In this document: positions 1 through 36,821 of the stretch, one piece after another
How positions within the stretch are numbered: position 1 is the stretch's first letter
Layout: every line of letters begins with the position of its first letter
Virus record (IMG/VR): IMGVR_UViG_3300035698_029558
Coordinates: 1-36,821 of that record
Strand: one strand, 5' to 3'
Origin: a virus
Length of the DNA: 36,821 nucleotides
Position numbers and translations under genes: made by a program
The notes under the pieces: generated by a model
Database searches by the model: none
What the model saw: the letters and a program-made list of their open reading frames with translations, nothing else
Told to the model about the DNA's origin: nothing

Positions 1-774
1 ATGTTGCGTCAAGGCGCCGGGCTTACCACTCTTCAGACGCTGTTCGACCAGCTAGATCTGTCTTGTAAGCAGCTCGGAAAGCTGATCATAGGTTTTATTC
101 AAGCAAACTTTTCTCCAGGAAAGATTAAGAGAATTCTTGGTGAAGAGCCGAGCCCGAGATTTGCCGACAAAGCTTTTGGTAAGTATGACTGTCAGATTGA
201 AGAGGGTGTTCTTACTACAACACAGCGACAGATGCAGTTTACTCAGCTTATGTATCTTAAGGAGAGCGGCTTAAGTATTCCTGACAGCGTGATAATCGCC
301 GCTGCAACCCTTCAAAACAAGAAAGACTTAACAGATGCTCTTGAAGCACAGAACGAGCAAGCAGCAGAACAGCAACAGATGCAAGAGCAGCAGCAGATGC
401 AGTCCCAGCAGGTGCTGTCAGAAACGCTCCTTGCTAAAGCCAACTCCGACAATGCCTTAGCAGCAGAAAGAATGAATAAGATACAACTAGATGAGGCGTT
501 GAGTTTAGAGCGTATAGCGAATGCTCAGTCAGATAGAGATGCTGCAACCCTCTCTAGGGTAAAAGCAGCAAAAGAGCTATCTGAGATGGATCTGAATCAA
601 CTCATGAAATCAATTAGCATCATCAAGATGCTTCAGGAGGATCAAAATAAAGAGTCCGAAGAAAAAGTATCCTCTAGGAAAAGTGTCCTCCCGGCCCAAG
701 GAAAACTGGCCGCGGGACTCGATCAAGCTGAAGAATTCGGGCAAGTTGAAGAAAATGGCTTTGACGGGCTATAA
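1..774 (+). CDS. Portal protein, C-terminal part (continues from 35381-36694 across the circular join)
   Basis: This is the last 257 codons of the portal gene that begins at 35381. The ATG at position 1 is an internal methionine, not a start: bases 1-127 recur at 36695-36821 in the same frame as the portal. Joined, the protein is 695 aa, close to the roughly 725 aa of P22-type portals. This part holds the end of the crown/stem region followed by a glutamine-rich, probably helical stretch (window residues about 117-140, repeated QQQM units) and an alpha-helical coiled C-terminus, which resembles the helical barrel of P22 portals. Portals form the dodecameric ring at the capsid vertex through which DNA is packaged and ejected. 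Confidence 0.9.
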   Translation: MLRQGAGLTTLQTLFDQLDLSCKQLGKLIIGFIQANFSPGKIKRILGEEPSPRFADKAFGKYDCQIEEGVLTTTQRQMQFTQLMYLKESGLSIPDSVIIAAATLQNKKDLTDALEAQNEQAAEQQQMQEQQQMQSQQVLSETLLAKANSDNALAAERMNKIQLDEALSLERIANAQSDRDAATLSRVKAAKELSEMDLNQLMKSISIIKMLQEDQNKESEEKVSSRKSVLPAQGKLAAGLDQAEEFGQVEENGFDGL

Positions 775-812
775 AAAGATTTAGAAACCTAGCTATCAAT
801 AGGAGAAATATT

Positions 813-1019
813 ATGGCTATGAACAAGAAAATGGGCCCTTACAGCGGTCAAGGCAGCATCGGCAAAAAAACCGGGGACTCCACCATCACAAATGCAGGAT
901 ACCTAAAAACTGGCGGTAAAGAGAACGCAATCGTGTACGACGAGCACAAAAAAGCTGTCGCCTCACATGACAGCACTGTTCTAAAGAATAACAGGGTGCC
1001 AGAATTCAGACAGCCGTAA
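813..1019 (+). CDS. Small hypothetical protein downstream of portal
   Basis: A 68 aa basic, glycine-rich protein that I do not recognise. It starts 38 bases after the portal stop behind a good ribosome binding site (AGGAG about 8 bases upstream), so it is probably co-expressed with the portal. No membrane segment or signal peptide is visible. Its position in the packaging/head cluster suggests a minor virion or assembly protein, but that is inference only. Confidence 0.6.
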   Translation: MAMNKKMGPYSGQGSIGKKTGDSTITNAGYLKTGGKENAIVYDEHKKAVASHDSTVLKNNRVPEFRQP

Positions 1020-1029
1020 AAGCATGTAT

Positions 1030-1050
1030 ATCAGGAGTTAGAGTCCTGAT
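1030..1050 (+). other. Intergenic hairpin between the small post-portal gene and the exonuclease
   Basis: A perfect 7 bp inverted repeat (ATCAGGA / TCCTGAT, 7-base loop) lies 10 bases after the stop of the preceding gene. No U tract follows, so it is not a classical intrinsic terminator. It could be an RNA stability or processing hairpin. The remaining bases to 1186 contain no gene I can support. Confidence 0.35.
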
Positions 1051-1210
1051 TTACAGCATATTTGCATCCCTACTTCTATGTCTGTCTATGCATGCATATT
1101 TAGATGTCGATGTGGGGCTGCAGCTATGCAGCATGGTTGAAGACTTTTTACTTCCCAAAAGCAACGATAAAGGAGTAAAATAGTACATGTCTTTAACCAA
1201 GGAGATACCA

Positions 1211-2053
1211 ATGAAAAACCTAGAGCAAAATACAGACGCGTGGCTACAGTGGAGAAAATCCAAAATAGGAGCCAGCGACGCACCAATCATCATGGGAAAA
1301 TCCCCATGGAAAACAGCTGCTCAGCTGTGGAAAGAAAAACTCAGTAATGACATACATACATTCGAAACTGACGCAATGCGACGTGGCAAGAGATTAGAGC
1401 CAATTGCTAGGGCAGAGCTTGAAACAGAACTTGAAATAGAGCTTGAACCCGCAATCCTAACACATAAAGAATACGACTTTATGGTTGCCAGTCTTGATGG
1501 AATGTCCAAAGACGGGAAGGTCGTTGCTGAAATCAAATGTCCTGGAAACACCTCTCATCAGCTGGCAATGAGAGGAGAGATAGCAGAGCACTATCAAATC
1601 CAAATGCAGCATCAGATGGCGGTTGCCGGTCTAGATTCGATCATATACTACAGCTTTGATGGTGAATCTGGCGTATCGATTCCGTGTGAGCGTGACCAAA
1701 ACCTTATAGATAACATCATCGAACAGGAAAAGGCCTTTTATTCTTGTATGGTCAACAAGGTGTCACCAGAGGCCCACAAGCTAAAAACCGATAGTAAATG
1801 GAACGAGTACACTGGGTATTGGAAAGAAATACAGCAAAAGAAGAAAATCTTAGCAGACGAGGAGCATGAGTGCCGAGAAAAGCTAATTGGGCTTTCTGAT
1901 GGCGGTGCATTTGGGAATGGGATCCATGTCTCACAAATAGAAAGAGCGGGAGCAGTAGACTACTCTCGTATCCCAGTCCTAAAAGCCATTGATCTAAACT
2001 CCTACAGGAAAAAGGGCTCGACATATTGGAGAATAACTTCAGAAACTTCTTAG
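1211..2053 (+). CDS. YqaJ-type viral recombinase exonuclease (PD-(D/E)XK nuclease)
   Basis: A 280 aa lambda-exonuclease-like enzyme expected to resect double-stranded DNA ends 5'-3' for single-strand annealing by the RecT protein at 27979. Visible family motifs, numbered from the ATG at 1211, are W14-R15 and GASDA (20-24), GKRLEP with E63, SLDG with D96, and EIKCP with E107 and K109, the E-D-ExK catalytic pattern. I chose 1211 because AAGGAG at 1199-1204 is well spaced from it; an in-frame ATG at 1187 also has an upstream AAGGAG but with longer spacing. The stop codon overlaps the stop of the convergent gene at 2050. It lies about 9 kb from recT around the circle, unusual for an exonuclease/annealase pair. 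Confidence 0.85.
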   Translation: MKNLEQNTDAWLQWRKSKIGASDAPIIMGKSPWKTAAQLWKEKLSNDIHTFETDAMRRGKRLEPIARAELETELEIELEPAILTHKEYDFMVASLDGMSKDGKVVAEIKCPGNTSHQLAMRGEIAEHYQIQMQHQMAVAGLDSIIYYSFDGESGVSIPCERDQNLIDNIIEQEKAFYSCMVNKVSPEAHKLKTDSKWNEYTGYWKEIQQKKKILADEEHECREKLIGLSDGGAFGNGIHVSQIERAGAVDYSRIPVLKAIDLNSYRKKGSTYWRITSETS

Positions 2054-2523
2054 CGGTCTCTCACGAACTCTATGGTGATGTATGCGATATACCCAACAAA
2101 TGCCGGTGTAGAGTCGTTGATTGTTATGTTTGCAGCACCTATGGATAGAGAGACGGGAGCTGCGCCACCTTGAGGTATTGGTACGGCTGTCGTAAAGGGC
2201 GTGTCCTGAAAGGTCCCATACATGTGAGTAATGCGGCACTCTGCAATATCTGTAATGCCATGAGCAATGGTTGTTACAGCTCCGACTGTGGTCGCCTGAA
2301 AACATTTGCGATATCCAAGTCTCTTCTTTAGTGGAGAGCCATCAAGAAACCACTGCTGTCCAGTTTGGTTTTCAACCAGGTCATAAAACGCTATCTCTCT
2401 AGAGTTTACGCAGTTAGCAACGTCAATATGTTCCTTTTCTAAGATATATTGCAGATCAACATCTTCTGAGAGATATATTGTTGTGGGAAGAAATGGGGCT
2501 TCCGACTGAGGCGAAGAGCTCAT
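2050..2523 (-). CDS. Probable minor tail/virion protein
   Basis: A 157 aa protein, the last gene of the leftward structural arm. The C-terminal half is beta-rich (GAVTTIAHGITDIAECRITH, then an IPIPQGG turn and SLSIGAANITINDSTP), a pattern common in small phage proteins encoded next to tail genes, with a helical N-terminus. Its ATG overlaps the TGA of the upstream gene (ATGA), indicating coupled translation. Its TAA overlaps the TAG of the convergent exonuclease gene, with no terminator between them. The precise role is unknown. Confidence 0.65.
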   Translation of the reverse strand: MSSSPQSEAPFLPTTIYLSEDVDLQYILEKEHIDVANCVNSREIAFYDLVENQTGQQWFLDGSPLKKRLGYRKCFQATTVGAVTTIAHGITDIAECRITHMYGTFQDTPFTTAVPIPQGGAAPVSLSIGAANITINDSTPAFVGYIAYITIEFVRDR

Positions 2524-2738
2524 GGCCCAGCCCTACTGCTAAAATTCCACATCTTCAGCAGTCTTTTCATGTCTTCTTCACCGATTAAAAACCTTTCTCG
2601 TGAGGTGGAGATATGGTGAATGTTCTGGATGGGCGTCACGTTATATTTGCGTATCAATGAGAAGTATGTTTCTCCCCTATCCTCTAAAAACGACATAAAC
2701 TCTCTCTCGAGAGACGTGACCCCGCCTAAAAGCACCAT
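2520..2738 (-). CDS. Small hypothetical protein in tail operon
   Basis: A 72 aa protein, mostly helical with charged residues, that I do not recognise. It sits 9 bases after the stop of the tail hub gene and shares an ATGA overlap with the next gene. The tight spacing supports it as a real gene of the tail operon. No membrane segment or known motif is visible. Confidence 0.6.
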   Translation of the reverse strand: MVLLGGVTSLEREFMSFLEDRGETYFSLIRKYNVTPIQNIHHISTSRERFLIGEEDMKRLLKMWNFSSRAGP

Positions 2739-2747
2739 GTTCTTTCC

Positions 2748-5183
2748 TTATTGTTTTGAGAACCAAAGACGAAACATAGCTATGTCTACGCCTGTCCTAG
2801 CCAGAGGCTCGGTCCCGCTTTTCTCAAACATAAACTCATCTGAAAATAACAGCCTTAACTGAACCATTTTACCAAACGTCTGAGGATATGTTGTATACCA
2901 TTTTTTAGTCTCTGTCCCAGAAACAACATCAATCTCTTCACTGTTTGACGGATCTCCCGTTCTCCAGGGCTCTTTATCTACGTATGCTTCGACACGCATT
3001 CTATACGTATCATCAGAACCCAACAAAAGGTCGGCTCTTCCAAACCTAACATCCCTGTCGGCATCTGTAAAAGGATTAAATGAACCGGTTACAATCTCAA
3101 AATTATCCAGTACAGTCACTTTCCCTGCGCCGTAATATACCTGGCCTGCGGTGAATTCGAGAGCTGTGTTGTTCTCATCAACCAGGGTAAAGGTATTGGT
3201 GGCGTAGCTGATGGTGCTTACTCTGAAGATTTCATTATTCAGTACAAGAATCTCGGCCGTGCCGGTGAGGGCGGTTAAAACTACAATATCATCTGGTTCT
3301 AGGTTGTGATTTATACAGGTGAAAACCGAAGGATTTACGCCGATTGTAAAGCCTTCAATAGTAAGAGAGGTGGTGTTCCCGTTTATAGCATTTTCCCCAA
3401 TCAGGTCTAGCCCAAAGACATAGCCCTGCTGATTTCCTGCTAGTGTTGTTGGGTTGTTTGACTGCGCACGGGCATCGTCCCAAATGACATCGTAGGAATC
3501 CCATATCTCTTCAACATCGTCCCAAATGACGTCGATTTCTCTAATGTGAGAACCAAAACAAGTGAATGAGTTTTTGAAGATGGCCCAGGTTTCGTTTTCG
3601 TAGTTATACATTAAGATGCGGTTCGGGAATGTTTCCTTGGAAATAGTATCTATGCTTCTGTATGACCAGAACACGGCCTCTGAGAAGAAGTCACGTATTC
3701 CGTGTATCCTCTTTACACCGTCATTGGTATTTTGCATCTCGAAGGCAACATCTGGGATCACCTCATCAATTCTTCCCGCTCCAGATGTAGAAATCTGGTA
3801 GACCCCTCGGTTTCCGACAGAAAGGACCCGGTTATCAAACGCAACAAGAGAGTGGGTTGATTCGCTACCAAACTCAGAGTTTAACTTCTGAAACACAAAC
3901 GGAAGGTTCCTGTTCCCAGTATAGACAAGAATATATGACGACCTCTCGAAGAGCACCAAGATGTAATCTTTTAGATACTCTACGCCTATAATTCTCTCTT
4001 CTGTCGGAGCATCTAAATATCCGCCAGCTCCTGGCTCTTGATACCACACGCCCGGTGAATAAGAATATCCTGCAGGAAATATATTTGCGTAATAGGGAGT
4101 AGAAAGAGACGCGGACCACCTAATTCGATTATGATAGTTCCGTCTTCCTGCATACGTAGGTCCCTCCCAGGTATTGAAACACACCAGTCGATCTTTAAAC
4201 GGCGCAATTTCCAGACAGCCCTGTAGATATTCTGTAGCCGCAGGGTCTGCTGCATCGTTTGACGTCGGAGGAGCAAAGTTAACCCACCCAGTCCCGCCAT
4301 ACCACCGTATCCCATCGCCTGATGCGGCCGTGGTATGGGTTAGGGCCTGAGCAAAACCACCTGAACCATAAGGAGTAAAGGCGGTAGAGTTGATGTTTAC
4401 CGTAATTGTATTAGCCGCTATCGCCGTAACAGTTCCTGAAAGCCCGTTGATCTCAACCATGCCGAGGACTCTAGCAATGTGGACAATATCACCATTGACA
4501 AAACCATGAGCCCCTATCGTTATTACAGCTGCTGCTGCGACCGATATGTTAGTTATCACATAGCCGTGTAACCCAGGAACGTGGTTGGTAGTCCAAAGGG
4601 CGCCATAATAGTTTGAGGCAGAAAAGAAATCAGAACTGCTACCGTTCCACTCTACATCGTTCAGGCCACCTATATAGGTCCTTAGATGAACAAACTGGGT
4701 TCCGACATAGGTATATGCCATTAGCCTATCGAAGGCGATGAGCTCTTCTTGGTTAATAGGATCAACATCCCTCTCGAAAATTCCCATCGCGGGGCTGAAT
4801 TGATCTGTTTCAACATTGTATGACATGACACCGGGAAAAGGAAGACCCGCATATACCCCGGTAGCATATGTTATTGTGCCACCAGCAATGGTTCCGGCTG
4901 TTGCGCTAGTTGGTGTATCGACGTGGGTATTTCCACCCTCAACGTAGGAGAGACTTCCGGGTTCTACTGGAGAATAATCAAGAGTTCCGCCAGCACCAGC
5001 TACATCATCTTGGCGTCTACCAAGCCTTCCAAATAAATAGTAACCACCCTTTTTTAGAAGTCGTTTCCTCCAGACATAGGCATTGACAAGAGAAGCACAC
5101 GCGTCATTCGGAATGAGAGTATCATCAAGACTTTGAATCAAGCCAGACTCAAACCCAGGAATCAGAGTAGGCAGATAACTCAT
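2748..5183 (-). CDS. Tail hub / packaged-DNA stabilisation-type protein (large beta-rich tail protein)
   Basis: An 811 aa beta-rich protein. The N-terminus (an arm followed by basic RKRLLKKGGY at about 39-48) and the long central part with repeated short beta blades (ILVLFERSSYILVYTG, VLSVGNRGVYQIS) resemble propeller-like tail hub or nozzle proteins (P22 gp10 or T7 gp12 roles), which sit below the portal/adaptor. An inserted domain around residues 210-275 (ITIGAHGFVNGDIVHI to STAFTPYG) is of the FCCH-like beta type and is almost duplicated in the gene at 7176. A related segment occurs near residues 625-690. The gene overlaps the upstream gene by ATGA. The assignment rests on size, position and fold pattern; the exact family is uncertain. 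Confidence 0.65.
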   Translation of the reverse strand: MSYLPTLIPGFESGLIQSLDDTLIPNDACASLVNAYVWRKRLLKKGGYYLFGRLGRRQDDVAGAGGTLDYSPVEPGSLSYVEGGNTHVDTPTSATAGTIAGGTITYATGVYAGLPFPGVMSYNVETDQFSPAMGIFERDVDPINQEELIAFDRLMAYTYVGTQFVHLRTYIGGLNDVEWNGSSSDFFSASNYYGALWTTNHVPGLHGYVITNISVAAAAVITIGAHGFVNGDIVHIARVLGMVEINGLSGTVTAIAANTITVNINSTAFTPYGSGGFAQALTHTTAASGDGIRWYGGTGWVNFAPPTSNDAADPAATEYLQGCLEIAPFKDRLVCFNTWEGPTYAGRRNYHNRIRWSASLSTPYYANIFPAGYSYSPGVWYQEPGAGGYLDAPTEERIIGVEYLKDYILVLFERSSYILVYTGNRNLPFVFQKLNSEFGSESTHSLVAFDNRVLSVGNRGVYQISTSGAGRIDEVIPDVAFEMQNTNDGVKRIHGIRDFFSEAVFWSYRSIDTISKETFPNRILMYNYENETWAIFKNSFTCFGSHIREIDVIWDDVEEIWDSYDVIWDDARAQSNNPTTLAGNQQGYVFGLDLIGENAINGNTTSLTIEGFTIGVNPSVFTCINHNLEPDDIVVLTALTGTAEILVLNNEIFRVSTISYATNTFTLVDENNTALEFTAGQVYYGAGKVTVLDNFEIVTGSFNPFTDADRDVRFGRADLLLGSDDTYRMRVEAYVDKEPWRTGDPSNSEEIDVVSGTETKKWYTTYPQTFGKMVQLRLLFSDEFMFEKSGTEPLARTGVDIAMFRLWFSKQ

Positions 5184-5782
5184 GTAAGTATTCCAGAGAA
5201 ACTTATATTCATAGTCACGGCAGCACCATTGATCTTAACACCAAGAAATGCTGATGCTAAGTCAACAAATTGCACAATCTGGCCAGTACCATCTGTAACC
5301 CACTGACCGTGGTCATTGTTGCGTTGGTTCACGTAGCAAATAGCACCATTCCACATAAAGTTAGCACCCAGGGCGCTTCTTGGTGCTGTAATATCATATG
5401 CATACACCCAGCCAACCATTTCCGGATACCCTGTAAAGTTAAATGTGGCCGTGTTTCCGTTGTTGCAGACAAAGTTCCCGGCAAGAATCCCCACTGGCAC
5501 AGAAAAAGTCTGCGTAGCTGTCTGAAAGAATGGAGCAGGATTGCCCCCAACGGCTGTATTTTTAAGATAGTACACACCGTCCATTGATCCTGCAACGCCA
5601 GGATCCGCTCCCTGTACTGGCAATTGAACAAACTGATGGTGACCGTCATTGGCCCCTGTAGCATCATCAAAATAGTGGTCTACTTGTAATGTTTGCTCTA
5701 TATACAAATTATTCTGTTGAAATTGCGGCCTAGTGGAAGCAACGGACGTTGTTCCTGGCGGATTTGCCTGTACCCAGCTCAT
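5180..5782 (-). CDS. Probable tail fibre / virion beta protein
   Basis: A 200 aa protein. The N-terminal region has the motif VDHYFDDATGANDGHHQFV (about 34-53), a pattern often seen in small phage fibre or appendage proteins, and the remainder is aromatic- and beta-rich. It lies between the tail adaptor (9 bases upstream) and the tail hub (ATGA overlap), so it is probably assembled into the tail. No catalytic motif is visible. Whether it is receptor-binding cannot be judged from sequence. Confidence 0.6.
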   Translation of the reverse strand: MSWVQANPPGTTSVASTRPQFQQNNLYIEQTLQVDHYFDDATGANDGHHQFVQLPVQGADPGVAGSMDGVYYLKNTAVGGNPAPFFQTATQTFSVPVGILAGNFVCNNGNTATFNFTGYPEMVGWVYAYDITAPRSALGANFMWNGAICYVNQRNNDHGQWVTDGTGQIVQFVDLASAFLGVKINGAAVTMNISFSGILT

Positions 5783-5791
5783 GTGTGCTCC

Positions 5792-6751
5792 TTAATATCC
5801 TGTCCAGCAATTTGACTGTCCTAGAAAGTTCGGTGACTCGTAGATTGTCGCAGCTCTTTGATTAGCATATTGTTTCAGCGTCCTTCGCTGCATAAGCAAT
5901 AGCTGCTCTTCATAATAAGGACGAAATGCCTGGTATTGGTCAAAATCTCCATTGTCAGTAAATACCTTTAGAGAGGCTCCGAAAGCAAGCAACTGCCACC
6001 ACTCCAATAAATCCGGAGAATCTGAGTTGTTAATGAGCTGTGTCGGGGCGATATATGCCTCAAGGTTAATGACATAGCCACCATCAGGCACAGGCCTCAG
6101 GGTGAACTTATCTTGGAAAAACAATATTGTTGTAGGTTTCCCTGCTACATAAGACGATATCTGAGAATAAATTGGCTCACCGACAGGAACAACATTATTA
6201 AACGTAACCGTTGTAACGCCTGTGACATAGTTGATTGTTCCCGCTACTGCATTGACAAATGCCCCCGCTCCATTATCGTAAAGGGTTTCTGCTAAGCCAG
6301 TTGTGACATTTGCTGTGATGCTAAAGTTTATCGTATTGCCCTTGCTTCCTATTGGCGTATTGTCAGATCGCAGAAAGGGCGCGCCTGTTACTGTAAATGC
6401 GTATGGCCCCGCTGTCCCATCACCTGTTGATACCTGACTTTTCTCTGCAAACTTTGACCACACCCTAAAGAACTGCTCCTGGTCTTGCAAATAAGTCATC
6501 TTTTCTCCATTGCAATACGCTGGAGGAGAAACTGAGAGGTAGCTCTGTCTTAGAAAATCATACGAATCGACATTTGGACTGGTAGTAAAGTAGTAGTTTT
6601 CCCTTAGATTGAGAAGGCGCAGGGACTCCGGAAGATCGTACATATAATACGTGTTGATATACGTATCTATATCAGCATCAGATATCTGAGAAGTCGATGG
6701 CCTGGATGTTACCCTACGAACCTTTGCTCGTATGTTTTCTAGGGTTGTCAT
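5792..6751 (-). CDS. Tail adaptor / head-completion protein (P22 gp4 or T7 gp11-like)
   Basis: A 319 aa protein. The N-terminus is helical with ISDADIDTYINTYYMYDLPE (about 22-41) and the C-terminus returns to helices (WWQLLAFGASLKVF, EEQLLLMQRRTL). This arrangement is typical of podoviral adaptors that join portal and tail hub. A beta-rich insertion (about 110-205) resembles the immunoglobulin-like inserts of other virion proteins here. Gene order (123 aa gene, adaptor, fibre, hub) fits. The start overlaps the stop of the upstream 123 aa gene (ATGA). Confidence 0.6.
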   Translation of the reverse strand: MTTLENIRAKVRRVTSRPSTSQISDADIDTYINTYYMYDLPESLRLLNLRENYYFTTSPNVDSYDFLRQSYLSVSPPAYCNGEKMTYLQDQEQFFRVWSKFAEKSQVSTGDGTAGPYAFTVTGAPFLRSDNTPIGSKGNTINFSITANVTTGLAETLYDNGAGAFVNAVAGTINYVTGVTTVTFNNVVPVGEPIYSQISSYVAGKPTTILFFQDKFTLRPVPDGGYVINLEAYIAPTQLINNSDSPDLLEWWQLLAFGASLKVFTDNGDFDQYQAFRPYYEEQLLLMQRRTLKQYANQRAATIYESPNFLGQSNCWTGY

Positions 6752-7119
6752 GACACAAACTCACTAGAGACAAATGAAAACCGTGGTTTTTTCTTCACTT
6801 CATAGATCGGCTTGTAGGTGTTTGAGTCTATCATTCTAACGTCATTGGTTGTCTCATCAACCTGGCAGTTGTTAATCAAATGCTTTACAACACCTAGGGG
6901 AAGTTCGTATTCACGTCCGTCTTCTAGTGTATAGGTAGCTACAGACTCTCCAGCATACTGCCTGAAATGGAACTTAATCGCTCCACCAGGACACTCTCTA
7001 TTGATGAACTTTCCCTTAACCTTTTTGGCATCTCTTTCTCTCTCTTTTGACCACTTAAAGTCTTTGGTTTCTTTTACCGTTTGGTCAATTGCTTTTTCAA
7101 GACCTTTTGATGTTGCCAT
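6748..7119 (-). CDS. Conserved-type small phage protein near tail adaptor
   Basis: A 123 aa basic protein. The central part (IKFHFRQYAGESVATYTL, then EYELPLGVVKHLINNC) resembles a small protein commonly encoded between capsid and tail-adaptor genes in phages with N4-gp56 capsids; its function is not established. It follows a strong terminator-like hairpin at 7141-7170 and precedes the adaptor with an ATGA overlap, so it would open the tail transcript. Confidence 0.6.
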   Translation of the reverse strand: MATSKGLEKAIDQTVKETKDFKWSKERERDAKKVKGKFINRECPGGAIKFHFRQYAGESVATYTLEDGREYELPLGVVKHLINNCQVDETTNDVRMIDSNTYKPIYEVKKKPRFSFVSSEFVS

Positions 7120-7140
7120 ATAGCCCTCAATTTATCCTTT

Positions 7141-7170
7141 TAAGAAAAGGGCCGGCCCGAAAGCCGGCCA
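7141..7170 (-). terminator. Intrinsic terminator-like hairpin after the head genes
   Basis: Read on the minus strand, a perfect 7 bp GC-rich stem (GGCCGGC / GCCGGCC) with a UUUCGG loop is followed by CCUUUUCUU. It lies 6 bases past the stop of the gene at 7176, in the direction of transcription. It probably reduces readthrough from capsid genes into tail genes, adjusting the head-to-tail expression ratio. Confidence 0.7.
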
Positions 7171-7175
7171 CGTTA

Positions 7176-8129
7176 TTAATCAGCAGCTACATTGTAGCCC
7201 TGATTTCTTGTTGCTCTCCAGCACACGAGAGCTGTGTTTGCTCCAACGACTGTAGCGCCAAGGCTTATGCCCCTAACATCCGAATTGTAGATTCGGTCTG
7301 TCAGAATGTCATATTCCTCACCAACTGGAACGACCTGTGGCCAGGTTACTCCAGCAGCAGCTATAGCTGATGTTGGGTATGCAAAAGCAGTGAAAGCCGT
7401 TGAATCGATGTCAACCGTTATGGTTGTTGCACCAATTGCCGTTACTTCCCCAATCAGGTTGTTCATCTCTACCATGCCGAAGGCGGTAGGAACGATCAAA
7501 CGCACCTTAGAGCCTACGTTGTAAAGATGAGTTGTCGATACAGTAAGAACAGCAGGGTTAGCCGCGGTAATTCCTGTGATCGTCAACCTTTTTGGATCAA
7601 ACTGCTCCTTGTTTACTTTACGTGCCAAACCAGCGGTTCCAGCTGCTGCCCAACCGGCTGCAACGAGAGGAACAGTAAAGGTGTTAGCACCCGTCCTTGT
7701 GGCTGTGTAAACAACTGAAGAAGCTTGAAGCGCTCCTGTCGTGCCCGTCAATCGAACCAAGTCTCCAGTTACAAGGCCGTGAGTTGCAGACGTGATCACA
7801 GAAGGCGATGCCTGTGTGAGCGCGGTAACTGCTGTTCCGGCATATGTAATAGGAGCGTCTGGATTGATCAACGTAATACCATCGGCTGCCACAAATGTAG
7901 ATACATCCGTAGCTGCTCCGGCTGTGTTGTAGATTGTTAAAGCAGTACCTTGGTCCATCCCTCGATACCACCATCCACGCTTGATGACTCCTGGGTTGCC
8001 TACGCTATCCCAGTTGTCTCCGGCTGCGTTACCTCGAACGAACCATTCAAAACAATCGCAATCCGAAGGGACATAGACCGTTCTGGTTGCTCCGTCGGAG
8101 GTGTAACTACCTGATAAAATCGTTTCCAT
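7176..8129 (-). CDS. Beta-rich head decoration or head-tail protein with FCCH-like domains
   Basis: A 317 aa protein immediately downstream of the capsid gene. It contains two related beta modules: about 110-165 (ITSATHGLVTGDLVRLTG) and about 185-255 (LTVSTTHLYNVGSKVRLI to DSTAFTAF). The second is closely similar to a module of the tail hub at 2748: both have GMVE(M/I)N-L-G-VTAI-TITV-I-STAFT. N-terminal Trp/Cys-rich (CDCFEWFVRG) and C-terminal (IYNSDVRGISLGA) segments flank the modules. The position beside the capsid gene suggests a capsid-associated protein, but a tail role is possible. Confidence 0.6.
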   Translation of the reverse strand: METILSGSYTSDGATRTVYVPSDCDCFEWFVRGNAAGDNWDSVGNPGVIKRGWWYRGMDQGTALTIYNTAGAATDVSTFVAADGITLINPDAPITYAGTAVTALTQASPSVITSATHGLVTGDLVRLTGTTGALQASSVVYTATRTGANTFTVPLVAAGWAAAGTAGLARKVNKEQFDPKRLTITGITAANPAVLTVSTTHLYNVGSKVRLIVPTAFGMVEMNNLIGEVTAIGATTITVDIDSTAFTAFAYPTSAIAAAGVTWPQVVPVGEEYDILTDRIYNSDVRGISLGATVVGANTALVCWRATRNQGYNVAAD

Positions 8130-8141
8130 AGTATCCCCTCC

Positions 8142-8783
8142 TTAGGTTGCTAGAGTTGTTCTTAAGGCAATGTTCCACGCATCGTTAGTGATCCGCTCTG
8201 CTTGCGCAAATTTGAACCCTGCAGACTGTCTTTGGAGAAGAGGGTCATCCCCGTATCCAAGAGGTCTGTAGATAAATTGTGCGTTTGCATCTTCGAGATC
8301 AATACATGCGTAAGACTCTTCCCCGGTTATAAAAGCGTTGTAGTAGTCGTTTCCTAGCAGCGATCCGTTGGCTACCATAGAGCCTTGGGACGATGTCAAG
8401 AATCGAATATTTCCAACTGAACCCCATTCAGCACTCAAAATGTTTCCTTGGAAAGGATACTGAGCAACTGATATAAAGCCGTTCACTGCTTCCAGATCAT
8501 TAATTAGATCTGTATGCATCATTGCAAAGTAGGCTTCACGGACAGGTCCGGTTCCGAACTTGTCGGCTCCCTGAATTACTCCAGAGACCTTTCTTGCATC
8601 AGCACCAACAAGAGTACGAGTAACGATGTCTAAGTCGTTCCTTGTCATCTCTGTTGGCACATCACCATTGACACCAGCTACGCAGTTAAGCACAGAAGCT
8701 GTGGCTTGCAGCATATTTCGTGTCAAAGCATCTTCGGTTTCTCGAAGACACTGGCTTAACAAAGAAGCCGTTTCATTTAATAC
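8142..8783 (-). CDS. Major capsid protein, exon 3 (C-terminal 213 residues)
   Basis: The third exon of the N4-gp56-type major capsid gene, entered after intron 2. It begins VLNETASLLSQCLRETEDAL, directly continuing the INEDP that ends exon 2, as in uninterrupted members of the family (INEDP-VLNEA-). The rest carries family landmarks: CVAGVNGD, KFGTGPVREAYFAM, FISVAQYP, EWGSVGNIRFL, and a C-terminal AWNIALRTTLAT. An in-frame ATG within the exon has no plausible ribosome binding site. The spliced protein (88+16+213) is 317 aa, a complete family length. Confidence 0.88.
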   Translation of the reverse strand, partial: VLNETASLLSQCLRETEDALTRNMLQATASVLNCVAGVNGDVPTEMTRNDLDIVTRTLVGADARKVSGVIQGADKFGTGPVREAYFAMMHTDLINDLEAVNGFISVAQYPFQGNILSAEWGSVGNIRFLTSSQGSMVANGSLLGNDYYNAFITGEESYACIDLEDANAQFIYRPLGYGDDPLLQRQSAGFKFAQAERITNDAWNIALRTTLAT

Positions 8784-9563
8784 CTACCTGTTACTTTTAT
8801 GACCTACACTGCTGTAGGCGGGAAAACCGCTTCGGATTCTCCTCTCCAGCTTTACACCGGAGCCCCGACTGTCGCACATCCCATCCCTGGGATCCCTTTC
8901 GCTCAGTCTGTCACGGTGACTAAGACTTTCCATAAACAAGAGTTCTTCTTATTATAGGAGTGTCATTTACAGGAGGCTTTTTATGGCAATTGATGATTTG
9001 ACCGAAACCGAATGCGCTTATATAGCCGGATACGTCGATGGAGACGGAGGATTTTATTCCTACTGCCTCCCCTACGTCTCGAAAAAGACGGGTAAAAACC
9101 TGTTTACATTTCAAAACTATATAAGGTTTTCTTCCACGGATCTTTGCGCTATCGAATGGGTTGGAGAGAAAGTCGGCTTTACAGCGTATTATCAGCAAAA
9201 ACCGGTAAAGGGGAGACCTTACGAAAGAATCGTTTACAATCTTCAAATTACCGGGAAAAAGCTCGATGCGCTGATCGTTAGACTTATCCCCTACCTTATC
9301 ATCAAAAAACAAAATGCCATTCTCGTTATGAAAATTAGAGAAACTTATCAAATTAAGTATGGAAGTCAGGGCGTTCCTCAGCATATCACCGACAAACGAC
9401 AAGAACTTCACAAACAACTTAGACAAATTACTTCTAGGTTTCATAACCATCCTATAAAAAAATCTTAATCTTCCGCCCTGTCGCCATATTATGCAGCTTC
9501 CTGCACAACGTAGGCTTCCAAGTCAATCAGAAAAGGTTTATAGACCCCGCGAAATCTTGGTTT
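8784..9563 (-). ncRNA. Group I intron 2 of the capsid gene, carrying a homing endonuclease gene
   Basis: A 780 nt interruption defined by capsid protein continuity. P1 is a perfect 7 bp pairing of exon 2 end AGACCCC with GGGGTCT 15 bases into the intron. P7 is visible as GACTG (in ACAGACTGAGCG) with CAGTC (in GCGACAGTCGG); a P8-like hairpin ATCCC/GGGAT lies between, and P3 can form from CCTTTT with GAAAGG. The intron ends in G before exon 3. The P9-side block (plus-strand 8820-8846) matches 25 of 27 bases of intron 1 (9645-9671). The endonuclease ORF, antisense, sits between the 5' P1-P6 side and the P7-P9 side. P4-P6 are less clear than in intron 1. Confidence 0.82.
8983..9468 (+). CDS. LAGLIDADG homing endonuclease inside capsid intron 2 (antisense)
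   Basis: A 161 aa protein with one LAGLIDADG helix at about residues 12-23 (YIAGYVDGDGGF), the dimer interface and catalytic motif, so it probably acts as a homodimer cutting intron-less capsid alleles to spread the intron. The length suits a single-motif enzyme. The start has a strong AGGAGG 6 bases upstream. It is encoded opposite to the capsid transcript, so it needs its own promoter and cannot be translated from capsid mRNA; I see no convincing promoter. The residues following the motif (lysine- and aromatic-rich beta segments) are typical of the DNA-binding saddle. Confidence 0.9.
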   Translation: MAIDDLTETECAYIAGYVDGDGGFYSYCLPYVSKKTGKNLFTFQNYIRFSSTDLCAIEWVGEKVGFTAYYQQKPVKGRPYERIVYNLQITGKKLDALIVRLIPYLIIKKQNAILVMKIRETYQIKYGSQGVPQHITDKRQELHKQLRQITSRFHNHPIKKS

Positions 9564-9611
9564 GGGGTCTTCGTTTATCAGTGTTACCTGATCTGTAATC
9601 GCAACGTATGT
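9564..9611 (-). CDS. Major capsid protein, exon 2 (16 codons)
   Basis: Exactly 48 bases encode TYVAITDQVTLINEDP, which bridges exon 1 (ending DIDAQIQWYG) and exon 3 (beginning VLNE) as in intact N4-gp56 capsid proteins. Both junctions fall between codons. Without splicing, translation would continue 24 codons into intron 2 and stop at a TAA (plus-strand 9489-9491). This is a very short exon between two self-splicing introns. Confidence 0.85.
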
Positions 9612-9941
9612 CATTCTTGTTACTCCCCACACTCTCGTGTGAGTGGGAAAACCTCTTCGGGTTCTCCTCTCATAGTCTCCCATGAGATCAGACTATATCT
9701 TTCCTTTCGAATCCGAAAGGGCCCGGCGTATAGTCGTTGAGGATTTTTGATCCTGGCTTTCCTTTAGAGTTATAAGCCAATTTCAAATCTTTCCTGCTGA
9801 TTGCCCATTGTTACATCCTTATGATTTTCACTCTTCTATAAGCCATATAGAAAAAGTACACAAGGCTTTAGGGGTTTCCAGCATATAGCCAAGTTTTATA
9901 ACGGCAATCTATGCAGCCTCCTGCATTGGTTCTACGTTTTT
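9612..9941 (-). ncRNA. Group I intron 1 of the capsid gene (no ORF)
   Basis: A 330 nt group I intron with a complete visible core on the minus strand. P1: exon ACGGU with guide GCCGU, a U.G wobble at the splice site. P3: GGCTATA with TATACGCC. P/Q elements for P4: GCTGGAAACCCC and AATCAGCAGGAAAG. R/S elements for P7: TCAACGACTATACG and AAGATATAGTC. P8 is a perfect 7 bp hairpin (CCTTTCG / CGAAAGG). The intron ends with the expected terminal G before ACATACG. The P1 loop contains a 6 bp stem-loop (ATGCAG / CTGCAT) that recurs in similar form in intron 2. There is no ORF, so mobility would depend on another endonuclease. Confidence 0.92.
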
Positions 9942-10205
9942 ACCGTACCACTGAATCTGTGCATCTATATCAAGCGCACTTAGTTGCTGCGCAGGAGGGG
10001 TAACTCCGGCAGGTCCTAGAGGAGCTGTAGCCAAGTTTAGTCGGCTGTAGCGTCTCATGCGGATGATGTTACCGTTTCTGGACGACAAGCTCTTTTTCAT
10101 TGCGAACTTGCTGTGGATCAGATACGGCATTGGCCTTGACAAAAGCTTCATGTCAAAGGCTTGTTGCACAGGAGGTGGTAATTGGGCTGTGGTTGTTAAT
10201 CCCAT
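9942..10205 (-). CDS. Major capsid protein, exon 1 (N-terminal 88 residues; N4-gp56 family)
   Basis: This exon encodes the N-terminus of the HK97-fold major capsid protein that forms the icosahedral shell. Family landmarks are TTTAQLPPPVQQAFDMKLL, MPYLIHSKFA, the arginine-rich IRMRRYSRL and GVTPPAQQLSALDIDA. The ATG has an upstream AAAGG-type ribosome binding site and lies 37 bases after the scaffold stop. The exon ends at GGT (Gly88). Unspliced readthrough would add ten residues (KNVEPMQEAA) and stop. Exons: 10205-9942, 9611-9564, 8783-8142, giving 317 aa. Confidence 0.9.
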
Positions 10206-10242
10206 TTAATTTCACCTTTCTTTTTAAATTTGTTTAACTGAG

Positions 10243-10950
10243 TTACCTCCGGCTCGCGCAGTTCTGCATTTCTTGCCAGAGCTTGTATTTCTCCTCCTGA
10301 GAAAGGCTCTTAAATGAAGATACCTGTTGCAATGGTGTCGGCGTAGCGCCAAGCGTGTGGCCAGCTACCGGCTTAGAAGCATTCTTCTTTGCCGTTTGCT
10401 TTATGGCCTCTGTCTGGCTGCTTTTCCTCTGTTTATCAGTGAAAAAGGCCGACTTTTTGATCAGCTCATATGCCAACTCATTTGCTTCTATGGGATCTTC
10501 ATCGTGAAGCTTTACAAGTCTCTTGTGCAGTCGCTTGTTCCCCTGAATTAACTCTCCAACATTTTCTTCTGTGACAACAGAATCGAAGTCTTTGTACGTC
10601 GTCCTTAGCTCGGCTTCGTAGTCTTGGAGCTCTTTTTTCTTGTAGAGCTCGACAGCTTCCTTTTTGGCTTCTCTTTCGATAAGCCGTCTGACTTGCTTGA
10701 CGTTAGGGATTTCTTCGTCTGAAATTTGTTCTTCAGGTTCTGAAACCTCTTCCTCAACCATGCTATGCCGAAGTTCATCGATTTCCCTTTGTTGTCGTTC
10801 AATAATTCTTCGCATCTCTCTGAAGTTATGATCTGGAGAGCCTTGTTTCGGCTCCTCGACCACCACTTCTTCTTGCGAAGCCTCATTGTTTATGGATTCT
10901 GACACAGGAGCGACGACCTCCTCTTGTACGTCTGGGTTTTTGTCATCCAT
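10243..10950 (-). CDS. Scaffolding protein
   Basis: A 235 aa, highly charged, acidic N-terminal and helical protein directly upstream of the capsid gene, as expected for the internal scaffold that guides procapsid assembly and is later lost. Features: acidic first 60 residues, long charged coiled-coil-like helices (REMRRIIERQQREIDELRH; QVRRLIEREAKKEAVELYKK) and a C-terminal SQEEKYKLWQEMQ helix with basic end. I start at 10950 because GAAGGAA lies 6-7 bases upstream; an in-frame ATG at 10974 lacks a ribosome binding site. The assignment rests on position and composition. Confidence 0.75.
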   Translation of the reverse strand: MDDKNPDVQEEVVAPVSESINNEASQEEVVVEEPKQGSPDHNFREMRRIIERQQREIDELRHSMVEEEVSEPEEQISDEEIPNVKQVRRLIEREAKKEAVELYKKKELQDYEAELRTTYKDFDSVVTEENVGELIQGNKRLHKRLVKLHDEDPIEANELAYELIKKSAFFTDKQRKSSQTEAIKQTAKKNASKPVAGHTLGATPTPLQQVSSFKSLSQEEKYKLWQEMQNCASRR

Positions 10951-11009
10951 GAAATTTCCTTCTCTTAGGTCCATGACGAGTGGTATACGTCTAAGCGCCC
11001 GGATGTTTA

Positions 11010-11032
11010 TAGATATACGGCGGCTATATCTA
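11010..11032. promoter_or_regulatory. Perfect inverted repeat in the divergent scaffold/moron intergenic region
   Basis: Eight-base arms TAGATATA and TATATCTA flank a 7-base CGGCGGC centre. The dyad lies between the leftward scaffold gene and the rightward promoter at 11052. It could be an operator for a dimeric regulator of one or both transcripts, or an RNA hairpin. There is no U tract on either strand strong enough for a terminator. Confidence 0.45.
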
Positions 11033-11051
11033 ATTAAAAGTATCTTTGGGC

Positions 11052-11080
11052 TGGAAAAAGGGAGCTAAAAGAAATATAAT
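11052..11080 (+). promoter_or_regulatory. Sigma70-type promoter for the plus-strand paralogue pair
   Basis: A perfect -10 hexamer TATAAT (11075-11080) lies 17 bases after TGGAAA (11052-11057), a 4/6 match to the -35 consensus. It would start a transcript near 11087, upstream of the gene at 11133. It faces opposite to the surrounding structural genes, supporting independent expression of the 11133-11938 pair. Confidence 0.55.
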
Positions 11081-11132
11081 TGGGCATGGCCGAAAAGGGC
11101 TTTTTTTCACACCCAACAAAGAGGATAATCCA

Positions 11133-11474
11133 ATGCAATCACTAAGAGAGCGCCGAGGGCTCGTAGAACTTACTATTACTAGGGACGAGCAAATAGAGAC
11201 AGAAAGAAACACAAGGCTTTGTAGCCAGATATTGGAGGATCGGCAGTTTTATAGCATGATCGAGAGAACAGGATTCGTCTTTAAGAACATTCTCGAAAGG
11301 GGCACCGTTAACACAGTTCAAGACCTGCTCGTATTTTTCACATATGAGGGGAGAAGGATGGGCATGCCCGATTGTACAAGGGTAAGAAACAACATTTACA
11401 ACATAGACTGGATGAAAAGCTACGTTACACAGCTTGACTGCTTAAGGTCCGCGGTAATAACACAGCCAAACTAA
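11133..11474 (+). CDS. Hypothetical protein, first of two tandem paralogues in a plus-strand island
   Basis: A 113 aa helical, basic protein of unknown function. Residues about 50-100 (MIERTGFVFKNILERGTVN; EGRRMGMPD; IYNIDWMKSYVTQ) align with the next gene (MIERTGFIFSRWREAGAIN; EGKRLRIRR; IYNTLWIKKYVCE), so the two are paralogues. I chose the ATG at 11133 (AGAGG about 8 bases upstream) rather than an upstream in-frame ATG at 11046 that would overlap the promoter. It is oriented against the flanking morphogenesis genes, like a moron. Confidence 0.6.
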   Translation: MQSLRERRGLVELTITRDEQIETERNTRLCSQILEDRQFYSMIERTGFVFKNILERGTVNTVQDLLVFFTYEGRRMGMPDCTRVRNNIYNIDWMKSYVTQLDCLRSAVITQPN

Positions 11475-11491
11475 ACAAAGTAGGAGGGTTT

Positions 11492-11938
11492 GTGGAACCA
11501 CCACCATCATTGTGCGAGTTTGCGGGAATGACAGACGTATACGTCATGGTAAATCTACAAAAGGCTCTCAGCGAAAACACGTGGCTCTGCCGAAAAATAG
11601 AACACAATCCCTGTCTTATGGATATGATCGAGAGAACAGGGTTCATTTTTTCTAGATGGCGAGAGGCCGGTGCCATAAATGCCATTGAACAGTTTGCCTC
11701 CTTTCTATCAAGGGAGGGGAAAAGGCTTCGTATTAGGAGGGAACAAGAACTGACGAGTTCTATCTACAACACACTCTGGATAAAAAAGTATGTTTGCGAG
11801 GTGCACTTTTGGCAGTTAGCTGAAAAGCACAACTTAGAGGTACCGAAGAATACATGGAAGGAAGGACCAATCCCTTGGTCTCCACCTAACTATCGCTGCC
11901 ACTGCAATCGGTGTTCACACTGGATACCACACGCGTAG
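11492..11938 (+). CDS. Hypothetical protein, second tandem paralogue
   Basis: A 148 aa protein, paralogous to its upstream neighbour through the MIERTGF block (about 46-105). It adds a C-terminal extension with a Cys/His cluster (CHCNRCSHW, about 136-144) that could bind a metal. The GTG start at 11492 follows a strong AGGAGG (spacing 4, rather short); an in-frame ATG at 11528 is an alternative. Its 3' end overlaps the convergent gene at 11886 by 53 bases. Function unknown. Confidence 0.6.
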   Translation: MEPPPSLCEFAGMTDVYVMVNLQKALSENTWLCRKIEHNPCLMDMIERTGFIFSRWREAGAINAIEQFASFLSREGKRLRIRREQELTSSIYNTLWIKKYVCEVHFWQLAEKHNLEVPKNTWKEGPIPWSPPNYRCHCNRCSHWIPHA

Positions 11939-12173
11939 ATTGTCTTGGTGCTGGTATTTTTTTTCTGACTCTTTTTTTGTAGACCAACTTTGAGGGATCT
12001 TCTGGAGAACCTTCCGATAGGTCTACCTTGTGCCCGGTGCCTATTTCAATTATCTGCTCACAGGTTTCTTCGATAACATTGTCATCTTCCATGAAATACT
12101 TACTCGATAGTCCTATCGCAGTGACTACAAGCACCACAATAACTACGGTCGTTCCTATTTCGTACAACTTCAT
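11886..12173 (-). CDS. Small single-pass membrane protein
   Basis: A 95 aa protein with one strong N-terminal hydrophobic helix (about residues 7-24, TTVVIVVLVVTAIGLSS) followed by an acidic then basic hydrophilic tail (VYKKRVRKKIPAPRQS). It starts 4 bases after the stop of the last C1q-like fibre gene, with AGGGTAA as ribosome binding site. The topology would fit a lysis accessory protein (holin-like or spanin-like) or a membrane-anchored phage protein, but no family motif is recognised. Confidence 0.55.
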   Translation of the reverse strand: MKLYEIGTTVVIVVLVVTAIGLSSKYFMEDDNVIEETCEQIIEIGTGHKVDLSEGSPEDPSKLVYKKRVRKKIPAPRQSTRVVSSVNTDCSGSDS

Positions 12174-12177
12174 GCGT

Positions 12178-12963
12178 TTACCCTAGTAAAGTTCCTGCAA
12201 AAAATACTCTGTGTATGGCCGGTGTGCCAGTGAAATCTGGTGTATCAACTACCTTAGCTCCACCTCCGATCGAGCCGAAAACCCTGATAGTATCTGAGGC
12301 AGCCAGCTCTATTATAGAAGAAAAGTGTACTGTAATAGTCGAAGTGGTCGTGCTTCTTTTTGCCGCAGGGTTATAGAAATTAGAAGCAATCGCTATTGAG
12401 GTCCCGTTTAAATATATAGAAAATCCAGCACCAGTAGTATGGCCGGCGCCTATGTTTTCCAGCTGTACAGATGACGCAAAAAAATATCTGCCGGCCACAG
12501 GAGCCGTAAACCGCCCGGTACCCGTGTCATAATTGCTGTTTTGATCTATCTCTTCATTGGTAAATTGAATCTGAACGCCTGTATTATCACCCGTAACGTT
12601 TGTTTGAGCGACCGTGCTGTATGCCTTGAAAAGGGGCTGTGATGGATATAAAAGTTCCCCACCTGTTGTCGCCTTTATTGCTTTTGTAGATGATGGCGTT
12701 GCAGCTGCTGATGCGGCATATGCCAAGTTAAAGCTTTGAGAGTCTGTATTGTCTATCCCATGAGCATAGGAATTGGTAGTGCTGATTACATAGCGCGAAT
12801 ACGTGTCATCGGCAGATGTCCCTTCAACATACGTTTCAATTGCTGCGTCTGAAGAGGCGGTATCATTGGTGTTTTCTACTCTTAGCTGCCTAGTTGCGCC
12901 AGAGACACCGTTACCTATAGTGAAGTCGTTTAGACATTCGTTATTTAAGCTGTTTGTTGTCAT
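12178..12963 (-). CDS. C1q/TNF-like fibre protein, copy 3
   Basis: A 261 aa protein, third in transcription order of three tandem paralogues. The shared N-terminal domain starts TNSLNNECLNDFT and has RVENTNDTA and YAHGIDNTDS; the C-terminal half is a C1q/TNF-like jelly roll (NYDTGTGRFTAPVAGRYFF, about 143-161, then LNGTSI and a final FFAGTLLG). Such domains trimerise and serve as receptor-binding tips in fibres. The start overlaps the previous copy's stop (ATGA). Which virion part it decorates is inferred. Confidence 0.75.
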   Translation of the reverse strand: MTTNSLNNECLNDFTIGNGVSGATRQLRVENTNDTASSDAAIETYVEGTSADDTYSRYVISTTNSYAHGIDNTDSQSFNLAYAASAAATPSSTKAIKATTGGELLYPSQPLFKAYSTVAQTNVTGDNTGVQIQFTNEEIDQNSNYDTGTGRFTAPVAGRYFFASSVQLENIGAGHTTGAGFSIYLNGTSIAIASNFYNPAAKRSTTTSTITVHFSSIIELAASDTIRVFGSIGGGAKVVDTPDFTGTPAIHRVFFAGTLLG

Positions 12964-13727
12964 CCTAGGAGGTACCCACTAAAATAGAAGGTTGTTGAGC
13001 CACCAAAACCATCATCTATATCAACAACCTTTGCCCCGTTGCTACATTGAACGTCTACTCTAACTGTATCTGAAGCAGACAGATCTAAAGTGGCGTAGAT
13101 TGGCCAACTCATATTGCTCCCAGATGACTGTAACCCGAAAGCTGCTGATTTATTGGCAACAACGGTTGTCCCATTTACCTTTAGAAAAAGAGCCTTCTCG
13201 GTTATTCCTGCGACAATACCCCTAATCTGAACACACGATAAAAACATATATCTCCCATCCAGGGGAACGGTAAATATATATGTGCCGTTGTTATAATTAC
13301 TTCCGATATCAAAATCTTCTGTATTAAACGGGACAGTAACGACGGTCCCATCACCAGTGACGTTATCCACTTGAGTTGAAACATGTGCTTTAAAGCAGGG
13401 CTGTGATGGATAGAAATTGCGCGAGCTCGTGTCTGTCTCTAAAAGGGCTGTAGATGATGGTGTGGCAGCTGCTGATGCTGCGTATCCAAGCTTAAAATAC
13501 TGTGAATCGTCTACATCAATACCTGTGGCATACGATGCTGTTGCACCAACTATACAAGATGTATACGGATCATCAGCTGTCGTTCCTGCTATATAATGTT
13601 CCATAACAGAGGCCGAGGAAGCAACGTCATATTCATTTTCCACACGAAGACTCCGCAGGGCGCCGGAAGCACCACCACTAACAGTGAAATCTTCTAGACA
13701 TTCGTTATTTAGGCTATTTGTTGTCAT
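12960..13727 (-). CDS. C1q/TNF-like fibre protein, copy 2
   Basis: A 255 aa protein, middle of the three paralogues. The N-terminus (TTNSLNNECLEDFTVSGGAS) is almost the same as copy 3; the C1q-like half has NYNNGTYIFTVPLDGRYMF and ends FYFSGYLLG. The C-terminal halves differ much more than the N-terminal ones, as expected if the tips are under receptor-driven diversification while the N-terminal parts keep a common attachment. ATGA overlaps link it to both neighbours. Confidence 0.75.
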   Translation of the reverse strand: MTTNSLNNECLEDFTVSGGASGALRSLRVENEYDVASSASVMEHYIAGTTADDPYTSCIVGATASYATGIDVDDSQYFKLGYAASAAATPSSTALLETDTSSRNFYPSQPCFKAHVSTQVDNVTGDGTVVTVPFNTEDFDIGSNYNNGTYIFTVPLDGRYMFLSCVQIRGIVAGITEKALFLKVNGTTVVANKSAAFGLQSSGSNMSWPIYATLDLSASDTVRVDVQCSNGAKVVDIDDGFGGSTTFYFSGYLLG

Positions 13728-14479
13728 CCTAGTAAATACCCCGAAAAGCGGCTTTCATCAGCAAGAACAGTCGTAGTTTCTGCACCACCTGCGGTGTCAT
13801 TTTCGACAGTTATAGAGAAATAGTCACTTGCTGCTGCATTGTAGACAAGAACATTAAAAAAACTCAGCAAGTTCGAGGCGTCCCTACACAAAGAAGGATT
13901 AAAGATATTCGCAGACTGGTTCAGAGAAGACCCGGAATGATATATGTAGATATACCCGTTGTTATTTGTTGCAGTCACAAGAGACTGAGCTATAGATGTA
14001 AAAAACACGTATGTGCCGGCTACAGGACAAGTATATCTACCGGTACTAACGTCAAAATTGCTGCCCTGATCAAAGTTTTCCTGATCGAAGACAATTGTCT
14101 GGTTCTGGACAAGAGTGATATTTGTTCCAACATAAGCTTCAAAAAGCGGTGTCATTGGTCTGCGCCAAGTGCCGCCAGTAGTAACGTTTAAGATATTGTC
14201 TGCAGATGATGGTGTAGCCGTTGCATCAGATGCATGTGAAAGCTTCCACCTATCAGAGTCTGAGTTATCTATCCCAAGAGCATACGAATGGCTCGACCCA
14301 ACAGTATGGCGAACATAAGGATCGCCAGCAGATGTACCACCCACATAGACTTCAGATATTGCATTAGAACCTCCCGTATTATTAGTGTTTTCCACCCGAC
14401 AGGTACGCGCCGCTCCAGACGCTCCTGAAACGGTGAAGTCATTCAGGCATTCATTGTTTAAACTATTTGTTACTGTCAC
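13724..14479 (-). CDS. C1q/TNF-like fibre protein, copy 1
   Basis: A 251 aa protein, first of the array. It has the shared start TNSLNNECLNDFTVSGASGA and a C1q-like half with NFDVSTGRYTCPVAGTYVFF, ending RFSGYLLG. The GTG start at 14479 follows AGGA with 6 base spacing. The conserved last codons CTA GGA TGA supply both the stop and the next gene's overlapping ATG, so the translational link is built into the conserved C-terminus. Confidence 0.75.
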   Translation of the reverse strand: MTVTNSLNNECLNDFTVSGASGAARTCRVENTNNTGGSNAISEVYVGGTSAGDPYVRHTVGSSHSYALGIDNSDSDRWKLSHASDATATPSSADNILNVTTGGTWRRPMTPLFEAYVGTNITLVQNQTIVFDQENFDQGSNFDVSTGRYTCPVAGTYVFFTSIAQSLVTATNNNGYIYIYHSGSSLNQSANIFNPSLCRDASNLLSFFNVLVYNAAASDYFSITVENDTAGGAETTTVLADESRFSGYLLG

Positions 14480-14487
14480 AATTGATC

Positions 14488-14763
14488 CTATTCCTCTGGT
14501 TGACGCTCAGCTGCCGTCTGATATCCGGGCTGTGTTGCCAACCAAGTAACAAGAGAGTCTTCCTGAAAATCAGCGGGCATCCCCACCTCAGAACCCTTTA
14601 CTCGATTGGTTTCCATCTTGACCATTTCTCCCTTAGCATGGGAAATCTGCCCGACAATTGCACCCTTAATCCATTCTGATAGATCTACAAGACGCCAGTT
14701 CAAAGCCACCAAGCTCGTTGCGTCAATATCTAAAATCTCAACACTATCAACTTCTATCTTCAT
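14488..14763 (-). CDS. Small hypothetical phage protein in fibre operon
   Basis: A 91 aa acidic, helical protein (VALNWRLVDLSEWIKGAIVG; DSLVTWLATQPGYQTAAER). Small proteins of this type occur in tail or fibre operons of many phages, but the function is unknown. It is linked by ATGA to the basic gene upstream and lies 8 bases before the first C1q-like gene. Confidence 0.6.
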   Translation of the reverse strand: MKIEVDSVEILDIDATSLVALNWRLVDLSEWIKGAIVGQISHAKGEMVKMETNRVKGSEVGMPADFQEDSLVTWLATQPGYQTAAERQPEE

Positions 14764-14948
14764 TTCTTTCCTCCAGATCTTTTCTCACCGTACGCGGTTT
14801 TTTTCGCTGATTGCAAAGCAACTGCGAGAGCCTGTTGGGGCTTTTTTATAATAGGTCCTTTCTTTGAGCCGCTATGCAGCTTCCCTGCCTTGTACTCACT
14901 CATTACTTTGCCAACTTTGGCCTTCTTCTTGCTAATCTTTTTCTTCAT
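14760..14948 (-). CDS. Small basic protein, DUF6496-like
   Basis: A 62 aa lysine-rich protein. VGKVMSEYKAGKLHSGSKKG followed by QQALAVALQSAKK matches the pattern of DUF6496 (VM-E(Y/F)K-GKL-S-S, then QA-AIAL-A), a family of small basic phage and bacterial proteins of unknown function, possibly DNA-associated. AAAGGATG is the ribosome binding site. The upstream leader is part of a duplicated 38 bp element (14947-15029). Confidence 0.65.
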   Translation of the reverse strand: MKKKISKKKAKVGKVMSEYKAGKLHSGSKKGPIIKKPQQALAVALQSAKKTAYGEKRSGGKK

Positions 14949-15029
14949 TTGACATCCTTTTGATATCGTTTTGATACCATTATGGCTCTTTATTTGACAT
15001 CCTTTTGACGTCCCAATGATACCATTATG
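14947..15029. repeat. Duplicated 38 bp element containing a ribosome binding site
   Basis: Copies at 14947-14984 and 14992-15029 share their first 17 and last 13 bases and differ in the middle eight. Read on the minus strand, each has AAAAGGATGTCAAAT; the downstream copy continues into the ATG of the DUF6496-like gene, while in the upstream copy the start-codon position reads ATA. The upstream copy also overlaps the stop of the gene at 15025. It looks like a tandem duplication of a translation-initiation region with one copy dead. Confidence 0.75.
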
Positions 15030-15777
15030 TCACCGTTATGTTGCCTATTGAGCTTATCACGTTAAAGTCTGTATCGGCCGTGATACACACAAGGTCTACC
15101 GCATCTCTCTGATTATTAGAATCAAGGCGACCACCAGCACCAGTTGTTGTAGCGTCACTTCCAAAATAAATTGTTTGTCCTGCATTTTGAGCAACCCTCC
15201 AACCGCCAGCACCCTTACCAGAAATACGGACCCTTTTCCCAAGGGCGCATGTTGCTGGAAGAGTAACCGTCACAAGAGCACCGTTATTGGTGATGTAGCC
15301 CCAGTTAGTGCCCGCTGCTTGTGTGGTTCCTGTTACTTCAGCCCACACAACCCCAGACTCATCAATAGTCTCAAGAGCAATCTGTACGTTTGTGTCTGCA
15401 GAGCTAAGAATATGATCAAAGTTGCCCGTTGCTGTTGAGATGAGGTTTGCAGGTCCATCATTATCTACCAGAACCTCAAAGAGGTTGATGTTGTCTTCGA
15501 ATAAAGCAAGATTACGTGTTGTAGTTGACCCTATCGTCCCGGCTGTGTCCATGTACACATAATGTGTGTCCCCGGCTGATAAAGCAGCAACCGTTTGGCC
15601 ACCGGCCCAGGTAATCGGAGTGGTCTTAATGTAACCAGTACCGCCCCGCTCCACTGTGAAGTTAGTGCCCGCAACTGAATAGTAAACGCCAGCACCACCC
15701 CAAGCTTCAACTCCTGTGAAGTTATGAGCTTCGTATGCCGGGAATGCTGGGCTGTTCCATGCATTGTTTGTTGCCAT
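15025..15777 (-). CDS. Modular fibre/virion protein with shared C-terminal beta domain, copy A
   Basis: A 250 aa protein. The N-terminal part (to about 155) is beta-rich (GVEAWGGAGVYYSVAGTNF; GGQTVAALSAGDTHYVYMD) and unlike its neighbours. The last about 95 residues (GYITNNGALVTVTLP; GGWRVAQNAGQTIYFG; TTTGAGGRLD; AVDLVCITADTDFNVIS) form a beta domain found again in the genes at 15787 and 17084. The ribosome binding site is TAGGAG. It is probably a fibre or appendage subunit; the shared domain may be a trimerisation or capping module. Confidence 0.6.
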   Translation of the reverse strand: MATNNAWNSPAFPAYEAHNFTGVEAWGGAGVYYSVAGTNFTVERGGTGYIKTTPITWAGGQTVAALSAGDTHYVYMDTAGTIGSTTTRNLALFEDNINLFEVLVDNDGPANLISTATGNFDHILSSADTNVQIALETIDESGVVWAEVTGTTQAAGTNWGYITNNGALVTVTLPATCALGKRVRISGKGAGGWRVAQNAGQTIYFGSDATTTGAGGRLDSNNQRDAVDLVCITADTDFNVISSIGNITVT

Positions 15778-15786
15778 AAAACACTC

Positions 15787-17064
15787 CTAGTTAATCGTTA
15801 TGTTTCCGACAAGAGAGGTTACTCTCCAACCATCAGCTACACCAGCATCAGTAGAATCTGTGCACATAAGCTCTATGCAATCACCAACATGGGTAGCGAT
15901 GAGACTCCCGCCAACCCCTACTGTTGTCGTTTGATTGCCGAGCCCTATATATTGATTGGCGTTTTGTGCAATCGTCCAGAGACCCAACTTACCGGCAACC
16001 GTTATTCTGTCTCCCTCCCATGCTTCTGCAGGAAGAGTAAGCGTAACGCCAGCGCCCCTGTCGACTATATAAGTATAAAGCCGGGCCATCTGCCGAGTCG
16101 CTTCGGTCACATTTCTTCGACCAACTGGCTCGAGAAATCTGACGGCTCCAAGAGTGCCCGGGAGGTCTTTTGTTCCACCATCTTGCTTAAGAAGAGATAG
16201 TTCGAACTCACCACCGTTTATGGTCCAATCAATCGTACAGTTGGCTATTTCACCAACATACGCTCTACACAGTCCGTTATGCACGTCGAAGGCCCGATTG
16301 ACGTCACTTATTCGTCCTATGTTAAGAGAAGCGCTGGAATTAGCATCAAACGTTCGGATCGCACGACTGGTTCCCCCCAAATCATCTCCAACGACTGTAG
16401 CAATCGTCCCAACAACCGTTCCACCCTCGACATAGAGGCCAACCCCATCTTCTGGAACAACGATTTCACCGCCATCTAGAGTAACAACCGCATCTAGAGT
16501 ACCAGCAGTTATAAAGATCCCAGGATTCACACCGTCTGTGGATGTTGTAAGAGACTTCCACTTTATGTGTATATTATCTACGGTTGCACCAGAGACACGT
16601 ATCCACTCCGCGAATTCAGTCGTACAGACAGCTATATCAATATCAATATATAGATCAACAACAGCGCCAAGTGCGGAAGAGATCGAAAATCCCTTCACAC
16701 TGTCCTCACCAACCGCCGGGACATAGTGCTCTCTGAACCTTACAGAACAATATGATCCTGTACCAAGAGCGAGGAACTCTCCAACGAATCGCGCATTTGG
16801 GAAAAACAGATCAACATAGTCTTGAAGCCCTAGTTCGGCTTCTGTGTAAATACCATCATCTAGACAGACAATTGCCCATCTATTGACTGCAGAGGGTGTC
16901 TCCGCCGCCGTCAGTACCAAAGCCTGTGCAATTGTGAGGACGGGCGTCTCGATGTTTTTCCCATCGTTGGCGTCATTGCCGCCCTTGGCAACATAGATTA
17001 CCTGGTCAAACTTATCCCAGACGATCATGCCGCCGGTAACTCTGTTTCTTATTCGTTTGCTCAT
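15787..17064 (-). CDS. Modular fibre/virion protein with beta-helix-like body and shared C-terminal domain, copy B
   Basis: A 425 aa protein. Residues about 22-60 (DQVIYVAKGGNDANDGKNIE, then PVLTIAQALVLTAAE) are the classic entry to a pectin-lyase-like beta-helix (YVxxxGND-NDG), followed by repeated short beta segments (VDLYIDIDIAV; ISDVNRAFDVHNG). The C-terminal about 95 residues (GVTLTLPAEAWEGDRITVAG; LWTIAQNANQYIGLG; TTTVGVGGSL) match the shared domain of the flanking genes. This is a candidate spike or fibre, possibly sugar-binding; catalytic residues cannot be assigned. Confidence 0.65.
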   Translation of the reverse strand: MSKRIRNRVTGGMIVWDKFDQVIYVAKGGNDANDGKNIETPVLTIAQALVLTAAETPSAVNRWAIVCLDDGIYTEAELGLQDYVDLFFPNARFVGEFLALGTGSYCSVRFREHYVPAVGEDSVKGFSISSALGAVVDLYIDIDIAVCTTEFAEWIRVSGATVDNIHIKWKSLTTSTDGVNPGIFITAGTLDAVVTLDGGEIVVPEDGVGLYVEGGTVVGTIATVVGDDLGGTSRAIRTFDANSSASLNIGRISDVNRAFDVHNGLCRAYVGEIANCTIDWTINGGEFELSLLKQDGGTKDLPGTLGAVRFLEPVGRRNVTEATRQMARLYTYIVDRGAGVTLTLPAEAWEGDRITVAGKLGLWTIAQNANQYIGLGNQTTTVGVGGSLIATHVGDCIELMCTDSTDAGVADGWRVTSLVGNITIN

Positions 17065-17083
17065 ACAGTTTCCCTACTTTATT

Positions 17084-17464
17084 TTATCCTGTGAGTACGC
17101 TCGAAGAGTATTGAACAACAAAAAGAGAATCGGCCGTAACACACAAAAGCTCTACATACTGTTGTGGAGCAGCCAGACCATTATATAAGTACCCACCAAC
17201 ACCGAGCGTTGTGGTATTAATCCATGAATGAATTTGTTGCCCGGCGTTTTGAGACAATCTCCAGCCACCATCACCCTTACCGCAGATCAAAATTCTTGCA
17301 AATTGTGGGAATATGACCGGCAGCGTAATAACTACCTGAGCTTGGTTGTTGGTAACATAGCCGTGGTTGACTTCTCCCTGATGAGAAGTTGATGTAATCT
17401 CTTCCCATTCAATACAACAGTCGTCACCACCACCACCGCCCCTAAGGTTTGAGCGCTGGCTCAC
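17084..17464 (-). CDS. Stand-alone copy of the shared beta domain, copy C
   Basis: A 126 aa protein consisting of a short glycine-rich, cysteine-containing head (RGGGGGDDCCIEWEEI) and the same about 95 residue domain (HGYVTNNQAQVVITLP; GGWRLSQNAGQQIHSW; TTTLGVGGYL; YVELLCVTADSLFVV). It is linked to the upstream gene by an ATGA overlap (17461-17464). It may be a truncated fibre or a minimal cap protein, or it may supply this domain in trans to another fibre. Confidence 0.6.
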   Translation of the reverse strand: MSQRSNLRGGGGGDDCCIEWEEITSTSHQGEVNHGYVTNNQAQVVITLPVIFPQFARILICGKGDGGWRLSQNAGQQIHSWINTTTLGVGGYLYNGLAAPQQYVELLCVTADSLFVVQYSSSVLTG

Positions 17465-17784
17465 ACCGTAACCTCTACGAATATAGCCCCCACGGTAGGA
17501 GCTGCTCCATTGTGCCTAACGTAAAAAGCCGTTCTGGTTGCTAGCTGCTTCGTATTTGACTGAAAGTCAATGACATACGAGCTAAAGAGAGGCATAAACA
17601 CATGGTCTGTTGCTCCATCGTAGCTTACGATCAAATCTGCATCTGTATTATTTACGATGCAAACTAGCTCAGCTTCATCAGCTATAGCTGCTCCGACAAT
17701 AGCAAACCCAGCGCCAATTCCTCCAAAAGCAACAGTTCTCAGCGCCTCCTGCCTAACTTTGTTTGTAGTATCTCTGTCTACCAT
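17461..17784 (-). CDS. Small phage virion-type protein
   Basis: A 107 aa beta-rich protein (LRTVAFGGIGAGFAIVGAAI; LVCIVNNTDADLIVSYDGAT; a C-terminal AFYVRHNGA) of a kind often found in fibre operons. Function unknown. The spacing after the terminator-like hairpin at 17803-17825 makes it the first gene of the 17.8-11.9 kb fibre block unless transcription reads through from the tailspike. Confidence 0.6.
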   Translation of the reverse strand: MVDRDTTNKVRQEALRTVAFGGIGAGFAIVGAAIADEAELVCIVNNTDADLIVSYDGATDHVFMPLFSSYVIDFQSNTKQLATRTAFYVRHNGAAPTVGAIFVEVTV

Positions 17785-17790
17785 CTAGCT

Positions 17791-17826
17791 ACCTATAAAA
17801 TTAGCAGCCCCTGGATGAGGCTGCTA
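17791..17826 (-). terminator. Terminator-like hairpin downstream of the tailspike gene
   Basis: On the minus strand, AGCAGCC / GGCTGCT (7 bp stem, 9-base loop, 17803-17825) is followed by AATTTTAT. It lies 14 bases past the tailspike stop. The U tract is short, so termination may be partial, letting the fibre block be transcribed at a lower level. Confidence 0.55.
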
Positions 17827-17839
17827 GGTTATTCAATTC

Positions 17840-20410
17840 TTACTGAAGGCCACAAGCAAACTGCTGAATGTGTATTGCCGCTGGAGATCCACCTGCCGCA
17901 AACAAGTGGTGTATGAATGGTATGACCACATCAGTGTCATCAAAAGTCAGTGCCTGTGTTTGTGTTGGGGCTACACCATCGATGAGATAGGTGACAACAC
18001 CTCCATCGGACACATTAACTCTGAGTTGGTGTGTCTGGCCATCTGTCCAAGCATCTGTTGTATCAACGTATGCCCAACCTGGTCCGTTAAGTGTTTTACC
18101 AATATAGACCAGATCTGCTGCTGATGTATTACGAAGACCGATGACACCAGCGTCGGTATAGGTTGTGTAGTCCGCATTTGGAGCACCAAGGATTCTAAAT
18201 CCTAGCCAGAGAGGGTCTGACGTTCCACAGTCTGCTACTTTGAAGGTTGCCTCAACAAAGAATGCTGGGCTTGTTCCAATGGTGAACGTGTGTCTCGATC
18301 TTGTGGTGTGACCGAAGTAGTACTCAGCACCTTCTGACGTTGACAAGTCAAGAGACATCAACAACCCGTCATTTGCAAGTCTTGGAGCAATGATCGTCTG
18401 ACCGGCACCAAGAATGAACTGCTCCATTGTGGTGTTATCTTGGCAAGACATGATGTTGTAATCGCCAGTTGCACCGGTTGGGGCAGCACCAGTCGTTGCA
18501 ATTGACTGCAAAACTGGGTTCACGTTGAAGGACTCGATGTTGGTGTTTGTAACATTGATGCTACGAGCTGTGATAGCTCCTCGAGAGTCGATTGCTGCAA
18601 CTTCATTATTGCCGCTATCTTCAAATGAGAAAGTATTTGTACCTACAGCATCACCCATTGTGACCCTGAAATCAATTCCAGCTGCTGCTGAAAGGATGAA
18701 GTCTGCTGCCGTACCAGCAATTACAGATTGGTTGAACAATCTGATGTCAGCGGTTGTGTAAGCAACACCAGCTGCACCGTTGTAGAGGTCTAACCCAAAC
18801 AACCAGTCAGCTGCTGCTACAGTACCCTGAACGACACCATAAGCGGCTTGCCCAGCTGTACCGGCACCTGCGCCTGCGTCAAGTCTGGATACTGCCATAC
18901 CGTAAGCAACGGCATTAAATGGAGTGTTGTACTCAACGACAGATCCAACACCAGCAAATATACCAGCAGCAGGAGTTGCGGTTCCATCCTCAGCATCGAG
19001 ATACCCCTTTACCCCAAAGCCAAATGCCTGAGGAAGATCAGCTGCATCTGTTTCTAGAAGATCGAGGTGACCTTCGACACCAACTCCCGTAGATGCGATT
19101 ACTGAACCATCTGTCTGTAGAGAGTATCCGTACACACCTACTGAACCTAGACAATCGGCACCGGCAAGTGTTTCGATGTTTCCTGTAATCGATTGTGGGG
19201 TGCTGAACCCATCACCGGCTGAAACAGTAAGATCTCCGAGAAGAGTACTCAATGTTGCCGCTCCAGATGCCGTTGCGTCATCACCAAAAGCCTGAATAAG
19301 AGCGCTGTTGCCCGAGAAAGTTGCTGTTCTGTAGACATCGTCACCAGCAAGAATCCTGGTCAGGCGCTTCTCGTTGGTAGCTATAAGTGTAAGAGTAGCT
19401 GCCAAGTTGCTTCCATCTAGGAATTCAACGTCAGCAAGCATTAGACCACCGGCACCAGCACCAGCTATTGCTGGGTTGGCTGAGGAGTCTACTGTTACTT
19501 GAGAGAGGTTAAGCTGTCCGGCAGATCCATGTGACAGAGAAGCTGTTGCTCCCGTTGAGAATGTCGAGGCATTGATGTTTCCAGATACTGTTCCTGCTGT
19601 TGTGACGGTACCGCCAAAAGAGCAGCCCATCGTTGCAGAAATTGTTGTTGATCCACCAATGATGGCCTGGCACACCAAGCGAGATCCGTACATTGTTAAA
19701 GCACCGTCATCCAGCACCATGTCTGAGGCTACACCAGCACCAGCTACACAATTCCAAAGCGTTACTGCAGAACCACCCGTGTTATTTACAACACCGTTAT
19801 TTGTTGAAGCTTCTGCACACTGAACCATCTGAAGAGCACCGGTCCAGTTGTCAAGATCGAACGTGAAACCTGTGGTACAGTTGATGAGGCAGTTAAAGAG
19901 AAGAATTTGCGCTGTTCCAGCTACTGCAGACGTCATAATGTCTGTTGCTGACGTTAGCGTCAGATCATACATTGTTAGAATTCCAGCTGCTGGAGGAGTA
20001 TGAGCACCTGTGATGGTTGTCTCAAGACCCGAACCCTGGATTACAATCCCATCGTAAAGCACGAGGTTTTCTGTATAAATTCCAGTAGCTCCTGGTCGTA
20101 CATAGACTACAGCATCAACACCCGCTGTCTGTGCTGCGTCAATAGCTGCCTGAATTGTTTGGTAAGCCGAGGGATCTGAAGAATCAACAACATAACCTGT
20201 CATTGCGTCCGATCCGCTGGTTTCCCAGAAAGGAACCCCGGCAACGATGGACGTTAATATGAAAATACCGTTGCTGGATTCATTGATCCAAATTGTTCCC
20301 AAATCATACTTGTCGTCATTTCCTGGGTTTTGTTGAGCGATAATGACGTTCGCTGGGTTTGGGGCCTTAACACCTAAATAGGCTAAGGGCGATTTTGCTG
20401 GTCTTGGCAT
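17840..20410 (-). CDS. Tailspike / large fibre with right-handed beta-helix
   Basis: An 856 aa protein, the largest receptor-binding candidate. The N-terminal head (about 1-90; LGTIWINESSNGIFILTS) is of the type that attaches to a tail. Residues about 95-330 form a pectin-lyase-like beta-helix (YQTIQAAIDAAQTAGVDAVV; GIYTENLVLYDGIVIQGSG), a fold common in spikes that bind or cut surface polysaccharide. Alanine/glycine-rich repeats (GVGVEGHLDLLET; GFGVKGYLDAEDG) occupy about 420-580, and the end (about 690-856; FFVEATFKVAD; HQLRVNVSDGGVVTYLIDG) resembles a concanavalin/LamG-like lectin domain. The start has a strong AAGGAG site. No catalytic residues can be named. Confidence 0.78.
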   Translation of the reverse strand: MPRPAKSPLAYLGVKAPNPANVIIAQQNPGNDDKYDLGTIWINESSNGIFILTSIVAGVPFWETSGSDAMTGYVVDSSDPSAYQTIQAAIDAAQTAGVDAVVYVRPGATGIYTENLVLYDGIVIQGSGLETTITGAHTPPAAGILTMYDLTLTSATDIMTSAVAGTAQILLFNCLINCTTGFTFDLDNWTGALQMVQCAEASTNNGVVNNTGGSAVTLWNCVAGAGVASDMVLDDGALTMYGSRLVCQAIIGGSTTISATMGCSFGGTVTTAGTVSGNINASTFSTGATASLSHGSAGQLNLSQVTVDSSANPAIAGAGAGGLMLADVEFLDGSNLAATLTLIATNEKRLTRILAGDDVYRTATFSGNSALIQAFGDDATASGAATLSTLLGDLTVSAGDGFSTPQSITGNIETLAGADCLGSVGVYGYSLQTDGSVIASTGVGVEGHLDLLETDAADLPQAFGFGVKGYLDAEDGTATPAAGIFAGVGSVVEYNTPFNAVAYGMAVSRLDAGAGAGTAGQAAYGVVQGTVAAADWLFGLDLYNGAAGVAYTTADIRLFNQSVIAGTAADFILSAAAGIDFRVTMGDAVGTNTFSFEDSGNNEVAAIDSRGAITARSINVTNTNIESFNVNPVLQSIATTGAAPTGATGDYNIMSCQDNTTMEQFILGAGQTIIAPRLANDGLLMSLDLSTSEGAEYYFGHTTRSRHTFTIGTSPAFFVEATFKVADCGTSDPLWLGFRILGAPNADYTTYTDAGVIGLRNTSAADLVYIGKTLNGPGWAYVDTTDAWTDGQTHQLRVNVSDGGVVTYLIDGVAPTQTQALTFDDTDVVIPFIHHLFAAGGSPAAIHIQQFACGLQ

Positions 20411-20665
20411 GGTAGCTCTCCTTTCTGTTTCCTTTGATGCAATTATGTAAAAAAGAACAAGGCTGAGCTAAAAAGAATTCACGCATCCTTGAAAATCCGA
20501 AGCAAAATCGGCCGCCGCATTGAATATCCTGCACAATGTGTTGCTTATTCAAGGAAAACTGTAGATAGCCAAAGGATGCGCGGCTATACACAAGACTTTT
20601 TGTGTAAAGTTCTGTAGATATTAATAACAACCGTGTTATAATAAGATAGAACCAAGGAGCCAACC
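20411..20665. promoter_or_regulatory. Divergent regulatory region with several inverted repeats
   Basis: 255 bases separate the leftward tailspike from a rightward membrane-protein gene. Inverted repeats: CGCATCCTT (20482-20490) with AAGGATGCG (20572-20580); TTGAATA (20520-20526) with TATTCAA (20546-20552), nested inside the first; and TACACAA (20587-20593) with TTGTGTA (20600-20606), a compact 7 bp hairpin. An extended -10 promoter TGTTATAAT lies at 20634-20642 facing right. The nested arms could form a structured RNA on either strand or serve as protein-binding sites. Confidence 0.5.
20634..20642 (+). promoter_or_regulatory. Extended -10 promoter for the membrane-protein gene at 20666
   Basis: TGTTATAAT is a full TGn extended -10 element. 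The -35 region is weak, as is usual with extended -10 promoters. It would give a very short leader before the AAGGAG ribosome binding site and ATG at 20666. Confidence 0.5.
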
Positions 20666-20941
20666 ATGATCGGTGCATTCATATCCGTACTCTTAGTCTA
20701 CATTCTCATAAAGTTCGGCCTATCTGCCATCGTCTTTTGCTTTCTTTTTTTCGCTGTCCTGCCGATGTGGTTGCTTATTGACCCTAGCTATTGGGCACTG
20801 ATTTTTCTACCCATCCTGTGGTTGTTTATATCTTACTGGGCTAGCGATTGCCGAGACCAGAACAAACTTTTTAATAAGAAAACTAAGGGAGGAAACCACG
20901 ATGGAATGGATTTGCTGGGCAATTTTATTGGTTGTGCTTAA
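20666..20941 (+). CDS. Small multi-pass membrane protein (candidate holin)
   Basis: A 91 aa protein, very hydrophobic through residue 58, with two or three membrane helices (about 3-36 and 42-58) followed by a charged tail (DCRDQNKLFNKKTKGGNHDG). The size, topology and charged C-terminus are holin-like, but membrane morons that alter host entry look the same. It has its own extended -10 promoter and a strong AAGGAG site, and faces opposite to the structural genes on both sides. No endolysin is recognisable nearby. Confidence 0.6.
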   Translation: MIGAFISVLLVYILIKFGLSAIVFCFLFFAVLPMWLLIDPSYWALIFLPILWLFISYWASDCRDQNKLFNKKTKGGNHDGMDLLGNFIGCA

Positions 20942-20957
20942 AGTACGAGACCTCTGA
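20901..20957 (+). CDS. Possible overlapping 18-residue hydrophobic peptide
   Basis: A second reading frame inside the end of the 91 aa gene: ATG at 20901 behind a strong GGAGG (about 8 bases upstream) encodes MEWICWAILLVVLKVRDL, one short hydrophobic helix with a charged end. Initiation signals are better than expected by chance, but the peptide is tiny and could be incidental. It might be a small membrane-active peptide. Confidence 0.3.
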   Translation: MEWICWAILLVVLKVRDL

Positions 20958-23825
20958 TTAGTCTTCTTCGACGTACTTAGCTACCTCAGGAAGGCTCCAA
21001 TCAATCATTGGTCGCGTTACCTTGTATGCTCTATCGAGAGTCATCGTCTTTTGGGCCATTTGTGGGACTGTTTTTTGCAGATTAGCAAGAACCTGTCGCT
21101 TTACAATCGGGTCTGTAAGGTATTTTGCAAACAACCTCTCTGCCGCCTGCGCGCCAAAATAGGCCATTGGAAGAAAAATGTGCCCCTTTAGCATTGCCGC
21201 TCCTGCCGTCATGTATCCAAGAAAGCCGGCGGGATACCTGCTTTTCCCAGCAGCCGACGCGCCATTTTGGAATGTCTTGGCTGCCCTGTCTATCACATCA
21301 GAATATTCTTTAACGCTATTCAAAAGCCCAACGTTTTCTTTTCCAATCAGATCACGCCCAAATTCGGTGCTCAATAGCCTGTCAGTAACATTGCCGAGCT
21401 TATCGAACTGGAGTTGTCCGTCCTTAATCACCTCTTTGTTTATCATGTCTGTGAGCTTCATCCTTCTGGCAGAGTCATAAAGCTCTCTTCCTTGTGGAGT
21501 GTCTCCAACAGCCTTTCGTAAACTATTTAGATCCTTTTCATCCTTTAATGAGGAAAGAAACTTCTCTGGGTTACCAGACGCGTGCGCTTGGGCCAGTTCT
21601 CGCTGTAATTTAGCCTCGGGGCCAAGCTTCCCAAACTGCTCAGAGAGAAAACCGGCAGAATCTGGGTGAGCTTTCTTCATATCTTGGACGATCGACTGAC
21701 GCATTTTTTCTAAAGCAGCCTTTTCACGACCGCCAAGTGTTTTTCCAAGACGCTCATCAATCTTCTCAACCGCTGAGGCTAAGTTACTTACGGTTGCGGC
21801 CTCTTTTCCAGATGACTTTTTAAAAGCATCCAGCACCTCATCGTATTTGTTGCCGAAAACACCTCTATATTCCTCAAACTGCTTAACAGCATTCTTGGAG
21901 TCTCCGATCTGCTCAACCACACTTTTTCTCATGGCATTGGAGGTGCCCTCCCCGGTGGTTTCGGTGAGCTGCTTGAGATACGAAGGCTTCTTGAGAAGTG
22001 TTTCTATCTCTTCTGGCTTCTGGGTGAACCTAATTTTCCTGACAGCGTCCGGATCTACGTAGGTTTTGTAGTAGTCGTGCCACGTGCGCTTTGCATCCCT
22101 ATACCGAAGTCGGCTCGGTCCAGATAGGCTGCCTTCAATAACCTTCCCAGCTTCTTCCTTAATAGGGAGTAGCATTCGTGTGTGATCGTGTTGAGCGTCC
22201 CACTTAATGGCGTCGTTAACCAACTGCTCAAACTTGATCAGCGTGTTGCCTGGTATCTTCTTACCGCCCCTGCTTGCCTCGAATATTTCATTGGCCTTTG
22301 TCCTAAGACTACTAAACTTATTTTTTAGGTAGTCGGGAGCGTTCGTTTCTTCCAGCTCCCCTATCTTTTCCATAAGGCCAGCCAATTTAGACTCGTTTAC
22401 GGAAACCTTTTCAGTAAGTCTTTCCAGCACCCTATATTTTTCAGTCGCTACCCTGTGCGCCGCATTGGCCTTAGTTACAACGTCTTGCTGAACATTCTTG
22501 CCCAATTCTAGCTGCGTGTATGTGGGCTTGCTTATCTCTTCTGCTACTTTGGGTACCGCCTCGCCAGCCTCGAACATTTTACCTGACGCCTCTTCAATAG
22601 ATCTTTTTACGTCTGGAGCCAATGCTGAGCTTTCTTGGAAGGAGTTATAAACCTTATTTGCAACTGGTGTTGCTATCGGCTTGTCGCCGAACCTTTCACC
22701 AAGAGCGCCGTATGCGGCCTCTCTCTCTGTTAGCCCCCGCTCTAGCTCACGACCAGCGGCACCAGCGACCTCTTCTCCTAGAACCGCTCCCGCCTCTGCA
22801 GTATCTGCAAACTTTGAGGCGGTAATGCTCTCTAGTCTGTTCATCATGTCGCCAGAAACTTCTTTAAGGGCTTCCGGACTTCCAACCCTTTCAAGCTTTT
22901 GAAGATACTTTGATTCTGTTGCAATCCCAACACTGGGGAGTAGGTCCAGTTCTTTTGCTGCCTTGATAGCAGAAGATGAAAGGTTTTTTAGCTTCTGTGG
23001 TGCTGAGATTAGGTTCGCAAGAGCCTGTTTTGCCGCTGTTGGCGAACTAAGACTCCTGCCAGTAATGTCGCCAATAAGAGTTAAAGCAGCCTTTGTTTTC
23101 GGGTCATCCGAAAGCTCCGGAAGAGAGGATGCACCGAAAGCTCCGGCAATTTCTTTTAAATATCGTCCTTTCTTAAGAGCACCCAGCATGCCGCCGAAGG
23201 TTATAAAGTCTACAGTCCCTGCCGCTATCTTCTCACCGGTGTTTTGGGGGGCGTATTTATCATCTGTGGTGATGTCGATACCCTCCTTAATTCCTCGACT
23301 GGTAATTGGGTGAAGCTTTTCCGAAAGCCACGAAAGACCCTTGCCAACAAGCCCGGTATCCTCTACATCTCCCTGAGCCCAGTTGTAGGCCATGTCAGCC
23401 AACTCTACGACGTCAGCGGGGGTTCCTAAAAGTCTTGGAAACACCTCCCTTCCAGCCATTTTCCCATAACGAGAGACTGCTGACTCGTCTTCTTCTACCG
23501 GCCGTGCGCCATACTTCTGAAGTTCTTCGGGGACCTTTTCGGGTGTTTCCATTCCCTTGGACTTCATGTAGGCGGTTACATTCTCATAAATACGCTCGTG
23601 CTGTCTCTTTTCTCTCTCTTCTGCCTTAGAAGGAACAACCTTTTTGGCCCCCAGGGATTTCATGTACTCGGCAACATCTTCCTGTGGCTCCTCTTCCCGG
23701 GCACCACCAATAGACAGCATGTATTGATCTAGATCATCGGGGCCCCGGTCTTCGGCGGGTGGCTGTGCCTGGTCGTCAACTAAAGTACCACCAATAGACT
23801 GCATGTATTGATCTAGATTGTTCAC
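20958..23825 (-). CDS. Large ejection / internal virion protein with N-terminal short repeats
   Basis: A 955 aa mainly helical protein, third in a run of three large genes upstream of the spike, the usual place for proteins ejected with the DNA. The first 92 residues hold four copies of a short motif, [DN]-[LV]-x-x-Y-M-x-S-x-G (residues about 3-13, 31-41, 50-59, 82-91), separated by acidic linkers. Long coiled-coil-like helices fill the middle (QLELGKNVQQDVVTKANAAH; KLAGLMEKIGELEE). Near the C-terminus a hydrophobic segment (PAGFLGYMTAGAAMLKGHIF) could insert into a membrane. No lytic enzyme motif is seen. ATGA overlap with the upstream gene. Confidence 0.65.
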   Translation of the reverse strand: MNNLDQYMQSIGGTLVDDQAQPPAEDRGPDDLDQYMLSIGGAREEEPQEDVAEYMKSLGAKKVVPSKAEEREKRQHERIYENVTAYMKSKGMETPEKVPEELQKYGARPVEEDESAVSRYGKMAGREVFPRLLGTPADVVELADMAYNWAQGDVEDTGLVGKGLSWLSEKLHPITSRGIKEGIDITTDDKYAPQNTGEKIAAGTVDFITFGGMLGALKKGRYLKEIAGAFGASSLPELSDDPKTKAALTLIGDITGRSLSSPTAAKQALANLISAPQKLKNLSSSAIKAAKELDLLPSVGIATESKYLQKLERVGSPEALKEVSGDMMNRLESITASKFADTAEAGAVLGEEVAGAAGRELERGLTEREAAYGALGERFGDKPIATPVANKVYNSFQESSALAPDVKRSIEEASGKMFEAGEAVPKVAEEISKPTYTQLELGKNVQQDVVTKANAAHRVATEKYRVLERLTEKVSVNESKLAGLMEKIGELEETNAPDYLKNKFSSLRTKANEIFEASRGGKKIPGNTLIKFEQLVNDAIKWDAQHDHTRMLLPIKEEAGKVIEGSLSGPSRLRYRDAKRTWHDYYKTYVDPDAVRKIRFTQKPEEIETLLKKPSYLKQLTETTGEGTSNAMRKSVVEQIGDSKNAVKQFEEYRGVFGNKYDEVLDAFKKSSGKEAATVSNLASAVEKIDERLGKTLGGREKAALEKMRQSIVQDMKKAHPDSAGFLSEQFGKLGPEAKLQRELAQAHASGNPEKFLSSLKDEKDLNSLRKAVGDTPQGRELYDSARRMKLTDMINKEVIKDGQLQFDKLGNVTDRLLSTEFGRDLIGKENVGLLNSVKEYSDVIDRAAKTFQNGASAAGKSRYPAGFLGYMTAGAAMLKGHIFLPMAYFGAQAAERLFAKYLTDPIVKRQVLANLQKTVPQMAQKTMTLDRAYKVTRPMIDWSLPEVAKYVEED

Positions 23826-24901
23826 TCAAGAACCTCACTGTCTGGGAATTTATTCTTTATATCCGCTACCTGAGACGAGGGAATACTAAAAACCTTCCCC
23901 TGAACCCTTATTTTTGTGGTGGATTCCTGAGGTGCGGCTCCGGCTTGACCCCCTTGATCGGCCTGATATTGCCTATAGCCGGCCTCGTCTACCTTGAACC
24001 TTCCCTGTGGGGTGTCTATAGTAAATTCTTTCTTATCTTCTGCGCCTTCTGGACGCGGAACACCAAGGTCAAACATTCTTTCGACAGCCGCATCGGCCGT
24101 GGATTCATAATCCTTCATTTTATCAAATATTTGCCCCTGAAAGTCGGGAGGCACATCCCCAGTCGCCTGATGAATGTCCCTTGACTGTTCTGCCCTATAG
24201 ATATATTTATTTAAGACCGCCGTTTGCGCATCGATAATTGCCTGGTTTTGCTTTTTCGACAAAGCAGCATTCGGGATAACCTTTTCAATTAATCGAAGAT
24301 CTGTGTCGGTAATTCTGTTTTTAAAGATGTTTTTGTACCGACCAATGATGTCCTTTGATCGCGTGTTAAATCCTTTTGCCCACGCCGGTTCGATGAATTT
24401 CCCACCAGGCACGGTCTCTGCCGCTTTTGCGGACCAAGAGCCCATTTTATCACCAACCGCATCCATGGCGCCCTGCAACCCTTCCATATCCTTTTTGAAC
24501 ATTACCATGTCATTGCCGATAGACATATAATCGTTGAAGGTTTTGTATGCCGCCTTTTGTTGGTCAGTCACTTTTGGTTGTGGAGCGTATCTCTGTTTCT
24601 GGAGCCTCATCTCTTGAGCAGACTGTCCCATGTGCAATGCCGCCTGGATAGCATTAGGGTGTGCGTTCATTTGCTTGCCAAGAGCAAGGATATCTTCAAG
24701 CTCGTAGTCTTTTCCTAGGTTGCTAAGGATATCAGACGCCCCGCTAAGGTCTCGCGATTGCTTCTGCGTTTCGTAGTAGTTCCCAATAGCAGACTCGAGG
24801 CCTCCCATGAAGTTGCTACTTGCGTCTTGCTGGTCATCCCGTAGGGCACGTTGGCGCTCCGGATCAGCAAACCCAGGTGCTTGCATCGTATATATACTCA
24901 T
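23822..24901 (-). CDS. Probable ejection / internal virion protein
   Basis: A 359 aa helical protein. N-terminal motifs resemble internal virion proteins that line the DNA channel (Gln-rich RALRDDQQDASSNFMGGLES); the C-terminal about 60 residues are a small beta region (FTIDTPQGRFKVDEAGYRQY; IRVQGKVFSIPSSQVADIKN). It is translated before the 955 aa protein (ATGA overlap), so the two are probably made together and work together in genome delivery. The assignment is by position and composition. Confidence 0.55.
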   Translation of the reverse strand: MSIYTMQAPGFADPERQRALRDDQQDASSNFMGGLESAIGNYYETQKQSRDLSGASDILSNLGKDYELEDILALGKQMNAHPNAIQAALHMGQSAQEMRLQKQRYAPQPKVTDQQKAAYKTFNDYMSIGNDMVMFKKDMEGLQGAMDAVGDKMGSWSAKAAETVPGGKFIEPAWAKGFNTRSKDIIGRYKNIFKNRITDTDLRLIEKVIPNAALSKKQNQAIIDAQTAVLNKYIYRAEQSRDIHQATGDVPPDFQGQIFDKMKDYESTADAAVERMFDLGVPRPEGAEDKKEFTIDTPQGRFKVDEAGYRQYQADQGGQAGAAPQESTTKIRVQGKVFSIPSSQVADIKNKFPDSEVLE

Positions 24902-24910
24902 ATGGTCCTC

Positions 24911-25810
24911 TTAAAATGCTGATATGGTTGATTCAAATGGTGATCGTTGTTGCGGAAACCCACTCGTTGGACCGAGTTGTCGGTTAACGCCGCCGCCCGG
25001 TTGTCCAAGACTACTCAATATATCAAAAAGACCCTGTCCGGACTGGGCCTGTCCCTGGGGACTACCAGCATATCCTTCCGATCCATCGACATCGGTTAGA
25101 GACGCACCTATTCCTCTTCCGGCCTGATATCCCTGGAGAGCACCCATCGGTCCACCAGCAAAGCCTCCTGCCGTTGCGCCAAGAGCGCCACCTATCTCGC
25201 CCCCATACGTCGTGCCCGGACTATACGTGCTCATGTACGGCTCGTTATAAAGTGCTGATGGTTGGGCTCCAATAGCTTGACCCATAAACCCGGCTCTATT
25301 TGCAAGCGGTTGCTGTGCGTATTGTAATGCCTGTGGAATTGCTCCCATGGCAAGATTTTCTCTCATTGCAGCCAGTTGTTCAGCAAGGGCGCCACCGGCC
25401 CCAGCAGCTGCAGAACGGAAAGCCGAGCTTCTGCCCGCTCCCGCTCCCGCGTACTGTTCGGCAATTCCCGGCATGATGTCTTCTTTAAACTGTCTACGAG
25501 CCGGAGCTTCGAAAGCAGATATCGCACCGGGATCACCAGACAGCAACTGTCCTAGCTTACCAGCACCAGCCTGATAGAGTGGGTCTCTCGTGATATCAAG
25601 CTCTTTCCCCATCTTGCCGGTTACCTCTTTTGACAACCACTTAAGAAGCTTGTTCTGCTCTTTTGAATAGGGCGAGACCTGCTTCATTGTCTTTCCGGCC
25701 TGGGCTCTTTTGAGATATTTCTTTTGGGCTTTTTCTTCTTTTTTCTTTTTCTTCTTTGCTTTGGTACTTCCCGTTACGGAACCTAACAGGCTTTTCAAGA
25801 AAAACGTCAT
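24911..25810 (-). CDS. Probable DNA ejection / pilot-type protein, Gly/Ala-rich
   Basis: A 299 aa protein starting at ATG 25810, chosen because GAGGTG lies 6 bases upstream (in-frame starts at 25819/25816 overlap that site). Features: a strongly basic stretch near the N-terminus (KAKKKKKKEEKAQKKYLKRA, about 17-36); a central Ala/Gly-rich part (QYAGAGAGRSSAFRSAAAGA); a glycine-rich segment (GGEIGGALGATAGGFAGG, about 205-222); and a Gln/Pro-rich tail. Such Gly/Ala-rich helical proteins upstream of larger internal proteins are typical pilot proteins (P22 gp7/gp16/gp20 analogues). Confidence 0.55.
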   Translation of the reverse strand: MTFFLKSLLGSVTGSTKAKKKKKKEEKAQKKYLKRAQAGKTMKQVSPYSKEQNKLLKWLSKEVTGKMGKELDITRDPLYQAGAGKLGQLLSGDPGAISAFEAPARRQFKEDIMPGIAEQYAGAGAGRSSAFRSAAAGAGGALAEQLAAMRENLAMGAIPQALQYAQQPLANRAGFMGQAIGAQPSALYNEPYMSTYSPGTTYGGEIGGALGATAGGFAGGPMGALQGYQAGRGIGASLTDVDGSEGYAGSPQGQAQSGQGLFDILSSLGQPGGGVNRQLGPTSGFPQQRSPFESTISAF

Positions 25811-25825
25811 ATACATCACCTCTCT

Positions 25826-25854
25826 TATATCTATGATGGTAGGGATATGGTCAA
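25826..25854 (-). promoter_or_regulatory. Possible promoter for the ejection-protein operon
   Basis: On the minus strand TTGACC (25854-25849) is followed after 17 bases by GATATA (25831-25826), immediately upstream of the gene at 25810. The -35 is a 5/6 match; the -10 is moderate. Confidence 0.4.
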
Positions 25855-25890
25855 AGAACAGCTAAAAGGATTTAACTCAGTCCCGTGTCT

Positions 25891-26055
25891 CTAGTCTTTT
25901 GTATCACCGGCAACACCCAACGAAACAAGTTCGTTGCGGAGTTCCTCGATTTCGGTAATCAAAAAAGCTAAGTGTGGGTGGGAAAGGTGTTGGCTACCCT
26001 CGATAAGGGCCCAGTATTTAATGCAAACATCCAGTCTGTTCTTAACCCGACCCAT
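25891..26055 (-). CDS. Short hypothetical protein (54 aa)
   Basis: An uninterrupted 54-codon frame starting MGRVKNRLDVCIKYWALIEG and ending with an amphipathic helix (HPHLAFLITEIEELRNELVS) fills an otherwise empty gap between the ejection operon and the small-terminase candidate. Its codon use and clear helix look coding. The ribosome binding site is weak (TTAGG just upstream). A perfect 12-base palindrome TGTAGGCCTACA lies 29 bases upstream of the start (26084-26095) and may be an operator. Function unknown. Confidence 0.5.
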   Translation of the reverse strand: MGRVKNRLDVCIKYWALIEGSQHLSHPHLAFLITEIEELRNELVSLGVAGDTKD

Positions 26056-26139
26056 ATACCTAACCCTTGTGGACAGAAGGCGTTGTAGGCCTACAGAATG
26101 AATGTGTCTTTGAAATTCGTCTTGGTGACAGACTCAAGG

Positions 26140-26172
26140 AAAAATACAAAAAAACCTCAAACAAGTTGAACT
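26140..26172 (-). terminator. Weak terminator-like structure after the small-terminase candidate
   Basis: On the minus strand a short 5 bp stem (TTCAA / TTGAG, loop CTTGT) is followed by GGTTTTTTTG, starting 6 bases after the stop at 26176. The U run is good but the stem is short, so efficiency is uncertain. Confidence 0.35.
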
Positions 26173-26175
26173 GTA

Positions 26176-26637
26176 TCACTTTTTCTCTACTTCCAGCACA
26201 ACCCTAAACTCAGTGGCCTCTATCTCCGCACTCTTCGTTACCTTGAGGGTCTGTTCCAGGTCTTCCTTTTTATGCTCCAGGTCTTTTTTGTCAAGCTGTC
26301 TGTCAAAGAAATGCATAAATCTTGTTGCATACTGCCCGTTTAACTTGCCCGTTAGAACACCGTGCTGCACCCTGTCTGCACAGATTTGCTGGCAAAGTAT
26401 GAAGGTACTCTCAAACTTCTTGTTTAAGTGCTTCCAATCGTAAACACAAGGGAAGTAAATCCCTAATTCTGTGAAAAATACCCTTACGAAGAGAGCGCTT
26501 GGGTCTCCCTTGATGCGCTTGTACATCTTTTCTGCAAGCTTTTCTAGGTACTCGTCTGTATACTTAGTTGGAGGACCAGGAATAGATGATGACGGTTCCG
26601 TCCTGCTTCGCATGCTGCGTTTTGCTGTTCCGGTCAT
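26176..26637 (-). CDS. Possible terminase small subunit
   Basis: A 153 aa protein beginning MTGTAKRSMRSRT. The pattern of a helix-turn-helix-like N-terminal half (YTDEYLEKLAEKMYKRIKGD, then a beta turn and YDWKHLNKKFESTF), CADRVQHGVLTGKLNGQYATRF, and a charged coiled C-terminus (KKDLEHKKEDLEQTLKV) resembles small terminase subunits with the G-L-x-x-K landmark. These bind the packaging start site and feed DNA to the large subunit. I start at 26637, 8 bases after the RusA-like stop; longer upstream frames overlap that gene. It lies 6.6 kb from the large subunit and on the opposite strand, which is unusual. Confidence 0.45.
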   Translation of the reverse strand: MTGTAKRSMRSRTEPSSSIPGPPTKYTDEYLEKLAEKMYKRIKGDPSALFVRVFFTELGIYFPCVYDWKHLNKKFESTFILCQQICADRVQHGVLTGKLNGQYATRFMHFFDRQLDKKDLEHKKEDLEQTLKVTKSAEIEATEFRVVLEVEKK

Positions 26638-26644
26638 GGCAACC

Positions 26645-27034
26645 CTATTGTTCCGATGGTGTAGATGTCGCGCTGTTCGCACTATAAAACTCAAAGGCAA
26701 TACTGCGCAATTTGTTTTTAACTTGATTATATTCCCATATAACGTCTTTATGACTATCTTGTGTTGGTCGCGTCTTCTCTGGCCAAATAGCCATCGCAAT
26801 ACCATCTCTGATTGGCTTGAACGCATAGGCAAGGTTATCAGAATCAAGTTCTCTGGGGCCGACCCTGATGAGTTTGATCGTTACCGGCATCTCCATCGAC
26901 AGGATTTCCTTGGCATATGGGAGCACCTCCCAATAGGCCATGAGATTCATCTGTTTAAATAATGCGTGGCGCTTCCTCCACCCCTGGCTAAGATTTGCTA
27001 GGCTTGGAAGAGCGTATGAAATGTCTATTCTCAT
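26645..27034 (-). CDS. RusA-like Holliday junction resolvase
   Basis: A 129 aa protein. RELDSDNLAYAFKPIRDGIA (residues 61-80) is the RusA signature: D64-x-D66-N67, K73 and D77 form the acidic metal-binding set, with a later D97 in a KDVIWEYNQ segment. The enzyme would cut Holliday junctions and branched replication products before packaging, fitting the RecT/YqaJ recombination system. The length matches the family (about 120-140 aa). It follows the 180 aa early gene by 21 bases. Confidence 0.75.
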   Translation of the reverse strand: MRIDISYALPSLANLSQGWRKRHALFKQMNLMAYWEVLPYAKEILSMEMPVTIKLIRVGPRELDSDNLAYAFKPIRDGIAMAIWPEKTRPTQDSHKDVIWEYNQVKNKLRSIAFEFYSANSATSTPSEQ

Positions 27035-27055
27035 AATGTGTTCCTGTCTTCTTGG

Positions 27056-27598
27056 CTAAGCCCGTTCAGAAGAAGAATATGGCACAAACCGAGTTTCAAG
27101 CACTATCTGGTGCATGTCTTCGAGCTTCAGGTTTTTAGCAGAATCAATGCAGACCTTTACCATGTTAAGCAGCGTTTCATCTTTCAGGTTTGGCAGATCG
27201 CCGAGCCCGACATCGATCCCCTCAAAAAGGTATGGTTCTCCGTCTACCTCGAAGACCTCTTCTGAAACCGACTCGTCTCTAGCAGTAAGCGCCCTGTCTA
27301 GGTTCGCAACAAAGTAAACTATTCTCGGCAGCTTCATGTTCACACGTAAATCTGTGCTAATGGCCCTTTTAAACGCCAGAAAAGCATGCTCTATTAAATT
27401 TATCGCGGTAAGATCGATAGCGTGAAGATCTATCTCAAAGATGTCGCCGGGTTCTGTTTTGAGGCCTTTAGAATCGCGGCCTGCCATCAAAAGGCGAAGA
27501 GTCCCGGAAATCCTGGCCAGGCCCCAAACCAGGCTGTCCTGTAGTGCAGCAAACCCAGCCTCTCTTTCGAGCTGTTTTGTCATTTTTTCTTCTTTCAT
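27056..27598 (-). CDS. Hypothetical early protein, first gene of the leftward arm
   Basis: A 180 aa acidic, helical protein I do not recognise. Segments include FAALQDSLVWGLARISGTLR and IFEIDLHAIDLTAINLIEHA, with no Cys/His metal sites or membrane helix. The start has a perfect AAGGAG five bases upstream. It is transcribed divergently from the recT operon; the shared intergenic region carries the main visible rightward promoter. Its place suggests a DNA metabolism or regulatory role. Confidence 0.65.
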   Translation of the reverse strand: MKEEKMTKQLEREAGFAALQDSLVWGLARISGTLRLLMAGRDSKGLKTEPGDIFEIDLHAIDLTAINLIEHAFLAFKRAISTDLRVNMKLPRIVYFVANLDRALTARDESVSEEVFEVDGEPYLFEGIDVGLGDLPNLKDETLLNMVKVCIDSAKNLKLEDMHQIVLETRFVPYSSSERA

Positions 27599-27689
27599 CC
27601 TAACTCCTTGCTACACAGTAAACTATGCCTGTTTTTTAATAAAATTCCTATAGCCATTCGCGGGAAGAGTTTTTTTTAACGGTGGATAG

Positions 27690-27718
27690 TAGACAAAAAT
27701 CCTTCCCTATTATATACT
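27690..27718 (+). promoter_or_regulatory. Strong sigma70-type promoter of the rightward early operon
   Basis: TAGACA (27690-27695), 17 bases, TATACT (27713-27718): the best promoter seen in the window. Transcription would start near 27725 and lead into the gene at 27764. A dyad at 27724-27742 overlaps the predicted start. Confidence 0.75.
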
Positions 27719-27723
27719 ATAGA

Positions 27724-27742
27724 TACTGCAACAAAAGCAGTA
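27724..27742 (+). promoter_or_regulatory. Inverted repeat at the early transcription start (operator or 5' hairpin)
   Basis: TACTGC / GCAGTA, perfect 6-base arms with a 7-base AACAAAA loop, directly downstream of the -10 element. Its place on the +1 region is where a repressor operator would lie; as RNA it is a hairpin at the mRNA 5' end that could protect the transcript. Confidence 0.45.
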
Positions 27743-27763
27743 CTCAAAACCAAGGAGTATACC

Positions 27764-27982
27764 ATGAATACGACGTCAATACCATTGTGTTTTCGTTCTC
27801 TCGTTATATACAGCGAGCTGTTTAACGATGCCCACAGAAACGCAAAAGTCCTCGAAGAGTATCTTTGTCAAGTTGAGGCTTGGGAAAATCTCTCAAGAGA
27901 GCACGCTCTTGAGTTCGTTTGGAGCAGTAGAGAGTATTTCAAAAGAATGTGCGATACTTGTTACGGGAGGATTAAAAAATGA
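27764..27982 (+). CDS. Small hypothetical early protein
   Basis: A 72 aa protein, first gene of the rightward operon, with a strong AAGGAG site. Helical, with three cysteines (CQVEAWENLS; MCDTCYGRIKK). Its stop overlaps the ATG of recT by ATGA, implying coupled translation. Small proteins in this position are often host-takeover or regulatory factors, but nothing specific is recognisable. Confidence 0.6.
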   Translation: MNTTSIPLCFRSLVIYSELFNDAHRNAKVLEEYLCQVEAWENLSREHALEFVWSSREYFKRMCDTCYGRIKK

Positions 27983-28821
27983 ACGATTTAGCACTTATCC
28001 CATCAAAAGATGAATTTGCTGTCATACGAGAGTATGTCAAGGTTGCCAAAGAAACTGGCCACTATAAACACCTCATGAAAGACGGCGATGATGGGCAGGT
28101 TCTGCTCATCTTGCTCACCGCGCGGGAGTTTGGTATTCCCCTTATGGCTGCTCTCAATGGCGGCATTAATATTGTGAAGGGAAAGGTCGAATTGTCCGTA
28201 CATATGAAGACCTTTAAGATACTGCAGGGCGGAAACTCTCTGAAGTCGTGGTTTTCTGAAGACAACAAAACGTGTCATGTCAAGGGAACTCGAAGAGACA
28301 CTGGACTGAGCGCAACGGAGACCTTTTCTTTTGATGATGCTAAGCGGGCCGGGCTTCTCGGTAGAGAAAACTGGTCAAAGTATCCAAAAGAAATGCTATA
28401 TGCCAGAGCAATGTCCCGGATAGCCAACAAGCTATTTCCTGATGTTGTTGGTGGTGTTACGTATGCAAGAGGAGAGATAGATCCAATTGCTATGGACGAA
28501 GACGGTGTTGAGCCTATTGATACAGACCTTTGTATTGTTCGGGAAGAGCCCAAGAAAGAAACTCCCCCCGATGCCCCCGAGACGTGCGAGGACACTTTAG
28601 ACATGGTGACCTATGAGCTCTACAAACTGTTTCCTGGCGAGGATGCTTTGTTTTATGAGTTTGCCTACGAAAAAGCATTAAGGGCCGGTGTTGATGTTCC
28701 ACAAATGTATGTTGCAATGTACAATAAGAAAGAGTCTGTAATAAAAAGATTCACTGAGTGGAAAGAAATTAGAGAAAAAACAGCACCTCCTGAAGAAAAG
28801 CTGGAAGAGGGAGCCGAATGA
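27979..28821 (+). CDS. recT: RecT-family single-strand annealing protein
   Basis: A 280 aa recombinase. The core fits the RecT family: LLTAREFGIPLMAALNGGIN (about 36-55, the ARE-G-P-MAA pattern), KGKVELSVHMKTFKIL, FSFDDAKRAGLLGRENWSKY (about 115-134, D-A---GL----W-KYP) and MLYARAMSRIANKLFPDVVG (about 138-157). The acidic, proline-rich C-terminal part is variable, as in other members. It would anneal single strands exposed by the YqaJ-type exonuclease (1211-2053), recombining and concatenating phage DNA. ATGA overlaps link it to both neighbours. Confidence 0.85.
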   Translation: MNDLALIPSKDEFAVIREYVKVAKETGHYKHLMKDGDDGQVLLILLTAREFGIPLMAALNGGINIVKGKVELSVHMKTFKILQGGNSLKSWFSEDNKTCHVKGTRRDTGLSATETFSFDDAKRAGLLGRENWSKYPKEMLYARAMSRIANKLFPDVVGGVTYARGEIDPIAMDEDGVEPIDTDLCIVREEPKKETPPDAPETCEDTLDMVTYELYKLFPGEDALFYEFAYEKALRAGVDVPQMYVAMYNKKESVIKRFTEWKEIREKTAPPEEKLEEGAE

Positions 28822-29147
28822 GCGCTGAGAGGAAATTTCCTGATGGGGCTAAGAGCTTTGCAGAGTACGTGTATGCGTGCTCGGCAGGGTTGGGCGTAAG
28901 CACAGAAGGAATGTACGAAATTCTGTCTCGCAATTTAGACACACTGCCAAAAAGGCTCGCGTGGTGGGAAGAGCTCAAGGAGCTGTCAGAAAGCCCCAAC
29001 ACCCCCCCATATCACGTCTGGTGCAATCTGAAGCTTTGCTTTTGTAGCAATTTGGAGATAGACCGAACGACCAAAAGGTTTAAGCATCCCAAGCGGTGGA
29101 AAGAAGACATGAAAAGGTGGAAAGAAAACCTGAAGGACATGCTCTGA
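28818..29147 (+). CDS. Hypothetical early protein
   Basis: A 109 aa protein of unknown function, helical, with a basic, tryptophan-rich C-terminus (HPKRWKEDMKRWKENLKDML) containing a near repeat of RWKE(D/N). It overlaps recT by ATGA and the next gene by TGATG. The context suggests a DNA recombination or replication accessory. Confidence 0.55.
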   Translation: MSAERKFPDGAKSFAEYVYACSAGLGVSTEGMYEILSRNLDTLPKRLAWWEELKELSESPNTPPYHVWCNLKLCFCSNLEIDRTTKRFKHPKRWKEDMKRWKENLKDML

Positions 29148-29611
29148 TGGACAGCGTCCCAAAGACGACTAAGCAGTTCGAACGTCTTGCTGAAAGGCAA
29201 AGAAACGCGGTCATTGACCCGTATCAAACGGCGCGAGAGACAACTGATGCGATGGCCGACGACTACATGCGCCGGCTACGCACTATAATTGAGCAGAACA
29301 AGAACCTCAGGAAGCCTTACGCTATCCTGGTTTTAACAAGAAGAGACCTGCCTATTGAGAACTCTCTTCACATCACCTTTGTTGTGAAGCATTCCCTCCC
29401 GTTCCCAAAATGGGAAGAGAGTGCTTATGAGGTTGACAATGGTTCTGATGTTGTTAAGCTTTGGTGGTCGTTACCGTCAGAGGCTGACGCGAGACAGATA
29501 CTCAGGAGACCGGATCTTTTTGATGATAAGCTTTACGATGATTGTGAACTGATGATGCTCTCAAAAGATGACCCGACACAGAAGTTTGTTCCAATGGTGG
29601 TGAAGATATAA
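29147..29611 (+). CDS. Hypothetical early protein
   Basis: A 154 aa protein that I do not recognise. I start at ATG 29147 (TGATG overlap with the upstream stop) rather than an in-frame ATG at 29096 lying deep inside that gene. It has helical N-terminal segments (QFERLAERQRNAVIDPYQTA) and a beta-rich end (AILVLTRRDLPI; HITFVVKHSLPF; QKFVPMVVKI). Its last about 14 codons (DPTQKFVPMVVKI) are echoed by the relic immediately downstream, a sign of tandem duplication. Confidence 0.6.
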   Translation: MDSVPKTTKQFERLAERQRNAVIDPYQTARETTDAMADDYMRRLRTIIEQNKNLRKPYAILVLTRRDLPIENSLHITFVVKHSLPFPKWEESAYEVDNGSDVVKLWWSLPSEADARQILRRPDLFDDKLYDDCELMMLSKDDPTQKFVPMVVKI

Positions 29612-29843
29612 GCACATAGACAAAAAAAGAGAGAGTCTTTCGGCTCTCCCTTTCAAAACACTTTTTCCAACTAGAGAACCAGTGTACACGGAGTCGACCG
29701 CTAAGGAAGACCGAGTAACTGCCCCTTCGTTGGTTCAAATGATACGAGCCCTGGAAAAAGAGATCAAGGGCTTTTTAGCCGATGGTGTCTTCACAAGAAG
29801 ACCCCCCACACAGAAATTTTCAACAATGGTAATAGAACTATGA
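29604..29843 (+). pseudogene. Chimeric relic of a tandem duplication between two early genes
   Basis: An open frame without a good start. Its beginning (ESLSALPFKTLF) mirrors the start of the next gene (ESLSAPSFKRRF) and its end (PPTQKFSTMVIEL-stop) mirrors the end of the previous gene (DPTQKFVPMVVKI-stop). Where the next gene has its ATG, the relic has ATA followed by an in-phase TAG. The simplest reading is that a unit [3' end of gene A + 5' end of gene B] was duplicated, leaving a fused remnant. Its TGA overlaps the ATG at 29840, so a short version from GTG 29682 (53 aa) might still be translated. A 7 bp hairpin (GAGAGTC / GGCTCTC, loop TTTC, 29631-29648) lies inside. Confidence 0.55.
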
Positions 29844-30388
29844 ATACAGCAGTTGCTGAAGAAAAAAAAGGAGAGAGTCTTTCGGCTCCCTCTTTCAAAA
29901 GACGCTTTCAACAAACCCCCCGTGATAGTCTGGAGATGAGGCACCCAAAAGATGTCCCTGGTAAACCAAAAATCCACGAGGATAGCCCGGCGGTGAAGTT
30001 GAAGATAGAGAGATTCTTGAGGGATTTTAAGGAGTTTTTACTTGACGATACCCGCTCTTTCGGCGAGGGCCCCTCTTGGTCATATAAGCGCTGGCATGCG
30101 GCCAAAGCCCTCTTTGATTTCCTGCGCAGAACGAGGATCGTCCGTGGGAAAAGCAACGTCATCATAGTTAATGTGGCAGACTTCTGCCGTGGGCGTGAGA
30201 TAGGGTATAGATTTTTTATGGAAGTAGTTGCCTTTCTTGATAAACACGGCTACATTAGGCAGATGCGCAGGACGAATTTCCATGAAATCGCAATGCATCA
30301 AGACCTGGCAGGGGTAACATTCAGGGCCTCTAGATACCAGCGTGATGAGGGCTCAGTAGATTGGCTTCAGTCTTTAGAAATCGTCTGA
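29840..30388 (+). CDS. DNA-binding-like early protein, short paralogue of the putative initiator
   Basis: A 182 aa basic protein. From about residue 55 it is paralogous to the N-terminal third of the next gene: WSYKRWHAAKALFDFLRR / WSFDRYVVVKKVMDALHT, ADFCRGREIGYRFFMEVVAF / KEFCKKHVMSYLLFNDFIRL, then a basic loop and HEIAMHQDLAGVTF / HKVTMHRDLTSLTF. The pattern looks like a winged-helix domain, which would bind DNA, and this copy ends right after it. No clear ribosome binding site is visible; the start overlaps the relic's stop. It could regulate or compete with the longer paralogue. Confidence 0.6.
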   Translation: MNTAVAEEKKGESLSAPSFKRRFQQTPRDSLEMRHPKDVPGKPKIHEDSPAVKLKIERFLRDFKEFLLDDTRSFGEGPSWSYKRWHAAKALFDFLRRTRIVRGKSNVIIVNVADFCRGREIGYRFFMEVVAFLDKHGYIRQMRRTNFHEIAMHQDLAGVTFRASRYQRDEGSVDWLQSLEIV

Positions 30389-30413
30389 AAAACAGGTAAT
30401 CAACAGGTCTATA

Positions 30414-31823
30414 ATGGGTAAAAACACATTTGGTGACGTTTTTTACACTAAAGAGCAGTCCGAGAAGATAGAGAGCCAGGTCGAGTACTGTCTAGAGAAG
30501 CTCGTTGAAGATTTTTTGCACGATCGGCGCAGGTCCTGTGGAGGTAACCCGTGCTGGTCTTTTGATCGATATGTTGTTGTTAAAAAGGTTATGGACGCCC
30601 TCCACACTTCTTCAAAAAGGTATTCCGATGGAGAATACAAATCGATCGTCTTTAATGGAAAAGAGTTTTGTAAGAAGCATGTAATGTCGTACCTACTCTT
30701 TAATGACTTTATACGTCTTCTCGCCAAAGAAGGCTTTGCTAGTCGAGAACGCATCAAAAACAGAAAAAGAGACGGGAAGCACTTTCATAAGGTCACCATG
30801 CATCGAGACCTGACATCGCTAACATTCAAGGTCGGGAAGCCAAAGCTTCCTCGGGGTTCAAGGGCATGGCTCAGATCATTAAGAATGGCATACAAAGCCG
30901 ACAAGCGTTTTATTGAAATAGAGGACAAAATACCCCCAAGAGCCCGAAAGCGGCTTTCTGAAATAAATCCTCTGTCCCCGGGTAAAATGAGTACCCTCTT
31001 AAAGCTACGCTTAAGAGAAAGTAAGAAGGGTGCCTCTTCTGGTTGTGCTTTTTTGTCTTCCTCTTTTTTTAAAAAGGAGGACCCCGAGGAGCAAAAAGAC
31101 TGGATTTTGGACAAAACCTATGAATTCATTGAGCCGAGGAACGAGCTGGAGAGGAAGCTTGCCAACAAGCTCTTTCACAAACACGGTCTCTGTAGAGGAA
31201 AAATTAGCCTGCTTCTTAGGTCTTTCAATACTAAAACGCTCGTTAAGGCCTACGCAAACACAGAAAAGTTCGCCGAACCGACCAAAATACGTAACTTTGG
31301 TGGTTTCTTTTATCATGCCTGCAAGCAGGTTAAGGAGGGAAAGTACAGGAAGAACTACAGTCCAGAAAATCTTAGGAGACAGTCCGAGCTCGTGAAGGAA
31401 ATAATCCGCCGGGCCGAAGCACTTATGGCCATGTCGCCGTGGCAATATCTTAATTACAAAGAGCTGTACGTCTTCGACATTTTCGTTCCGAGATGTGTTT
31501 TCGATCGCATGGACGATGAAGGTGCAAAGTGGCATAGAAAAATTAAGAACCCCAATGCTTTTCTATACTCTTCGTGCAGGGCTGCTGCTGAAAAAGACAA
31601 CACGCTTTATTCACCAAAGTACTTAGCAAAAAACAAAGAAGCCAAAGACAGAGCGAAATACCAGCGTTATTCTTCAAAATACTTAGAAGAAGACGGCCGG
31701 CTTTGTTCTTCAAAATACTTAAAAAAAACCAAGGAAACAAATGAAAATCGAAATAGTAGAATTCTATTTATCAAAAGACAAAAGCAGTGGAACGGTCGGC
31801 TCTCTACACATCTATCTATGTGA
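30414..31823 (+). CDS. Putative replication initiator (winged-helix-like N-terminus)
   Basis: A 469 aa basic protein. Residues about 20-165 repeat the domain of the preceding gene. The C-terminal half has two segments resembling the I-x-N-P-x-(A/G)-F motif of phage and plasmid replication initiators: IRNFGGFFYHACKQVKEG (about 294-311) and IKNPNAFLYSSCRAAAEK (about 375-392). A lysine-rich end carries three related peptides (YSPKYLAKNKE, YSSKYLEEDGR, CSSKYLKKTKE). By analogy with lambda O, the repeated DNA encoding this end (31607-31731) may be an origin. The last 83 bases overlap the next gene. No helicase or primase is seen, so it would recruit host enzymes. Confidence 0.5.
   Translation: MGKNTFGDVFYTKEQSEKIESQVEYCLEKLVEDFLHDRRRSCGGNPCWSFDRYVVVKKVMDALHTSSKRYSDGEYKSIVFNGKEFCKKHVMSYLLFNDFIRLLAKEGFASRERIKNRKRDGKHFHKVTMHRDLTSLTFKVGKPKLPRGSRAWLRSLRMAYKADKRFIEIEDKIPPRARKRLSEINPLSPGKMSTLLKLRLRESKKGASSGCAFLSSSFFKKEDPEEQKDWILDKTYEFIEPRNELERKLANKLFHKHGLCRGKISLLLRSFNTKTLVKAYANTEKFAEPTKIRNFGGFFYHACKQVKEGKYRKNYSPENLRRQSELVKEIIRRAEALMAMSPWQYLNYKELYVFDIFVPRCVFDRMDDEGAKWHRKIKNPNAFLYSSCRAAAEKDNTLYSPKYLAKNKEAKDRAKYQRYSSKYLEEDGRLCSSKYLKKTKETNENRNSRILFIKRQKQWNGRLSTHLSM
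31607..31731 (+). repeat. Three imperfect direct repeats near the initiator gene's 3' end (candidate iterons)
   Basis: The units TTATTCACCAAAGTACTTAG (from about 31608), TTATTCTTCAAAATACTTAG (from about 31668) and TTGTTCTTCAAAATACTTAA (from about 31703) are spaced about 60 and 35 bases. They are followed by an A-rich run. They may be origin iterons bound by the encoded protein, or only coding repeats (S-x-KYL). Confidence 0.45.
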
Positions 31824-32148
31824 TTACGGCATTGATATCCGTGGCTGTCCTGTTGTTAGGAAGCCGAACGGAAAGTGGCTATTCTTTCTTCCTTCGAAGA
31901 CAAGCTTTGACGTCGACAATAACAAGGAAATCTCGTATCCAGTAATTGAATTCACAAGCTCGGAGAAAAAGCAAGAAATCCTGGACTTTCTTAAAGAAAA
32001 TGGCCCCGAGTTTGTAAACGAAAAGATTAAAACAACACCAAGAAGAGCAAAACCAGTATTTAAATCACCGCTCAAGAAGGGCGCCAGTAGACTTAAAAAC
32101 AGAGAATCTTCCTTGACGTATTCCGTCAAAGCTGAGTACACTCCGTAG
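31741..32148 (+). CDS. Hypothetical early protein
   Basis: A 135 aa protein with a good ribosome binding site (AAGGAA). The beta-rich N-terminal part (VGSLHIYLCDYGIDIRGCPV; NGKWLFFLPSK) followed by SYPVIEF and a helix has a weak resemblance to SpoVG-like or small single-strand DNA-binding folds, not enough for an assignment. The tail is basic (RRAKPVFKSPLKKGASRLKN), compatible with nucleic acid binding. It overlaps the initiator gene by 83 bases and ends before an intrinsic terminator. Confidence 0.6.
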   Translation: MKIEIVEFYLSKDKSSGTVGSLHIYLCDYGIDIRGCPVVRKPNGKWLFFLPSKTSFDVDNNKEISYPVIEFTSSEKKQEILDFLKENGPEFVNEKIKTTPRRAKPVFKSPLKKGASRLKNRESSLTYSVKAEYTP

Positions 32149-32184
32149 CGGTATGTGTTCCTTCTGGAACACTTCCTTGGTTAT

Positions 32185-32217
32185 AAAGGATGGGACAAAC
32201 GCCCCGTCCTTTTTTTA
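32185..32217 (+). terminator. Intrinsic terminator of the rightward early operon
   Basis: AAAGGATGGG pairs with CCCGTCCTTT (10 bp with one G.U) followed by seven T. It lies 37 bases past the stop at 32148 and just before the convergent gene's stop at 32215, so it separates early genes from the leftward cluster. The reverse direction has only a short U tract. Confidence 0.8.
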
Positions 32218-32574
32218 TTTAATAGAGATTCTTCCGAAGCAGTGTCTCCAATAGCAGATATTGCAGATCCACCTATCATCAAAAACAACTCGTTGGTCCC
32301 CATAATTTCGTTTTCCGCAGTTTTCGCAAATACCGATCTCATCTGTTAGCGTTTCTGGTTTTAGTGAAAGCTCAAGGGCTTCTTTCTTCTCATCTGTTAG
32401 CCGAGAATACCACAGCTTGATTCTATTGCAGAAGTTACACTCGTCATAAACAACCATTGGCAGAATGCCTCCGGGCTGCGTTCGCTTAAACTGACGCCAA
32501 TGCTTAAGACTGCCACAAGTTGGACAGTCCCGGTATTGCTTTATCTTGACAAGTCTAAATAAGATTTTCGTCAT
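32215..32574 (-). CDS. Zinc-ribbon protein
   Basis: A 119 aa protein with four CxxC pairs: C17/C20, C46/C49, C83/C86 and C104/C107, enough for two zinc ribbons. The first pair set encloses a basic/aromatic segment (KHWRQFKRTQ), the second a short beta hairpin. Such proteins bind nucleic acid or partner proteins; in phages they include transcription regulators and nuclease partners. It ends a three-gene leftward cluster whose starts and stops overlap. Confidence 0.65.
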   Translation of the reverse strand: MTKILFRLVKIKQYRDCPTCGSLKHWRQFKRTQPGGILPMVVYDECNFCNRIKLWYSRLTDEKKEALELSLKPETLTDEIGICENCGKRNYGDQRVVFDDRWICNICYWRHCFGRISIK

Positions 32575-32695
32575 CTAGTTCAAAAATCCTCGCAACGAGC
32601 ACAAGACCAAAGCAGATCCCAGCGGCGGCCGAAAAGCCGATAAGGAAGCTCTTCGAAATAAGGGCTGAAATTGAGAGCACTGAATTAAAAAACAT
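32555..32695 (-). CDS. Short single-pass membrane protein (46 aa)
   Basis: A 46-codon frame beginning MFFNSVLSISALISKS with a clear membrane helix (about 16-38, FLIGFSAAAGICFGLVLVAR) and an acidic tail (IFELDDENLI). Its ATG lies inside the end of the upstream gene (11-base overlap), with GGAG 9 bases before it, and its stop lies 20 bases inside the next gene. The double overlap and the clean hydrophobic helix support a real coupled gene. Function unknown; candidates are a holin-like or inhibitory membrane peptide. Confidence 0.5.
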   Translation of the reverse strand: MFFNSVLSISALISKSFLIGFSAAAGICFGLVLVARIFELDDENLI

Positions 32696-32888
32696 CCTCC
32701 GAAATCTCCCGCTTTTTTGGGTCATTCTTGCAAATGGTTATATAATAGTCAGGGTCTTTTTCTAATTTTTTGTTCTTATTCTTGAAGACCATGAGTCGTG
32801 TAGAGTATGTCAGCTTTCCAACAAAATACTCGTTATCGTTCTTATCTTTCTTTGACCAGAGCCCGCATAAATTCAGCATGTTTTCCAC
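32685..32888 (-). CDS. Small hypothetical protein
   Basis: A 67 aa protein (LCGLWSKKDKNDNEYFVGKL; TRLMVFKNKNKKLEKDPDYY). The pattern GLW-K--K---YF-GKL----M-FKNK--------PDYY occurs in small phage proteins of unknown function. I start at GTG 32888 because AAGGGGG is well placed upstream; ATG 32879 is an alternative. It is the first gene of the leftward mini-cluster. A perfect palindrome ACCATATGGT lies 32 bases upstream (32920-32929). Confidence 0.55.
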   Translation of the reverse strand: MENMLNLCGLWSKKDKNDNEYFVGKLTYSTRLMVFKNKNKKLEKDPDYYITICKNDPKKREISEDVF

Positions 32889-32955
32889 GGCGTTCCCCCT
32901 TGCTTGCAAACCCCTGTGTACCATATGGTTACTTTAACAGGAAAGGAATTTTTAT

Positions 32956-33201
32956 ATGGACGAAAATAGCACTATACTAATGTATGAAGACGATAGTTTT
33001 GTTGTTATTTCTAGTCAATTGCTCTTCACGTTGCACATCAAAAGAGAGCACACGGGCGACTTCGTTGTAAATACTCCTAGACTCCGGGATGCTGGCATAT
33101 GTTATAACAAAATATTAACAACAAACGACAAAGAATGTTTATACGAGTGTCTGAACATTTATGATGTCTGTATGGATGAATTTTTAGACTATGCAGGATG
33201 A
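32956..33201 (+). CDS. Small hypothetical protein upstream of terminase
   Basis: An 81 aa acidic protein I do not recognise (SFVVISSQLLFTLHIKREHT; a cysteine cluster CLYECLNIYDVC at about 61-72). AAAGGAA is the ribosome binding site. It overlaps the terminase start by 11 bases, suggesting coupling. It is unlikely to be a small terminase (no DNA-binding helix pattern), though its place would suit one. Confidence 0.55.
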   Translation: MDENSTILMYEDDSFVVISSQLLFTLHIKREHTGDFVVNTPRLRDAGICYNKILTTNDKECLYECLNIYDVCMDEFLDYAG

Positions 33202-34546
33202 ATTAAAAGAGATCCGGCTCCCAATCAAATTTCGTAAGTATCAGACCCCTCTTTTCGAGGCAATGGAGACCAAAAAACGTGCCATCATTGTCTACCACCG
33301 ACGAGCCGGCAAAGACATTACTTGCTGGAACATCATGCTCATCAAAGCTCTTACGCAGAGAAAGGGCGCCTATTACTATGTCTTCCCATCATTTAGACAA
33401 GCAAGGAAGGCCATTTGGGAGGCGATTGATAATGATGGTCGCAGGTTTCTAGACTACATACCTCGTGAGCTCATGGTATCGAAACCAAACAGCTCTGAGA
33501 TGAAGATCGAGCTAAAAAGCGGCAGCATTATTCGTCTTTTGGGCTCCGACGATTTCGATTCCATACGGGGGACAAATCCTGTAGGCGTAGTATTCTCAGA
33601 ATTTGCCTACCAAAAGCCCGAAATTTGGTATCAAATTGTCGAGCCCGCTTTGCGAATCAATGGTGGGTGGGCAATCTTCAACTCAACACCATATGGCAAG
33701 AATCATTTCTATAAGATGTATATGTATGCCAAACAGCGCGAAGAGGAGTGGTACCATCAGCTAGCTACCGTTGATGATACAGGTATTGTTGAAGCCAAAG
33801 AGCTTGACTCTCTGCGCGAACAGGGGGTCTCTGAAGAAGCCATAAGTCAGGAATATTTTTGTTCTTTTGATAGAGGGGTGGAGGGGTCCTACTACGGAAG
33901 AAGTCTTAAGAAGATACGAGACAGGGAACAGATATGTAAGGTATATCATGACGAATATGCCTCCGTACATACAGCCTGGGATATAGGAATAGGCGATTCT
34001 ACCGCCATTTGGTGGTTCCAGATCATAAAACATGAGATACATTTCATAGATCATTATGAGGCATCTGGCGAAGGTTTAGCACATTACGCCAGAATTCTTG
34101 ATGAAAAGGCTAAAAAGAACGGATACAGATATGGAGAGCACTACGCGCCCCACGATATCAGACAACGAGAGCTCGGTACCGGCGTAACCAGGCTTCAAAT
34201 AGCGCAGGATGCCGGAATTAACTTTGTGGTTCTCCCGATAAAACCGATAGACACCGGCATTGAGCTTGCCAGGCGCCTTCTTATGAAGACGTTCTTTGAC
34301 GAAAAAAGGTGTAAAAAGGGACTGGAAGCCATCGAATCATATCAAAAAAGATGGGATGAAAAACATAGAGTCTACGGAGACCATCCGCTTCATAACTGGT
34401 GCTCACACAGTGCTGATGCAATAAGATATGCCTTTACCGCCATTGAAGACCATCTGCTTAGAGACTCGACCATTCTAACGCCTGAAAAGCTTCAGGAATT
34501 GCGAAAACAAGCAAAAAACGAGGGAGGGCTGCCCTTCCCATTTTAA
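33191..34546 (+). CDS. Terminase large subunit
   Basis: A 451 aa packaging motor with complete motifs. The ATPase has Walker A YHRRAGKD (35-42), a form typical of this terminase branch, Walker B VGVVFSEFA (131-139, catalytic E137; the usual preceding aspartate is serine) and the coupling motif FNSTPYGK (163-170). The nuclease (RNase H-like) has D264 in AWDIGIGDST, D322 in YAPHD and D409 in HSADAIRYA. It uses ATP to drive DNA into the procapsid through the portal and cuts the concatemer. It overlaps the upstream gene by 11 bases. The length is normal for the family. Confidence 0.92.
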   Translation: MQDELKEIRLPIKFRKYQTPLFEAMETKKRAIIVYHRRAGKDITCWNIMLIKALTQRKGAYYYVFPSFRQARKAIWEAIDNDGRRFLDYIPRELMVSKPNSSEMKIELKSGSIIRLLGSDDFDSIRGTNPVGVVFSEFAYQKPEIWYQIVEPALRINGGWAIFNSTPYGKNHFYKMYMYAKQREEEWYHQLATVDDTGIVEAKELDSLREQGVSEEAISQEYFCSFDRGVEGSYYGRSLKKIRDREQICKVYHDEYASVHTAWDIGIGDSTAIWWFQIIKHEIHFIDHYEASGEGLAHYARILDEKAKKNGYRYGEHYAPHDIRQRELGTGVTRLQIAQDAGINFVVLPIKPIDTGIELARRLLMKTFFDEKRCKKGLEAIESYQKRWDEKHRVYGDHPLHNWCSHSADAIRYAFTAIEDHLLRDSTILTPEKLQELRKQAKNEGGLPFPF

Positions 34547-34613
34547 ACTAGAAGAATTTTTTCCTTCTGTATAAGATGAAAAAACAATAAACACTTTAAC
34601 CCGATGGAGCGCC

Positions 34614-35318
34614 ATGAATAACAACAAAAACGACAAAACCACTCAAGAGCAAAGATACTCTCCAATTAGAGACTTTGTGAAGCTGAATCGGGAACGAGGT
34701 CTTTGGCCAGACAAACTAGCAGCAGTTAGATACCTGTGGCTGAACTCAAAAAACAATGGATTTCAGAAGGCTTTTCATAAGGTCTTAGGACGCCTTCTCG
34801 TTGACGAGAAAGAATTTTGGAATGCCGTTAGAGCTAACAATGCCGTTAGAGCTAACACCGTCACCCCATCTTGTCCGCCTACGGGAGATTCCCCTTCTTT
34901 CGAATATCTTCAATCACCCGAACGCACCAAGGCCATGAGAGGGGCTGATGCGAGGACGGCTAACATAGCCAAGATGTCTGAGGGGTTGCCAAGTGGACAC
35001 TTTACCGCTGCAGAATTTGTGAGGCGTAATATAGAAAAAGGATGGTGGCCCGGAAGCACCGCACTTCTGAAAGGAATACGAAAGAACGACAACTATCGGG
35101 GTTTTCATAATGCCTTTTACAGAATAGGCTACCGCCACATTATCGACGAGGACAAGTTTTGGAGGATAGCCCGGGCGTATGCAAAAAGAAAAACGAAAGC
35201 ACTCCAAACACAAATTGACAGATTACGAGACAAATATACGCATCCACCAACATCGGAAAGAGACACCTCTTCTCCCGGGCTGCCGAAACCCGTGGAGCCC
35301 ACCGAGATAGGGGGATAA
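34614..35318 (+). CDS. Hypothetical protein with an internal domain duplication, between terminase and portal
   Basis: A 234 aa basic protein consisting of two copies of one domain: residues about 18-73 (DFVKLNRERGLWPDKLAAVR, GFQKAFHKVLGRLLVDEKEF, W-AVRA) and about 131-188 (EFVRRNIEKGWWPGSTALLK, GFHNAFYRIGYRHIIDEDKF, W-IARA). The linker is Ser/Pro-rich and holds a perfect 18 bp tandem repeat (NAVRAN twice). The domain looks helix-turn-helix-like and DNA-binding. Its position between terminase and portal makes it an alternative small terminase or packaging-site binder. GGAG precedes the ATG. Confidence 0.6.
   Translation: MNNNKNDKTTQEQRYSPIRDFVKLNRERGLWPDKLAAVRYLWLNSKNNGFQKAFHKVLGRLLVDEKEFWNAVRANNAVRANTVTPSCPPTGDSPSFEYLQSPERTKAMRGADARTANIAKMSEGLPSGHFTAAEFVRRNIEKGWWPGSTALLKGIRKNDNYRGFHNAFYRIGYRHIIDEDKFWRIARAYAKRKTKALQTQIDRLRDKYTHPPTSERDTSSPGLPKPVEPTEIGG
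34821..34856 (+). repeat. Perfect 18 bp tandem repeat in coding sequence
   Basis: AATGCCGTTAGAGCTAAC occurs twice with no gap (34821-34838, 34839-34856) and encodes NAVRAN twice at the end of the first domain of the duplicated protein. The perfect identity indicates a recent slippage or duplication event. Confidence 0.9.
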
Positions 35319-35380
35319 AAACATTTTAGCTTCCTTCCCATTGCTTTGGGTATTCTTAGAATATAAGAGAAGGGAATGCC

Positions 35381-36821
35381 ATGACATTAGATTCAAAGTA
35401 TTTTGTCAACGATGCCAATGACGATATCGTAAGTGAAATTAACAAACGATATCAAAAAGATATTTATCTGCAGCAGCAGTTTTGGATACAGGCAGATATA
35501 GACCTAAGGTTTAAAGCAGGAGATCAGACGCTTCAAACCGAGATATATGGGACGGCGGACATAAACCAACGACAGCTTACCTTTAATCGTATCCGCAGAA
35601 TTGTAAACGTTATCACCGGACACCAAAGAAGAAACAGAAAAAGCCTGACCGTTGTTCCTCAAGAGAGCAACGATGAGGAAACCGTTGACCAGCTCTCCGG
35701 TGTTCTGCAGTGGGTTATGTCATCCAATGAAGGGTATCATAAAATAAGCACAGCCTTTGAAAGCGCTATCACAACAGGATTCTCTCTTCTCTGTCCCTAT
35801 GTGGACTACCAAAACGATCCGGTTTCTGGCGATATTAAGCTAGACGTACTCGATTTCAACAGCTTCATGATTGATCCAAACTTCAAGCAGATGGATCTAT
35901 CTGATGCTGCCTATATCTGGACACGGCGCTTTGTCAACAAGCAACAGGCAAAATCAATCTTCCCTGGCAAAGACAAAGAGATCGATGAGATGCAGTTCAC
36001 CAAGTCTAGGGATGATAAATTTACGTTTATCCAGCAGAACTTCAATTTCAATCAAACGGATACCACACCTCTAGACTGGTACTGGTATAAAGACTCTCGA
36101 AAGGCCCACTTCTTACATGATGAAGAGACAGGAGAAGCCATTGAATGGGGTGGCGAAGAAGACGATCTTGCCATGTTCCTAGAAATGCACCCTCATCTCG
36201 CTGTTATTGAGACATACAAGCCAACTGTTAAGCTGGCTGTCCTTCTTAATGGCAAGCTCATGTACCACGGACCCAATCCTTGGGGAATAGATGACTATCC
36301 TTTTGTCGGTGTCTTTGGATATTTTGAGCCTAACATCCCCTACTACTGGTGGAAAATTCAAGGTGTCGTTAGAGGTCTTAGGGATGCTCAGTTCCTGTTC
36401 AACAGACGACAAAAAATCTCGCTAGATATTCTAGAATCACAGATCAACTCAGGCCTCAAGGTTAAAGAAAGCGCACTTGTAGATATCAAAGACGCCTTCA
36501 TGACTGGTCAAGGCCGTGTCCTGGTCGTTAAAAAAACAGAAAGCTTAGACGATGTTCAAGTAATTGAACCCCCAAGAATCGATCAGTCCATGCTGGCCAT
36601 ACAAGAAAGCCTCGGACAAGAGATCATGGAAATATCTGGGGTCAATGAAGAGCTTCTCGGAAGTGCCGATGATGATAAGGCGGGAATCCTGTCTATGTTG
36701 CGTCAAGGCGCCGGGCTTACCACTCTTCAGACGCTGTTCGACCAGCTAGATCTGTCTTGTAAGCAGCTCGGAAAGCTGATCATAGGTTTTATTCAAGCAA
36801 ACTTTTCTCCAGGAAAGATTA
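35381..36821 (+). CDS. Portal protein, N-terminal part (P22 type; continues at 1-774)
   Basis: The gene starts at ATG 35381 with AAGGGAA upstream and runs open to the end of the window; at 36695 it enters the 127 bases identical to 1-127 and continues there. Unique part 35381-36694 encodes 438 residues, giving 695 aa with the rest. Landmarks of P22-type portals: RQLTFNRIRRIVNVITGHQR (about 64-83), the wing region with DFNSFMIDPNFKQMDLSDA, PYYWWKIQGVVRGLRDAQFL (about 325-344) and ISGVNEELLGSADDDKAGIL. It forms the ring for DNA entry, the docking site of terminase and then of the tail adaptor. Confidence 0.9.
   Translation, partial: MTLDSKYFVNDANDDIVSEINKRYQKDIYLQQQFWIQADIDLRFKAGDQTLQTEIYGTADINQRQLTFNRIRRIVNVITGHQRRNRKSLTVVPQESNDEETVDQLSGVLQWVMSSNEGYHKISTAFESAITTGFSLLCPYVDYQNDPVSGDIKLDVLDFNSFMIDPNFKQMDLSDAAYIWTRRFVNKQQAKSIFPGKDKEIDEMQFTKSRDDKFTFIQQNFNFNQTDTTPLDWYWYKDSRKAHFLHDEETGEAIEWGGEEDDLAMFLEMHPHLAVIETYKPTVKLAVLLNGKLMYHGPNPWGIDDYPFVGVFGYFEPNIPYYWWKIQGVVRGLRDAQFLFNRRQKISLDILESQINSGLKVKESALVDIKDAFMTGQGRVLVVKKTESLDDVQVIEPPRIDQSMLAIQESLGQEIMEISGVNEELLGSADDDKAGILSMLRQGAGLTTLQTLFDQLDLSCKQLGKLIIGFIQANFSPGKI
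36695..36821 (+). repeat. Terminal 127 bp identical to 1-127 (circular closure)
   Basis: The last 127 bases repeat the first 127 without mismatch, in the middle of the portal gene. The length equals a common maximum assembly k-mer, so this is best read as the overlap of a circular assembly, not a biological terminal repeat; the genome is then 36,694 bp and probably circularly permuted or circular when sequenced. Confidence 0.93.

What the first reader, a model, noticed from the sequence alone, without database searches (positions are those of the whole stretch)
8142..10205. Major capsid gene split by two group I introns around a 16-codon exon
The N4-gp56-type capsid protein reads continuously only if 9612-9941 and 8784-9563 are removed: exon ends IQWYG, TYVAITDQVTLINEDP and VLNETASLL join in frame with codon-exact borders. 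Both interruptions carry group I P7 elements and intron 1 shows the complete P1-P3-P4-P7-P8 set. Two self-splicing introns 48 nt apart in the most abundantly expressed virion gene are unusual, and each intron must splice for any capsid to be made.
Basis: partly seen in the sequence, partly recalled or inferred. Interest (0 to 1): 0.9.

Follow-up and report, generated by a model that had tools for sequence, protein, structure and literature searches.

The report
Phage capsid gene with two introns
A virus of bacteria has its main shell-protein gene cut by two RNA segments that look able to splice themselves out, and its relatives carry such inserts at 59 positions of the same gene, including tiny ones that seem to have lost their own cutting machinery.

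Summary
Removing 9941-9612 and 9563-8784 (minus strand) restores a 317-aa N4-gp56 capsid protein (TIGR04387, 182 bits), and intact relatives give the same junctions. A covariance model built only from relatives' introns finds exactly two places in the window, the 3' halves of both introns (93.9 bits, E=1e-21; 52.3 bits, E=3e-11). Rfam sees only intron 1. Intron 2 carries an intact I-MsoI-like LAGLIDADG endonuclease gene on the opposite strand.

Introns in phage capsid genes are known, even several per gene, so the window pair is a new member of a known kind. Two introns 48 nt apart are not exceptional here: the nearest relative (68% identity) has the same two, other relatives have exons down to 22 nt, and 211 introns occupy 59 positions of this gene family. 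Intron 2 is unique among them in ending its 5' exon with C, not U.

The surprise lies at intron 1's site in relatives: 38 distinct 28-40-nt inserts keep the group I guide pairings (P1, P10) and terminal G but no catalytic core. P10 covaries perfectly (38/38, four pair types). Of 41 such genes, 39 have a full intron 26 nt downstream. I infer core-less mini-introns spliced by a neighbour's core. No RNA data exist.

The parts
9942..10205 (-). capsid exon 1 (88 codons, ends ...WYG, last five nt ACGGU)
9612..9941 (-). intron 1, group I, 330 nt, no reading frame of note; ends with G
   Evidence: Rfam RF00028 70 bits; model R1 52.3 bits at 9610-9750
9901..9905 (-). guide sequence GCCGU of intron 1, pairs with ACGGU at the exon 1 end (P1, U-G at the splice site)
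   Evidence: sequence
9691..9735 (-). P7 of intron 1: GACUA 9735-9731 with UAGUC 9695-9691
9564..9611 (-). capsid exon 2, 16 codons TYVAITDQVTLINEDP; 6 synonymous and 2 replacement codon differences from L323
8784..9563 (-). intron 2, group I, 780 nt, interrupted by an antisense endonuclease gene; ends with G
   Evidence: model R1 93.9 bits at 8781-8923; same site as introns of about 25 relatives
9542..9548 (-). guide sequence GGGGUCU of intron 2, pairs with AGACCCC at the exon 2 end (P1, with C-G instead of U-G at the splice site)
8867..8908 (-). P7 of intron 2: GACUG 8908-8904 with CAGUC 8871-8867, and P8 between
8983..9468 (+). LAGLIDADG homing endonuclease gene (161 aa), on the opposite strand inside intron 2
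   Evidence: I-MsoI 3e-11; antisense homologues in introns of relatives
8971..8976 (+). AGGAGG ribosome-binding site of the endonuclease gene
   Evidence: sequence
8142..8783 (-). capsid exon 3 (214 codons with stop), begins VLNETASLL

Best explanation
The major capsid gene carries two group I introns that self-splice from the late mRNA: a guide sequence near the start of each intron pairs with the end of the upstream exon (P1), guanosine attacks there, and the freed exon attacks after the terminal G of the intron. Intron 2 is a mobile element: its antisense LAGLIDADG endonuclease is inferred to cut intron-less capsid genes at the Pro104-Val105 junction so that repair copies the intron in. Intron 1 has no endonuclease and is probably maintained, or moved by others. 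Shown by sequence: borders, frame, guide pairings, conserved core helices, homologous introns at both sites in relatives, endonuclease family. Inferred: splicing in the cell, homing, efficient use of the C-G splice site.
For: Continuous 317-aa N4-gp56 protein after removal. Exact junctions from four intact relatives. A model without any window sequence hits only the two introns, E=1.1e-21 and 2.5e-11, ending 2-3 nt past the predicted 3' splice sites; its helices covary (91.2% paired, covariation 0.575 against 0.183 shuffled). Nearest relative L323 (68% aa) has introns at the same two sites (232 and 224 nt), while L126 (67.5%) has neither. Without a splice-site bonus, 84 of 89 well-placed junctions in relatives allow U^...G^ (13 expected). 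Guide sequences match their own exon better than other sites' exons: P1 6.94 against 4.95 nt, P10 3.00 against 0.74. Endonuclease matches I-MsoI, and homologues lie antisense in introns at the same site in relatives.
Against: No RNA data. Intron 2 is the only one of 211 distinct introns with C before the 5' splice site, which could weaken splicing or be a sequence error. P10 is short in both window introns (1 and 2 pairs). The record is a metagenome assembly with no cultured relative closer than about 31%.
Confidence: 0.92

Rival explanations
1. Intron 2 has been crippled by the U-to-C change at its 5' splice site, or the C is a sequencing error; this copy would be splicing-poor or a lethal variant.
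For: 210 of 211 distinct introns have U there; all other introns aligned to site 104 have U.
Against: All other elements are intact, and the endonuclease frame is open over 161 aa. Natural group I introns with a C-G pair at the 5' site have been described (own knowledge: Hur and Waring 1995; paper not held).
Confidence: 0.15
2. The gene is a pseudogene or an assembly chimera, and the inserts are junk between decayed fragments.
For: The record is a metagenome assembly; L013/L108 look like a chimera joined through near-identical introns.
Against: No frameshift or stop in any exon; relatives from other samples have the same insertion sites, and L323 the same pair; six of eight codon differences from L323 in exon 2 are synonymous.
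Confidence: 0.03
3. The interruptions are bypassed by the ribosome or removed by another mechanism (intein, group II intron, bulge-helix-bulge).
For: None found.
Against: Both contain stops in the exon frame; both match group I models with the correct ends; no other Rfam intron class hits.
Confidence: 0.02

Closest known systems
Mycobacteriophage LittleE capsid intron (Cluster J, PMC3706429)
   Same: Probable group I intron in a major capsid gene with a LAGLIDADG frame on the opposite strand; splicing shown there by RT-PCR and protein sequencing.
   Different: One intron, another capsid type and phage group; no tandem pair.
crAss-like phages, Delta and Zeta groups (PMC7886860)
   Same: Major capsid gene split into five pieces, three of the four gaps coding for group I intron domains; high intron density.
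   Different: Large genomes (Zeta 145-192 kb) of another capsid family; introns were found there by their endonuclease domains, so ORF-less introns like intron 1 would be missed.
Phage Twort ribonucleotide reductase introns (Landthaler 2002, cited in PMC3984707)
   Same: Two group I introns in one phage gene.
   Different: Not a capsid gene (title only read).
I-MsoI / I-CreI homing endonucleases
   Same: Endonuclease in intron 2 matches I-MsoI over residues 6-123, E=3e-11.
   Different: Those come from algal organelle introns (own knowledge); here the gene is antisense and in a phage.

Membership tests
Group I intron (intron 1) | Core P3-P8 and P7 with conserved flanks | tested here: met
   Rfam RF00028 70 bits; R1 52.3 bits
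Group I intron (intron 1) | 5' exon ends in U paired with G of the guide; intron ends in G | tested here: met
   ACGGU/GCCGU; ends AATG
Group I intron (intron 2) | Core helices P7, P8, P9 with conserved flanks | tested here: met
   R1 93.9 bits, E=1.1e-21; P4-P6 seen by eye only; not seen by Rfam
Group I intron (intron 2) | 5' exon ends in U | tested here: not met
   ends in C; P1 AGACCCC/GGGGUCU is otherwise 7 bp. The rule has known exceptions, so membership is kept on the core; terminal G is met
Group I intron (both) | Self-splicing with guanosine | not testable with these tools
   needs RNA
LAGLIDADG homing endonuclease | LAGLIDADG motif and homology to a proven member | tested here: met
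   AGYVDGDGGF; I-MsoI 3e-11; Pfam LAGLIDADG_3 15.4 bits, below its cut-off of 22.5
LAGLIDADG homing endonuclease | Cuts the intron-less site | not testable with these tools
   needs protein
N4-gp56 major capsid protein | TIGR04387 above cut-off | tested here: met
   182.2 bits, cut-off 60
Core-less mini-intron (relatives only) | P1 and P10 guide plus terminal G, no core | tested here: not met
   the window intron at this site is full-size (330 nt); minis are in 38 distinct forms in relatives

The most novel reading that the evidence does not exclude
At the very site of intron 1, relatives carry 28-40-nt core-less group I mini-introns consisting of a P1/P10 guide and a terminal G. They are removed by the ribozyme core of a neighbouring full intron, nearly always the one 26 nt downstream, so that one ribozyme serves two introns of one mRNA. 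Close pairs of full introns, such as those in the window or in L120 (217 and 252 nt, 26 nt apart), would be the ancestral state.
Probability: 0.6. Interest if true: 0.9.

Novelty: new variant of a known kind. Interest (0 to 1): 0.7.

Why it matters
The window pair alone adds one more intron-split phage capsid gene. The family matters more. An essential, highly expressed gene tolerates introns at 59 positions, each with a guide fitted to its own exon, which is rich material on how group I introns reach new sites. Rfam misses most of them, so such capsid genes will be annotated as broken. If the mini-introns are real, group I introns can shrink to a 28-nt guide and live off a neighbour's catalytic core, a non-autonomous form that to my knowledge has not been described and a small model of how a shared splicing machinery could arise.

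Tried and rejected
Rfam at E up to 5 for intron 2: nothing; replaced by a family model. No MCP relative in genome contigs; cultured phages only at 31% or less. Naming the endonuclease HNH after its PHROG annotation: rejected, the sequence is LAGLIDADG. Taking the best 80 for an intron frequency: rejected, because ranking by score favours uninterrupted genes; a motif scan without regard to introns was used. First tblastn-based junction calls misplaced introns where a mini-intron was present; replaced by a spliced aligner. Mini-inserts as ribosome bypass elements: rejected, since there is no landing codon that matches the take-off codon GGU and all three lengths modulo 3 occur. Pairing of the conserved mini motif AACAGUUUA with the 5' part of the downstream intron, checked by eye: no consistent covariation. 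Mini pattern without the AGTT extension: mostly chance hits.

Full report
OBSERVATION. On the minus strand the exons 10205-9942, 9611-9564 and 8783-8142 join without a stop into 317 aa. The product is an N4-gp56 family major capsid protein (TIGR04387, 182 bits, cut-off 60; PHROG 1357; Pfam Phage_capsid_4 just under its cut-off). Without any preference for splice-site bases it shifts both introns by one base to a synonymous equivalent, so the last base is fixed only by the U^...G^ rule (intron 1) or by analogy with relatives (intron 2).

ARE THEY GROUP I INTRONS? Rfam finds intron 1 (70 bits, gathering 50) and nothing for intron 2. I collected introns of relatives, aligned the 3' halves of 32 of them (A2, no window sequence) and counted a hand-drawn structure (P7, P8, P9, P9.1, P9.2): 91.2% of cells paired, 21 pairs with changes on both sides, covariation 0.575 against 0.183 when shuffled and at most 0.11 when slid. 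The structure was drawn on these sequences, which favours it somewhat, but the margin is large. The model from this alignment hits the window twice and only twice: 8923-8781 at 93.9 bits and 9750-9610 at 52.3 bits, both ending 2-3 nt past the predicted 3' splice site. P1 is ACGGU/GCCGU for intron 1 and AGACCCC/GGGGUCU for intron 2.

THE ODD SPLICE SITE. Of 211 distinct full-size introns in this gene family 210 have U before the 5' splice site, and window intron 2 alone has C; all 211 end with G (the aligner prefers U and G, but the unbiased count gives 84 of 89 against 13 expected). At this site most relatives read GACCCU with Pro104, so the window differs by a synonymous change. Whether that slows splicing is unknown.

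THE ENDONUCLEASE. Inside intron 2, on the + strand, 8983-9468 encodes 161 aa with AGYVDGDGGF behind an AGGAGG at 8971-8976. It matches I-MsoI at 3e-11. Homologues lie antisense in about 20 introns at sites 99-104 of relatives and in many at site 97; only a few at sites 12, 13 and 104 are in sense. Homing into the intron-less site is inferred. LittleE is the documented precedent of a capsid intron with an antisense LAGLIDADG frame (PMC3706429).

THE FAMILY. Relatives come from IMG/VR; none was found in genome contigs, and cultured phages reach only about 31%. In a sample drawn by a capsid motif without regard to introns, 25 of 47 full-length genes are interrupted (a few loci are near-duplicates). 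Over all loci, 211 distinct introns occupy 59 site-and-phase positions, with up to five per gene (loci collected by intron motif inflate the per-gene numbers). Each guide fits its own exon better than those of other sites. The nearest relative L323 (68%) has introns at both window sites plus two more; L126 (67.5%) has neither but two others; L134 and L135 have none. Exons between full introns go down to 22 nt, so the 16-codon exon is not exceptional here. The same intron motif also occurs outside this gene family, by eye in other capsid-type genes and ribonucleotide reductase (73 of 131 occurrences are in this capsid family).

MINI-INTRONS AT THE SITE OF INTRON 1. In relatives the junction YG|TY of intron 1 often holds an insert of 28-40 nt that breaks the frame or has a stop (38 of 38 distinct), always beginning after the U of GGU and ending with G. 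It keeps P1 (covarying in L107 and L077) and P10. The third P10 pair matches the wobble base of the Thr89 codon in 38 of 38 with all four pair types (C-G 21, U-A 7, A-U 6, G-C 4; shuffled mean 14.3, maximum 24 in 2000 shuffles). The commonest form carries GUAAYAG, the motif near the 3' end of the full introns. There is no room for P3-P9. L032 (site 81) and L089 (site 87) have such inserts at other positions with their own fitted P1 and P10. Of 41 genes with a mini at site 88 that span the region, 39 have a full intron after the second base of codon 97, against 4 of 163 genes without a mini (Fisher 8e-35); the other two have full introns at 105 and 117. Those next introns have the P7-P9 half. 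Linkage alone could reflect joint homing: L007 and L008 differ at 20 of 957 exon positions, mostly clustered around the insert, as in a co-conversion tract. But the minis must be removed for a capsid to be made, and the P10 covariation says the removal is of the group I type. Core sharing with the neighbour is the simplest mechanism; it is inferred. L120, with two full introns at the same two sites, shows a possible ancestor.

KNOWN OR NEW. Group I introns in phage capsid genes, several per gene, are known (PMC7886860, PMC3706429). The window pair is a new member. I rate the whole as a new variant because of the mini-introns at the same site; my literature searches found no description of them, but only open-licence papers are held.

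LIMITS. No RNA, no cultured host, only assemblies. The 5' halves (P3-P6) were compared by eye. Mini-introns do not occur in the window itself.

Noticed in passing
L008 4216-4244 and 38 distinct forms in relatives, capsid site 88/89: 28-40-nt core-less inserts with P1/P10 guide and terminal G; P10 covaries with the wobble base of Thr89 in 38/38; nearly always followed by a full intron 26 nt downstream.
   Followed up: partly
L032 site 81 (38 nt) and L089 site 87 (39 nt): Independent mini-inserts at other positions, each with its own fitted P1 (8 and 7 bp) and P10 (4 bp).
   Followed up: partly
L007 278-1696 against L008 3952-5197: Near-identical capsid alleles with and without mini plus intron 97; exon differences cluster around the insertion, as expected of co-conversion during homing.
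   Followed up: partly
L023, L093, L046, after Arg118: Frame-breaking inserts of 4-5 nt (TAATG, TATG) exactly at a position that is an intron site in L258 and L295.
   Followed up: no
L013/L108 1-1200: Two partial capsid copies joined through near-identical introns: assembly chimera or recombination between introns.
   Followed up: no
introns at capsid site 97 of mini-bearing genes (e.g. L008, L107, L262): A conserved stretch in the P1 loop, about GATCTTTGAAATTTCTTGGTTTTGTAAGCAGAT, of unknown role; absent from the short 195-199-nt introns.
   Followed up: no
window 1-774 and 33191-34546: P22-like portal C-terminus at the left end and terminase large subunit at the right end, both on +: the 36.8-kb record is probably a nearly complete genome cut between them.
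   Followed up: no
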